Positions 1-52,248 of a stretch of DNA of 52,248 bases are shown in pieces. Location: the NCBI GenBank assembly GCA_024508935.1, contig JANINW010000019.1, positions 1 through 52,248 of the forward strand. Direction: 5' to 3'. A program made the translations under genes and the position numbers. Under the pieces are notes generated by a model. It saw only the letters and a list, made by a program, of their open reading frames with translations. It was not told the origin of the DNA and ran no database searches. The DNA comes from Flavipsychrobacter sp. Lineage in GTDB: Bacteria > Bacteroidota > Bacteroidia > Chitinophagales > Chitinophagaceae. Position 1 is the first letter of the stretch. The number at the start of each line of letters is the position of its first letter.

Positions 1-2
1 CT

Positions 3-1253
3 ACCAATGGTGATACACACCTGGGTGGTGATGACTTCGATAAAGTGATCATGGACTGGCTGGCAGACGAATTTAAGAAAGACGAAGCCATAGACCTGCA
101 CAAAGATCCGATGGCATGGCAGCGCCTGAAAGAAGCTGCTGAAAAAGCTAAAATAGAACTGTCTTCTTCACAGGAAACAGAGATCAACCTGCCTTATATA
201 ACAGCGGTAGACGGTGTGCCTAAACACCTGGTACGTAAACTGTCTCGCGCTAAGTTTGAACAGCTGAGCGACAGCCTGGTAGAGCGTACGCTGGAACCAT
301 GCCGCAAAGCCCTGAAAGACGCAGGTATGAACCCTGGTGATATTGATGAAGTGATACTGGTAGGTGGTAGTACACGTATTCCTAAAGTACAGGAAGTAGT
401 AGAAAAATTCTTTGGTAAAAAACCAAACCGCAGTGTAAACCCGGATGAAGTGGTAGCTATTGGTGCTGCTATACAGGGTGGTGTACTTACCGGCGATGTA
501 AAAGATGTACTGCTGCTGGACGTTACCCCGCTGAGCCTGGGTATTGAAACTATGGGTGGTGTAATGACACGCCTGATAGAATCAAACACAACTATCCCTA
601 CTAAGAAGAGTGAGGTATTCTCTACAGCCAGCGACAACCAGCCAAGTGTTGAGATCAACGTACTGCAAGGTGAACGCCCGATGGCTAAAGACAATAAAAC
701 ACTGGGACGTTTCATACTGGATGGCATTCCGCCGGCACCACGTGGCGTACCGCAGGTAGAAGTAATCTTCGATATAGATGCGAACGGTATACTGCATGTA
801 ACGGCTAAGGATAAAGGCACCGGTAAACAGCAAAATATCCGTATCGAAGCAGGTAGCGGCCTTAGCAAGGAAGAGATAGAAAAAATGAAGAATGAAGCTA
901 AAGCCAATGAGGAAGCAGATAAGGAAGTGCGTGAGCGCGTTGAAAAGCTGAACATGGCAGATGGCTTGGTATTCAATTCAGAAAAGCAGCTGAAAGAATA
1001 TGGTGATAAGATACCTGCAGACCAGAAAACAGCGATAGAAGCTGCAGTTGCAAAACTGAAAGAAGCACATAAAGCTGAAGACCTGGGTGCTATAGATACT
1101 GCAATGGAAGAACTGAACACTGCATGGCAGGCAGCCAGCCAGCATATATACAGTGCTCAGCAAGAGCAGGGTGCAGCAGGCGGGCAGCAAGAGCAACATG
1201 CCGGAGGTAATGACGGTAATGTAGCTGATGCAGAATACGAAGAAGTAAAATAA
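3..1253 (+). CDS. dnaK: Chaperone DnaK (Hsp70), C-terminal two thirds
   Basis: Cytosolic ATP-dependent Hsp70 chaperone that binds exposed hydrophobic peptides with DnaJ and GrpE. The 5' end lies outside the window; the frame is open from base 3 and begins inside the ATPase domain at [14 protein letters not shown]. Visible next are the ATPase motifs [13 protein letters not shown] and [15 protein letters not shown], the interdomain linker [15 protein letters not shown], the substrate-binding beta domain, and a helical lid ending in a Gly/Gln-rich tail with the classic terminal acidic motif EYEEVK. The intact C-terminal signature separates this general DnaK from the HscA paralogue at 23921. A strong terminator follows the stop. 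Identity is very secure; only the N-terminal part is missing. Confidence 0.97.
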
Positions 1254-1272
1254 GATAGAGTTAGTAGATAGC

Positions 1273-1300
1273 AAGAGGCCGGTTTTCCGGCCTCTTTATT
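1273..1300 (+). terminator. Rho-independent terminator of dnaK
   Basis: A perfect 10-bp stem AAGAGGCCGG/CCGGCCTCTT with a TTTT loop starts 20 bases after the dnaK stop and runs into TTATTTTTG. It separates dnaK from the next gene. Confidence 0.9.
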
Positions 1301-1325
1301 TTTGCAGGTAATATAATGCGCATTC

Positions 1326-2015
1326 ATGCGTTTACAAGGTATGCGGAATCTATGTGCATTGATCTTATGGTTCATGTCCGGTGTTGCGAAAGCCCAATCG
1401 CTGGATGGGTATGCGGGTGTGGGCATTAGCTATGATGGCTTTATAGCGGATAAATCCGTTACAAAACTGCATCCGCAGCAGCCATGGCTGATAAGTCCGC
1501 AGGTGGCTGTAGGACTGCGTTACCATACCAACCAGGATTTTAATTTGATGCTGGATGCGGCATTAGGTACCTCACGTATTAACCTGCCTGCACCGGGTAA
1601 TGAAAAGGTAGACTATAACCAGGTGCGTGCCCTTATTACCATAGGCAGTGGTTTATATATACCTGTTGTAAACAATCAGTCGGTAATGCCTTTTGTACAA
1701 TTGGGTACCGGCTTTTTCGATTTTAAAAGTATACGTGCCCGCAATACAGACTACGCTTATAGCCCGGTGGATTACAATACCAAGCATTGGGTAGTAGTAT
1801 TTGGTGCCGGTGTAGAGTATGCTTTTCGTATGGGCTTACCTTCTTCGGTTAACCTAAGGGTATTATACACCCCGTTAAATATATTTCCGGAGCCTGTAAG
1901 CTATTATATGCGGGTAAATGGCCAAAGGAACGAATACAAACTGCAGGGTAAGCTATTGCAATGCCAGCTGACCTACCAGGTGCACCTGCCCATAGCAAAA
2001 TGGGACAGAGAATAG
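1326..2015 (+). CDS. Small outer-membrane beta-barrel protein, function unknown
   Basis: A 229-residue protein with an N-terminal signal peptide (hydrophobic core CALILWFMSGVAKA, probable cleavage before QSLDGY). Alternating hydrophobic/aromatic strands typical of an 8-stranded porin-like barrel follow: glycine-rich turns, VGISYDG near the start, VFGAGVEYAFRMG about two thirds along, and a final strand CQLTYQVHLP. An internal ATG at 1341 (MRNLCAL) gives a more conventional signal peptide and may be the true start. The 3' end abuts the convergent DinB-family gene with no gap. It resembles the broad outer membrane beta-barrel class in Bacteroidota. No ligand or partner can be deduced. Confidence 0.75.
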   Translation: MRLQGMRNLCALILWFMSGVAKAQSLDGYAGVGISYDGFIADKSVTKLHPQQPWLISPQVAVGLRYHTNQDFNLMLDAALGTSRINLPAPGNEKVDYNQVRALITIGSGLYIPVVNNQSVMPFVQLGTGFFDFKSIRARNTDYAYSPVDYNTKHWVVVFGAGVEYAFRMGLPSSVNLRVLYTPLNIFPEPVSYYMRVNGQRNEYKLQGKLLQCQLTYQVHLPIAKWDRE

Positions 2016-2504
2016 TTAGCCCTGGAAGAAACTGCTGAAATCGGTACCCGGTATTTTATTTATACCTGCCTGCCTGAGCATGGTAACCAGCTGCCCCCTG
2101 TGGTAAGTGTTATGATTGAATACATGGTGTAATACCTGCCACACTTGTAATTTAAAAGGCTGTTTCTTCCTGTAATACTGTATCACGTGTTGCAGGGCCT
2201 TGTCGTCAAATTGCGCGTTAATAAATTCAAGCAGGTCTTTACTTGCCTGTTGCCATTGGGTACAGGCAATATTGAAAGGTTTATCCAGTTCATCGCCTAT
2301 CCATACAGGCTGTTCGGCCAGTTGCAGGCGCTGCAGCCATATATATTCTGCTCCCAGGCAGTGCAGCACGGTCTTGCGGATGGTATTAAAACTGCTGTTG
2401 ATATCCATATCCAGCTGCGCAGGCGATAATTTTAGTAAAGTATCTATCATCCTGTTATTGGCCCACACATTATAATTAGCGTATTGTAGTAAACTCTCTT
2501 TCAT
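2016..2504 (-). CDS. DinB/YfiT-like metal-binding protein
   Basis: A 162-residue all-helical protein of the DinB superfamily. It begins with the family hallmark LLQYANYNVWANNRMIDTL, followed by a histidine in VLHCLGAEYIWLQRL (about residue 49) and a C-terminal HVFNHNTYHRGQLVTMLRQAG. The His near residue 49 and the two His of HNTYHRGQ match the usual three-His metal site. Family members include thiol-dependent transferases and stress-induced proteins; nothing here fixes a substrate. Convergent with the barrel gene at 1326 (stop codons adjacent) and divergent from the PLP enzyme at 2546. Confidence 0.85.
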   Translation of the reverse strand: MKESLLQYANYNVWANNRMIDTLLKLSPAQLDMDINSSFNTIRKTVLHCLGAEYIWLQRLQLAEQPVWIGDELDKPFNIACTQWQQASKDLLEFINAQFDDKALQHVIQYYRKKQPFKLQVWQVLHHVFNHNTYHRGQLVTMLRQAGINKIPGTDFSSFFQG

Positions 2505-2513
2505 GCAATACTG

Positions 2514-2522
2514 TAACTTTGC
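2514..2522 (+). promoter_or_regulatory. -7 promoter box upstream of the PLP enzyme gene
   Basis: TAACTTTGC fits the Bacteroidota -7 element TAnnTTTG and lies 24 bases before the ATG at 2546. No clear -33 TTG sits at the usual distance, so the call rests on the -7 box and position. Confidence 0.55.
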
Positions 2523-2545
2523 AGCGAAATTAATAAGTCCCGGGA

Positions 2546-3772
2546 ATGTCGGCAGATAAAAAATCTTTAGGCTTTGACAGTGTATGTATACACGGCGGCC
2601 ACAAAGCGGAAAGTAACCGCGCGCACCTTACGCCTATCTATGCAACCAGCACCTATACCTTCGATAGTGCAGAACAAGCAATAGCCGTATTCAAAAACGA
2701 AGAACCGGGATATATATACGGGCGTTTCGGCAATCCTACTATCAACGAGGCTGAAGAAAAAATAGCCTTACTGGAAGCTTACGGATTACAGGATAATAAC
2801 GGCGCACCTTTAAAACTGAAAGCAATACTTCATGCATCGGGTATGGCGGCTATTACTACTATGCTGCTCAGCAACCTGAAAGCAGGAGATAAAATAATCA
2901 CGCACCAATCCTTGTACGGTGGTACACAGGAGATGATAGACAAGATATTGCCTAACCTGGGTATTGAAGTCATCATTGTCGATTTTCATGAACTGAATAA
3001 CGTTGCATCGGTCTTGAATACTGAAAAGGGTATTAAGATGATGTATATAGAAACCCCTGCTAACCCTACGCTGCAATGCGTAGATATGGCAGCATTGGTA
3101 AAGCTGGGCAAACAGCATGGGTTAATAATTTGCGCGGATAATACATTTGCTACACCTTACCTGCAGCAGCCATTCAAATATGGGGTTGATTTCGTGATGC
3201 ACTCAACTACAAAATTTCTGAATGGACACGGTACGGCTGTAGGTGGTATCCTTATAGGCAGCGACCTGGAAAAGATGAATGGTATCGTAACTAAAACGCA
3301 CCGCCTGCTGGGTGGGAATAGCAATGCTTTCGAAGCTTTCCTGCTCAATAATGGCCTGCGCACTTTCAGCATTCGCATGGAGCGCCATTGCAGCAATGCT
3401 GAGAAGGTGGCAGCCTTCCTGGAAGCACATCCTGCAGTAGAAAGGGTTAATTATCTTGGCCTTGCCTCTCACCCCGATCATGCTACCGCTATGAAGCAAA
3501 TGAAACATGCAGGTGCTATGCTGAGCTTTGAACTGAAAGGTGGTTTTGACGCAGGTGTTAAGTTCATTGATAAATTAAAGCTTTGTATCAGTGCGGTATC
3601 ACTCGGTACCTGCGATACACTTATATCGCACCCGGCTTCTACCACGCATGTTGGTGTAAAAAGAGAAGATAGGATCAAATTCGGAATCACAGATGGCCTG
3701 ATACGTATGAGTGTTGGAATTGAAACAGTGGACGATATAATTGACGATTTGTCCCAGGCACTTCAATCATAA
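2546..3772 (+). CDS. Trans-sulfuration family PLP enzyme (methionine gamma-lyase / cystathionine gamma-synthase type)
   Basis: A 408-residue cytosolic enzyme of the Cys/Met metabolism PLP family. Diagnostic pieces in order: TPIYATSTYTFDSAEQA, the phosphate/aromatic region GYIYGRFGNPTINEAEEKIA, ASGMAAI, YIETPANPTLQCVDM, the cofactor aspartate in IICADNTFATPYLQ, and the PLP lysine in MHSTTKFLNGHG (about residue 218). The C-terminal half carries SLGTCDTLISHPASTTH. Length is normal. The family includes methionine gamma-lyase, cystathionine gamma-lyase and synthase, and O-acetylhomoserine sulfhydrylase. These cannot be separated reliably by eye, and no met or cys operon surrounds the gene. The thiolase gene follows after 30 bases, so co-transcription is possible. 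Confidence 0.92.
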   Translation: MSADKKSLGFDSVCIHGGHKAESNRAHLTPIYATSTYTFDSAEQAIAVFKNEEPGYIYGRFGNPTINEAEEKIALLEAYGLQDNNGAPLKLKAILHASGMAAITTMLLSNLKAGDKIITHQSLYGGTQEMIDKILPNLGIEVIIVDFHELNNVASVLNTEKGIKMMYIETPANPTLQCVDMAALVKLGKQHGLIICADNTFATPYLQQPFKYGVDFVMHSTTKFLNGHGTAVGGILIGSDLEKMNGIVTKTHRLLGGNSNAFEAFLLNNGLRTFSIRMERHCSNAEKVAAFLEAHPAVERVNYLGLASHPDHATAMKQMKHAGAMLSFELKGGFDAGVKFIDKLKLCISAVSLGTCDTLISHPASTTHVGVKREDRIKFGITDGLIRMSVGIETVDDIIDDLSQALQS

Positions 3773-3802
3773 ATCATAAAATCTAAAATTATCAAATAGA
3801 AA

Positions 3803-5002
3803 ATGAAGACTGTTTATATAGTAGATGCTATCCGCACCCCTGTTGGCAAATATGGAGGAAGTTTAAGCACAGTACGACCCGACGATCTTTTAGCACATGT
3901 TATCAAAACCCTTATAAAGCGTAATCCTTCTATTGATGTAAATGAGATAGAAGATGTAATAGCCGGTGCTGCCAACCAGGCGGGCGAAGATAACCGCAAC
4001 GTGGCCCGTATGGCTGCTTTGCTGGCGGGCCTTCCGGTAGCAGTAGGCGGTAATACAGTGAACCGTTTGTGTGCATCGGGCCTGCAATCTATAATGGATG
4101 CCTCGCGTGCTATTATGTGCGGTGACGGTGAGATATACATTGCCGGCGGTGTAGAGAGTATGACGCGTGCGCCTTTTGTAATGGGCAAATCCGAGACTGC
4201 TTTCGGTCGTAGTGCAGAGATGTATGATACCACTATGGGCTGGCGTTTTGTAAATAAAAAATTCAATAAGGACAGCTACTATCCATATACTATGGGCGAG
4301 ACTGCAGAGAATGTGGCAGAACGTTATAAGGTAAGCCGCGAGGCACAGGATGCATTCGGCTTGCGCAGCCAGCAAAACTATGCCGCTGCTCATGCTGCCG
4401 GAAAATTCAAAGAGGAGATAGCGCCTATAACAATAGACCTGGGTAAGGGTAAAACAATGTTATTTGATACCGACGAGCATCCCCGCGAAACAACACTGGA
4501 AAAATTAGCTGCTTTGAAACCGGCTTTCAAAAAAGATGGTACGGTAACGGCGGGTAATTCAAGTGGTATCAATGATGGCGCCGCCGCTATGATACTGGCA
4601 TCGGAAGAGGCAGTGAAAAAATATAACCTGAAGCCGATAGCTAAAATAAAAAGTATGGCTATTGCCGGTGTAGACCCTGCCGTGATGGGTATAGGCCCAA
4701 TACCGGCTACACAAAAAGCCTTAAAGCGTGCCGGACTGGAAATAAAAGACCTGGACCTGGTAGAGCTGAACGAAGCCTTTGCTGCACAGGGCATACCTTG
4801 TATGCAGGAGCTTGGCCTTGACGAAAACAAGGTGAACGTGAATGGTGGTGCTATAGCTATAGGTCATCCTTTGGGCTGCAGTGGTACCCGTATCTCTACT
4901 ACATTGTTGTACGAACTGAAACGCCGTGGCAGTAAATATGGCCTCGCAACTATGTGCATAGGGGTTGGCCAGGGTGCAGCTATTATTTATGAAATGGTAT
5001 AA
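3803..5002 (+). CDS. Acetyl-CoA C-acyltransferase (thiolase)
   Basis: A 399-residue thiolase that cleaves or forms 3-ketoacyl-CoA in fatty-acid or aromatic-acid catabolism. It starts with [16 protein letters not shown]. The acyl-accepting cysteine is in [11 protein letters not shown] (about residue 90), the second motif is [17 protein letters not shown] with the catalytic histidine, and the final catalytic cysteine is in [10 protein letters not shown], fitting CxGxGxG. The layout resembles PcaF/FadA-type degradative thiolases, but chain-length preference cannot be read. It sits between the PLP enzyme and the ACMSD-like decarboxylase. The short 31-base gap to the latter suggests one transcript and perhaps amino-acid or aromatic catabolism. 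Confidence 0.93.
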
Positions 5003-5033
5003 TCATGCTGTTCTTAGTTTTGACTTTTAAATA

Positions 5034-6053
5034 TTGACTTTGAGAAAGATAGACATACACACGCATATTATGCCCGAGCATATACCCAACTGGTTTAAAA
5101 AGTTCGGGTACGGAGAGTTCATTCACCTGGAGCATCATAAGCCTTGCTGTGCGCGGATGATAAAAGGAGACAAAGTATTTCGCGAGGTAGAACAAAACTG
5201 CTGGGACCCTGAAGTGCGCACCAAGGAAATGGATATGACCAATGTGAGCGTACAGGTGCTGTCAACCATTCCTGTATTATTCAACTATTGGGCCAAGCCG
5301 GAACATGGGCTGGAAACAGCACGGTTCTTCAACGACCATATTGCCCAATGTGTAGATCATCATCCTGACAGGTTTATAGGAATAGGTACAGTGCCTTTGC
5401 AGGATATGGATCTGTCTATTAAAGAGATGGAGCGTTGTGTTACTGAACTGCGTATGCCGGGTTTGGAAATTGGCTCGAATATTAATAATAAGAACCTGAG
5501 CGACCCTTATTTCGACCCATTCTGGAAGGCAGCAGAAGAACTGGGCTGTTGTTTGTTCGTGCATCCGTGGGAGATGATGGGAGAGAACGATATGACCAAA
5601 TACTGGCTGCCGTGGCTGGTGGGTATGCCTGCCGAAACAGCGCGTGCCATTGCCTCAATGATATTTGGCGGCGTATTTGAGCGCTTTCCTAAACTGCGCG
5701 TGGCTTTTGCGCATGGCGGAGGTAGTTTCCCGTTCACAATAGGTCGTATAGAGCACGGCTTTAACGTACGCCCCGACCTTTGCGCTATTGACAATAATGT
5801 GAATCCGCGCGAATATCTCGGGAAATTCTGGATAGATGCATTGGTGCATGACCCTAAAGCATTGCGGTATATTGTAGATGTAATGGGCAATGAAAAAATA
5901 TGCATGGGCAGTGATTATCCTTTCCCGCTGGGTGAACATCATCCGGGTAAGCTTATTGAAAGTATGGAAGATTTTTCTGCATCACTTACTGAGCAGCTAT
6001 TGTATAAAAATGCGCTCGACTGGATGAACATCAAAGAAGACCGCTTTAAATAG
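5034..6053 (+). CDS. Amidohydrolase, probable aminocarboxymuconate-semialdehyde decarboxylase
   Basis: A 339-residue metal-dependent decarboxylase of the ACMSD branch of the amidohydrolase family. Metal ligands are visible in the N-terminal KIDIHTHIMPEH, in CCLFVHPWEMMG (mid-protein His), in VAFAHGGGSFPFTIGRIEHG, and the late aspartate in KICMGSDYPFPLG. ACMSD removes a carboxylate from 2-amino-3-carboxymuconate semialdehyde in tryptophan/kynurenine or 2-nitrobenzoate degradation; related 2,3-dihydroxybenzoate or orotate-type decarboxylases remain possible. No ATG precedes IDIHTH, so the start is TTG, either 5034 or more likely 5040 (RKIDIHTH). The kynurenine pathway partners are not in the window. 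A branched hairpin follows the stop. Confidence 0.85.
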   Translation: MTLRKIDIHTHIMPEHIPNWFKKFGYGEFIHLEHHKPCCARMIKGDKVFREVEQNCWDPEVRTKEMDMTNVSVQVLSTIPVLFNYWAKPEHGLETARFFNDHIAQCVDHHPDRFIGIGTVPLQDMDLSIKEMERCVTELRMPGLEIGSNINNKNLSDPYFDPFWKAAEELGCCLFVHPWEMMGENDMTKYWLPWLVGMPAETARAIASMIFGGVFERFPKLRVAFAHGGGSFPFTIGRIEHGFNVRPDLCAIDNNVNPREYLGKFWIDALVHDPKALRYIVDVMGNEKICMGSDYPFPLGEHHPGKLIESMEDFSASLTEQLLYKNALDWMNIKEDRFK

Positions 6054-6060
6054 AAGAGCA

Positions 6061-6113
6061 AAAAGAACCCTCTGCCTGTAGCTTGCAGGATATGTGACAG
6101 AGGGGTTCTTGCT
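6061..6113. terminator. Terminator-like stem between convergent genes
   Basis: AAGAACCCTCTG (6063-6074) pairs with CAGAGGGGTTCTT (6098-6110) with one bulged G; a smaller CCTG/CAGG hairpin sits inside. It lies between the convergent ACMSD-like gene and the barrel gene ending at 6166, so it may stop transcription from both sides. Confidence 0.6.
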
Positions 6114-6165
6114 TCAACTGTAAGACTACAGTCCTTTTGGATTTACGTATGAAAAAGTACTAAGG

Positions 6166-8622
6166 TTAAGCGCCGCCGCTATTCGCGCGGCGTTTTTCTT
6201 CTTCTGCACCACCGCTGCGACGGCGCATAGGCGCTACGGTTCTTTTGCCGAACCGGTAAGTAAATGATATAGATGCCTGCCTTGTATCACGTACCGCAAC
6301 AAAATCTTCCTGGTAACCTGTGTAAGTAGATGTAGCCCTTGGATATCCTTTCCAGAATATATCCTGGATATTAGCTTTGATAGTTGCCCTTTTATTAAAC
6401 AGGTTTTTCTGTATGCCTGCATTCAGCATCCAGTTGGGTTTTACATCCATAAAGCCATATTGCTGCCTGGCCTGGTACCAGAAACCGAGTTCGCAGGAGA
6501 AATCTTTTGGCAGCAGGAAGGTGTTGTTCGTATTCAGATCGAAGGTTGGTTTGCCCGCATTGATATTGGTATTGGCAATATTGCCTTCGTAGCGCGAATA
6601 GTAAATATTGAAATTGGTCACATTGCTCCACCATTTGGTTATCTGGAAAGGGTAAGAACCATTAATGCCGTAGAAAGTCATGCGTTTCAGGTTTTTATTG
6701 GTTTGCACGGTTACGGAATCTTCATTATCGCTGGGCTGTATCACTTCTATAATTATGTTGCTGGTAGTTGCGTAAGTTAGCGTGGTTATGAAACGTTGTT
6801 TGAAGGTGTGCGACAATTCAATATTGTAGGAGAACGCCGGGCTCAGGTAAGGATAGCCTTCCCGGTAAGTTGTTTTATCAATAAAATACTTGAAAGGGTT
6901 CAGTTGCTGGTAATTCGGCCTTTCAATACGCCTGCTAAGGGTTACGCCTATATCGTTCTTTGTGTCCAGGTGCCTTTGTACTGCAATGTTGGGAAATAGC
7001 TGTACATAGCTGGTGTCGTATTTTTGATTGAGGGTTATCTGTTCCCATGCAGCATTGGTGTTTTCCATACGCAAGCCAAGCTGCGTACTCCATTTCTTCC
7101 AGTCCTTACTGCCATTAAGGTAAGCAGCATTGATATTTTCATTGTATACAAAATGATTACTACGTTTGGCATCCAGCAGATATACCCCGCCCACCTGCTC
7201 GTAAAACAAAGGTTCGTTGTCGGCCGTTACATAGCTCGATTTAATACCCGCTTCAAATTTTGCATTGTTCTTTAAAGGGTTGGAATAGTCGGCCTTGAGC
7301 GAACGTACCTGTGTAATGCCGGTGAGATCACTTTTCAGCGAATAATCGGGCAGGTAATTGCTGCCATCGGGCGCGGTATAAACAGTTTTAAAGCTTTGAT
7401 TGCTTTGATTGCCAAATGCTGCATAGTCTGCATCTACAGTCAGTTCCCTGCCTGTTGTATCAAATGTATGTCGCAGGTTCAGGTTGGCAGCGTAGTTGTA
7501 ATATTTATTTACATGCCTGCCGGCAGTGTTGAAGTAATATAGTAATTCATCATTGGCGCCCAACGCTTTTGATGCATTATCGGTTTTAGGATTAAAACTG
7601 TTTGTAGCCATGCTGCCTGAAAATCCTATTGTCGTATTTTTTGAAAAATTGTAATCAGCACCTGCTGAGGCAATATGATTTTTAAAATCAAACAGTGCAT
7701 AATTGTCCTGGTCGTAGGTAAAAAGTTTTTTGCCGTAGTCTGCCTTACTTGTATCGAGAAACCGCCTGTTCAGTATCAGGTGGTTGAACCATAAACGGTA
7801 GGCATAATTATAGTTGGCATAAACATTGAATTTCTTATTGCGGTAATTCAGGTTGAAGCCTGCGCTATACTTGGGGTACACGCCTTGTGCATAAGAAGCA
7901 TTTACACTGCCGTTCATACCCAGGCGCTGATCTTTTTTGGTGCGTATATTGATGATGCCTGCTGTGCCGGCTGCATCATAGCGTGCACCCGGGTTGCTGA
8001 TGAGTTCTATTTTATCTATTGAGCTGGATGGCATGCTTTTCAGCATATTGGCAAGGTCTGTACCGGACATGGGCGTCAGTTTCCCATCCATCAGTACATT
8101 TACTCCCTGTTTGCCCTTCAGGCTAATATTGTCGTTCTGGTCTACTTTTACACCGGGAGAGCGCGAGAGTATATCCAGGGCAGAAGAACCTGCGCTTACT
8201 ATACTGTTCTCTACATTCACCACTATCTTGTCTGCTTGTACTTCTATAAAAGGTTTCTGCGCGCGTATGGCTACTTCCTTCAGCGTATTTTCTTTTGTTT
8301 TAAGGCTAATGGCCGGGAGGTCTATATTGCCATTGGCAATAGTTACTTTCTGCGCTGTATAGGTTTCATAGCCCAGCAGGTCTATCTTTAAAGTATAAGT
8401 GCCGTCCGGTATATTTTCTACATTGAATTCTCCTTTACCATTCGTAAGATCTGATTTTACCAGGGTTTTATTGTCCGGCATCAGCACCACTACATTTACA
8501 GCGGGCAATGGATTGTTTTCCTGGTCCGTTATCTTTCCTGTGATATTGCCGGGCCTGGCAAATGAATGGGTATAAGAAAATAATAGCGCCGCTAATAAAA
8601 CTTGTTTCATCCTGCAATTCAT
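6166..8622 (-). CDS. Outer-membrane beta-barrel protein with carboxypeptidase-regulatory and plug domains (paralogue 1)
   Basis: An 818-residue TonB-receptor-like protein. Order: signal peptide (MKQVLLAALLFSYTHSFA, preceded by an optional four-residue MNCR), an N-terminal beta-sandwich GNITGKITDQENNPLPAVNV to about residue 110, a plug domain with DKIVVNVENSIVSAGSSALD and LKGKQGVNVLMDG, SNPGARYDAAGTAGIINIRT, then a barrel of about 580 residues with many aromatic girdle positions. Closest in style to the outer membrane beta-barrel family found next to signalling genes, not to SusC: no SusD partner is present. After the last strand FTYRFGK there is an unusual basic/acidic tail rich in Arg, Glu and Gly. 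Two 17-bp inverted repeats lie upstream, in the region shared with the divergent sensor kinase. Confidence 0.88.
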   Translation of the reverse strand: MNCRMKQVLLAALLFSYTHSFARPGNITGKITDQENNPLPAVNVVVLMPDNKTLVKSDLTNGKGEFNVENIPDGTYTLKIDLLGYETYTAQKVTIANGNIDLPAISLKTKENTLKEVAIRAQKPFIEVQADKIVVNVENSIVSAGSSALDILSRSPGVKVDQNDNISLKGKQGVNVLMDGKLTPMSGTDLANMLKSMPSSSIDKIELISNPGARYDAAGTAGIINIRTKKDQRLGMNGSVNASYAQGVYPKYSAGFNLNYRNKKFNVYANYNYAYRLWFNHLILNRRFLDTSKADYGKKLFTYDQDNYALFDFKNHIASAGADYNFSKNTTIGFSGSMATNSFNPKTDNASKALGANDELLYYFNTAGRHVNKYYNYAANLNLRHTFDTTGRELTVDADYAAFGNQSNQSFKTVYTAPDGSNYLPDYSLKSDLTGITQVRSLKADYSNPLKNNAKFEAGIKSSYVTADNEPLFYEQVGGVYLLDAKRSNHFVYNENINAAYLNGSKDWKKWSTQLGLRMENTNAAWEQITLNQKYDTSYVQLFPNIAVQRHLDTKNDIGVTLSRRIERPNYQQLNPFKYFIDKTTYREGYPYLSPAFSYNIELSHTFKQRFITTLTYATTSNIIIEVIQPSDNEDSVTVQTNKNLKRMTFYGINGSYPFQITKWWSNVTNFNIYYSRYEGNIANTNINAGKPTFDLNTNNTFLLPKDFSCELGFWYQARQQYGFMDVKPNWMLNAGIQKNLFNKRATIKANIQDIFWKGYPRATSTYTGYQEDFVAVRDTRQASISFTYRFGKRTVAPMRRRSGGAEEEKRRANSGGA

Positions 8623-8671
8623 AGTTCCGGTTTTATAAGTTCAAATGTATTCCCGGCAATAATGCAACTTG

Positions 8672-8688
8672 TCACCCAAGGCGGGTGA
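8672..8688. promoter_or_regulatory. Operator-like inverted repeat, copy 1
   Basis: TCACCC-AAGGC-GGGTGA, a perfect 6-bp dyad with a 5-base spacer, in the intergenic region between the divergent barrel gene (starting at 8622) and sensor kinase (starting at 8797). The same 6-5-6 geometry recurs at 8705, 11811 and 16996. Confidence 0.7.
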
Positions 8689-8704
8689 TTTGAAAAAAAC
8701 AGCA

Positions 8705-8721
8705 TCACCCGAAAGGCGTGA
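8705..8721. promoter_or_regulatory. Operator-like inverted repeat, copy 2
   Basis: TCACCC-GAAAG-GCGTGA, the same geometry as copy 1 with one mismatch. The centre is 33 bases from copy 1, roughly three helical turns, so dimers on both would lie on the same DNA face. Confidence 0.65.
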
Positions 8722-8796
8722 TTTATCCTTATTCGATCACCGGAAGTGATATTGAAAACATAAATGACGTGAATGATATAACTTCACATTATTATC

Positions 8797-11775
8797 ATGC
8801 GAACGCCACTGCACATACCAAAGGCATATGCCTGCTTTGTATTTTTCCTTGTCTTTTATTTTACCGGAATACCTTCTTATGCACAACGTCACCCGTTCTA
8901 CAACCTGAATGTAGAGAACGGTCTTATACAGTCGCAGGTAACAGCTATTACGCAAGATAAATTCGGGCACCTATGGATCGGTACTCTTGGGGGCTTATCT
9001 CGTTACGATGGAAAGAACTTTACAAATTATACTGTTAGAGATGGCATGTCTACCAATGCTGTGAATGCACTGGCTACAGACAAATATGGAAACATCTGGA
9101 TAGGCAGCAGCAAAGGTGTTTCTATGTTCGATGGTAAGCACTTCAAACCCTATATTTTTGAAGCACCGGAATCGCCGAATGCCAACCTGACCAATGAACT
9201 GTTGCCGGGGCCTGATGGTACCATATGGTGCCGTGCCAAAGGGAAGGTGTATACTATTGCCGATGGCAGGAGCAAACCTTTCAATGTACCAGGTGCCCAG
9301 GCCGACGTGAGTGCTATATTGCCTGATGGGAAAGATATATGGGTGGCAAAAAGAAATGGTGTAGTATACCATCTGCATGCAGGTAAATGGGATAGTCTTG
9401 CCTTCAACGAACCGCAATTGCCCGGAGTGCCGGTGGTGACTGTAATGTTTAAAGACAAGCATAACCGGTTAATGCTGGGCACTAATGGCGGCTTATACAC
9501 CATAGACAGTAACAGGATAGCTGTCTACAGGATAAAAGGCGGCCCGTTATATAATTTGCCGGTTATTGTTTCGCTGACCGAAGACAACAGCGGTGGTATA
9601 TGGTGCGGTACTGTGAATGGCGCAGTGCGAATAAAGGATAGTTCAATTGTTTACTACAATAAACACAATGGCCTTACCGATAATACCATAACCAAGACCT
9701 TGGCCGATGCCGAAGGAAATGTATGGTTAGGGTCTGACGGGCAGGGGGTATTCCGTTTTTCAGGTGCCTTGTTCACAGTACTCGATGAATCAATGGGCCT
9801 GCCCAGTGCGCAGGTAATGAGTATTGCTGCCAGCGGCGGCAGGTTGTATCTCGGTACCTACGATGCCGGGCTGTATGTTTTTGAGGGCGGTAAAATATCC
9901 GGAATACAACTACCACTAAAATCAGCACCTGCTATTACGGCCATGAAATTCAGGAACGGTGATCTGTGGATGGGCACGCGCGGTGCAGGGCTGTGGCGCT
10001 ATAATGGTGTTATATTCAAATCATACACCTATCCCACTATTCCATCCAATGCTATCACTGCATTGTATAAAGACAGTGAGAACAGGTTGTGGATAGGCTT
10101 CCTGGACGGGGCTATGGTTTATGCGAATGATACCTTTCACCGGCTGCCGGTAAAGGACTATGCCATACAGGATTTTATCCAACTGACTAAGGATAGTCTT
10201 TTAATTGCTACCACAGATGTAAGGTCTCCTATCAAATTGCTCTACAATGATGAGGCATATGATTATGTTACAAACACAGCTGCCGATAGTTCCTCACCAC
10301 AATGCTTTGCTGTAAAAGGTGAACAATTGTGGATAGGAACCAGTGATAATGGTCTTATCTGTTATGATATGAAAACGATGAAGTCGTTTGTGCTGAATAA
10401 GAGCAACGGCATGCGTTCTGATTTTATCTATAATATGGTGGTAGATAATGCCGGAAATATATGGGTGGGCACCGGTTATGGCATCCATAAAATAACCATG
10501 CTGAACAATACGCCGAAGATAACTTTCTATGGCAAGGGGCAAGGCATACAGGGTATGGAAAGTAACCATAATGCGGTGCTGAAAATGAATGACGGTAGTA
10601 TATGGTTCGGTACTACCAATGGCGTGCTGCATTATAGCCCGCAATCAAAATCGGTGAACCCTCTGCCTATTACCGTGGTGCTGCAATCTGTAAAAGTATT
10701 CGGAGAAACTATAGGTGATACTACTTATTACGACAGTACCGATGCTTTTTATAAAGTACCCTACAACCTGCACCTGCCCTACCGTAAAAATAATATCACC
10801 TTTACTTTCCAGGCCATATCGCTCAGTGGTTTGGAACAGGCACGTTACCGCTATCGCATAGAAGGGCTGGATGCGCCCTGGTCTGACTGGTCACCGGTGA
10901 ATACAGTCACCTACTCTGCCATGCCGCCGGGAAAATATACTTTGGTGGTAGAATGCGCACTGGGTGAAAGCAATGAGATCAGCGAATTGAGGTACCCATT
11001 CGAGATCATCACTCCTTTTCATAAAACAGGCTGGTTCAGGCTGGCGGTGCTGGGTGCATGTATATTGCTGGGTGTAACTATCCAGTATATTGCCAACCGG
11101 CGCAAGCAAAACAGGCTGGCGCTAACAGAACGGCTGCGCAGGGAGGAACAAAATAAAGTACGCGAACGTACGGCAGAAGATTTTCATGATGAGGTGGGTA
11201 ATAAGCTCACCCGCATCAACGTGCTGACCAATGTGCTGAAAAATAAGATAGGCCCGCTTACGCCCGATACCAAACGCATTATAGAACAGATACAGGATAA
11301 CACGGGGCAGTTGTACAGTGGCACGCGTGATATCCTCTGGTCGCTAAAGCCGTCTAATGACAGCTTGTACGAGATACTACACCGCATCAGGGATTTTGGG
11401 GCCGAGCTGTTCCAGGATACAGAAGTAGATTTCATCTTTACAGGCACAGATGAGAGATGGCGCAACTATAAGTTGCCACTGGATATGAGCCGTAACCTCA
11501 TAATGATCTTTAAAGAGGCACTGAACAATACCCTTAAATATTCAGGCGCTAAAACAGTAAAGCTGACTGCTACACTGAAAGAAAACGATATCCTGCACAT
11601 TGAACTGGCGGACAATGGCAAAGGTTTTGATTTTGATACAGTAAAAAAAGGCCATGGTATAGACAATATGAACGTCCGGGCAAAACGCATCAACGGCCGC
11701 CTGTATTTCGATACTTTCCCGGGAAAGGGCACGCATATCAGCCTGGCCTTCCGCTTATCGGCCAATAAGGTATAG
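8797..11775 (+). CDS. Sensor histidine kinase with Reg_prop beta-propeller and Y_Y_Y periplasmic sensor
   Basis: A 992-residue membrane sensor. A signal peptide (to about residue 30, ending PSYAQ) precedes a large periplasmic propeller with many Reg_prop repeats of the type GHLWIGTLGGLSRYDG, GNIWIGSSKGVSMFDG and GNIWVGTGYGIHKI. A Y_Y_Y-type domain follows (YRYRIEGLDAPWSDWSP, about residues 680-740), then one membrane span (about 746-766). The cytoplasmic part is a HisKA_3-type kinase with phospho-acceptor His797 in EDFHDEVGNKLTRINVL, then the ATPase boxes FKEALNNTLKYSG, ADNGKGFDF and GHGIDNMNVRAKRINGRL. There is no receiver or DNA-binding domain, so it must act through a partner: the response regulator 100 bases downstream. 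It is divergent from barrel paralogue 1 and shares its operator region. Confidence 0.95.
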   Translation: MRTPLHIPKAYACFVFFLVFYFTGIPSYAQRHPFYNLNVENGLIQSQVTAITQDKFGHLWIGTLGGLSRYDGKNFTNYTVRDGMSTNAVNALATDKYGNIWIGSSKGVSMFDGKHFKPYIFEAPESPNANLTNELLPGPDGTIWCRAKGKVYTIADGRSKPFNVPGAQADVSAILPDGKDIWVAKRNGVVYHLHAGKWDSLAFNEPQLPGVPVVTVMFKDKHNRLMLGTNGGLYTIDSNRIAVYRIKGGPLYNLPVIVSLTEDNSGGIWCGTVNGAVRIKDSSIVYYNKHNGLTDNTITKTLADAEGNVWLGSDGQGVFRFSGALFTVLDESMGLPSAQVMSIAASGGRLYLGTYDAGLYVFEGGKISGIQLPLKSAPAITAMKFRNGDLWMGTRGAGLWRYNGVIFKSYTYPTIPSNAITALYKDSENRLWIGFLDGAMVYANDTFHRLPVKDYAIQDFIQLTKDSLLIATTDVRSPIKLLYNDEAYDYVTNTAADSSSPQCFAVKGEQLWIGTSDNGLICYDMKTMKSFVLNKSNGMRSDFIYNMVVDNAGNIWVGTGYGIHKITMLNNTPKITFYGKGQGIQGMESNHNAVLKMNDGSIWFGTTNGVLHYSPQSKSVNPLPITVVLQSVKVFGETIGDTTYYDSTDAFYKVPYNLHLPYRKNNITFTFQAISLSGLEQARYRYRIEGLDAPWSDWSPVNTVTYSAMPPGKYTLVVECALGESNEISELRYPFEIITPFHKTGWFRLAVLGACILLGVTIQYIANRRKQNRLALTERLRREEQNKVRERTAEDFHDEVGNKLTRINVLTNVLKNKIGPLTPDTKRIIEQIQDNTGQLYSGTRDILWSLKPSNDSLYEILHRIRDFGAELFQDTEVDFIFTGTDERWRNYKLPLDMSRNLIMIFKEALNNTLKYSGAKTVKLTATLKENDILHIELADNGKGFDFDTVKKGHGIDNMNVRAKRINGRLYFDTFPGKGTHISLAFRLSANKV

Positions 11776-11810
11776 GCTTTAGCAAAACATTAGCATTCAG
11801 CGCATTAAAA

Positions 11811-11827
11811 TAACCTTGTTTGGGTGA
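11811..11827. promoter_or_regulatory. Degenerate operator-like repeat upstream of the response regulator
   Basis: TAACCT-TGTTT-GGGTGA keeps one perfect half-site and 4 of 6 bases of the other at exactly the same 5-base spacing as copies 1, 2 and 4. It lies 48 bases before the response-regulator ATG. Weaker than the others; it fits autoregulation. Confidence 0.4.
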
Positions 11828-11875
11828 TACGTTTTTGAGCAAGTAATCAGAACTTTATACAAATAAAAACCCCAC

Positions 11876-12508
11876 ATGAGCCGCGACCTGGATATAAGTG
11901 TTTGTATTATTGAAGATGATGAGACCATCAGGGAAGGATACGCCTACCTGATAGGCCAGACCCCGGGCTATAAAATTGCCGGGAGCTATCCTTCTTTTGA
12001 AGATGCCGCAAAGAAAATAGCACAGGATGATCCGGATGTTATTTTGCTGGACGTAGAACTGCCGGGTATATCCGGTATTGATGCGATCCCTAAGCTAAAG
12101 AAGCTGGTGCCGGATGCCTTCATCCTGATACTGACCGTATATGAACAAGAGCTGCTGATATTCCGTGCGCTTGGCAATGGTGCATCAGGGTATCTTACAA
12201 AAAATACCTCTCCCGAAAAGATCATTAGTGCCATACATGAAGTAATGGAAGGCGGCGGCCCTATGAGCGCACATATAGCCCGCATGGTCATCCACTCTTT
12301 CCAGCGCAACGAGGCTTCACCGCTTACGCGCCGCGAGACCGAGATACTGGAACAGATAGCTACCGGTAAAAGCCGTAAGCGCATAGCCCAGGAACTGTTC
12401 ATAGACCTGGAAACTGTAAAATCGCATATCAAAAACATTTACCACAAACTGAATGTGCATTCTAAGGCCGATGCTATTAAAACAGCCAAAGACAATAAAT
12501 TCATCTGA
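11876..12508 (+). CDS. NarL/FixJ-type response regulator
   Basis: A 210-residue two-component regulator. The receiver domain spans about residues 1-125, with the acidic pair in VCIIEDDETIREGY, the phospho-acceptor Asp59 in VILLDVELPG, and the conserved Lys in GYLTKNTSPEKI. A LuxR-type helix-turn-helix follows: LTRRETEILEQIATGKSRK, IAQELFIDLETVKSHIKNI, YHKLNVHSKADAI. It directly follows the sensor kinase, so the two form a pair. The recurring TCACCC-N5-GGGTGA dyads nearby are its most likely targets, since NarL-class dimers bind short inverted repeats (inference). Confidence 0.95.
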   Translation: MSRDLDISVCIIEDDETIREGYAYLIGQTPGYKIAGSYPSFEDAAKKIAQDDPDVILLDVELPGISGIDAIPKLKKLVPDAFILILTVYEQELLIFRALGNGASGYLTKNTSPEKIISAIHEVMEGGGPMSAHIARMVIHSFQRNEASPLTRRETEILEQIATGKSRKRIAQELFIDLETVKSHIKNIYHKLNVHSKADAIKTAKDNKFI

Positions 12509-12529
12509 TAAGTTTTAAAATACCCTCAT

Positions 12530-12570
12530 AGGCTATATCCATAGGAAAGGATGTAGCCTTTATTATTTTT
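12530..12570 (+). terminator. Terminator of the response-regulator transcript
   Basis: AGGCTATATCC (12530-12540) pairs with GGATGTAGCCT (12549-12559) with one wobble, followed by TTATTATTTTT. The T-run overlaps the next gene's probable promoter box. Confidence 0.8.
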
Positions 12571-12572
12571 GC
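12564..12572 (+). promoter_or_regulatory. -7 promoter box of the amino-acid permease gene
   Basis: TATTTTTGC matches TAnnTTTG and lies 17 bases before the TTG start at 12589, giving a very short leader. It supports the TTG start, because the next in-frame ATG falls inside the first membrane region. No good -33 element was seen. Confidence 0.5.
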
Positions 12573-12588
12573 AGGATAAACTAATCCC

Positions 12589-13932
12589 TTGCAGGAACAA
12601 ACAGGGTCTCATCCGTCAGAATTAGAAAGAGGATTATCACTCACCCAGGCCACCGCTATCAATATGATAGACATGGTGGGCATCGGGCCGTTCATCACTA
12701 TACCGTTCATAGTAGGCATGCTGCAAGGGCCGTTATGCCTTATAGCCTGGTTGCTGGGTGCTCTGCTGGCATATATGGATGGCATGGTATGGGCAGAGAT
12801 GGGCGCCAAATGGCCGGAAGCAGGCGGCAGCTATGTGTTCCTTCAAAAACTGTTTGGAGAAAAGAAAGTGGGCAAACTCATGGCCTTCCTGTTTACCTGG
12901 CAAACGAGTATACAGGCGCCACTGGTAGTGGCCAGTGGTGCTATCGGGTTTTCGCAATACCTGTCTTTCCTTGTGCCCTTAGGGTACTATGAAAAGAAGA
13001 TGGTAAGTGGTGCGCTGGTGGTATTATTAGTTGCCCTGTTATATCGCAATATCAGGAGCATCGGCAAGATATCTGTATTGCTATGGGTGATAACAGGCGG
13101 CACTATCCTATGGCTTATCATTTCAGGACTGGGGCATTTCAACGCACAGCAGGCTTTTGACTGGCATATGCCCGAAGGCGGTTTTTCGCTTTTGTTCTTC
13201 ATTGCCGTAGGGCAAGCGTCACAAAAGGCGGTGTACTCTTACCTGGGCTACTATAATGTTTGTCATTTAGGTGCAGAGATAAAATCGCCGGGTAAGAATA
13301 TTCCGCGCAGCATATTCATTTCTATTACGGGCATCGCCATCCTGTACCTGTCTATGCAAACGGTATTATTAGGGGTGTTGCCATGGCAATCTATTGCGTC
13401 GTCAGAATTTGTAGTAAGTACTTATTTCGAACATATCTATAATCATACGGTAGCGCAGGTGGCTACAGTATTGGTATTATGTATTGCACTGGCATCCCTG
13501 TTCTCGGTAATACTCGGCTATTCGCGGGTGCCTTATGCAGCCGCTAAGAACGGAGATTTTTTTCCTGTGTTTGCCAGGGTACATCCCAAATATCATTTTC
13601 CGCATGTGTCCCTGCTGGCGCTGGGTGGGCTTGCATTCATCTTCAGCCTTTTGTTCAAAATGAAAGAAGTGATAACGGCTATTATACTCATGCGTATACT
13701 GATACAGTTCGTATCGCAGGCCATTGGGGTGATAGCCTGGCACCTGGATAAGCCCCTGGAAGAACGGCCTTATAAAATGCCTTTATTCCCGGTTCCGGCT
13801 ATCATCAGCATCATCATCTGGATGTTCATATTCTTTACCGGAGAATGGCAATACATCCTTTTTGCATTGGGCATTATCATCCTGGGCATAGCACTATACC
13901 GGGTAAAGAACCTGCGTACCCTGAGAAATTGA
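12589..13932 (+). CDS. APC-family amino-acid permease
   Basis: A 447-residue inner-membrane secondary transporter with about 12 hydrophobic segments. The N-terminal region LSLTQATAINMIDMVGIGPF is the conserved TM1 of the amino acid/polyamine/organocation family (unwound-helix GxGxF-type motif), and MDGMVWAEMGAKWPEAGGSY is the conserved TM2-TM3 junction. A further family stretch is YNVCHLGAEIKSPGKNIPRS. The protein ends in a short basic cytoplasmic tail (RVKNLRTLRN). Start is TTG. The substrate cannot be inferred. It lies 80 bases after the response regulator but behind a terminator, so it is probably a separate transcript. Confidence 0.92.
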   Translation: MQEQTGSHPSELERGLSLTQATAINMIDMVGIGPFITIPFIVGMLQGPLCLIAWLLGALLAYMDGMVWAEMGAKWPEAGGSYVFLQKLFGEKKVGKLMAFLFTWQTSIQAPLVVASGAIGFSQYLSFLVPLGYYEKKMVSGALVVLLVALLYRNIRSIGKISVLLWVITGGTILWLIISGLGHFNAQQAFDWHMPEGGFSLLFFIAVGQASQKAVYSYLGYYNVCHLGAEIKSPGKNIPRSIFISITGIAILYLSMQTVLLGVLPWQSIASSEFVVSTYFEHIYNHTVAQVATVLVLCIALASLFSVILGYSRVPYAAAKNGDFFPVFARVHPKYHFPHVSLLALGGLAFIFSLLFKMKEVITAIILMRILIQFVSQAIGVIAWHLDKPLEERPYKMPLFPVPAIISIIIWMFIFFTGEWQYILFALGIIILGIALYRVKNLRTLRN

Positions 13933-14154
13933 AAAAACCTTGCTTAAAAAATATACTTTATACTAAAACAATTTTGTTTCTTTGCAACAGAGGAGTTTTG
14001 GAAGGTTTATAGAAACCGGTTACATACAGTTCAATAGAGGAGTTATTTTCAGGATTGTAATCAGGTAATATTTAGTGCGGCAGATTTGGAGGAAACATTC
14101 GTTTTTTTCAGGGTAACTATATATATTGAAGCATATTAATTACTTTTTGGATAA

Positions 14155-14502
14155 ATGCTACGCCCGATTTTATTGATCATTGCCGGTGCACTTTCAGTCG
14201 CGCTGTACAGGATGCTCAGTCGCGGTGGTAAAACCTACGCTTATGCCAGGGCGCAGAGTATTTCCTTTCTTTCAGATGGTTCAGAGCATGTTGTGCAGGA
14301 AGAAAGTTCCGGTTCTATTATCATTACTAATAAAACAGTGATGATAGATGGCCTGGAATATATCTTCAAGCCATCGGAAAATGAGCCGGTGCAGGCTTTG
14401 CTTGATTTTGATGAAAGTGGGTTGCGCAGCGTGAAGGTGCTGCTGCCTGAGGGCGAAAAGCAGTATTTTATCGATCGCACACCCGGCGCCACAGCTGCAT
14501 AG
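14155..14502 (+). CDS. Small membrane-anchored protein, unknown
   Basis: A 115-residue protein I do not recognise. Residues 3-20 (RPILLIIAGALSVALYRM) form one membrane helix or uncleaved signal. The rest is a soluble, beta-rich domain with SIIITNKTVMIDGLEYIFKP and RSVKVLLPEGEKQYFID. It has its own 222-base upstream region with no other gene. That region contains AGAGGAGTT twice (about 13989 and 14036) and a TTTCTTTGC stretch that resembles a -7 box. The stop is two bases from the stop of the convergent barrel gene at 14504. The ATG at 14155 is the only start that keeps the helix. Confidence 0.6.
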   Translation: MLRPILLIIAGALSVALYRMLSRGGKTYAYARAQSISFLSDGSEHVVQEESSGSIIITNKTVMIDGLEYIFKPSENEPVQALLDFDESGLRSVKVLLPEGEKQYFIDRTPGATAA

Positions 14503-14503
14503 T

Positions 14504-16918
14504 TTACATTTTTATTCTTTTCGATTCATCATCTATACCGCTTTGTGCCTTGCGGATATTATCCATTTTTTTGCCAAAATTGTAGGTAAAGCTGAATGCA
14601 TAACTGCATGTATTGTACTTGATATGCGCCCGGGTATCGAGGTCATTGAGCCTGATACGCACATTGTAACTATATGCAGCAAACGGGTCCTGGATGCCGA
14701 GTTTTAAAGCGCCTGCATCTTTCAATACTTTGCGGGATATGCCAGCCGAAAGGTACCACCATTCACCTGCAGCGCGCAGTAGAGACTCTCTCGAGGGCCC
14801 GGCATAATCCAGTACACATTCTGCCGCCCATTTTTTAGCAAAGCTGAACTGGTTATTGAGATTGAAGCCATGCCCTGTGCCCTCTATGTCTATCGGCTTC
14901 TTGTTCAGTACACCCGTATAGTGTATATAGACAGCGTAGGCCAGGAAAGATGCCGTCCACCATTTATATAGTTGTGTTGTATACAGTATTGAGAAGCCTA
15001 TATTATCGTTGCCGGCAAAATTTTGCGGCTTTGAGTAAACCACTTTGGTTGTGTCGTTCTGTGTCAACACATGTTCCCGTATACCTGCAGTATGCCTGTA
15101 ATTGAGTGTAGTGAACAGCTTATTCTTAAAATTGTGTTTCAGTTCTATGCTATGGCTGTATTGTGGCAACAGATCGGGATTGCCCACCATGTAATTGTAT
15201 TGAGAAAGAAAAGTGATAAACGGATTTAACGAACTATAGTCCGGGCGTTCTATACGCCTGCCATAGTTTAGCTCGAATTGGTTATTGCTATCCGCCTGGT
15301 AAGTGGCATACGCCGTTGGAAATAAGGAGAGGTAGTGCCTTGTAAAGCTTTGCTGGTGTACAGTCTGGGTTCCTTCAGCATTGGTATTCTCTGCCCTCAG
15401 GCCTATTTGCATTTGCCATTTGGTGCCCAACGCACGGCTGGCGTTAAGATATGCTGCATTAATGTTCTCATTGTAAAGAAAATGATTGCTGCGGTTGGTG
15501 TCATAGGTCCAATCGCTCCCGGCAGATACTTCATAGTCCGCCTGGTTGTCGGTTTTTACATAACTGCTCTTCAGGCCCGATTCCAGTTTTATCTTACTCA
15601 ACAGCACAGAATGGTCGGCCTTAAGGCTGTACACTTTTATATAAGAAGGCAATTGCCCGCGCAGCAGCAAGGATGGCAGTTTATTACCCCCTTCTCCCAG
15701 GTTGGTGTTTACCGAATATTGAGCGCTGTGCACCCAATAGTTGAGATAGTCGGCATTTATATTCAGTTCATTTTCCTTGGCGAACTGGTGTTTCAGGTAA
15801 GCAGTAGCGGTTCCGTTCTTTCTCAGCCAATCAGTCTTATTTTGAGAGTAATTATAACTGGCTATATCGCTGGCCGCATCATAGGTGCGTGCATGTGAGC
15901 GATTGCCTTCATTATTGGGATGATAATCGCCGGTAAGGTTGACGCCGAAATTCGTTTTGGCTGTTATTGCATAGTCTCCGCCTAGTTTTACACCGGTATT
16001 GGTAAAGGTTTCGTAAGAATAAAGGTTTTGTGCAAAGGTGCCGGTTATTTCATAAGTATTGATGTTGCGGAAATTACGGTTAAGATCCTGGGTCATATAC
16101 CCGCGCCCGTAATAGTAGCTGAGGTTTGCATAAAGGCTTATCTTATTCTTACGATAATTGAGCTGCAGGCTTTCGAAAGCGCTGGGGTAGCGCGATTGTG
16201 CGTAAGTGCCGGATATATTGCCGTTGAAGCCATGTTTTTTGATGCGCTTCGTTTTTATGTTGATGATGCCGAAATTGCCTTCTGCATCATATTTGGCAGA
16301 TGGCTGGGTTATCAGTTCCAACTGGGAGATATCATTTGCCGCCATGGATTTGAGATACTGCATCAGTTGGTTGCCCGAAAGATAAGTGGGGCGGTCATCT
16401 ATCAATACCAATACACCCTGCTTGCCTTGCATGGATATGCCCCCCTCGTCGGTAACAGTAACGCCGGGCGATTTGCGTAGCAGCTCCCAAACATTGGAGC
16501 CTGCCGATGAAATTGATTTTTCTACATTGATCACCGTTTTTCCCAGGCCAGGTTCTATAAATGAACGCTGGGAAGAAATGGTTACATCATTGAGCTGGTG
16601 ATTATTTTTGTCAAGGGTAATATTGACTGTGTTAAGATCAGATACCAGGTGAAGGCTTGCATACGCTATTCTGTAACCCAGCGCCTGTGCAGACAGAATA
16701 TATTTATCAGCCTTTATGCCCTTTAAAACAAAATGGCCTTTATCGTCTGCAAGGGCAGATAATACCCAGGACGAATCTGTTGCATTGAGCAATGATACAG
16801 TTGCAGCTTTTATGGCTTTTTGTTCCGTGTCGTTTACAGCACCCTCAATATTGTATGACTGCCCAAAACAATTTGCAGCAATAAAACTTAAACACGCTGA
16901 AAGGTAATATTTAGTCAT
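14504..16918 (-). CDS. Outer-membrane beta-barrel protein with carboxypeptidase-regulatory and plug domains (paralogue 2)
   Basis: An 804-residue relative of the proteins at 6166 and 17019. The ATG at 16918 gives MTKYYLSACLSFIAANCFGQ, a good signal peptide; an upstream in-frame start at 16948 would fall inside a leader hairpin and is less likely. It carries an N-terminal beta-sandwich (YNIEGAVNDTEQKAIKAATV), a plug domain with GKTVINVEKSISSAGSNVWE and GKQGVLVLIDDRPTYLSG, ITQPSAKYDAEGNFGIINIK, then a long barrel. The last strand SFTYNFGKK is followed by a short tail ending GIDDESKRIKM. An operator-like dyad at 16996 lies upstream. Probably an outer-membrane sensor or transport protein; ligand unknown. 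Confidence 0.87.
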   Translation of the reverse strand: MTKYYLSACLSFIAANCFGQSYNIEGAVNDTEQKAIKAATVSLLNATDSSWVLSALADDKGHFVLKGIKADKYILSAQALGYRIAYASLHLVSDLNTVNITLDKNNHQLNDVTISSQRSFIEPGLGKTVINVEKSISSAGSNVWELLRKSPGVTVTDEGGISMQGKQGVLVLIDDRPTYLSGNQLMQYLKSMAANDISQLELITQPSAKYDAEGNFGIINIKTKRIKKHGFNGNISGTYAQSRYPSAFESLQLNYRKNKISLYANLSYYYGRGYMTQDLNRNFRNINTYEITGTFAQNLYSYETFTNTGVKLGGDYAITAKTNFGVNLTGDYHPNNEGNRSHARTYDAASDIASYNYSQNKTDWLRKNGTATAYLKHQFAKENELNINADYLNYWVHSAQYSVNTNLGEGGNKLPSLLLRGQLPSYIKVYSLKADHSVLLSKIKLESGLKSSYVKTDNQADYEVSAGSDWTYDTNRSNHFLYNENINAAYLNASRALGTKWQMQIGLRAENTNAEGTQTVHQQSFTRHYLSLFPTAYATYQADSNNQFELNYGRRIERPDYSSLNPFITFLSQYNYMVGNPDLLPQYSHSIELKHNFKNKLFTTLNYRHTAGIREHVLTQNDTTKVVYSKPQNFAGNDNIGFSILYTTQLYKWWTASFLAYAVYIHYTGVLNKKPIDIEGTGHGFNLNNQFSFAKKWAAECVLDYAGPSRESLLRAAGEWWYLSAGISRKVLKDAGALKLGIQDPFAAYSYNVRIRLNDLDTRAHIKYNTCSYAFSFTYNFGKKMDNIRKAQSGIDDESKRIKM

Positions 16919-16928
16919 AGGTGAAGAA

Positions 16929-16955
16929 AAAAGGTATACAGTATGCATACCTTTT
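16929..16955 (-). terminator. Leader hairpin (attenuator or read-through terminator)
   Basis: AAAAGGTAT/ATACCTTTT, 9 bp with a 9-base loop, followed on the minus strand by a T-rich stretch. It lies 10 bases before the start of barrel paralogue 2 and after the operator-like dyad. It could end read-through from paralogue 3 or act within the leader of paralogue 2. Confidence 0.5.
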
Positions 16956-16995
16956 CATTTTTATCAAATCTAACCTGAATTACAGGTTGGCCGTT

Positions 16996-17012
16996 TCACC
17001 CGAATAGGGTGA
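16996..17012. promoter_or_regulatory. Operator-like inverted repeat, copy 4
   Basis: TCACCC-GAATA-GGGTGA, a perfect dyad (extended to 8 bp by flanking TT/AA) in the 100-base gap between paralogue 3 and paralogue 2. Same 6-5-6 geometry as the copies beside the sensor kinase. Confidence 0.68.
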
Positions 17013-17018
17013 AATATG

Positions 17019-19427
17019 TTACATTCTCTTTGCCTCGTCTATATTGCTTTCGCGCTGTTTGGGTGCATCGTTGTTCTTCTTGCCAAAATTATACGTGAAG
17101 CCGATTGCAATTTCCTGCGTACCATTTCTTGAATAGAGTGTGTTGGCTATGCCGTTATAATCATTGGTAGAATAAAGGCGATGGGTGACAAACGGGTCGT
17201 CAGCAGACAGGCGTATAGTGCCGCTGTCTTTCAATATTTTTTTCGATACATTGAAACCCAGCCAGTACCGTATGCCGTAATGGTCTATCATGTTTTGAAG
17301 GTCACCGGTTGCAATGTAAAAGCTGGTATCTGCCGACCATCCATTGCCAAAAGTAAATTGGTTCTGTATCCACATGGAATGGCCCCAGGCCGATGCAATT
17401 ATCAGGTTATTCTTCAGATCAGAATAGGCATTATAGTTCAGTTCATACCCCGCAGATAACAGCCACCATACGAATAACTGGCTGTTGTAGTTTATACTGA
17501 ATTCGCCCGATGTACAATGTGCATTGTTGCCAAAGCTGGCATATACTGCTTTGCCTTCTGTGCCTAGTGTTGGTGTTATCACATTCCTCGCTTTCCTTCC
17601 TGCCATACTCAGGAAGATCGCATTCTTACAATTGTACTTCAGTTCCATAAAGCTTACATAAGATGCTTTCAGGTCAGGATTGCCTTTGAAGAAATTGTAT
17701 TGTGAGAAATAGTAAATAAACGGATTGAGCTGCGTATATGCAGGACGGTTCACGCGCCGTCCGCAATTCAATTCAAAGCTATTGTGTTCATTTATTTTAT
17801 AAGATGCGAAAAGGGTAGGGAATAAGGATGTATTGTTACGTATGAATTGCTGCCCCTGCGTAAGTTCTTTTCCTTCTGCATGCATGTTTTCCAGTCTTAG
17901 TCCCAGTTGGGTTTGCCATTGTTTACCCCAGCCCCTGGTAGCATTGGCATATACAGCATTAATATTCTCTTTGTAAATAAAATCGTTGGTGCGGGTAGCA
18001 TCCGGTTGCCAATTGCCATTATTATCCAGCCTTTCAAAATAGGCACCGTTATCGGTATGCGATACGCTATACTTAGCACCCGCTTCTATTTGCAGATCAT
18101 TTTTTAGTTTGCCGGAGTAGTCCAGCTTGGCTACCGTAGCCTCGATCATAGATGGCGAATGATTTTTTAGGATGAGGTCATTGCCTGTATTTTGTTTATC
18201 AGCATTGTAGTCCTTGCTGTTTACGTTCTGGTAATTGACCTGGTTGCGTGCGAGGTAATCAACATCCAGGTTTATTTCCTGGTCTTTACCTGGCTTGTAT
18301 TTGGCGTAAGCATTACAAATGGCATGTTTACGTAGCAGGCCGGTGCTATTAGTTGTATTGTTATAGGTTACATTACCTGTATTGTCCAGCAGTATAGCAG
18401 TAGTGGCATCGTTTTCGTGGTTGGGGTGATAAATACCTTTAGCACTGGCACCTACCGATAGTTTCTCATTCACGGCATAATCTGCGCCCAATCTCAAATT
18501 GTAATCTTCAAATGTCTCTTTCTGGAAGCTATGTTGCTGTGCTATATTATTCAAGACACCTATCTCGGGGTCAGTTACCTTACGGTACATACTGCGTATT
18601 TGAAAACCGGTTGCATGTAAATATCCCGCGTTAGCAAAGACTGTTAGTTTATTGTTTCGATAGGTGAGATTGGCATTGTCATGCGTATTGGGGTACATAC
18701 CCGAACCTGCCTGTAGTGCTATACTACCATTCGTGCCACGCTTACGCTGTTTGCGCATTTTTATATTGATGATGCCGCCGCTGCCTTCAGCGTCATAGCG
18801 GGAAGAGGGTTGGTCGATGATCTCCAGTTGGGCTACCTGGTCGGCAGAGATGGTGCGCAGGTAATCTGTCAGCTCCTGGCCGGAAAGGTAGGTTTGCTTA
18901 TCATTTACCAGCACTAATACACCGGTGTTATGCACAGTGATATTACTTCCTTCCACATGCACACCGGGTGATGTGCGCAACAGGTCTATTACATTTGCAC
19001 CTGCAGATACATGGGCTGGGTCTATATTAATAGTGGTTTTGCCAAGTCCCGTTTCAATATTGGGTCGCTTGCTGCTGACGGTTACCTCTTCCAGCAATTT
19101 ATTATTCAACTGCAGCGCAACGATATCAGCGTTTTCTATATTTCCCTTTACAGAAATGGCATTTTCTGTTTTAGCATAGCCTATTGCTTCTGCCTGTAGT
19201 TTGTAGCTGCCTTTCGGCACATCCTTAAACAAGTAAGCGCCTTTATCGTCTGCCGTGGTAGATCTGAGATTGATATGATCTTCTGCTTTCAACAGGTTAA
19301 TTGTTGCAGCCGGTACCGGTTTGCCCTCTTTATTCTTTATAGTGCCGGAAATGGCAAAACCTGTTTGTGCCAGGGTTATGTTACATGCTATGAGCAGCAT
19401 AGCAATAAAGCAGGCGGTTCTTTGCAT
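17019..19427 (-). CDS. Outer-membrane beta-barrel protein with carboxypeptidase-regulatory and plug domains (paralogue 3)
   Basis: An 802-residue protein, the third of the set. The preferred ATG at 19427 gives the signal peptide MQRTACFIAMLLIACNITLA; a longer frame to 19463 adds 12 polar residues that would precede the signal. It has a beta-sandwich FAISGTIKNKEGKPVPAATI, a plug region with GKTTINIDPAHVSAGANVID and NTGVLVLVNDKQTYLSGQEL, IDQPSSRYDAEGSGGIINIK, and a barrel ending FTYNFGKK plus a tail ending NIDEAKRM, close to paralogue 2. It is the upstream gene of the 2-3 pair. No TCACCC-N5-GGGTGA dyad was found in front of it, unlike the other two. Confidence 0.87.
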   Translation of the reverse strand: MQRTACFIAMLLIACNITLAQTGFAISGTIKNKEGKPVPAATINLLKAEDHINLRSTTADDKGAYLFKDVPKGSYKLQAEAIGYAKTENAISVKGNIENADIVALQLNNKLLEEVTVSSKRPNIETGLGKTTINIDPAHVSAGANVIDLLRTSPGVHVEGSNITVHNTGVLVLVNDKQTYLSGQELTDYLRTISADQVAQLEIIDQPSSRYDAEGSGGIINIKMRKQRKRGTNGSIALQAGSGMYPNTHDNANLTYRNNKLTVFANAGYLHATGFQIRSMYRKVTDPEIGVLNNIAQQHSFQKETFEDYNLRLGADYAVNEKLSVGASAKGIYHPNHENDATTAILLDNTGNVTYNNTTNSTGLLRKHAICNAYAKYKPGKDQEINLDVDYLARNQVNYQNVNSKDYNADKQNTGNDLILKNHSPSMIEATVAKLDYSGKLKNDLQIEAGAKYSVSHTDNGAYFERLDNNGNWQPDATRTNDFIYKENINAVYANATRGWGKQWQTQLGLRLENMHAEGKELTQGQQFIRNNTSLFPTLFASYKINEHNSFELNCGRRVNRPAYTQLNPFIYYFSQYNFFKGNPDLKASYVSFMELKYNCKNAIFLSMAGRKARNVITPTLGTEGKAVYASFGNNAHCTSGEFSINYNSQLFVWWLLSAGYELNYNAYSDLKNNLIIASAWGHSMWIQNQFTFGNGWSADTSFYIATGDLQNMIDHYGIRYWLGFNVSKKILKDSGTIRLSADDPFVTHRLYSTNDYNGIANTLYSRNGTQEIAIGFTYNFGKKNNDAPKQRESNIDEAKRM

Positions 19428-19538
19428 AGGTTGTTTTTGAATGTTGTAATGATAAGAGCTCAAAGCAAAACGAAAATAGTTGTCTATTATTATACACCTT
19501 AGCTGTTATATAGGTTTTAGCTTAATATTAACGCACAT

Positions 19539-19564
19539 AAAAATAGCCGGACAAGCCGGCTATT
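19539..19564 (-). terminator. Terminator of smc
   Basis: AATAGCCGG/CCGGCTATT (9 bp, loop of 5), followed on the minus strand by TTTTT. It lies 22 bases beyond the smc stop codon. Confidence 0.88.
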
Positions 19565-19585
19565 AACTATTGGGTAAAGATTGCT

Positions 19586-22500
19586 TTAGTTAGCTAAACT
19601 CCTGAAGTCTACAGGGACCAGTTTGCTGACACCCGGTTCCTGCATGGTCACACCATATATCACATCCACTGCAGCCATTGTTTGCTTGTTGTGGGTAACG
19701 ATGATGAACTGCGAGTTGTCGGAGAACTTACGGATCATCTGTGTGAACTTACCAACGTTCGCATCATCCAGCGGGGCATCTACCTCATCCAGTATACAGA
19801 ATGGGGCAGGCTTGATGAGATAAATAGCAAACAGGAATGCTGTAGAGGTAAGTGTTTTCTCACCCCCGGATAACTGTGTCAATGTACTTGGTTTTTTACC
19901 CTTAGGCTGTGCATATATTTCTATACCACTGTCAGCTACATTGTCCGGGTCTGTCAGGCGCAGGTCACAACTGTCTTCTGCTGTGAAGAGCGCTTTAAAT
20001 ACCTGTACAAAGTTCTCACGTACTTTATCGAAGGTCTCGCGGAATTTCGTGTTGGCGGTAAGCTCTACTTCTTCAATAGTAGCCAGCAGGGAGTCTTTGG
20101 CGTTCACCAGGTCGGTCTTCTGCTCTACAATGAAATCGTGGCGCGCTTTCATTTCTGTATACGCCTCAATAGCTGTAGGGTTCACCTCGCCTATATTCTC
20201 CAGGCGTTTTTTCATGCGCTCTGCTTCGCTATTCAATTCTTCCACGCTCTGCTCACCGGTACGTGGCTGGTCCAGTATTTCGTCCAGGTTCACTTTGAAT
20301 TCTACACTCAGGCGTTCTTTCATGCCCGCCAATTGCAGTTTCATTTCGTTCAGCTTGTCCTTAATGCTATTCAGCAAAGTTTCTGCCTGTTCTTTTTCAC
20401 GGCGTTTCTGGTTCAGCTGGCCTTCCTGTGCAGATATGGTATTGCGCATTTCATAGTACAGGCGGTCTTTTTCATTCAGGTCGCGCTCTTCTGTTTCTTT
20501 ACGTGTCAGCAATTCATACAGTTCATTATCACCCGCATGCAATGCTGTTTCTGTTTCAGACAACTGGGCAGTGGTTTGTTCCAGCTGCTCTGTATTGGCA
20601 GATATCTGCCTTTGCAAGTCATTCAGCTGGTTGCTGCGGAAACTCAGCTCCTGTTTTAAACCTTCCAGCTTACTTTGCTGGCGGGTGTATTGTATGTTCT
20701 GGTTATTGTATTGCTGGGTAGCAGCGTTGAATTCCTGTTCTACTTCCAAAAATTCTCCTTCGGCCTGCGCTATGTTTTGCTGCAGGTCGCGCAGTTCTTC
20801 ATTGATATTTTCCAGTTCTACGCGTGCATCACCTATGCTTTCATGTGTGGCATCCAGCTGGTCCTGCAGGTCGGCCAGGCGTTGCTCGCCGGTCTGGTTC
20901 AGGTGCTCGAAGTTCTCGATACGGTTGCCTAGGTTTACGATATGGTTTTGCAGGCGGTTTATTTCCTGGCGTGTTTGTTCTATAGCCTTATCGTTAAGTT
21001 CCTGGTTGAAACCGGTAATAAGTGTTTGCGTATCGGCAATGAATTGTTTCAGTTGTGTAGTAGTAGCAGTTAGGTCTTCTATCTCTTTTGCCAGGCGTTC
21101 CAGGTTTTTGGCACGGCCTATCTTATTGCCTTCAAACAGACCGATAGAACCACCACCCAGGGTGTATTTGCCACGCACCATCTTACCGCTCTTCTCTACG
21201 ATCACATTGCCGTTCAGTGAAGCCTGGTCTATCAGGTTGCCTTCATTTTCTGCTATATACACATGGCCCAGCAGGTGTTGCGCCAGCGGCATGTATTGCT
21301 CGTCTACATTTACTACGCTCAGTGCCGGTATAAGGCCTTCAGGTGCGTTGTGTGCAGCAGGCTGGTATTGGGCAAACTGGTTCAGCACAAAGAAATTGGC
21401 CTTGCCTTTTTTGTTCGATTCCAGCAGGTGTACTGCCTGTGCGGCCTCGCCAATATTATCAACGATATAATAGTTCAGGTAATTGTCCAGCAGGTTTTCC
21501 AACGCGGTACGGTACTCGTTCTGTACCACGAAAACGTCAGACAAGAGCGGGGCATCACTGTTCCATTCTTTATTTTTCTTCAGGAATTTGATACTGTCTG
21601 GGTAACCTTCCAGGCTTTCCACCAGCGATTTCAGCAGGTCGTGCTCATTGCGGCGGGCATCCAGTTTACGGTTTTCGTCAACCGATTGTGCACGCAATGA
21701 TTCCAACTGTTCCTGGCTTTGCAGTATTTTCTCTTTTACTTCTTCGTGGCGTGTCACCAGTTGCTGCAGTTCGTCCTGTTTATCCTGCAGGCCGCCTTCT
21801 GCATCCTGCTTTTCATTTTGCAGTTGTGCTATCTGGCTGCTGCGCTGTGTGCGTTCATCTGTTATCTGCTGCATACTACGCTGCAGGTTCATTACAGATG
21901 TATCGGCAATAGCTACTTTCTTTTCTACGTCAAACTGGCCGCGTTGTTTTTGCTGGTATTCGCTGCGCAGCTGTTCTACTATTCTTTTTTTGCTGTCAAA
22001 AGCTTCACGTTTTTCATCTACCATACTGCGCAGGCCTTCCAGTTGGTCGCGCAGGTCTTCCATAGCACCGCTTTCTTCTTCTATCTGCTTTTCGGCAAAG
22101 CCTATAGATTCTTCGAGGTTTTTTAGCTGTGCACCTGCACCCGATAAGAATTCACCCAAGCTCTTTTCACGTTCTTTCAGGTGGTCCAGGCGCTGTGCTG
22201 CCAGTCGTTTATCACTTTCCAGCTGGCGTATGCGGTTTATCAGTTCGTTGAATTGTTTTTGCAAACCATTCAGTTCCTGTTCTCTTTCTATCAGCTTCAC
22301 TTTATCCTGCTCTACCACGGCCTCTTCTGTAGCAACAATTGCTTCCAGTTGTGTGCGACGGTCGGTCTCGCGGTCATTCTGTTCGTTCAGTTGTTTATAC
22401 TGTTCGTTAAAATGTTCCAGCGATGCCTTTACCAGTTCTATGCTTACTTCTTTATACTCGCCTTTTATCTGGAAATAACGTTCGGCTTTCTTGGCCTGGT

Positions 22501-23118
22501 TTTCCAGCGTACGCAGGTTATTGCTATTTCAAACAGCAGGTCTTCTATACGGGCAAGGTCTTGCTCGGTAGCTTCCAGCTTTTGCTTGGCTTCTTTCTTA
22601 CGTGTTTTATAAATGGAAATACCGGCAGCCTGTTCCAGCATGCGGCGGCGGGAGTTGTCCTTATCCTTGATGATATCATCTACCATGCCCAGTTCGATGA
22701 TGGCATAAGAGTCGTTGCTCACACCGGTATCGAGGAAAAGGTTATGGATATCTTTCAGGCGGCAGGTAACATCATTCAGGCGGTATTCACTTTCACCGTT
22801 CTTATAAAACTTACGAGTTATGGTTACGGTGGTGAACTCTGTCGGTAACAGATTACGTGTATTTTCAAATGTCAGCGACACCTCTGCCATACCACTGCCG
22901 GAGCGTGTACGTGAACCATTGAATATGAGGTCTTCGAGGTTATCCGAACGAAGGCTTTTTATTTTATGTTCACCAATTACCCAGCGTATAGCATCTACAA
23001 TATTCGATTTACCACAACCATTCGGTCCTACTATGCCTGTAATAGGATGGTCAAGCAGCACATGGGTCTTATCCGCGAAAGATTTGAACCCTTTAATTTC
23101 TAACGATTTTAATCGCAA
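19586..23118 (-). pseudogene. smc: Chromosome segregation ATPase SMC, interrupted by a one-base frameshift
   Basis: Condensin subunit that organises and segregates the chromosome. The N-terminal part has RLKSLEIKGFKSFADKT and Walker A GPNGCGKSN. Long coiled coils flank a hinge (around GKANFFVLNQF to KYTLGGGSIGLFEGNKIGRA). The C-terminal part has the ABC signature LSGGEKTLTSTAFLFA and Walker B CILDEVDAPLDDANVGKF. Reading stays in frame to DLLFEI (about 22527), then shifts. Adding one A near 22521-22524 restores the expected continuation NNLRTLENQAKKAERYF, so about 1180 residues result, the normal SMC length. Because SMC is usually important for growth, a sequencing or assembly error is as likely as a real mutation. 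The start is probably TTG at 23118; the earlier TTG at 23145 lies inside a promoter box. Confidence 0.9.
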
Positions 23119-23141
23119 AGCATTACAGTTTTTGGAGGATA

Positions 23142-23150
23142 GCAAAAATA
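23142..23150 (-). promoter_or_regulatory. -7 promoter box of smc
   Basis: On the minus strand TATTTTTGC matches TAnnTTTG, 23 bases before the TTG at 23118. Because it covers the alternative TTG at 23145, it argues for the downstream start (RLKSLEIKGF). The -33 element is not obvious. Confidence 0.5.
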
Positions 23151-23219
23151 TACATTTCGCCCGTTTAAAAACGGCTAATATCTGCGCCCTGCCGGAATTG
23201 TGGGTAAACTGGGAATAAC

Positions 23220-23239
23220 CATTATGCTAAAGCATAATG
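23220..23239. terminator. A+T-rich palindromic hairpin between the lipoprotein gene and smc
   Basis: CATTATGC-TAAA-GCATAATG, a perfect 8-bp stem, 26 bases past the lipoprotein stop. It has no strong T-run, so it may be a weak terminator or an mRNA 3'-end structure. Confidence 0.4.
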
Positions 23240-23265
23240 TGAATTAAATTGTAATGTTTAAGGCG

Positions 23266-23775
23266 CTAAGGGCGTATTGGTTTAGGGAAATCGTTTTTCT
23301 CTGCATATTCATCCTGCAGTTTGTTTATCGTCAGTATCTTTTGCTCCTCGCCGCCGACGTTGGCCATACTTGTATTATAAGCTTTTGCTATCTGGTCGTC
23401 GGTAGTTGTGCTGTCAAACTGTTCAAATACGCTGAGGTACCTGCTCACTGTATTTTTTTCAAAAGCCAGGTAGTCCAGCTCAGCAGTTCGCAGTTGTTCT
23501 GAGCCGCCACGGTCTTCCATACCCTGCAGATAGGTGGTTTTGCGATCGAGGTAGGCTTCCAGGCCCTGGCGTATGCCCTGCAACTGGGAGAAATCTTTGG
23601 TATTGACCGACACTTTGAATTCTTCCACCCAGTCCTTTACATAATAGGCCAGGCTATCGTTAATAACGGTAATATCATTGCTGAACTGCTGCGCTTTTTC
23701 CTTTTTATTCAGGTCGCAGGCAGCCATACTCATTAATAGAATGGAAATAATGAATATGTAAAGATGTTTAGCCAT
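23266..23775 (-). CDS. Putative lipoprotein, unknown function
   Basis: A 169-residue exported protein I do not recognise. The N-terminus [18 protein letters not shown] is a lipoprotein signal with the acylated cysteine at about residue 20 (MAAC), followed by the charged linker [10 protein letters not shown]. The mature part is almost entirely helical and highly charged, with segments such as [20 protein letters not shown] and [18 protein letters not shown], and ends in a Pro-rich KPIRP. It is upstream of smc on the same strand, 147 bases apart with a palindrome and a promoter box between, so probably its own transcript. It is divergent from hscA. Confidence 0.65.
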
Positions 23776-23891
23776 CTATCCTCTTTTACAGATACAAAAT
23801 AATAGATTTCTTACAACTAAAACGGGCAAACCCTCAAAATGTTACATTACTCACCGGAATTTTTACCGGCATGGCATGACGGGGCTTGTAC

Positions 23892-23899
23892 TACCTTTG
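23892..23899 (+). promoter_or_regulatory. -7 promoter box of hscA
   Basis: TACCTTTG fits TAnnTTTG and lies 22 bases before the ATG at 23921. It falls inside the in-frame extension that begins at 23876, which argues against that longer start. Confidence 0.5.
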
Positions 23900-23920
23900 T
23901 GCCTCGAAAAAACGGGATAT

Positions 23921-25780
23921 ATGGCCAAAATAGGCATTAACCTGGCAACAGGCAGCTTACAGCAAAGGGAGACGATAGTAGGTATAGACCTGGGAACAAC
24001 CAATAGCCTGGTAGCTATTGTACGGCAAGACACGCACCAGCCCATAGCCTTGAGAGAAATTGACGGGCTTACGCTGGTACCATCTATTGTTCACCTGGAT
24101 GAGAACGGGAAGGTAATAGTGGGCAACGAGGCTAAGGAAAAGCTGGTAACGGAGCCGCAACGCACTATCTATTCGGCCAAGCGCCTGATGGGGAAGTCTT
24201 ATAAAGACGTGAAGGAGCATGCGGATTTTTATGCTTATAAAATAATTGATGACGGTACGGATGCGCTGGTAAAGGTGCAGGCAGGCGATAAGTTTTATTC
24301 ACCCATAGACCTTTCGGCATATATACTGAAAGAACTGAAACACCGCGCGGAACATATTCTGAAAACAACGGTTACCAAAGCAGTGATAACCGTACCTGCA
24401 TACTTCAACGATGCACAAAGGCAGGCTACCCGCGATGCCGGTAAGCTGGCCGGGCTGGACGTACTGCGTATTGTAAACGAGCCTACAGCAGCCAGTCTTG
24501 CTTACGGCCTGGGTTTGAACCCTGAAGAAGAAAAGACGATAGCAGTATATGACCTGGGAGGAGGCACGTTCGATATATCTGTACTGAAGATAACCAATGG
24601 CATCTTCGAGGTACTGGCAACGAATGGAGATACCTACCTAGGGGGTGATGATATGGACCGCAGCCTGGCTCAATACTGGCAGGAGCAGTTAGGGATAAGC
24701 AACGAAACGCTGGCAGCCGATAAGTCGCTGGCGCAGGCATTACGCCTGGCCGCAGAGGCCGCCAAGAAGCATTTAACGGAGCATGATAGTTTTGAAGGCA
24801 ATGTGAATGGCAAGCCTGTCAGTATATCGAAGGCACAATTCAATACATTGATACAGCCGCTGGTAGATCGTACCCTTAATTGCTGCAAAAATGCCCTGCG
24901 CGATGCAAACCTGCAGATCGCCGATATCGATGCTATCGTGATGGTGGGGGGCTCTACACGCGTGCCGCTCGTCAAGGAGAGCATCAGTAAATTTTTCGGA
25001 AAAACGGTATATGACCAGTGGAACCCGGATGAGGTAGTAGCATTGGGTGCAGCTATACAGGCCGATATACTGGCGGGCAATAATACACAAATGCTGCTGC
25101 TGGATGTGACACCGTTGAGCCTTGGCATAGAGACCATGGGCGGACTGATGGATGTATTGATACCCCGCAATTCGAAAATACCGAATAAGGCTGCCCGCCA
25201 GTATACTACGCAAAAGGACGGGCAGGGCAGTATGCGTATATCCGTTTACCAGGGCGAGCGCGACCTTGTGCAGGACAACCGCAAACTGGCAGAATTTAAT
25301 CTTACCGGCATACCCGCTATGCCGGCAGGCCTGCCTAAAGTAGAAGTAAGCTTCCTGGTAGATGCAGATGGTATTTTGAAAGTGAGCGCCACAGAACTGC
25401 GCAGTGGCGTGGCACAAAGCATAGAAGTAAAACCACAATACGGGCTGACAGATGACCAGGTAGAAAAAATGCTGCTGGATTCACTGAGCCATGCAAAAGA
25501 TGATATGCACACCCGTGCCCTGGTAGAAGCCACTACCGAAGCAGAGCAAATGCTGGAGACTACGGAGAAATTCATAGCTAAAAATGCGGCATTACTGACG
25601 GACCACGAAATAGCTTTAACCAAATCGCAAATGATGCAATTACGTGCGGCCATTTCCATAAAGGACAAGGACCTGGTGCAGAAGGAAACAGAGCTGCTGA
25701 ACGAGGTTTCCCGCCCGTTTGCCGAAAGAGTAATGGATGCGGCCCTGAAAGACGCTATGAAGGGGAAAAAGATCATTTAA
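23921..25780 (+). CDS. hscA: Fe-S cluster assembly chaperone HscA (Hsp70 family)
   Basis: A 619-residue specialised Hsp70 that helps transfer Fe-S clusters from the IscU scaffold. The N-terminus [20 protein letters not shown] precedes the ATPase phosphate loop [15 protein letters not shown]; the extra 18 or so residues before that loop are typical of HscA and absent from DnaK. Further motifs: [76 protein letters not shown]. The C-terminal lid ends KGKKII, lacking the EEVK tail of DnaK. I chose the ATG at 23921 because an upstream in-frame ATG (23876) overlaps the promoter box. No isc genes or hscB flank it. Confidence 0.9.
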
Positions 25781-25920
25781 ACATTATGGGCTTTTGCCCT
25801 GTTTAGATGTCCGGACAAGACTGGGATTGTCTTATAGTTAAAACATATTATTTATCAGGTTAATAGCAGGGAATTGCTTAATTTCGCCCTTCCTTAAAAA
25901 ATAAATCGAAAACAACAGAT

Positions 25921-27249
25921 ATGAGTACAATGACTCGCTCACAAATTGACTTCAAATTGCCTTACAAGGTAAAAGACATGAGCCTTGCTGAATGGGGACG
26001 TAAAGAGATAAAACTGGCGGAAGCTGAAATGCCCGGCCTGATGTCTATCCGTGCTGAATATGGTCCTAAAAAGCCATTGAAAGGTGCCCGTATTGCAGGT
26101 TGCCTGCACATGACCATCCAAACTGCCGTGCTGATAGAAACACTGGTAGAACTGGGTGCTGAAGTAAAATGGAGCTCTTGCAATATCTTCTCCACACAAG
26201 ACCATGCTGCCGCTGCTATCGCCGCTGCAGGTATAGGTGTTTTTGCATGGAAAGGACAAACACAGGCAGAAGCTGACTGGTGTATCGAACAGACATTGTT
26301 CTTCGGTGGTGAAGACCGCCCGCTGAATATGATACTGGACGATGGTGGCGACCTGACCAATATGGTGTTTGACGAGTATACCGAACTGGTACAGCACATA
26401 AAAGGCCTGAGCGAAGAAACGACTACAGGTGTGCACCGTCTTTACGAAAGGATGCAGAAAGGTACATTGCCTATCCCTGCTATCAACGTGAACGACTCTG
26501 TTACAAAATCTAAATTCGACAATAAATACGGTTGTAAAGAATCACTGGTTGACTCTATCCGCCGCGCTACCGATGTAATGATGGCCGGTAAAGTAGCCGT
26601 TGTAGGTGGTTACGGCGACGTAGGTAAAGGTTCTGCAGAATCGCTGCGTGGTGCCGGTGCCCGTGTTATCGTTACCGAGATCGATCCTATCTGCGCTTTA
26701 CAGGCAGCAATGGACGGTTTTGAAGTGAAGAAAATGGAAGATGCAGTGAAAGAAGCAGATATCATCGTTACTGCTTCAGGCTGCCGCGACCTGATTACGG
26801 AAAAGCACTTCCGCCTGATGAAGGATAAAGCTATCGTTTGTAACATAGGCCACTTCGATATCGAAATAGATATGGCATGGCTGAACAACAACTATGGCAG
26901 AACAAAAGATACCATCAAACCACAAGTGGATATGTACACTATAGATGGTAAAGATGTGATAGTGCTGGCAGAAGGCCGCCTGGTAAACCTGGGTTGCGCT
27001 ACAGGCCACCCATCTTTTGTAATGAGCAACTCTTTCAGCAACCAGACTTTGGCTCAAATAGAACTGTGGACAAACCACAGCAGCTACGAGAACAAAGTAT
27101 ATGTACTGCCTAAGCACCTGGATGAGAAAGTAGCCCGCCTGCACCTTGCTAAAATTGGTGTAGAACTGGATGTACTGACAGATGCACAATCTGAATACCT
27201 CGGTATCTCTAAAGAAGGTCCTTTCAAACCTGAAATGTACCGTTACTAA
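25921..27249 (+). CDS. ahcY: Adenosylhomocysteinase (S-adenosyl-L-homocysteine hydrolase)
   Basis: A 442-residue NAD-dependent cytosolic enzyme that splits S-adenosylhomocysteine into adenosine and homocysteine, removing the inhibitory product of methylation reactions. Visible: [20 protein letters not shown], substrate region [57 protein letters not shown] with active-site Lys and Asp, NAD-binding Rossmann motif [31 protein letters not shown], and the C-terminal KPEMYRY that reaches into the neighbouring subunit. Length is normal for the bacterial tetramer. A strong terminator follows. No SAH or SAM riboswitch was recognised in the 140-base upstream region. Confidence 0.98.
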
Positions 27250-27270
27250 AATATATTACCACCTGGTAAG

Positions 27271-27300
27271 AAAGGCTCCTGAAAGGGAGCCTTTTATTTT
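27271..27300 (+). terminator. Rho-independent terminator of ahcY
   Basis: AAAGGCTCC/GGAGCCTTT (9 bp, loop of 6) followed by TATTTTTTG. It also faces the end of the convergent phosphatase gene. Confidence 0.9.
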
Positions 27301-27306
27301 TTGTAC

Positions 27307-27627
27307 TTATTGCAAATAGGGTGCTACCGAAGCGCGTATCATTTCCACCAGTTCTTTATCCATATACTGGTATTCATCGGGTATATCCAGCACAACTATC
27401 TGTTTATCATTGCATGTATCCCGGTGATTTTCCAGCAGGCGTTGTTTATGTTTCTTTTCCATTACAAATACAATGTCCGCCCATACTATCATAGCTGCAG
27501 TTACTTTTATCCTGGCAGATGGTTCTGTACCTGCTGAACGCGCCTGTATGCCCTGCCGGTTCTTAAAAACAGCTTCAGCAGTAGGACTGCGCCATTGGTT
27601 GCGGCTGCATATGAAGAGGATGTTCAT
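27307..27627 (-). CDS. Low-molecular-weight protein-tyrosine-phosphatase-like protein
   Basis: A 106-residue small phosphatase-fold protein. The P-loop is at the N-terminus: Cys7 to Arg13 in LFICSRNQWRSPTAEAV, a CX5R(S) motif of the low-molecular-weight phosphatase class. A later DIPDEYQYMD supplies candidate general-acid aspartates. It is shorter than typical LMW-PTPs (about 150 residues), matching the compact CSRNQWRS subgroup common in bacteria. The substrate is unknown. The ATG at 27627 is within a few bases of where a promoter box at 27632-27640 would start transcription, so the mRNA may be nearly leaderless. Convergent with ahcY, divergent from the barrel gene at 27673. Confidence 0.87.
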   Translation of the reverse strand: MNILFICSRNQWRSPTAEAVFKNRQGIQARSAGTEPSARIKVTAAMIVWADIVFVMEKKHKQRLLENHRDTCNDKQIVVLDIPDEYQYMDKELVEMIRASVAPYLQ

Positions 27628-27630
27628 GAT

Positions 27631-27647
27631 GGCAAATATAATTTGCC
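27631..27647. promoter_or_regulatory. Palindrome with promoter box between divergent genes
   Basis: GGCAAAT-ATA-ATTTGCC is a perfect 7-bp dyad. Read on the minus strand it contains TATATTTGC, a TAnnTTTG -7 box for the phosphatase gene; read on the plus strand it contains a near match (TATAATTTG) for the barrel gene. Confidence 0.5.
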
Positions 27648-27672
27648 TTTAAAAAATCATTACCTTAAATAT

Positions 27673-28320
27673 ATGAAAACAACCTCCTTTATCACGCTTT
27701 TGCTATTTGTTTGTTTTTGCTGTTGCCAATTGCAAGTACATGCCCAGGAACAATACAACAGTTCCATACAGCTGAACCTGTCAAATATGTCTTTCAATAA
27801 TAACAGGGCAGGATTTTTTCACCCCTTCAATTATGAAGGGGTGACCTTGAGCCGCAGTGTTTATAAGCATATAGATGTATTGGCTTCTTTCCAGATATGG
27901 CAGCCGTTTGTAAAATGGAAAGGGTATGATGTAGATAACGATAAGGTACCAGTAACACAGCTTGTTGGAAAAATAGACGGTGGGGCATCGTATAAAATGA
28001 TAGAATTGGCCGGTAAATATAAACATCGTTTTAACAGGCATGAACTATATGGAATATTAGGCATTTCTTATGCTTGGGGAGACGATATTATAATAACTGG
28101 AGCAATAAGATATCCTGGTGCGTTTGATGATATTATCTCATCTTCATCATTTAAGGCACATTACTGGGGTTTACTAACTTCTGGTGGCTATAACTATTAT
28201 TGCAGCGAGAGAATAAGTTTGGGTTTGAATGGGGGACTAAGGTTATACCAACATGATTTTCAGCAATACGATATAGGATTGAATATTGGCTATCATTTCA
28301 ATTCTTTTAAGAAGAGTTAA
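27673..28320 (+). CDS. Putative outer-membrane beta-barrel protein
   Basis: A 215-residue exported protein. The ATG at 27673 gives a strong signal peptide (KTTSFITLLLFVCFCCCQLQVHAQ, cleavage probably after HAQ). The frame opens upstream at 27595 within the phosphatase gene; that extension is not credible. The mature part alternates hydrophobic and polar residues with aromatic ends (VLASFQIWQPFVKWKGYDVD, YGILGISYAWGDDIII, FQQYDIGLNIGYHFNSF), as in small outer-membrane barrels. Composition is more A+T-rich towards the 3' end than the neighbouring housekeeping genes. No specific family or partner recognised. Confidence 0.68.
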   Translation: MKTTSFITLLLFVCFCCCQLQVHAQEQYNSSIQLNLSNMSFNNNRAGFFHPFNYEGVTLSRSVYKHIDVLASFQIWQPFVKWKGYDVDNDKVPVTQLVGKIDGGASYKMIELAGKYKHRFNRHELYGILGISYAWGDDIIITGAIRYPGAFDDIISSSSFKAHYWGLLTSGGYNYYCSERISLGLNGGLRLYQHDFQQYDIGLNIGYHFNSFKKS

Positions 28321-28331
28321 AGCCTTAAACA

Positions 28332-28361
28332 AAAACCGCCCCGGTATACCGGGGCGGTTTT
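28332..28361. terminator. Bidirectional terminator, 30-bp perfect palindrome
   Basis: Arms AAAACCGCCCCGGTA/TACCGGGGCGGTTTT form a perfect 30-base palindrome between two convergent genes (stop at 28320 on plus, stop at 28379 on minus). A-runs and T-runs at both ends allow function in both directions. Its first 18 bases recur exactly in the terminator at 29144. Confidence 0.88.
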
Positions 28362-28378
28362 ATGAAAATATCTTGTGT

Positions 28379-28546
28379 TTACTTTTTCAGCAGTTCTTTG
28401 GCGGGTACCTTTTTTATTTCGCCATTTACGCAAATGACTAAATAATCATTTTTTGCGGCGGTAGCTTCTATCAATTTCTCAGTTGCCTTTTTAATACCGG
28501 CAACAATTTTATCCCTCAATTCAGCATTCTCTTTTTTAATAGCCAT
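28379..28546 (-). CDS. 55-residue protein downstream of the zeta-like kinase
   Basis: A short ORF (ATG at 28546, TAA at 28379). The protein begins MAIKKENAELRDKIVAGIK, a charged amphipathic helix, continues with KATEKLIEATAAKNDYLVIC, then VNGEIKKVPAKELLKK. The middle YLVICVNGEIKKVPAKEL resembles a beta-hairpin that ends in a helix. Its start overlaps the end of the zeta-like gene by 11 bases, so the two are translated from one mRNA and probably coupled. A partner or antitoxin role is plausible from size and position only; in classical epsilon-zeta pairs the antitoxin gene comes first. Confidence 0.6.
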   Translation of the reverse strand: MAIKKENAELRDKIVAGIKKATEKLIEATAAKNDYLVICVNGEIKKVPAKELLKK

Positions 28547-29114
28547 TTGCCTGATTTGATATTATACCCCAAATATCGTGGTTTTTTATGTTACTGTCAA
28601 AATTAGCCTCTCCTTCGGCTACAATTTGCATTTCATTTGAATTATCGACGACAAGCCAGTAGTCGCAAACAGGAATAAATAACTGTACCAGGTTTTGAAT
28701 ACCTCTATAATATCGCCTATGAATTACGTCTTTTGGTATATTATGGCCGCCATTAAGCACTCTTTTTTCAACTCGTGTTTCTGCCATTGCCGGAGAGCTC
28801 AGCCAAAAGAATATCAGCGTTATTTTATAACCAGCCTGTTTCGCCCGTTGAATGAGAGAGATATAGCTTTTTGTAGATAAGGTTGTTTCAAATGCAAAAG
28901 TTTCCTTTAAGGAGAGTAGTTCATTAATCCTTTGCAGCATAATCCTTCCTGCTTCGAAAGCCACCTTTTCCTGGTTGAACGGAGAAATGCCTGCCGCGAT
29001 ATTGTCTGCATTTACAAATTCCTTACACTGCAGCATTTCAGGAAGAATAGTATAGCTGGCAGTAGTTTTACCGGCGCCATTACATCCTGCAACAATATAT
29101 AGATCGGGCATCAA
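28536..29114 (-). CDS. Zeta-toxin-like P-loop kinase
   Basis: A 192-residue P-loop protein of the zeta-toxin/COG4185-like group. Walker A is at residues 10-17 (GCNGAGKT), followed by FVNADNIAAGISP (substrate-contacting Asn-Ala-Asp), FAFETTLSTKSYISL, and the late arginine-rich RVEKRVLNGGHNIPKDVI and HRRYYRGIQNLVQLF. Zeta toxins phosphorylate UDP-N-acetylglucosamine and so poison wall synthesis, but this short branch is mostly uncharacterised; calling it a toxin is inference. Two Met codons (29114 and 29111) start the protein. It shares 11 bases with the 55-residue ORF and sits between two nearly identical terminators. Confidence 0.82.
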   Translation of the reverse strand: MMPDLYIVAGCNGAGKTTASYTILPEMLQCKEFVNADNIAAGISPFNQEKVAFEAGRIMLQRINELLSLKETFAFETTLSTKSYISLIQRAKQAGYKITLIFFWLSSPAMAETRVEKRVLNGGHNIPKDVIHRRYYRGIQNLVQLFIPVCDYWLVVDNSNEMQIVAEGEANFDSNIKNHDIWGIISNQANGY

Positions 29115-29143
29115 ACAAATTTAACGAAACTATCATCGTCTTA

Positions 29144-29185
29144 AAAAGAAAAACCGCCCCGGTATACTGGGGCGGTTTTTCTTTT
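29144..29185 (-). terminator. Terminator of gcvP
   Basis: A 17-bp stem (29144-29160 with 29169-29185), loop GGTATACT, with T-rich ends on both strands. It starts 19 bases past the gcvP stop and differs from the 28332 palindrome mainly by one C-to-T change near the loop and longer flanking arms. Confidence 0.9.
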
Positions 29186-29203
29186 ACATTCTTGCCTTGT
29201 GAA

Positions 29204-32089
29204 TTAAGCTTCTTCTACTTCCATGTAAGAAGAAACCGGTTCACAGGTGCATATCAGGTTGCGGTCGCCAACGGTATTGTTTACGCGGGCTACGCTTGGC
29301 CAGAATTTATTGTGTTTCACCCAGTGCAGCGGGAAAGCTGCCTGCTGGCGGCTGTATTTATGGCTCCACTCATCGGCAGTGATAACAAACTGTGTATGCG
29401 GTGCATTTTTCAGCGGGTTATCAGCTTTATCGGCACGGCCTTCTTCTATAGCGCGTATCTCTTCGCGTATGCTCAGCAGTGCTTCGCAGAAACGGTCCAG
29501 TTCGCCTTTGTCTTCACTTTCTGTCGGCTCTATCATAATAGTGCCCGGTACTGGGAAGCTCATAGTAGGCGCGTGGAAGCCATAGTCCATCAGGCGTTTT
29601 GCAACGTCTTCCGCTTCTATTTCTGCAGATTTTTTGAACGGGCGCAGGTCAACGATGAATTCGTGTGCGCAGGTACCGCCGCTGCCGGTGTATAGTATGT
29701 CGAAGTCGTTTTGCAAACGGCTGCGCATATAGTTCGCATTCAGTATAGCGTATTCAGTAGACTTGCGTGTGCCCACAGGGCCCAGCATGCGGATATAAGC
29801 ATAAGATATCAGCAGGATGCTGGCAGAGCCGAATGGAGCTGCAGATACCGCATGCCCGTCTTTACCATTGGTATTCACTACGTGCGATGGCAGGAATGGC
29901 GCCAGGTGCTGGCGTACACATATAGGGCCCATGCCGGGGCCGCCGCCGCCATGTGGTATAGCAAATGTTTTGTGCAGGTTCAGGTGGCAAACGTCTGCGC
30001 CTATAAGGCCGGGGGCTGTGAGGCCTACCTGTGCGTTCATGTTCGCACCGTCCATATAAACCTGGCCACCATGCTGGTGCACGATGTTTGTGATCTCTTT
30101 AATGCTCTCTTCATACACACCATAGGTAGACGGGTAAGTAACCATGATACCTGCAAGGTTGGCAGCATGTTGTGCAGCTTTTGCTTTCAGGTCTTCTACA
30201 TCTATATACCCGTTTTCAAGTGCTTTTACTACTACTACTTTATAGCCTACCATTACTGCCGATGCAGGGTTGGTACCGTGTGCAGATATAGGTATCAGCA
30301 TTACGTTACGGTGGCCTTCATTGCGGCTTTCGTGGTATGCTTTGATAGTGAGCAGGCCGGCATATTCACCTTGCGCACCGCTGTTTGGCTGTAGGCTGCA
30401 GGCATCGAAAGCAGTGATCTCGCACAGGTATTTAGACAGTTCGTTTACGATCTGCAGGTAGCCTTCTGCCTGGTTGTTGGGTGCAAACGGGTGCATTTTG
30501 CTCCAGTGTACCCAGCTCAGCGGCATCATTTCTGTTGCTGCGTTCAGCTTCATGGTGCATGAACCCAATGATATCATGCTGGTATTCAGGCTCAAGTCTT
30601 TATTCTCGAGCATTTTTATATAACGCATCATTTGTGTTTCGCTATGGTGCGTATTGAACAAAGGATGTGTAAGGAACGGAGAGGTACGTGTAAGCGTAGT
30701 GCCTATATTGCTTAATACCTGGTTATGGTCTATATCAAAGCTTACCGGTTCCTCGTTGTTGGCAAATACAGCCAGTACATTGAACAGGTCTGATGTTGTG
30801 GTGGTCTCATCTAAAGAGATACCTACCAAAGTATTATCAGCAAAATAGCGGAAGTTGATCTGTGCTGCTTCTGCTTTAGCTTTAATAGCAGCGGCATCGC
30901 TCACTTTCACAACAATGGTATCGAAGAAAGATTCTGAAACAATGCTGTAGCCTTGTTCTTTCAGCTGGTTGGCCAGTGTCTGAGCCAGCACAGTTACGCG
31001 TTTAGCTATGTCCTTCAGCCCGTCAGGACCGTGATAAACAGCATACATAGCAGCCATATTAGCCAGCAGTGCCTGTGCTGTACAGATATTGGAAGTAGCT
31101 TTTTCGCGTTTGATATGCTGCTCGCGTGTTTGCAGCGCCATGCGCAGGGCACGGTGGCCTTGTGCATCTACGCTGATACCAATGATACGGCCGGGGATAA
31201 AACGCTTGAAATCTTCTTTTACGGAGAAGAAAGCTGCGTGCGGTCCGCCGTAGCCCAAAGGCACGCCGAAACGCTGTGCAGAACCGAAGGCTGCATCGGC
31301 ACCCAGTTCGCCTGGAGAGGTAAGTAAAGTCAGTGCCAGCAGGTCGGTAGCCATAGCTACATATCCACCCGCATCATGCACTTTATTGATGAAGCCACGG
31401 TAATCTTCTACCGAACCTTTATCATTAGGATACTGTACTACAGCACCGAAATAAGTACTGTCAATAGTTGCAGTCTTGTAATCGCCATACACCAGTTCCA
31501 CACCTATCGGGGTAGCACGGGTAGCAATTACATCTTTCGTCTGCGGGAATATTTCATTGTCTACAAAGAACTTAGGGCGTTCCGGTTTGTCGTGGTCTTT
31601 GTTCAGCGCACCGAAGAACATGTGCATAGCTTCTGCACCGGCAGTAGCTTCATCCAGCAGCGATGCATTGGCTATTGGCAAACCTGTCAGGTCACTTACC
31701 ATTGTCTGGTAGTTGAGCAGGCTTTCGAGGCGGCCTTGGGATATTTCGGCTTGGTAAGGGGTGTACTGCGTGTACCATCCCGGGTTTTCAAAAATATTGC
31801 GCAGGATGACGCTTGGAGTATGAGTATCGTAATACCCCTGGCCTATATAGCTTTTATAAACCTTGTTTTTCAGGGAAATATCTTTAAGTATACGCAGGTA
31901 TTCTGCCTCGCTCAGTGCTTCCGGCAGGTTCAGCCTGTGGTCCATACGGATGGCACCCGGCACCGTTCGGCCTATCAGTTCCTCCATGTCCGCCACGCCT
32001 ATGGTAGACAGCATCTCTTTGGTATCTTTCGCATTCGGGCCTATATGGCGACCGGTGAATTCCTGATTTTGAGCAGAAAACAAATTCAT
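29204..32089 (-). CDS. gcvP: Glycine dehydrogenase (decarboxylating), P protein of the glycine cleavage system
   Basis: A 961-residue homodimer-type P protein: PLP-dependent decarboxylation of glycine, passing the aminomethyl group to lipoyl-GcvH. The N-terminal half has [39 protein letters not shown] and [20 protein letters not shown]. The C-terminal half has [20 protein letters not shown], a [10 protein letters not shown] segment, and the PLP lysine in [20 protein letters not shown]. Full length, so N and C halves are fused (not GcvPA/GcvPB). gcvT and gcvH are not adjacent. A good promoter precedes it, and no glycine riboswitch was recognised in the upstream 217 bases. Confidence 0.97.
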
Positions 32090-32126
32090 AATTACTTTAA
32101 GAAAAAGGATAAATAAAAAGAAAACG

Positions 32127-32156
32127 CAAAGTTAGCGGGATATAAGCTAATTGCAA
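32127..32156 (-). promoter_or_regulatory. Bacteroidota-type promoter of gcvP
   Basis: On the minus strand TTG (32156-32154), 19 bases, then TAACTTTG (32134-32127) matches the -33/-7 consensus at ideal spacing. Transcription would begin near 32120, giving a leader of about 30 bases before the ATG at 32089. Confidence 0.72.
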
Positions 32157-32165
32157 AGCTGACTG

Positions 32166-32234
32166 ATATCAATTATCGACTTCGCTGACCGCGGTATAGT
32201 ATAGGGTTATGCCTTGCCGGCAACTAATTGATAT
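32166..32234. repeat. Long-range inverted repeat upstream of gcvP
   Basis: ATATCAATTA (32166-32175) and TAATTGATAT (32225-32234) are perfect 10-bp inverted copies separated by 49 bases. A separate palindrome TTGCCGGCAA sits at 32214-32223. The repeat lies just upstream of the gcvP promoter; role unknown. Confidence 0.4.
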
Positions 32235-32306
32235 AAAGTATATATGAATTGAGATTAGACTATATATTACGAAATAGGTATGTGTGTAGTCCGGTTTTTG
32301 TATTAC

Positions 32307-33047
32307 TTATTCTAGCACGCCTTCTTTTATTTCATTCCATAGCGCCCGGTAGCAGGTAGCCGCATAGCTGGAACGTGCAAATGCTTCAATAGGAGCGTGG
32401 CTGATGCCCATTTTCTCAATATCAGACAGGTAAGGAATATAATATTCAAAGAAACGCTTGTCTTTTACCAGTTCTCCCATTACATCTTTATGCATATTCT
32501 TACGCATATCCACCATCGAAAAAAAGCACATCAATTTATCCACCCCTACGCCCTTATCTTCAAAATAGCTTTTCACAATATCATAGGTGCGCACCGAAAG
32601 CGTAGTGGGTATTACCGGCATCAGCACAATATCTGATGCAAAAAAGATATTATCGGCCAGCAGGGAAAAGCCCGGCGGGCAGTCAATGAAAACAAAATCG
32701 TATTGCTGCTGCACCGCTTTCAGCAGGTTGCGTATCTGCTTTTTAGAATGCTTGTCATCCAGCAGCAGGTCCAGCTTGCGGGCAGAAATGTCTGCAGGGA
32801 TAATATCCAGGTTTTCGTATGGGGTAGACATGATGGCATCTTCGATGCTCATGTTGTGCTCAATGATCTTTTTTGCAGCACCTTTTTCCTTTGGCTGGGC
32901 GTTATAATAAAAGCTGGCGGCACCTTGCGGGTCCAGGTCCCATATTAGTGTGCTGTAGCCATCTGCTGCAGCCATATAAGCAAAGTTCACGCTCGACGCA
33001 GTTTTGCCCACGCCGCCTTTCAGGTTGTATAAAGAAACAATGACCAT
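32307..33047 (-). CDS. ParA/MinD-family ATPase without a ParB partner
   Basis: A 246-residue P-loop ATPase of the ParA class. The deviant Walker A is YNLKGGVGKTASSVNFAY near the N-terminus, followed by WDLDPQGAASFYYN, the Walker B-like FVFIDCPPGFSLLADNI, and PVIPTTLSVRTYDI. Length and order match small ParA proteins that position cargo on the nucleoid. There is no ParB gene or visible parS cluster beside it, so chromosome partition is doubtful; orphan ParAs can also place chemoreceptor or secretion machinery. It follows the exported 685-residue protein gene on the same strand after 65 bases. Confidence 0.9.
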   Translation of the reverse strand: MVIVSLYNLKGGVGKTASSVNFAYMAAADGYSTLIWDLDPQGAASFYYNAQPKEKGAAKKIIEHNMSIEDAIMSTPYENLDIIPADISARKLDLLLDDKHSKKQIRNLLKAVQQQYDFVFIDCPPGFSLLADNIFFASDIVLMPVIPTTLSVRTYDIVKSYFEDKGVGVDKLMCFFSMVDMRKNMHKDVMGELVKDKRFFEYYIPYLSDIEKMGISHAPIEAFARSSYAATCYRALWNEIKEGVLE

Positions 33048-33112
33048 ACTATATATGCCGGTATTGGATGGCCAATAAAACTAATAATTATGTGGCTATT
33101 TGCAATGTTATC

Positions 33113-35170
33113 TTAGCGTTCATCATTCTTACCGCGCTCAGGTATCTTCCCGCCAATGTTAAACAGGCGATAAGCCAGCTGTATACCCGCTTGCTCTGGT
33201 TTAGTATACCCGAAAGACTGGCGGTCTACAATGTACTTGCCCTCCCGGTCGATAACATAATATTCAATGCTTTTTTTATTCCCGTTTTGCCGGAAGCTTA
33301 TATACGCCGCAGGCGCGGGAACAGAACTATTGGTTGTCCATGAAATATTGCAGGCCTTTAACCTGTCTACAACTGCCGCATCCTGGCCGCCTGTAAGGTG
33401 CAGGTTCATATTCATCTTCAACCCGGTGTTGGGTATCAATTGCGGGTATAAGGTATAGAAGCGGTACATCCATTCATTATAAGCATTATCGTCTTTCCGC
33501 TCCTGCGCACATTCGGCTTGCGCCTGGTACACACGGGTTATCAGCAATTGCTCATATTCCACATCTATGTTCGGATCGCGCAGTACTTCATCCAGTATGC
33601 GGCGGGCCTCTGTATAGTTGCCCATTTTCATTTGCAGGCGGGCTATAAAAAAGCGGAAGTATTTATGAACGTATTTGCGGTCATCTTTTTGCGCTTCTTT
33701 CTCAAACCTGTCCAGGAAAAAACGGGTACTGAAATCACGTATCAGGTACCATACCTCATCCCAACTGATAGTGCTCTCGGTTGAAAACAGTTTATAGATA
33801 ACACGGTCGCGCTCGGGGTTTTGTGCAAACTGGTTGATGATAAGGAACTGCTGCATGTATTTTTCTCCCTGCAGCTGTGCCATGCGTGCCAGTACATTTG
33901 GGTTATACCACCAGTTACGGTTCTCAAACATTTGGCGTTCTACAGCAGCCTGCTTGTCCAGTAATTTTATCAGCTGAAGGCTGAAGTCATAATGCGCCTG
34001 GCTAAGCGTGGTGCCTATATGCAGCTCTTTAAATTCTGCAGCTTTATTTGCGTAGCGTTCAGCTTCGGCCATCTGCCCGTCGTAGGCCAGGCACCGGGCC
34101 AGTGCTATGTTGTACCAGCCAAAGCCAGGGGTAGAGCCATTGGCTTTTATCATATCCTTCATCAGCTCAGCACCCTGTTTAGGTTTTGCTTTGTAGATAT
34201 CAATGATTGAAGAATAATAAGCCCATTCTTTCAGCCGTTTATCCCCGGCGTCCTGCGTTATAGCTTCATTATATTCGTTCTCCGCTTCGCGAAAATCTCC
34301 GCAGATGGCACGGAAAGTTGCATAGTTATTATGCGGGAAGATATTGCTCTTGCGCATAAGCCCGTAATAATAGGCGGCAGAATCTATCTTCAGCGCATAG
34401 CTGTATAGTATAGACTTGTAATGGTACACGGCCATCTTTTCATTCAGCTCATAGCCCGGCTGAAAAATACCGGCATTTAGTTTCTTGTTAATTTCAATTC
34501 TCCGCAGACCAGAATCGAGATAACGGTTGGCAAGCTGTTCATTCTCGTCGATAGAATTTTTCAGGAAGGCATATTTACTACTGGTGTAGTAACGATTGCG
34601 GTGCACCAGCCAGCCCAGGTAGTTATAGACATCCATCAGGTAGTCGCGCTGGAAATTGAGGCGTACCACGCGGCGTAACAATGTGTATACTTTGTCTGCT
34701 TCTTCCATATTGCTATAGCAGTTCATCAGGTACAGTGCCGCCATGGTATAATCTACCTGGTAGCGGTAGTTGGGAAAATACTGTACAAGATCGGAAGTGC
34801 GGGTGGTAAGTTCTTTTTTATAATCACGCTCCAGCAGGTTCAGGCTGCGTTCCAGCGGCGCGGCAGCATTTTTAAAACCAAGATAGTCGGCAGCATGGTT
34901 ATACTTATAAGCACCTTCATACATCCAGCCTACATAGTAGGTGCTGTCAATTCTTTTAAATTCGCGGGAACGTGGCAGGGCATCTTCGCTGTTTATATCG
35001 GTGCCCATGCGCTTGGCGTCTATTTCGTAGCGCTCCGATATTTTGGCCTTAGCCAATGATTGTGCCTGTGCATGCAATGCAAGCAACAGGCAACAGGCTA
35101 TAAAGCTGCATTGTCTTATCCAATATGCGTAACCCTTGCCGGTAGATATGTAAGCGTCTGCTTCCTGCAT
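33113..35170 (-). CDS. Exported helical-repeat protein coupled to MoxR ATPase, unknown
   Basis: A 685-residue protein I do not recognise by name. A hydrophobic segment at about residues 18-37 (RQCSFIACCLLLALHAQAQS) looks like a signal peptide with an unusually long polar start. The rest is a series of helix pairs typical of TPR-like solenoids: MAALYLMNCYSNMEEADKVY, GWYNIALARCLAYDGQMAEA, FFIARLQMKMGNYTEARRIL. The last 100 or so residues become beta-like (AAYISFRQNGNKKSIEYYVI). Its ATG overlaps the MoxR stop as TAATG, so translation is coupled. It is probably a periplasmic scaffold working with the ATPase's pathway. Function unassigned. Confidence 0.72.
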   Translation of the reverse strand: MQEADAYISTGKGYAYWIRQCSFIACCLLLALHAQAQSLAKAKISERYEIDAKRMGTDINSEDALPRSREFKRIDSTYYVGWMYEGAYKYNHAADYLGFKNAAAPLERSLNLLERDYKKELTTRTSDLVQYFPNYRYQVDYTMAALYLMNCYSNMEEADKVYTLLRRVVRLNFQRDYLMDVYNYLGWLVHRNRYYTSSKYAFLKNSIDENEQLANRYLDSGLRRIEINKKLNAGIFQPGYELNEKMAVYHYKSILYSYALKIDSAAYYYGLMRKSNIFPHNNYATFRAICGDFREAENEYNEAITQDAGDKRLKEWAYYSSIIDIYKAKPKQGAELMKDMIKANGSTPGFGWYNIALARCLAYDGQMAEAERYANKAAEFKELHIGTTLSQAHYDFSLQLIKLLDKQAAVERQMFENRNWWYNPNVLARMAQLQGEKYMQQFLIINQFAQNPERDRVIYKLFSTESTISWDEVWYLIRDFSTRFFLDRFEKEAQKDDRKYVHKYFRFFIARLQMKMGNYTEARRILDEVLRDPNIDVEYEQLLITRVYQAQAECAQERKDDNAYNEWMYRFYTLYPQLIPNTGLKMNMNLHLTGGQDAAVVDRLKACNISWTTNSSVPAPAAYISFRQNGNKKSIEYYVIDREGKYIVDRQSFGYTKPEQAGIQLAYRLFNIGGKIPERGKNDER

Positions 35171-36159
35171 TAAGCGTACAATTTCAATTTAGCCAGTCGT
35201 TCTGCTTCTTTATTTATAATGCCTTCCAATGCTTTCAGCTTACCTTCCTTGTTACGGTATATAAGGCGATGGTCCAGTACGGCATGTGCTATATCTTTCA
35301 CATCGTCTTCAATTACAAAGCTGCGGCCTCTTACCATAGCATAGGCACGCAGGCATTTCAAAAAAGCAATGCCACTGCGCGTAGATGCACCGAGTGTGAT
35401 GTCAGGATGGTTACGCGTACCGCGCACGATGTCACTTACTGCTTTTACTATCTCTTCATGCACATATACTTCCGATGCTTTTTTCTGCAGGTCTAGTACA
35501 TCTTCCAGGCTCAGCACCTGTTGCAGTTCTACCAGGTTGCGGGCTATATCCAGGTATTCGCGGTAGATGTTCAGTTCTGTTTCTTCATCTACATACCCGA
35601 AATATATTTTCATAAAAAACCTGTCGAGCTGGGCAGCAGGCAGCGGGTAGGTGCCTTCCATCTCTATCGGGTTCTGTGTAGCTATAGTAAAGAACATTTT
35701 TTCCAGCAGCAGGGTTGTATCACCCACTGTTACCTGGTGCTCAGCCATTGCTTCCAGCAGTGCGCTTTGCACTTTGGGAGATGCACGGTTTATTTCATCG
35801 GCCAGCAGTACGTTGCAGAACAGCGGGCCATGTTTGAATACAAATTCCTTATTCCTGTCGTCGAAAATATGACTGCCTATCAGGTCCATGGGCAGCAGGT
35901 CGGGGGTGAACTGTATACGCTTGAAGACTACATGCTGCTCACCCTTACTGCCGCTGATGCACTGTGCCAGTGTACGGGCCAATACCGTTTTCCCGGTGCC
36001 GGGGTTATCCTCCATCAGGATATGGCCACCCGCCAGCAGGCAGGTTACCACCATTTCTATTTGTTTGCGTTTACCGCGTATTACTTTTTCTACCTGGGTT
36101 ATTAAGTGTTGTATCGACTGTTCCGGGGTTGAAATGACTGTCTCAGGTACTGCCTCCAT
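35170..36159 (-). CDS. MoxR-family AAA+ ATPase
   Basis: A 329-residue AAA+ chaperone. Visible: Walker A in MEDNPGTGKTVLARTLAQ (about residues 49-57), FKRIQFTPDLLPMDLIGSHI, Walker B in NVLLADEINRASPKVQSALL, sensor 1 in FFTIATQNPIEMEGTYPLPA, and an arginine-containing AQLDRFFMKIYFGY. MoxR ATPases help mature metal-containing or von Willebrand A-domain complexes and normally precede a DUF58 protein. Here no DUF58 or vWA gene follows; the next gene is the 685-residue exported protein, joined by a TAATG overlap. The ATG at 36159 gives a short acidic N-terminus. Confidence 0.93.
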   Translation of the reverse strand: MEAVPETVISTPEQSIQHLITQVEKVIRGKRKQIEMVVTCLLAGGHILMEDNPGTGKTVLARTLAQCISGSKGEQHVVFKRIQFTPDLLPMDLIGSHIFDDRNKEFVFKHGPLFCNVLLADEINRASPKVQSALLEAMAEHQVTVGDTTLLLEKMFFTIATQNPIEMEGTYPLPAAQLDRFFMKIYFGYVDEETELNIYREYLDIARNLVELQQVLSLEDVLDLQKKASEVYVHEEIVKAVSDIVRGTRNHPDITLGASTRSGIAFLKCLRAYAMVRGRSFVIEDDVKDIAHAVLDHRLIYRNKEGKLKALEGIINKEAERLAKLKLYA

Positions 36160-36340
36160 GATTACAAATTAGTATTATACAAGTTTACTGATTTATACGC
36201 TTTGGAAGATAAGCACTTGTATAAATTTTTGTGAAAACAGGCACTCCTCAATGCTTGTATATATTGTTAAATGAGAGACGGGTATTAAAAAAAGATACAC
36301 TATGGTATGATATTGGTATTAGTCATGCTAAACTGTTATT

Positions 36341-36868
36341 ATGAAAAAGATATTGTTGATGGCAATGCTGGTGGGATGTTTTTATGCCACTCATGCCCAG
36401 TTGAGTATCAGCATCAATATAGGCAGCCAGCCGGCATGGGGCCCGGTGGGTTACGATTATGTAGAGTATTATTATATCCCCGATGCGGATGCTTATTATG
36501 ATGTAAATGATGGTGTCTTTGTGTATTATGAAGGAAATGGCTGGAGGCGCGGACGCTCGCTGCCGGGCAGGTATAGCAATATAGATCTCTACCATGTGCA
36601 CAAAGTAGTTATCAACGACAGGGACCCATGGCTGCACAATGACCGTTATAGGCAGCAATACAGATCGTATGCAGGCCGTCACGACCAGCAGGTGATAAGA
36701 GATGCCCGCGAACAGAAGTACTGGGAAAACCCGGGCAACCGCAACCATGGAAACTGGAACGGCTCACGCGGCAATGGCAACCCCGGCAAGGGGCATGGAA
36801 ATGAAGGCAACCACGGCCACGGCAATAACGGCAATGGTCATGGGCATGGTCACGGCAAAGGACATTGA
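36341..36868 (+). CDS. Secreted protein with His/Gly/Asn-rich C-terminus
   Basis: A 175-residue exported protein, unknown family. Signal peptide KKILLMAMLVGCFYATHAQ, then a Tyr/Asp-rich region (DYVEYYYIPDADAYYDVNDG), a charged middle (VVINDRDPWLHNDRYRQQYR), and from about residue 130 a low-complexity tail of Gly, Asn and His with repeated HG and HGN steps, ending GHGHGHGKGH. The tail carries many histidines and could bind metal ions (inference). It stands alone, 180 bases from the divergent MoxR operon and convergent with the WYL regulator. Confidence 0.7.
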   Translation: MKKILLMAMLVGCFYATHAQLSISINIGSQPAWGPVGYDYVEYYYIPDADAYYDVNDGVFVYYEGNGWRRGRSLPGRYSNIDLYHVHKVVINDRDPWLHNDRYRQQYRSYAGRHDQQVIRDAREQKYWENPGNRNHGNWNGSRGNGNPGKGHGNEGNHGHGNNGNGHGHGHGKGH

Positions 36869-36911
36869 TGAAGCTGGCTAAATTATTGAGTGGTGTATAC
36901 CAAATAGGGTA

Positions 36912-36946
36912 GAAGAATAGATGTGCGGTGTACCGGTCTATTCTTC
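36912..36946. terminator. Hairpin between convergent genes, overlapping the end of the WYL gene
   Basis: GAAGAATAGA (36912-36921) pairs with TCTATTCTTC (36937-36946), with an inner CGGT/ACCG hairpin. The right arm includes the WYL stop codon at 36938. No long T-run, so termination strength is uncertain. Confidence 0.5.
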
Positions 36947-37954
36947 ATAGCTCTCCATGCTGTTCTTCAATTTTTTCAGAATGCGCTTTTTTAAATGGTC
37001 CGGCGTTAATACGCGTACCCCATCGCAAAAACCAAGAATCACGCGCTCCAGTTCGAAATTGATCTGTACACGTATATTGATGATAATACCATCAGGAAGT
37101 CTTTCCACTATGGTTTGCGTATGGTGTAGTGGTTTGGTTTCTACGTAAGGGGCATGGAGAGAAGTGAAGAATAATTTGATGTTTTGCGGGCGTTGCCCGG
37201 GGTTTACTGTTACACCTATCACGTGTTTATAATAATCACTGATGGTAGTCAGGGTATTTTCAACATAAACACTTTTTTCAGCAATTTCTACCTGCTCAAT
37301 ACGGTCCAGGGCAAAGGTCACGGTGATGTCTTTATTAGAATGTTTAACGCCTATTACAAACCAGCGGTTGTTAAACTCCTTCAGCCACCACGGATGGAAA
37401 TGCACTACATCGGCCGCTTTGGCCTTAAAAGAACGGTATGTGATAAATAGTGCCTTCTTTTGAATGATGCTGTTATATAACATATCCAGGTGCGACAAAC
37501 CTTTCAATAATTCGTTCTTTTCAAAATCTATTACAGATTCCGTACTATTAGCTGCAGCATATACATGGCCTTCCAGTTTCTGCACCACATCGTTCAGTGC
37601 GCTGAAATGGGAGAACCCCTTAAACTGCTTTAGCATTTCAACCGCTTCATTCATACGCCCCAGGTCCTGTTCGCTCAATGGTATATTCGTAATGCTGTAA
37701 TCAGCATTTTCGTAAGTGTAATATTTCTTATCTGTAATGATAATAGGAGCGTTGTAACCCAGTTTGTTACTGCGCATCATTTGTATATCTGCCTGTATAG
37801 TGCGGCGGCTTATTCCTTTATCTATGCCTTCATATTCATACAATGCTTCAGAAACTTTATCTATCAGCATTTCTAAAGTCCATTTCTTAAGCCTGTTTTT
37901 CAGACAATTATCAATGGTTTTGTACCTGATTAAGGCGTTCCGGTTTACAGGCAT
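36938..37954 (-). CDS. WYL-domain transcriptional regulator, divergent from rtcB
   Basis: A 338-residue regulator. An N-terminal winged helix-turn-helix (RYKTIDNCLKNRLKKWTLEM to ISRRTIQADIQMMRS) is followed by a linker and a WYL domain with QKKALFITYRSFKA and HFHPWWLKEFNNRWFVIGVK, where PWWLKEFNNRW replaces the usual PYxLxxxxxRWYL. A C-terminal extension (EIAEKSVYVENTLTTISDYY to KKRILKKLKNSMESYEE) follows. WYL domains are known or suspected nucleic-acid/ligand sensors; with rtcB on the other side of an 82-base region, it probably controls the RNA-repair genes. I chose ATG 37954 (MPVNRNALIRYKTID); a longer frame to 37999 adds a poly-Phe stretch overlapping the operator. Confidence 0.88.
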   Translation of the reverse strand: MPVNRNALIRYKTIDNCLKNRLKKWTLEMLIDKVSEALYEYEGIDKGISRRTIQADIQMMRSNKLGYNAPIIITDKKYYTYENADYSITNIPLSEQDLGRMNEAVEMLKQFKGFSHFSALNDVVQKLEGHVYAAANSTESVIDFEKNELLKGLSHLDMLYNSIIQKKALFITYRSFKAKAADVVHFHPWWLKEFNNRWFVIGVKHSNKDITVTFALDRIEQVEIAEKSVYVENTLTTISDYYKHVIGVTVNPGQRPQNIKLFFTSLHAPYVETKPLHHTQTIVERLPDGIIINIRVQINFELERVILGFCDGVRVLTPDHLKKRILKKLKNSMESYEE

Positions 37955-37990
37955 TCGAAATATTTTCAGAAAAAGTAGAAAAAAAAATTT

Positions 37991-38013
37991 ACTGCGCAAA
38001 AAGATTGCGCAGT
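37991..38013. promoter_or_regulatory. Operator-like perfect inverted repeat between WYL gene and rtcB
   Basis: ACTGCGCAA-N5-TTGCGCAGT, a perfect 9-bp dyad of 23 bases total. It is 36 bases before the WYL ATG and 23 before the first rtcB ATG, where a dimeric regulator could control both. An AATCTTTG stretch at 38021-38028 resembles a -7 box for rtcB. Confidence 0.65.
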
Positions 38014-38036
38014 TGTATCAAATCTTTGTACTGTAA

Positions 38037-39467
38037 ATGAAAACAAACACTATGAAACAGTTGATAATTAAAGGCAGGGATCTGATAGAAATGGGCTACC
38101 CTGAAAGCCCGGCAATCAGTGCAGCAATTACCGTAGTAAGCAATAATTATAATAGCGTGCAACGGGAAGAAGCATTGGTTGCTTTGGCAGCAGTGCTGGG
38201 AAACCCTGCGTCGTATGTGGCAGACAATGTGTGGTCTGGAGTAGCTATGGCATTGATTGAATATAATAAGGCTGAAACGATTGAGCTGAAAGAAAGCGGT
38301 GCATATACTATATACGGCGAAGATCATATAGAGGAAGGGGCAAGAAAGCAAATGGATATTGCGGTAAAACTACCCGTGTCTGTAGCCGGGGCACTGATGC
38401 CGGATGCCCACCAGGGCTACGGGCTGCCTATAGGTGGCGTGCTGGTTACAGACAATGCAGTTATTCCTTACGGTGTAGGAGTAGACATCGGTTGCAGGAT
38501 GTGCCTGAGTATATATGATATACCGGAAAGCCATTTTTTTGCTAACGAGGCTCAATATAAAAGGGAATTGATAGCCCATACCAAATTCGGTGCAGGTGCA
38601 GCTTTTCACGGCCAGCATAAATCAGACCATGAGGTACTGACCTATAAGGCATTTAAAGAGATAGGAGTTGTGAAAGGCCTTTTAGATAAAGCCTATGGCC
38701 AGTTGGGTACATCAGGTGGCGGTAACCATTTTGTAGAATGGGGTGTAATAGAAATACTGGAAGATGACAACGGGTATGCTATCCCCAGAGGGAAGTATCT
38801 GGCCTTGCTTTCGCATTCCGGTTCCAGGGGGCTGGGGGCTACTATTGCCAACCATTATACCAGGCTTGCAAAGCAAATCTGTAAACTCCCGAAGGAAGCC
38901 GCCAACCTTGCCTACATGTCGCTGGACAGTGCAGAAGGTATGGAATACTGGGAAGCTATGAACCTGGCCGGTGATTTTGCAAGCGCCTGTCATGAAGTGA
39001 TACATAATAAACTAACCAAGGCCATAGGGGGTAGCCTGCTGGCAAGGGTAGAAAACCATCACAATTTTGCGTGGAGAGAAAAGTATGAAGGCCGAAATGT
39101 GATCGTACACCGCAAGGGCGCTACTCCTGCCGGCGAAGGCGTGACGGGTATCATCCCTGGCTCAATGACTGCTCCGGGGTTTCTTGTGCGTGGTAAGGGT
39201 GAAGCTAATGCCATTAATTCAGCATCGCACGGGGCGGGGAGGCAAATGAGCCGAACAAAAGCGGAACAGTTATTTACAAAAGCTGAAGTAAAAAATATAT
39301 TGAAAGACCACGGCGTTACATTGATTGGAGGAAGTTTGGATGAAGCACCCGGTGCGTATAAAGACATACATACGGTGATGCAGGCACAGCGTGGACTGGT
39401 TGATGTATTGGCAAAATTCACACCGAAAATAGTTAGAATGGCCGATGATGGTAGCAGAGAAGATTAA
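38037..39467 (+). CDS. rtcB: RNA ligase RtcB
   Basis: A 476-residue GTP- and metal-dependent RNA ligase that joins 2',3'-cyclic or 3'-phosphate ends to 5'-OH ends, as produced by tRNA-cleaving nucleases. Motifs: PDAHQGYGLPIGGV, metal site GVGVDIGCRM (about residues 147-155), LGTSGGGNHFVEWG, SHSGSRGLGATIANHY, VENHHNFAWRE, VHRKGATPAGEG, and SASHGAGRQMSRTKA with the histidine that carries GMP in known RtcBs (about residue 398). All expected metal and nucleotide residues are present. An N-terminal 80-residue helical extension precedes the core. ATG 38052 (MKQLIIKGRDLIEMG) is an alternative start and more likely if the -7 box at 38021 is real. Followed by permuted tRNA-like RNAs and a slipin gene. 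Confidence 0.96.
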   Translation: MKTNTMKQLIIKGRDLIEMGYPESPAISAAITVVSNNYNSVQREEALVALAAVLGNPASYVADNVWSGVAMALIEYNKAETIELKESGAYTIYGEDHIEEGARKQMDIAVKLPVSVAGALMPDAHQGYGLPIGGVLVTDNAVIPYGVGVDIGCRMCLSIYDIPESHFFANEAQYKRELIAHTKFGAGAAFHGQHKSDHEVLTYKAFKEIGVVKGLLDKAYGQLGTSGGGNHFVEWGVIEILEDDNGYAIPRGKYLALLSHSGSRGLGATIANHYTRLAKQICKLPKEAANLAYMSLDSAEGMEYWEAMNLAGDFASACHEVIHNKLTKAIGGSLLARVENHHNFAWREKYEGRNVIVHRKGATPAGEGVTGIIPGSMTAPGFLVRGKGEANAINSASHGAGRQMSRTKAEQLFTKAEVKNILKDHGVTLIGGSLDEAPGAYKDIHTVMQAQRGLVDVLAKFTPKIVRMADDGSRED

Positions 39468-39484
39468 TAGATCATTATAAAACG

Positions 39485-39602
39485 CTTTCCCGAAAGGAAA
39501 GAATGATGATAGGTCCGGGCCCAAAAGGCGCAGGTCTCTGAATGGCCTCACAGTATTGCAGTATGTATACTCTGATATCCTGGCCGATGGCTTAATCATC
39601 AT
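39485..39602 (+). ncRNA. Structured RNA region preceding the tRNA-like modules
   Basis: Non-coding stretch after rtcB. A hairpin CTTTCC-CGAAA-GGAAAG (39485-39501) is followed by ATGATGAT (39503-39510), which can pair over 84 bases with ATCATCAT (39595-39602), an 8-bp stem ending exactly where tRNA-like module 1 begins. Inside are GCC-CAAAA-GGC and AGTAT/ATACT hairpins. GGTCCG occurs at 39512, reminiscent of the Ro60-binding sequence of Y RNAs, but six bases are weak evidence. Proposed as part of one RNA with the modules; the fold is by eye only. Confidence 0.5.
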
Positions 39603-39667
39603 GATGCGTGTCAGGGGTTCGAATCCCCTCCCTCTCAAAAAGGGTAGCTAAGCGGTTATAGCAGCAT
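39603..39667 (+). ncRNA. Permuted tRNA-like module 1
   Basis: tRNA parts occur in circularly permuted order. GATGC (39603-39607) and variable-like GTGTC are followed by a T arm with stem AGGGG/CCCCT and loop TTCGAAT (39613-39629). The acceptor 3' strand CCCTCTC (39630-39636) turns back directly through A's into the 5' strand AAAAGGG (39638-39644; CCCT/AGGG pairs, 5 of 7 overall). Then come T8-A9, D arm GCTA-AGCGGTTA-TAGC (39647-39662) with the conserved GG, A26, and GCAT (39664-39667), which pairs with ATGC at 39604 as an anticodon-like stem. So the RNA's open end is where the anticodon would be, and the acceptor stem is a closed hairpin. No CCA end is possible without processing. Confidence 0.75.
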
Positions 39668-39668
39668 A

Positions 39669-39745
39669 CCATGTGGGTTCAAATCCCACTTCTGCAAATG
39701 CAGAATAGCTTAAATGGTAAAGCAATGGACCACGGATCCATGGTA
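39669..39745 (+). ncRNA. Permuted tRNA-like module 2
   Basis: The clearer copy. CCAT (39669-39672) leads straight into a T arm with stem GTGGG/CCCAC and loop TTCAAAT (39673-39689). Acceptor 3' strand TTCTGCA (39690-39696) and 5' strand TGCAGAA (39699-39705) pair perfectly over 7 bp with only AA between. T8-A9 and a D arm GCTT-AAATGGTA-AAGC (39708-39723) with conserved GG follow, then A26. ATGG (39725-39728) can pair back with CCAT; TACCAT (39667-39672) can alternatively pair 6 bp with ATGGTA (39740-39745). A third choice is a local hairpin ATGGA-CCACGGA-TCCAT (39725-39741) like an anticodon arm, though position 33 is C. T-loop and D-loop bases needed for the tRNA elbow are present. Confidence 0.8.
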
Positions 39746-40001
39746 AGACGAAGACGGCAACTTCTACAACAAATGTCCAAAACCAAATGAATGCTGCAGC
39801 TATATCTGCAGCACAGAACTGCAACCGGCGGCTTGCTTTGAAAGCATGGCAGATACCGTTTTGACAGATAGTACCACTTGAAGTATATATGCGCAACTGG
39901 CACTACATTTCATTACTTAAGCCACTTCCGCAAACAGCGGGTAGATGTAGCTGTGGCATCATTTGTCAAACAATTTAATTCATCATTTAACAATCAAAAC
40001 T
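39746..40001 (+). other. Non-coding region between the tRNA-like modules and the slipin gene
   Basis: About 256 bases with no credible gene on either strand. It contains a perfect hairpin TGCTGCAG-CTATAT-CTGCAGCA (39792-39813), GAAG-ACGGCAA-CTTC just after module 2, a small TGCTT-TGA-AAGCA hairpin near 39834, and near the end a nested structure in which CTACAT (39903) can pair with ATGTAG (39945), with CCGC-AAACA-GCGG inside. No T-run terminator was found, so rtcB, the RNAs and the slipin gene may share one transcript, or the RNA may have its own 3' end here. Confidence 0.5.
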
Positions 40002-41099
40002 ATGAAACCGATAAAAGTAAGGGCGTATAGAAAAGCCCTGGTATTTAAAAACGGGAAGTATAAACGGATGCTTGGCGAAGGCTTGCATTGGCTGAATATT
40101 GGCGAGACATATTACGAGTATGATATGCAAACGCATTTTGTAGCTCCGGTAGACTTAAATATCCTTTTGCAGCATGAAGAGATAACTGCATCATTGATCG
40201 TACTGGAAGTAAAGGATAATGAGCTTGCTTTGATGTTCCGGAACGGCTTGTTTAAAGAAGTCTTATTGCCCGGCCGGTACGCTTTCTGGAAAGGAATAAT
40301 AGAATATAGCTTTATCGTGGCAGACCGGAGCAAAGTGGCAATAACAGAGCCGGTTAATGAGACTGTATTGGCAAAGCCTGAACTACAGCCATTTGTGCGG
40401 ACCTGTGCTGTAGAGCCAAACGAAAAGGGATTGCTGTATATAGATGGCAAACTGGAAAGCATGCTGGATCCGGGAGTCTATTATTTTTGGAAGAATCCGA
40501 TACCCGTATTGCTGCAAAGAATAGATATGCGGCAACAGCACCTGGATATGAATGGGCAGGAGATACTTACCAAAGACAAAGCTGCCTTACGGGTAAACTT
40601 CTACGCAAGATACCAGGTAACTGATATTAAGAAGGCACTGTGCGAGAATAAAGAATATGACAAGCAGTTGTATGCACTTGTGCAGCTGGCCCTAAGGGAA
40701 TATGTAGCTACCTATACGCTGGACGAGTTGCTGGAAAAACGGAATGATATAGCCGGCAGTATACTGGCCCAGCTGGCGGAAACATCTGAAGAGCTGGGTG
40801 TAAGGGTGACTGAAGCAGGTATCAGGGATATCATCCTGCCTGGCGATATGAAGGATATCATGAACCAGGTGTTGGTAGCTGAAAAACGGGCACAGGCGAA
40901 TATTATAACCAGGAGGGAAGAAACCGCAGGTACCAGGAGTATGCTGAATACTGCGAAGCTGATGGAGGAGAATGCCATGTTATATAAGCTGAAAGAAATG
41001 GAATACGTGGAAAAGATAGCGGAGAAGATCAGCAGCATCTCTATATCAGGAGGAGACCTGGCAGGCCAGTTAAAACAGATATTGATTGGCAGCAAATAA
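40002..41099 (+). CDS. Slipin-type SPFH/Band 7 protein with repeated N-terminal module
   Basis: A 365-residue protein ending in a canonical slipin/SPFH core (about residues 139-330): EPNEKGLLYIDGKLESMLDP, QRIDMRQQHLDMNGQEILTK, DKAALRVNFYARYQVTDIKK, RDIILPGDMKDIMNQVLVAE, then the coiled coil KRAQANIITRREETAGTRSM. There is no N-terminal membrane helix, unlike most stomatins. Before the core lie two further copies of the first SPFH beta module: residues 11-32 (KALVFKNGKYKRMLGEGLHW), 74-97 (ELALMFRNGLFKEVLLPGRY) and, in the core, 141-164. Probably an oligomeric scaffold. The ATG at 40002 is preferred over an in-frame start at 39963 inside the structured spacer. Followed by a strong terminator that ends the RtcB locus. 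Confidence 0.88.
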   Translation: MKPIKVRAYRKALVFKNGKYKRMLGEGLHWLNIGETYYEYDMQTHFVAPVDLNILLQHEEITASLIVLEVKDNELALMFRNGLFKEVLLPGRYAFWKGIIEYSFIVADRSKVAITEPVNETVLAKPELQPFVRTCAVEPNEKGLLYIDGKLESMLDPGVYYFWKNPIPVLLQRIDMRQQHLDMNGQEILTKDKAALRVNFYARYQVTDIKKALCENKEYDKQLYALVQLALREYVATYTLDELLEKRNDIAGSILAQLAETSEELGVRVTEAGIRDIILPGDMKDIMNQVLVAEKRAQANIITRREETAGTRSMLNTAKLMEENAMLYKLKEMEYVEKIAEKISSISISGGDLAGQLKQILIGSK

Positions 41100-41102
41100 C
41101 CG

Positions 41103-41130
41103 AAAAGGCCGGGCATTGCCCGGCCTTTTT
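41103..41130 (+). terminator. Terminator of the slipin gene
   Basis: AAAAGGCCGGGC-ATT-GCCCGGCCTTTT, a perfect 12-bp stem with T-run, 3 bases past the stop codon. Faces the convergent porX gene and could serve both. Confidence 0.92.
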
Positions 41131-41151
41131 ACAAGTATAAGATTGTATGGC

Positions 41152-42711
41152 TTATTTACTCTGCAGTCGTATTACCGGCACCAGCATTTCTTCCAGCGAT
41201 ATACCGCCGTGCTGGAATGTATTGCGGTAATAATTTACATAATGGTTGTAGTTGTTGGGATAGCAGAGGAAGATATCTCCTTTGGCAAAAATAAAGGTAG
41301 AACTTACATTAGGTCGTGGCAGTCCTGCTTCGCGCGGATCGCGGAAGGCCAGTACATCCTTGTCCTCGTACTGCAGGTTGCGGCCATGTTTGTAGCGCAG
41401 GTTGGTAGTTGTTTGCCTGTCGCCTACGCATTTGCTCGGGGTTTTTACCCTAACGGTACCATGGTCGGTAGTTATCAATACCTGTATATTTTTGTCAGCT
41501 ATTTTCTTCAGCGCACGATGCAGCGGTGAGTGCTCGAACCAGCTAACGGTAAGAGAGCGGTAAGATACTTCATCACCTGCCAGTTCCTTCAGTACTTCCA
41601 TTTCTGTACGTGCATGCGAGAGCATATCCACGAAATTATAAACGATAACCGTCAGGTCGTTATTCAGGTAGTTATGGATATTATCTTCCAGGTCCTTACC
41701 ATGTTCGTTATTGGTTATCTTCAGGTATTGCGTCTTTAGGTGATCCAGCTTCAGTTGTTTCAGCTGGTGGCGCAGGAAGGTTTCTTCATACAGGTTCTTG
41801 CCGCCTTCTTCATCATCATTCTTCCATTCCAATGGGAATTTTGCTTCTATTTCTACCGGCAGCATGCCTGCAAACAAAGCGTTACGCGCATATTGTGTGG
41901 CAGTAGGCAATATGCTGTAAAACATATCCTCTTCTACCGTGCGGAACGATTCATTCACAGTAGGCTGCAAAGATCTCCACTGGTCGAAGCGGAGATTGTC
42001 TATAACCACCAGGAAGGTGGGCGTACCCTGCTGCAGGTGCGGTGCTACTTTTCTTTTAAACAATTCATGTGATAGCAGCGGTGCATCGCCGTTCTTATTC
42101 TTTATCCAGCTTGCGTAGTTCTTCGATACAAATTTGTAGAACTCGTTATTGGCTTCGGTTTTCTGAGATTGCAACACTTCCATCATCTGCTCACTATCAC
42201 TGCGCGCCATTTCCAGTTCCCAGTATACCAGTTTTTTATAAAGCTCTTTCCATTCTTCATGGTTAGGATTATCATTCAGCGCCATGAAGAGGTTGCGGAA
42301 GTCCTGCTGGTAAGCCAGCGTGGTCTTTTCAGATACCAGGCGTTTGGTATCCATTATTTTCTTCAAAGACAGCAATACCTGGTTAGGATTTACCGGTTTT
42401 ATCAGGTAATCGGTTATCTGCCCGCCTATGGCCTCTTCCATAATGTTCTCTGCTTCGTTCTTGGTGATCATCACCACCGGCAGGTTGGGCTGGCTTTCTT
42501 TTATGCGTGCCAGTGTTTCCAGGCCGGTAAGTCCCGGCATGCTTTCATCCAGCAATACAACATCTACATTTTTATCTTTCAAAAATTCCAGGGCATCGTG
42601 GCCGTTGGAAAGTGCTGTAACATCATAACCTTTGTTCTTAAGGAATAGGATCTGGGATTTAAGTGAATCGATCTCATCGTCCACCCACAATATTTCGCCT
42701 TGTGTACTCAT
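41152..42711 (-). CDS. porX: Response regulator PorX with PglZ-type phosphatase domain
   Basis: A 519-residue protein. The receiver domain (about 1-125) has ILWVDDEIDSL, the phospho-acceptor Asp55 in VVLLDESMPGLTGLE, and TDYLIKPVNPNQVL. A helical middle region follows. From about residue 230 there is an alkaline-phosphatase-superfamily PglZ domain with LVVIDNLRFDQWRSLQPTV, YSILPTATQYARNALFAGML, ITTDHGTVRVKTPSKC and a zinc-site histidine in DVLAFRDPRE to SKLEEML-type C-terminus. PorX with the kinase PorY regulates the type IX secretion system in Bacteroidota; PorX hydrolyses cyclic oligonucleotides. No por or gld genes are adjacent here. Full length and intact. Confidence 0.92.
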   Translation of the reverse strand: MSTQGEILWVDDEIDSLKSQILFLKNKGYDVTALSNGHDALEFLKDKNVDVVLLDESMPGLTGLETLARIKESQPNLPVVMITKNEAENIMEEAIGGQITDYLIKPVNPNQVLLSLKKIMDTKRLVSEKTTLAYQQDFRNLFMALNDNPNHEEWKELYKKLVYWELEMARSDSEQMMEVLQSQKTEANNEFYKFVSKNYASWIKNKNGDAPLLSHELFKRKVAPHLQQGTPTFLVVIDNLRFDQWRSLQPTVNESFRTVEEDMFYSILPTATQYARNALFAGMLPVEIEAKFPLEWKNDDEEGGKNLYEETFLRHQLKQLKLDHLKTQYLKITNNEHGKDLEDNIHNYLNNDLTVIVYNFVDMLSHARTEMEVLKELAGDEVSYRSLTVSWFEHSPLHRALKKIADKNIQVLITTDHGTVRVKTPSKCVGDRQTTTNLRYKHGRNLQYEDKDVLAFRDPREAGLPRPNVSSTFIFAKGDIFLCYPNNYNHYVNYYRNTFQHGGISLEEMLVPVIRLQSK

Positions 42712-42839
42712 GTTATTTATTAAAAATTATCCGAATGAGGCTAAATTACATTTCTATTTTTTACAAGTTGTTGTTTTAACGCAAGTTTTGCATCTGCATA
42801 CTTTGCTTTAACGTGACAAACCTATTAGTATTGCACAGA

Positions 42840-43316
42840 ATGAATAACAATATCATGCCACAGGCTGTGGCGGTAACTGTAAGGGCGGCCGAAAAAGCAG
42901 ATTGTGCAGCCATGCTGGAGCTGGTGCGGGAACTGGCCGTATATGAGCGTGCACCTGATGAGGTGACCGTGAGTATGGAACATTTTATAGAAAGCGGCTT
43001 TGGAGACAAGCCGGTATGGTGGGCTTATGTGGCTGAAACAGAAGGGAAAGTGATCGGGTTTGCACTGTATTATGTGCGCTACAGCACCTGGAAAGGGCAG
43101 CGTATGTACCTGGAAGATATACTGGTAACAGAAGCATGGCGCCGCAGGGGCGTAGGCAGGCAGCTGATGGACAAGCTGGTAGCGGTAGCAAAAGAAAAAG
43201 GCTTTATTGGCATAACCTGGCAGGTATTGGACTGGAATGAGCCTGCTATTGATTTCTATAAAACCTACAATGCAAAATTCGATCCTGAATGGGTAAATGT
43301 ATCTATTGAAATTTAG
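42840..43316 (+). CDS. GNAT-family N-acetyltransferase
   Basis: A 158-residue acetyl-CoA-dependent transferase, resembling diamine acetyltransferase/Paa-type GNATs. The fold begins AVTVRAAEKADCAAMLELVR, has the acceptor-side region WWAYVAETEGKVIGFALYYV and YSTWKGQRMYLEDILVTEAW, then the acetyl-CoA loop RRRGVGRQLMDKLVAVAKEK and the C-terminal strand GITWQVLDWNEPAIDFYKTY. The YLEDILV and WNEPAIDFY stretches are those of the spermidine/spermine (SSAT-like) branch, so polyamine or thialysine substrates are possible. ATG 42840 is preferred; a frame from 42813 is also open. Its stop overlaps the convergent barrel gene by 4 bases. Confidence 0.9.
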   Translation: MNNNIMPQAVAVTVRAAEKADCAAMLELVRELAVYERAPDEVTVSMEHFIESGFGDKPVWWAYVAETEGKVIGFALYYVRYSTWKGQRMYLEDILVTEAWRRRGVGRQLMDKLVAVAKEKGFIGITWQVLDWNEPAIDFYKTYNAKFDPEWVNVSIEI

Positions 43317-44170
43317 AACCTTTCTGCGCCCTTCAGGTAAGTAGGGCATTTATATACCTTCAGCTGGAATGACAGGTTGATCATAAACATCAGGTACTGG
43401 TCTTTGGTAGAACTATTGCCACGTTGTTTTCCTTCGCGGCCCAGTGGTTCGTTGCTCACTTCTATAGAGCGGTCTTGCAGCACATAGGCTGGGTTGGGAT
43501 TTTGCGGGTCTGTAGGGAAACGGCTGCTGCCGATATAGGTTTTGCTTACATCATCCATATAGTCCGTTATGGTAAGACGGTCGGCTATTTCAAAGCCCAG
43601 GTTGAAGCCCGGGCGCAGCCAGTATTTTATACCCGCACCTACCGGGAAGCAGAGGCTGAAATTGCTGTATCGTTTACGGTCGTCATAACCTATGGTCTGT
43701 CCCTCGGTACCTAAGCCACGCAGGTAATAGGTTTGCCCGTTGTATTTAGTATAAGGGTTGAAATAAAAACCACCGATACCACCTGTGAGGTAAGGGGTAA
43801 AACGGCCATTCTCTTCACCGGTTGAAAAGCGGAAGAAATTAAATTCAGACTGTATGGCGAATTCGTAAATATCGCTGCGGAAATTGAGGTTGCGTTTTAC
43901 GTTATACGGATTGTCCGACAGCTTATCGTCATAGCCTATTTTGGTGTAATTGCCGGTGATACGGATGGCGATGAAGGGATTAAGATGGAAGCGGGTGAAC
44001 AAGCCGCCTGCTGGCCTTATGAATTTAAAACCATAGTTATCGTTGAGGTCGCCGAAATACTGCGAACCACCTGCAGCTATTCCATATTCGGTACCGCTGA
44101 AAAATGTCTGTGCCCGGCCCTGGCTGAAACCGCATAACAGCAATATGATAACAAAAACGCTCCTCTGCAT
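43313..44170 (-). CDS. Outer-membrane beta-barrel protein, DUF6089-like
   Basis: A 285-residue exported protein. The signal peptide QRSVFVIILLLCGFSQGRAQ is followed by SGTEYGIAAGGSQYFGDLND, the hallmark opening of the DUF6089/PorG-like barrel set, then AIRITGNYTKIGYDDKLSDN, FEFNFFRF-like strands and PYLTGGIGGFYFNPYTKYNG, VGAGIKYWLRPGFNLGFEIA and TDYMDDVSKTYIGSSRFP. The loop TDYLDDVS-type motif is frequent in that family. The last strand LMFMINLSFQLKVYKCP is near the C-terminus. Members can be accessory to type IX secretion; that role is not proven here, though porX is close by. It is upstream of nadK on the opposite end of a same-strand run. Confidence 0.82.
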   Translation of the reverse strand: MQRSVFVIILLLCGFSQGRAQTFFSGTEYGIAAGGSQYFGDLNDNYGFKFIRPAGGLFTRFHLNPFIAIRITGNYTKIGYDDKLSDNPYNVKRNLNFRSDIYEFAIQSEFNFFRFSTGEENGRFTPYLTGGIGGFYFNPYTKYNGQTYYLRGLGTEGQTIGYDDRKRYSNFSLCFPVGAGIKYWLRPGFNLGFEIADRLTITDYMDDVSKTYIGSSRFPTDPQNPNPAYVLQDRSIEVSNEPLGREGKQRGNSSTKDQYLMFMINLSFQLKVYKCPTYLKGAERF

Positions 44171-44222
44171 AGAACTAAGGTATAACTACAAATATAACTG
44201 AATTATTGTGCCATGCACGCTG

Positions 44223-45101
44223 CTAATTCCTGCGGTCGATACCCCAATAAAGTTTCTGTCGTATGGTTTTCAGGAAGTTATGCTCATCGGGTCTTACCAG
44301 CGAGATAGTAAAGCTCTCTTTCTTCACTGCCAGCTGTATAGAACTGGTTATCGTTTCGGTACGCGAATCTAAAGTGCATAAGAATTGTTCTGCCCGTCCT
44401 TCTATTTCAAAGGAGATGACATTATCATCGGGCACTACTATAGAGCGTGTATTGAGGTTGTGCGGTGCAACAGGTGTAATAACAAAGCTGGATGTTTGCG
44501 GGAAAACGACCGGTCCGCCGCAGCTAAGAGAATACCCGGTAGAGCCCGTTGGTGTAGCTACTATCAGGCCATCGGCCCAGTAGGTATTCAGAAATTCGCC
44601 GTTGAGGTAGGTATGTATCTTCACCATAGACGAAGAATCCTTGCGGTGCAGGGTAAACTCATTCAATGCAAACGGCAGCCCGTCAAAAAGCGGTATGCTG
44701 GAATCGAGATGTATCAGGCTTCTTTTTTCAAGGGTATAAGAGCCCCGCACCAGTGATAAAATAGCTGCATCCACTTCTTCTTCCGGTATAGCAGCCAGGA
44801 AACCGAGGCGCCCCAGGTTAATGCCTATCAGCGGTATATTGGTATTGCCCACATAGCAGACAGTATCCAGCAAAGTACCATCGCCGCCCAGGCTAAAGAG
44901 CATATCCGTATGCAGGGGCAGGTCTGCTTTGCTGGTAAATAATCTCGGGGTAGTTTTCAGGTTTACATGCGGCTGCAGCCTTTCATAAAACTCTTTGAAG
45001 AAAATGAGCTGGATATTGTGGTCTTCCAGCATCTTTACGATGTGTTGTAAGGTAGGTATGTCTTTTTCTTCGAAAGTACGGTTGTATAATGCTACAAGCA
45101 T
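44223..45101 (-). CDS. nadK: NAD kinase
   Basis: A 292-residue ATP-NAD kinase that makes NADP. Motifs: the catalytic GGDGTLLDTVCYVG (with SLGGDGT), IPLIGINLGRLGFLAAIPEE, NEFTLHRKDSSSMVKI, and the substrate-binding ADGLIVATPTGSTGYSLSCG, then VAPHNLNTRSIVVPDDNVIS. Length is normal. I placed the start at ATG 45101 (MLVALYNRTF); the frame stays open to 45215 but that part overlaps the upstream barrel gene and matches nothing in NadK. The gene begins 4 bases after the stop of the POTRA/barrel gene, so the two are co-transcribed. Confidence 0.96.
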   Translation of the reverse strand: MLVALYNRTFEEKDIPTLQHIVKMLEDHNIQLIFFKEFYERLQPHVNLKTTPRLFTSKADLPLHTDMLFSLGGDGTLLDTVCYVGNTNIPLIGINLGRLGFLAAIPEEEVDAAILSLVRGSYTLEKRSLIHLDSSIPLFDGLPFALNEFTLHRKDSSSMVKIHTYLNGEFLNTYWADGLIVATPTGSTGYSLSCGGPVVFPQTSSFVITPVAPHNLNTRSIVVPDDNVISFEIEGRAEQFLCTLDSRTETITSSIQLAVKKESFTISLVRPDEHNFLKTIRQKLYWGIDRRN

Positions 45102-45105
45102 GCGG

Positions 45106-46527
45106 CTATTCGCTGTTGATGTGTAAAAATAATCCTTTTTGCCCCAAATGGTTCCAGGTATATTCCAGCCTGAACTTAAGGTCGTAAGCGGTAACCACGT
45201 CCACGCCCAAGCCACCGGAATATAAAAGCCGGTTATTCAGGAAACTGTTGCCGGGGTAGCGGTAGTAGGCATAGCCCGCGTCGGCAAATACTTTCGGGTA
45301 TATCCTTATAGGGATAACCGGCAGGTAGCGGATAGGTATTTTGCGTATCCGCACGTTCAGCAATTCGTACTTCAGGTTATTGCGCAGTATGCCGTATTGC
45401 GAGCCGTCTATTACATAGTATTCATAACCGCGCACATACTCGCTGCCGCTGCCCATTGCATAGCGGTATTTATAGGGCTGGTCTTCGGGCAAAGTAAGCC
45501 TGCCCCTGAATATATTGGACGCATACCATTTGCGCTGCAGCTTGTAGAAATAGCCGGCTTCTAGCAGGCCATAAGCCTGGAAACGGATGCCTTCCCAACC
45601 GCCCAGGGCAGACAAATAGCCCACTGCTTTAAAGCCCTGCAAAGGATAGTTCCAGTTGTCGACCCGGTTTTGCTCAAAGCGGTAGGTAAGCTCTAATGCC
45701 TTTAGGGTAGTACTACCTTTTTCAAAATAGCCGGGATTTAATTTTATCAGGGTGTCATTTATCTCATGGTCCAGGTAACGTATCTCCAGCAAATGCTTGT
45801 TGGCATATTTGGGTCGGAAAACATAAATGGCTGCTGCCTCGAACTGGCGTATGATGTATTTGCCGGGAACCTTGACAAAACGCAGTTTATTAGAGTCGGT
45901 TGTGTAATAAGTTTCTTCATTCTTTGAAACGAAAAACGATGCCCCTATACCGTGTTGCTGATTTTTATCTATATAAGGTTTGAAATATTCCATACCGAAT
46001 TTCTGGGTATAGCCTATCTGCACGGTGGCACTGAGGCTTTCCATATTTCCCCGGAAGTTGCGGTGCTTGAGTACCACGCCCAGGTTGGCGCGGCGTATAT
46101 CATGGTGCTGCTCGTCCCACCATACGTTGAAATTGCGGTCTGCCAGTTTCAGGGTAAGTTCAGGCATAATATACCATTGCTCATGCACGGCTATGGTCCA
46201 TTTTACCTCTGAAAGGCTAAGGGTGTCCATATAGATGGCCACATCTGTAAACAAGGTCATATTGTACAGGCGCTTCCTGTTGAGGTCCATCAGGGCCTCC
46301 AGCGAATCGGCCGCTACCATATCTCCCGGTCTTACATTCATCTCCCGCAGGATGATCTCCCGTTTGGTAAGCTTATTGCCTACAATATCTATATGGCGGA
46401 TGAAAACTTTAGCAGCAAGTGCGGGTTTTACAACAGAGTCGCGGACAATGCTGACAGGCTCTTTTACCTGGCCATAGGAGCCGGAAACTATAAAAGACAG
46501 CAATACAATAAAAAGGCAAAACCGCAT
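45106..46527 (-). CDS. BamA/TamA-like outer-membrane protein with one POTRA domain
   Basis: A 473-residue exported protein. The signal peptide (RFCLFIVLLSFIVSGSYGQ) is followed by a POTRA-like domain, about residues 40-115: FIRHIDIVGNKLTKREIILR, MNVRPGDMVAADSLEALMDL, TLFTDVAIYMD and WTIAVHEQWYIMPELTLKLA. A beta-barrel follows (YTQKFGMEYFKPYIDKNQQH, AMGSGSEYVRGYEYYVIDGS; the RGY step resembles the conserved barrel motif). Members of this superfamily insert or export proteins. With only one POTRA and 473 residues it is shorter than BamA, so it is a separate surface-antigen type, not the essential assembly factor. Upstream partner of nadK in an operon. Confidence 0.82.
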   Translation of the reverse strand: MRFCLFIVLLSFIVSGSYGQVKEPVSIVRDSVVKPALAAKVFIRHIDIVGNKLTKREIILREMNVRPGDMVAADSLEALMDLNRKRLYNMTLFTDVAIYMDTLSLSEVKWTIAVHEQWYIMPELTLKLADRNFNVWWDEQHHDIRRANLGVVLKHRNFRGNMESLSATVQIGYTQKFGMEYFKPYIDKNQQHGIGASFFVSKNEETYYTTDSNKLRFVKVPGKYIIRQFEAAAIYVFRPKYANKHLLEIRYLDHEINDTLIKLNPGYFEKGSTTLKALELTYRFEQNRVDNWNYPLQGFKAVGYLSALGGWEGIRFQAYGLLEAGYFYKLQRKWYASNIFRGRLTLPEDQPYKYRYAMGSGSEYVRGYEYYVIDGSQYGILRNNLKYELLNVRIRKIPIRYLPVIPIRIYPKVFADAGYAYYRYPGNSFLNNRLLYSGGLGVDVVTAYDLKFRLEYTWNHLGQKGLFLHINSE

Positions 46528-46622
46528 GCAGGGTGCAAGATAACGATGTATGGCGATTTAAGCGGAGCAGCGTGCAGGCAGCATTTTATTTTTTCGTATC
46601 TTCATAAGATAAGCTCTAAAGA

Positions 46623-48104
46623 ATGAACAGGTTCCTTTCTGTACTTGCACCCCTGGCAATGATATTGTTGATCACTGCGTGCCAGCATAAACCCTTTCCT
46701 GCCCCCGGCGGAGGAATAGATACAGTCACTTATGGTGGTTTCCCTGATGCTGTAGGAAAAATATTTGTAACACGCTGTGCCACAGCAGGCTGTCATAACC
46801 AGGCTAGCTACCAGGGCGCCGGCGGACTGCTGCTGGACAGCTGGGAGCATTTGTTAGACGGTGGTAATAATGGGGCTGGTATTGTGGCCTATTCACCTGA
46901 ATTCAGCCCGCTTTTATATTTTATCAATACAGATTCTACCCTGGGGCCGGTTGCGGTGCCTACTATGCCTAATAATGGTACACCGCTTACCCGGGACGAA
47001 TACATGACCATACGCAACTGGGTAGCCAGTGGTGCGCCCGACCGCAATGGCAATGTGCCTTTTGCTTCGGGCACGGCTACAAGGGATAAGATATATATGA
47101 CCCAGCAAGGCTGCGACCTGCTGGCGGTAATAGATGCGCAGAAAAAAGTGGTGATGCGCTATATAAAAATAGGTGGCGACCCCGGCGCTATCGAGTCTGC
47201 ACATGCGGTGCATGTATCGCCCGACGGGCAATATGCCTATGTATGTTTTTCTTCCGGCGCTTACCTGCAAAAGATCAGTACGGTAACTGATACAGTTGTT
47301 GCTACGGTGAACGTAGGCATAGGCGGATGGAACGCATTTACTATTTCTCCTGATGGTGAGAAGATCATGCTGACCGACCTGACCAGTGGTAAACTGGTGC
47401 AGATAAATACAGCAACTATGCAGGCAGGTCCACCTTACACACTGAAAGCGCTGCATGGTATCACTGCCAATGCCGATTTTGACACATTATATATCACTTC
47501 GCAATATGGCAATGTTATTTATAAGTTCTTTGACGGGGACTATAAGCAAGTATCGCTGGATAGCAACCCTCCTAATTTCAGCCCGCTGGGTACACCATGT
47601 CCGCATGAAGTGCTGATGGCCCCCGACCAGAAAAAATATTTTGTTACCTGCCAGCGCACGTCTGACGTGAACGGGGAACTGCGCGTAATGGATGCACATG
47701 CCGATACGCTTATTAAGGCCATAACGCTGGGCAAATTCCCGCAGGAAATGACCATCTCTAAAACGAAGCCTTATCTTTTTGTTACCTGTACCGAAGATGA
47801 TTCACAGGCAGGTGCGGCCTGGAGGGGCTCTGTATACGTTATCAACTACAATACGCTGGAAATAGTAAAACGCATTGATGATAAATTCTACCAGCCGCAT
47901 GGCCTGTGTGTAGATGATGCCAATAATGTACTATATGTGGCCAGTCGCAATGTGAACCCTAACGGCCCTGCCCCGCACCACTCATCAGAATGCGGCGGGC
48001 GCAACGGTTATTACCACACCTTCAACCTGACGACTTTTGAAAAGCTGCCTAAACGGTACGAGGTAACACCAGATCCGTATGGTTGCGAATCGCGGTTTAA
48101 ATAA
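46623..48104 (+). CDS. Lipoprotein with CX4CH cytochrome-like segment and YncE-type beta-propeller
   Basis: A 493-residue exported protein. Lipoprotein signal NRFLSVLAPLAMILLITAC with the acylated Cys at about residue 20, then a Pro-rich linker. Residues about 45-145 look like a c-type cytochrome module: VTRCATAGCHNQ has C-x4-C-H instead of the usual C-x2-C-H, and YMTIRNWVASGAPDRNGNV is a common late segment of such modules. From about 155 a seven-bladed propeller of YncE/NHL type follows (VIDAQKKVVMRYIKIGG, AHAVHVSPDGQYAYVCFSSG, HGLCVDDANNVLYVASRNV). Heme attachment is inferred. folB follows after 26 bases. Confidence 0.8.
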   Translation: MNRFLSVLAPLAMILLITACQHKPFPAPGGGIDTVTYGGFPDAVGKIFVTRCATAGCHNQASYQGAGGLLLDSWEHLLDGGNNGAGIVAYSPEFSPLLYFINTDSTLGPVAVPTMPNNGTPLTRDEYMTIRNWVASGAPDRNGNVPFASGTATRDKIYMTQQGCDLLAVIDAQKKVVMRYIKIGGDPGAIESAHAVHVSPDGQYAYVCFSSGAYLQKISTVTDTVVATVNVGIGGWNAFTISPDGEKIMLTDLTSGKLVQINTATMQAGPPYTLKALHGITANADFDTLYITSQYGNVIYKFFDGDYKQVSLDSNPPNFSPLGTPCPHEVLMAPDQKKYFVTCQRTSDVNGELRVMDAHADTLIKAITLGKFPQEMTISKTKPYLFVTCTEDDSQAGAAWRGSVYVINYNTLEIVKRIDDKFYQPHGLCVDDANNVLYVASRNVNPNGPAPHHSSECGGRNGYYHTFNLTTFEKLPKRYEVTPDPYGCESRFK

Positions 48105-48130
48105 CTGCACCCAATTACTAATTTTACAGC

Positions 48131-48469
48131 ATGCTTACCGTTTCACTGCATGGCATCCGGCTGCATGCACCGCATGGTCTATACCCACAGGAACATATCC
48201 TGGGCAATGTTTTTGAAGTAGATGTAGATGTATACCTGCCCGTGCACAATGGCCAGCAATGGCCTTTTGTAGATTATACGCTGATACACGGCGTTGTGAT
48301 CCACGTATTTCAACAGCCCGGCCAGTTGCTGGAAACTTTTGTGCAAAACATTTATAATGCACTGCGCCTGAATGTGCCGGATGCAGAAAAGATAAAAGTA
48401 GTGGTACGCAAAATGCAGCCACCGCTGCAGGGCGATGTAAAGTATTCGCAGGTTAGTTATGAGGCATAG
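48131..48469 (+). CDS. folB: Dihydroneopterin aldolase
   Basis: A 112-residue folate-synthesis enzyme: cleaves 7,8-dihydroneopterin to 6-hydroxymethyl-dihydropterin and glycolaldehyde. The small fold shows SLHGIRLHAPHGLYPQEHIL, EVDVDVYLP, the active-site tyrosine in FVDYTLIHGVV, the pterin-binding glutamate in LLETFVQNIYNAL, and the catalytic lysine in VVVRKMQPPLQGDVKYSQVS. All expected residues are present and the length is typical of the octameric enzyme. The 3' end overlaps the convergent YrdB-like gene by 17 bases. Other fol genes are not in the window. Confidence 0.93.
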   Translation: MLTVSLHGIRLHAPHGLYPQEHILGNVFEVDVDVYLPVHNGQQWPFVDYTLIHGVVIHVFQQPGQLLETFVQNIYNALRLNVPDAEKIKVVVRKMQPPLQGDVKYSQVSYEA

Positions 48470-48815
48470 ATAAATGCTGCTTCCAGTATAGTATCAGCAA
48501 TATATTTACTGCGGCGGCAATGGCAAACCATGTGGCCAGCGTAGTGCGGCCTGCATGGTACAACAGCAAAACGGCTACAGCAAATAAGATAGCCTTACCA
48601 CCCATTTTTGCACCCGCATCTAATGCCAGTACCGATTTTGGCGCCAGGAATACGCCCCATATAATGGCTGCCAGCAAAGGCAGGCCAATAGCCGCTGTTA
48701 ACTTCAGCCAATGCGCGGTTTTGATATGGTAGCCCCAGTAGCTAATAGCAGCCAGCATGCACAATTCCAGCAGGAAGGCAATAGCGAGGTTCAGCATTTT
48801 CAGTACAGCCAGCAT
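48453..48815 (-). CDS. YrdB-family membrane protein
   Basis: A 120-residue integral membrane protein with four hydrophobic helices: LNLAIAFLLELCMLAAISYW, LKLTAAIGLPLLAAIIWGVF, AILFAVAVLLLYHAG and LATWFAIAAAVNILLILYWK. The FLLELCMLAAISYWGYH start and the WGVFLAPKS turn are typical of the YrdB (DUF2568-like) family, whose role is unknown. I used ATG 48815; ATG 48797 is also plausible, while an open frame to 48839 starts inside the purL terminator stem. It lies just downstream of purL on the same strand but behind that terminator. Confidence 0.78.
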   Translation of the reverse strand: MLAVLKMLNLAIAFLLELCMLAAISYWGYHIKTAHWLKLTAAIGLPLLAAIIWGVFLAPKSVLALDAGAKMGGKAILFAVAVLLLYHAGRTTLATWFAIAAAVNILLILYWKQHLSMPHN

Positions 48816-48827
48816 AAGTATTGCAAT

Positions 48828-48857
48828 AAAAAAACGCAAGCGGTAAGCCTGCGTTTT
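48828..48857 (-). terminator. Terminator of purL
   Basis: Arms AAAACGCA (48831-48838) and TGCGTTTT (48850-48857) with an 11-base loop; on the minus strand a run of seven T's follows. It starts 4 bases past the purL stop. Confidence 0.9.
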
Positions 48858-48861
48858 CGTT

Positions 48862-51072
48862 TTAGTTATTCAGCAATTTTTCAATTGCGGTATCGTAGGT
48901 TTCTTTCCAGTCGCTTACAGGGCCCCAGTTGCTGCCGTCAATTTTTATATGACCATCGGATTTTACAGTGCCTATTTTACTGAAGGCATGTCCTTGTAAT
49001 GCAGCTTCAAAAGCAGCTATTTTATCAGCACTAACACTCACCACTACGCGGCTCTGGCCTTCGCCAAACAGGTAAGCATCTTTGCGTATGCTGCTGTCGG
49101 TGTTTATCTCGAAGCCCATGTTTTGTTTCATACCGCTTTCCAGCAGGGTTACAAACAAACCGCCTTCTGAAATATCGTGTGCAGAGTTCACCAGCTTTTC
49201 ACGTACTATCTTCAGTACACGCTCCTGCAACTGGTACTCTTCTTCCAGGTCGAAACGTGGTGCAGGGCTGTGTGTAACACCACAAACCTGGTGCAGGTAT
49301 TCGCTACAGTTTAAATCTGCTGTATTGCTGCCTATTACGTAGATAGCATCACCATCATTCTTAAAGAACATAGTCATCTTTTGGTCCAGGTTGTCCAGCA
49401 CGCCCACCATACCAATAGTAGGGGTAGGATACACAGGTCCATCATCGCTGCTTTGGTTGTAGAAGCTCACGTTACCGCCCGTAACCGGCGTGCCCAGTTT
49501 ACGGCAGGCGTCGCCCATGCCTTTTATAGCATGCACAAACTGGTAGTATACTTCAGGATTGTAAGGGTTACCAAAGTTGAGGCAGTTGGTAATAGCTACC
49601 GGCAGGCCGCCGCTGCAAACGATATTGCGGGCAGCTTCGCTCACGGCTATCATACCGCCTTTATAAGGGTCTGCAAATACATAACGGCTGTTACAATCGG
49701 TAGTAACTGCCAGCCCTTTTGGTGAGCCGTGTACACGTACTACGGCTGCATCACTTGGCTCGTTGGTTTGTGTATTGCCGGTACCTACCATGCTATCGTA
49801 CTGGTCGTATACCCAGCGTTTGCTGGCAATAGTTGGTAGCTGTACCAGCTGGTAAGCTACATCTACCAGGTCGGCAGGTACAGGTATGCTATCGGGGTTG
49901 AAGGCATTTATTTCTGCAAAGTATTTAGGCTCGCGGTATTCGCGCTCGTATACAGGTGCACCACCGCCCAATACCAGGCTTTCTGCCGGCACATCGGCCA
50001 CCAGCTCGCCATTCATATAATACTTCAGGTTCTTATCGGTTGTCACCTCGCCTATCTGCTCGCAGTGGATATCCCATTTGTCGAATATCTTTTGCACCTC
50101 TGCTTCGCGGCCTTTCTTTATCACTATCAGCATACGCTCCTGGCTTTCGCTCAGCAGCATTTCCCAGGGCTGCATATTTTTCTGGCGGGTAGGCACCTTA
50201 TCCAGGTGAATGATCATGCCATGCTCGCCTTTGGCGCTCATTTCGCTGCAAGAGCAGGTAATACCTGCCGCACCCATATCCTGCATACCTATCAGCGCAC
50301 CGGTAGGTATCACCTCCAGGCAGGCTTCCAGCAATTTCTTTTCTTCAAAAGGGTCGCCCACCTGTACAGCAGGCAGGTCTTTGGCGCTGTCTTCGGTAAT
50401 ATCGGCCGATGCAAAAGATGCACCGCCTATACCGTCTTTACCGGTAGAAGCACCTACTATAAATACCGAATTGCCTTCGCCGTAAGAAGTGGCAGATACC
50501 GTTTGGCCGGCCTTTACCACACCTACGCTCATGGCGTTTACCAGCGGGTTGGTCTGGTAGCAGCTATCAAAATATATTTCGCCTGCTACGGTTGGAACGC
50601 CAAAGCAGTTGCCATAGTGGCCAATGCCTTTTACCACGCCTTTCAGCAGCCATTTCGTCTTAGGATTATCGAGGCGGCCAAAACGCAGCGAATTGAGCGA
50701 TGCGATAGGACGCGCACCCATGGTGAAGATATCGCGGTGTATACCGCCTACACCCGTAGCCGCACCCTGGAAGGGCTCGATAGCAGAAGGGTGGTTGTGA
50801 GATTCTATTTTAAATACACAACCCAGCCCGTCGCCTATATCTACCAGCCCGGCGTTCTCTTCCCCCGCTTTTACCAGCAGGCGTTCGCCATCGCGGGGCA
50901 GGGTTTTCAGCCATTTAATGGAATTTTTATAGCTGCAGTGCTCGCTCCACATTACGGAGTACATGGCAGTTTCATTAAAATTGGGGGTACGGCCCAGTAT
51001 CTGTTTTATATGTTCAAATTCCTCTTCGCGGAGGCCAAGCTTTACGGCTTGCTCTAAAGTAGCTGGCTGCAT
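48862..51072 (-). CDS. purL: Phosphoribosylformylglycinamidine synthase subunit PurL
   Basis: A 736-residue ATP-dependent synthetase of de novo purine synthesis: converts FGAR and glutamine-derived ammonia to FGAM. Small-PurL architecture: YSVMWSEHCSYKNSIKWLKT near the N-terminus, the catalytic and metal region VFKIESHNHPSAIEPFQGAA, TGVGGIHRDIFTMGARPIAS, KDGIGGASFASADITE, LSESQERMLIVIKKGRE, and the second half VVRVHGSPKGLAVTTDCNSR, PVTGGNVSFYNQSSDDGPVY, and SAHDISEGGLFVTLLE. PurS and PurQ are expected elsewhere, as for the three-part enzyme. A promoter of the Bacteroidota type precedes the ATG; a strong terminator follows. Confidence 0.97.
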   Translation of the reverse strand: MQPATLEQAVKLGLREEEFEHIKQILGRTPNFNETAMYSVMWSEHCSYKNSIKWLKTLPRDGERLLVKAGEENAGLVDIGDGLGCVFKIESHNHPSAIEPFQGAATGVGGIHRDIFTMGARPIASLNSLRFGRLDNPKTKWLLKGVVKGIGHYGNCFGVPTVAGEIYFDSCYQTNPLVNAMSVGVVKAGQTVSATSYGEGNSVFIVGASTGKDGIGGASFASADITEDSAKDLPAVQVGDPFEEKKLLEACLEVIPTGALIGMQDMGAAGITCSCSEMSAKGEHGMIIHLDKVPTRQKNMQPWEMLLSESQERMLIVIKKGREAEVQKIFDKWDIHCEQIGEVTTDKNLKYYMNGELVADVPAESLVLGGGAPVYEREYREPKYFAEINAFNPDSIPVPADLVDVAYQLVQLPTIASKRWVYDQYDSMVGTGNTQTNEPSDAAVVRVHGSPKGLAVTTDCNSRYVFADPYKGGMIAVSEAARNIVCSGGLPVAITNCLNFGNPYNPEVYYQFVHAIKGMGDACRKLGTPVTGGNVSFYNQSSDDGPVYPTPTIGMVGVLDNLDQKMTMFFKNDGDAIYVIGSNTADLNCSEYLHQVCGVTHSPAPRFDLEEEYQLQERVLKIVREKLVNSAHDISEGGLFVTLLESGMKQNMGFEINTDSSIRKDAYLFGEGQSRVVVSVSADKIAAFEAALQGHAFSKIGTVKSDGHIKIDGSNWGPVSDWKETYDTAIEKLLNN

Positions 51073-51092
51073 ATATATTTAGAAAGAAAGTG

Positions 51093-51123
51093 CAAAATTA
51101 AGCTATCTGTGGCAGGCAGACAA
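51093..51123 (-). promoter_or_regulatory. Bacteroidota-type promoter of purL
   Basis: On the minus strand TTG (51123-51121), 20 bases, then TAATTTTG (51100-51093). Spacing and -7 box fit the consensus; the ATG at 51072 is about 14 bases after the likely start of transcription. Confidence 0.65.
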
Positions 51124-51205
51124 AGTAGAAAAAGATAGATGTGTGAATGTCCATAAATTGGTAGACCAGTAAATATGGACATATCTTGTAGTGCATACAA
51201 ATTTT

Positions 51206-51952
51206 ATGAAAAAATGCATTTGGTGTAATAGAGACGAAAAAATTGCCACGTTTAACAATAGGGCACACACAATACCTCAATCATTAGGTGGAAAGCATAT
51301 TTGCGAAAACGTATGCGATGATTGCAATGCGTATTTTGGCAATAGAGCAAGTGGACTACCTTCAATTGAAGCAATCTTTAAAGAATTTATACACCTATCG
51401 CAATATATATTGCTTTTAAATATCCAGAAGAAAATAAGATTAAAGTCAGAGTTCTTTGATGTTACGAAGCAATTGGAGGTTAAGACTAAAATGAAGTATA
51501 GCCTCCGAAAAGATTTTCAAAATAAATTATTGAGGCAATTTAAAAGGGCAATTTATAAGGTGTTTTTAGAAGAAAGAGAACGACAATGTAAAGATGCCCA
51601 TGATGAAAGGTTTAATTTCATTAGAGAGTTTTGTCGAGCAGATTTAGGTGATTATCCTGTCTTTTATATGTTACCTTTTAAAGGAGTTGTCTTATTTCAA
51701 ACGGACGATGTTAAAAATCCAGAGGTCAGATTTACAATTAGAGCAGAAGATTTGGACAAAAAATTTAGAATGTTTGAGTTTATGTTATGTGGTCATACTC
51801 TCATCATCCCAACAAGTACACTCTATCAGACTGTTTTTAAAGCCTTCTTAAACAGTTTAAAGTATAGGCCGGTTTTAATGGGAACAGAAATGGTTGAAAT
51901 TCGGAGAATAGATGATATTGATATCACTTTTGAACATTTAAAGAATAACTAG
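51206..51952 (+). CDS. HNH endonuclease-domain protein, probably acquired
   Basis: A 248-residue protein with an N-terminal HNH nuclease module of the four-Cys zinc type: CIWCNRDEKIATFNN, the catalytic-side AHTIPQSLGG and CENVCDDCNAYFGN, giving CxxC...AH.P...CxxC. The remaining 200 residues are helical and basic early (QFKRAIYKVFLEERERQCKD), then mixed, with no family I recognise; they may hold the DNA target or a partner. The gene is clearly more A+T-rich than its neighbours and has different codon use, suggesting horizontal gain. Proteins of this design occur in defence and mobile loci, but no partner gene is visible. ATG 51206 gives KKCIWC at the start; the GTG at 51191 is an alternative. 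Confidence 0.78.
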   Translation: MKKCIWCNRDEKIATFNNRAHTIPQSLGGKHICENVCDDCNAYFGNRASGLPSIEAIFKEFIHLSQYILLLNIQKKIRLKSEFFDVTKQLEVKTKMKYSLRKDFQNKLLRQFKRAIYKVFLEERERQCKDAHDERFNFIREFCRADLGDYPVFYMLPFKGVVLFQTDDVKNPEVRFTIRAEDLDKKFRMFEFMLCGHTLIIPTSTLYQTVFKAFLNSLKYRPVLMGTEMVEIRRIDDIDITFEHLKNN

Positions 51953-51976
51953 GAAATATGTAAACCTTACCGCCAT

Positions 51977-52248
51977 CTACATATTCACCTTATCAGGGTC
52001 ACCCATTTTGCCGCTGTTGTAGTCGCGTATGCATTGGTTTATCTGTTGCTCGTTGTTCATTACAAACGGGCCGTAGGAGAATACCGGTTCATTGAGTGGC
52101 TGACCGCCCAGCACAAAAATTTCTGCACCTTCTTCGCTATAGAGGTTGATATTGGATGCACCGCGCTGGTATAGCGCCAGTTGGTTGGGTTGCAATGCCT
52201 GCTGGCCTTCCAGCTCCAGCTTACCGCTCACAGCGTATATAAATGCAT
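51977..52248 (-). CDS. Pirin-family protein, C-terminal end
   Basis: The last 90 residues of a cupin-fold pirin; the 5' part lies beyond the window. The frame is open to the window edge (AFIYAVSGKLELEGQQALQ) and contains the C-terminal pirin pattern GAEIFVLGGQPLNEPVFSYG, then PFVMNNEQQINQCIRDYNSG and the ending KMGDPDKVNM. Pirins are iron-binding proteins; some have quercetinase activity or act as transcription cofactors. Only the second cupin barrel is visible, so iron ligands of the first cannot be judged. Identity is secure at family level. Confidence 0.85.
   Translation of the reverse strand, partial: AFIYAVSGKLELEGQQALQPNQLALYQRGASNINLYSEEGAEIFVLGGQPLNEPVFSYGPFVMNNEQQINQCIRDYNSGKMGDPDKVNM

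Follow-up and report, generated by a model that had tools for sequence, protein, structure and literature searches.

The 535-nt spacer between the RNA ligase gene rtcB and the slipin gene that follows it in a Flavipsychrobacter genome raises the question of what kind of RNA, if any, is encoded there. The window, that is, the whole 52,248-nt stretch of DNA analysed here, is a piece of a draft genome of 3.76 Mb in total. It carries rtcB (38037–39467, + strand; Pfam RtcB, E = 1.1 × 10^−81), a WYL/WCX-domain regulator divergent from it (36938–37999, − strand; Pfam WYL and WCX) and a slipin (SPFH/Band 7) gene (40003–41099, + strand; Pfam Band_7, E = 2.5 × 10^−40), for which a TTG at 39963 is an alternative start. 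An original prediction made from the letters of this DNA had placed two tandem, circularly permuted tRNA-like RNAs after rtcB at 39603–39745, compared them with the tRNA-mimic domain of bacterial Y RNAs, and suggested that RtcB could circularise such an RNA, after which RNase P and RNase Z could free a normal tRNA.

Both tRNA-like blocks were present where they had been predicted, each running from T arm through closed acceptor hairpin to D arm on the + strand. Module 1 (39604–39667) consisted of a closing stem (39604–39607/39664–39667), a T arm (39613–39629), an acceptor hairpin (39630–39644) and a D arm (39647–39662). Its closing stem, for which four pairs were modelled, stood in the place of the anticodon stem, as it does in YrlA. 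Module 2 (39673–39741) consisted of a T arm (39673–39689), a closed acceptor hairpin (39690–39705), a D arm (39708–39723) and an anticodon arm, ATGGA-CCACGGA-TCCAT (39725–39741), with the 7-nt loop CCACGGA. Because this 5-bp, 7-nt arm follows the D arm, module 2 amounts to a whole tRNA fold that is opened in its variable loop and runs from T arm through acceptor and D arm to anticodon arm. Two pairings of the original prediction had to be redrawn. The ATGG that was to pair with CCAT of the linker belongs to the 5′ side of the anticodon stem, and by inspection the congener G013 does not retain all four pairs of the linker pairing; the module 2 acceptor, described as TTCTGCA/TGCAGAA joined by two bases, has 6 bp in the window, capped by a loop of 4 nt. 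The predicted extent was right for the two modules and too short for the element, since both blocks sit in a conserved RNA that spans 290 nt or more (approximately 39485–39777), and module 2 also gained the covarying anticodon arm.

The regions flanking the modules were also structured. The 5′ domain comprised three hairpins on the + strand: P1 (CTTTCC/GGAAAG; 39485–39501), which starts at the 18th base past the rtcB stop codon and was seen in the sequence itself and in two-sided changes among relatives; P2 (39528–39551), taken from an RNAalifold consensus and carrying one mismatch in the window; and P3 (39553–39578), with the family consensus CAGTGCAG...CTGTATGCTG, relative to which several pairs were broken in the window. 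The alignment behind this domain (A4) contained 32 sequences picked by hand, and two-sided changes were found in 14 of its 21 predicted pairs. On the 3′ side of the modules, an H-type pseudoknot (39750–39777, + strand) was built from a GAAG/CTTC hairpin (39750–39753/39761–39764) whose loop bases GGCA (39756–39759) pair with TGTC (39774–39777), with one G-U. The pattern was found in 64 of 77 aligned relatives against a shuffled mean of 12.25 (range 9–17, 20 rounds). A GAAG-containing stem was present in 47 of these 64 pseudoknots, the other 17 had a different stem and may in part be chance, and 13 of the 77 members had none by the definition used. Farther downstream, a tentative 3′ domain (39797–39953, + strand) would be closed by a long-range stem (39797–39807/39943–39953). 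A stem score of at least 13 was reached in 51 of 77 own-species pairings and 50 of 225 cross-species pairings, which is suggestive, moderately above the control and weaker than the other parts. A 3′ motif found in 20 of 77 members against a shuffled mean of 1.1 was designed after the sequences were seen and was not relied on.

Against the Rfam YrlA model (RF02553), module 1 scored 38.8 bits (E = 1.5 × 10^−6) and module 2 31.9 bits, both below the curated cut-off of 69, and the best YrlA score among 20 loci of relatives, 42.6 bits, also lay below it. A gathering-level Rfam scan of the window gave no match, ARAGORN reported 0 tRNA genes in it, and no ROOL- or GOLLD-like family was among the Rfam matches within the thresholds used. 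The Rfam tRNA model reached 27.9 bits in the window (cut-off 29); it scored above the cut-off on the G013 counterpart (31.8 bits, reading module 2 onwards) and spanned both modules above the cut-off in 3 of the 20 relatives' loci (38.2–42.7 bits). A covariance model built from eight relatives, with the window's genus left out (R2), matched the window at 39601–39741 with 108 bits (E = 10^−27) and the congeners G013 and G004 with 117.1 and 117.5 bits. As controls, the same model gave at most 30.0 bits at 31 loci with tRNA matches in the window's own genome and at most 74 bits (L134) at seven loci that hold either single Y RNAs or arrays of tRNA genes. Since single modules surface only as weak YrlA matches and occasional tRNA matches, a dedicated family model would permit annotation of this RNA.

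The covariation check that the original prediction had proposed was performed on 77 aligned relatives (A3). The results showed that 97.4% of cells were paired, that 34 of 37 pairs had changed on both sides, and that such two-sided changes occurred in each of the nine helices. Covariation was 0.766 in this alignment, which was fitted to a covariance model and so leans towards it, and was far lower in the shuffled (0.224) and slid (at most 0.142) controls. A separate 44-member alignment agreed with this result. Compensatory changes supported helices 1–4 of module 1, including the GCAT/ATGC stem predicted to close it (helix 1), and helices 5–9 of module 2, of which helix 9 is the anticodon arm; the Y RNA-like design was thus borne out in the acceptor, T, D and closing stems. 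The absence of covariation among homologues, named beforehand as a sign of decayed tRNA debris, was not observed. The weakest pair, in the D stem of module 2, was unpaired in 28 of 75 rows. Acceptor strands were paired within their own hairpins in 96.1 and 97.1% of cases and covaried there, whereas pairing them across modules, in the order of a tRNA array, gave 54.2% in the observed and 54.2% in the shuffled alignment, that is, no signal. Among the 77 members, module 2 acceptor hairpins had 0–8 uninterrupted base pairs and loops of 3–21 nt, and the standard 7-bp acceptor stem, absent in the window, occurred in only 22 of them.

To characterise the anticodon arm of module 2, we compared it with real tRNA arms. 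A 7-nt loop was present in 72 of the 77 aligned members, a count confined to these rows because 25 further loops from named loci were cut as the final 17 nt of the match, which imposes the 7-nt length. All five stem pairs were formed in 89 of 102 arms from the alignment and the named loci together. Among 81 distinct 7-nt arms, which include those of named loci and are not independent, U33 was kept in 59 and lost in 22, compared with 1280 of 1339 real tRNA arms that kept it, and C36 occurred in 1 of 81 compared with 306 of 1339. G36 was followed by G37 in 28 of 34 distinct arms, and positions 36–38 read GGA, TAA or AAA in 64 of 81 arms compared with 637 of 1339 tRNA arms, with 17 arms that do not fit. 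These three triplets are contexts read by TrmD, TsaD and MiaA. Five arms were identical to real tRNA arms in the loci examined, and the window loop CCACGGA differed from the CTACGGA loop of its own tRNA-Arg(ACG) at a single base, C33. The anticodon triplets differed between members. The loss of U33 and the diversity of triplets argue against decoding and point to no particular ligand.

To determine how widely the RNA occurs, we searched related genomes by several methods. DNA similarity in 59 genomes, including its own, gave one clear homologue, in the congener G013 (E = 2.9 × 10^−6), where both modules follow rtcB with 69% DNA identity; the remaining matches were short. The congener G004 has the order WYL, rtcB, RNA and slipin, as in the window, and the divergent arrangement of the WYL/WCX regulator and rtcB is common to the window, G013 and G004. 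A YrlA search of 195 family genomes gave paired adjacent matches in about 11 genomes, and 20 loci around such matches fell mainly into two kinds: some had single Y RNAs, in several cases beside TROVE genes, and others had a longer two-module RNA, the kind to which the window belongs. A covariance model of both modules (R1) was then run on family and phylum genomes. It scored at least 85 bits, a cut-off set by eye, in 61 of 394 family genomes, and at least 86 bits in 12 further genomes from other families of the class among 395 phylum genomes. At E 0.01 the model matched 324 of the 394 genomes of the family and 378 of the 395 of the phylum; matches up to about 65 bits, checked in part, were read as mostly adjacent tRNA genes or single Y RNAs. 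Rows of about 66–84 bits (e.g. G778, 84.4 bits) lie outside these counts, except for five family rows (75–81.5 bits) in A3; G158 (85.6 bits) was not a source of A3, and A1 did not include L127 or L138. Of at least 118 genome stretches selected by pattern, 80 were scored and 27 of these reached 83 bits. From their names (Niabella, Pedobacter, Flavobacterium, Chryseobacterium, Roseivirga, Tenacibaculum and others) we take them to be Bacteroidota, and two of them (L266 and L269) are probably the same records as G158 and G139. The best score among 80 viral stretches scored of 120 was 71.1 bits. In the open-access literature searched, no paper was found describing such an RNA, and the family appears not to have been catalogued yet.

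The gene neighbourhood was dominated by slipin: in 76 of the 77 aligned members a slipin gene lay downstream of the RNA and on its strand (43 with 1.5-kb flanks, three in longer loci and 30 among 31 loci retrieved in addition). A search that used the slipin of the window as its query detected 37 of 44, and the rest were recovered by more divergent queries. The exception, L265 (G326, 75.7 bits), is perhaps not a family member but a Ro60-type array, because it shares its contig with a TROVE gene, lacks the pseudoknot and has no slipin within 2566 nt downstream. Slipin also followed in 24 of 25 named loci, the remaining locus ending 16 nt past the RNA. In 31 long loci, which were chosen by us and overlap with A3, we found slipin in all 31, rtcB in 19, an RNaseH-like PF04308 gene in 17, an AAA ATPase in 11, WYL in 8, RlaP in 2 and TROVE in 0; at least three tRNA genes were present in 17 and none in 8. 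In 12 loci with mechanically called frames, module 1 started 134–244 nt past the stop codon of the preceding long frame and module 2 ended 221–327 nt before the first slipin start, and distances from RNA to slipin start estimated by extrapolation ranged from 256 to 508 nt. No TROVE (Ro60) match was found in the window's genome or G013, or in 58 of the 61 genomes with R1 scores of at least 85 bits; TROVE genes occurred in 30 of the 394 family genomes. As 3 of the 61 RNA-bearing genomes have one, Ro60 is neither required nor strictly excluded.

Several neighbouring arrangements were noted alongside these counts. In the window, a fusion of a response regulator receiver domain and a PglZ domain (41152–42711, − strand) adjoins slipin. 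Seven loci (L121, L122, L124, L128, L129, L217 and L220) had tRNA genes upstream of the RNaseH-like PF04308 gene, the RNA and slipin; some of them also had a CDC48-like AAA ATPase, and many of the array tRNAs were divergent by eye. One locus (L139 6293–6361, in G073, a genome without a TROVE match) had one YrlA-like module only, which lies upstream of both slipin and rtcB and is possibly a one-module variant of the RNA. Strings of single Y RNAs were seen in TROVE-bearing genomes of the same bacterial family (L131, L133 and L135).

A conserved structured RNA with tandem YrlA-like tRNA mimics, hairpins on their 5′ side and a pseudoknot on their 3′ side thus lies upstream of slipin genes in Bacteroidota, and it is best read as a new family of tRNA-mimic RNAs that belongs to slipin operons. 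As to its function, we lean towards a Ro60-independent, Y-RNA-like RNA whose two tRNA mimics dock tRNA-handling proteins and which is partnered with slipin. Such an RNA would be co-transcribed with RNA-repair genes and would serve stress-type RNA-repair operons as their Ro60-independent tRNA mimic. Its two L-shaped mimics could dock modification enzymes, nucleases, RtcB or decay factors, and the RNA, together with the membrane-associated slipin whose gene lies next to it, could be a bait or tether or could sense tRNA damage. We infer both the action in trans and its target, and the main rival is a leader acting in cis on slipin. A more far-reaching form of the docking model must be called doubtful. 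It would make this a new class of ornate RNA, found in slipin-based RNA-repair operons, with slipin where Y RNAs have Ro60. Module 2 would be a free-standing mimic of a whole tRNA in circularly permuted order; its anticodon loop would be selected for position-37 modification contexts while no longer serving decoding, and the modified RNA would be a bait or sensor for anticodon-cleaving nucleases.

The cis-acting leader, in which the tRNA mimics form an operator on the slipin mRNA through which a tRNA-binding protein or the state of cellular tRNAs controls slipin translation or termination, is possible though on the unlikely side. The thrS operator is a model for such control of an mRNA's own translation by a tRNA mimic. 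A cis role is possible because the RNA sits entirely between co-oriented genes, and it agrees with the near-constant position upstream of slipin, with the spacings measured in the 12 loci and with a possible 3′ stem that ends near slipin; however, the extrapolated distance to the slipin start varies between 256 and 508 nt, and that stem only moderately exceeds its cross-species control. Far less probable is a circularly permuted tRNA gene whose anticodon end is closed by RtcB and from which RNase P and RNase Z release a working tRNA, as the original prediction had suggested. Every tRNA arm is indeed present in module 2 in permuted order, anticodon arm included, rtcB adjoins, and the G36-G37, U36-A37 and A36-A37 contexts are like those of real tRNAs. 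A circle that yields a normal tRNA is nevertheless not supported, because the acceptor hairpins vary in length, and their loops vary as well; U33 is missing from 22 of 81 arms, the triplets differ between members, and rtcB accompanies only 19 of the 31 long loci.

An ordinary Ro60-binding YrlA RNA is likewise improbable, and slightly more so. The Rfam YrlA matches and the TROVE gene on the contig of L265 would fit it, but the scores stay under the YrlA cut-off, TROVE is unmatched in the window's own genome, in G013, in 58 of 61 strong-match genomes and in all 31 long loci, and the tandem modules, anticodon arm and pseudoknot are extras. The idea that the locus is debris of a tandem tRNA array, its permuted order only apparent, is already contradicted and has almost no probability left. 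It can draw on tRNA genes being common neighbours and on a few relatives where a match of the Rfam tRNA model, scoring above its cut-off, either bridges the two modules or runs on from module 2; it was rejected on the covariation of the acceptor strands within their hairpins, with tRNA-order pairing at the shuffled level, and on the conservation of the RNA in other families of the class.

Compared with known systems, the tRNA-mimic RNA of slipin operons shares with YrlA the permuted order of T arm, closed acceptor hairpin and D arm and the location near RNA-repair genes. It differs from YrlA in its tandem modules, the anticodon arm on the second, the separate 5′ domain, the 3′ pseudoknot and slipin rather than Ro60 as the usual neighbour; the T-acceptor-D domain is present, whereas the 69-bit gathering score and the TROVE companion are lacking. 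ROOL and GOLLD are large, ornate, structured noncoding RNAs near tRNA arrays; the present RNA resembles them as a large structured RNA near tRNA genes, while its core consists of tRNA-like modules. If our reading is true, bacterial tRNA mimicry would extend beyond Ro60 to a widespread structured RNA with ties to slipin, tRNA repair and spare tRNA arrays, the RNA would be a concrete, genetically testable partner for slipin operons, and module 2 would be a natural instance of a permuted yet complete tRNA fold. In the algal and archaeal circularly permuted tRNA genes described in passages of PMC3978253, the tRNA 3′ half precedes the 5′ half, an order also found in module 2; unlike them, this RNA has an acceptor hairpin of variable length in place of a 7-bp acceptor and an anticodon loop that is often without U33.

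A regulon of Anabaena offers a further likeness, as far as passages of two papers describe it. According to passages of PMC10272220, rtcB, a slipin and a silent tRNA array of Anabaena are all responsive to translational stress, and in a repressor mutant the two genes rise and the array is derepressed; the same genes, as an rtcB, slipin and trn array regulon, are mentioned in a passage of PMC9938897. This shared, stress-linked control of rtcB, slipin and a tRNA array (PMC10272220, PMC9938897) suggests when the RNA may be made. Anabaena differs in being a cyanobacterium with these genes at separate loci, judging by the gene numbers given, and the regulon passages of both papers do not mention such an RNA.

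Related elements were also observed outside the Bacteroidota genomes. A contig of a Campylobacteraceae-labelled MAG ends inside a two-module match (L329 1–100, − strand; 73.7 bits), which may reflect transfer or misbinning. Among viral contigs, a phage-like one carried two tandem T-acceptor-D modules with their own closing stems by eye (L439 8948–9095; R1 62.2 bits), and another carried a permuted tRNA-like module near a real tRNA (L389 5653–5796; R1 61.6 bits), with an anticodon-like arm whose loop reads CTGATAA by eye. A third viral contig (L434) contained a TROVE-like reading frame (70–879, 23% identity) and, at about 4250–4480 within a phage tRNA array, an element that by eye resembles a Y RNA.
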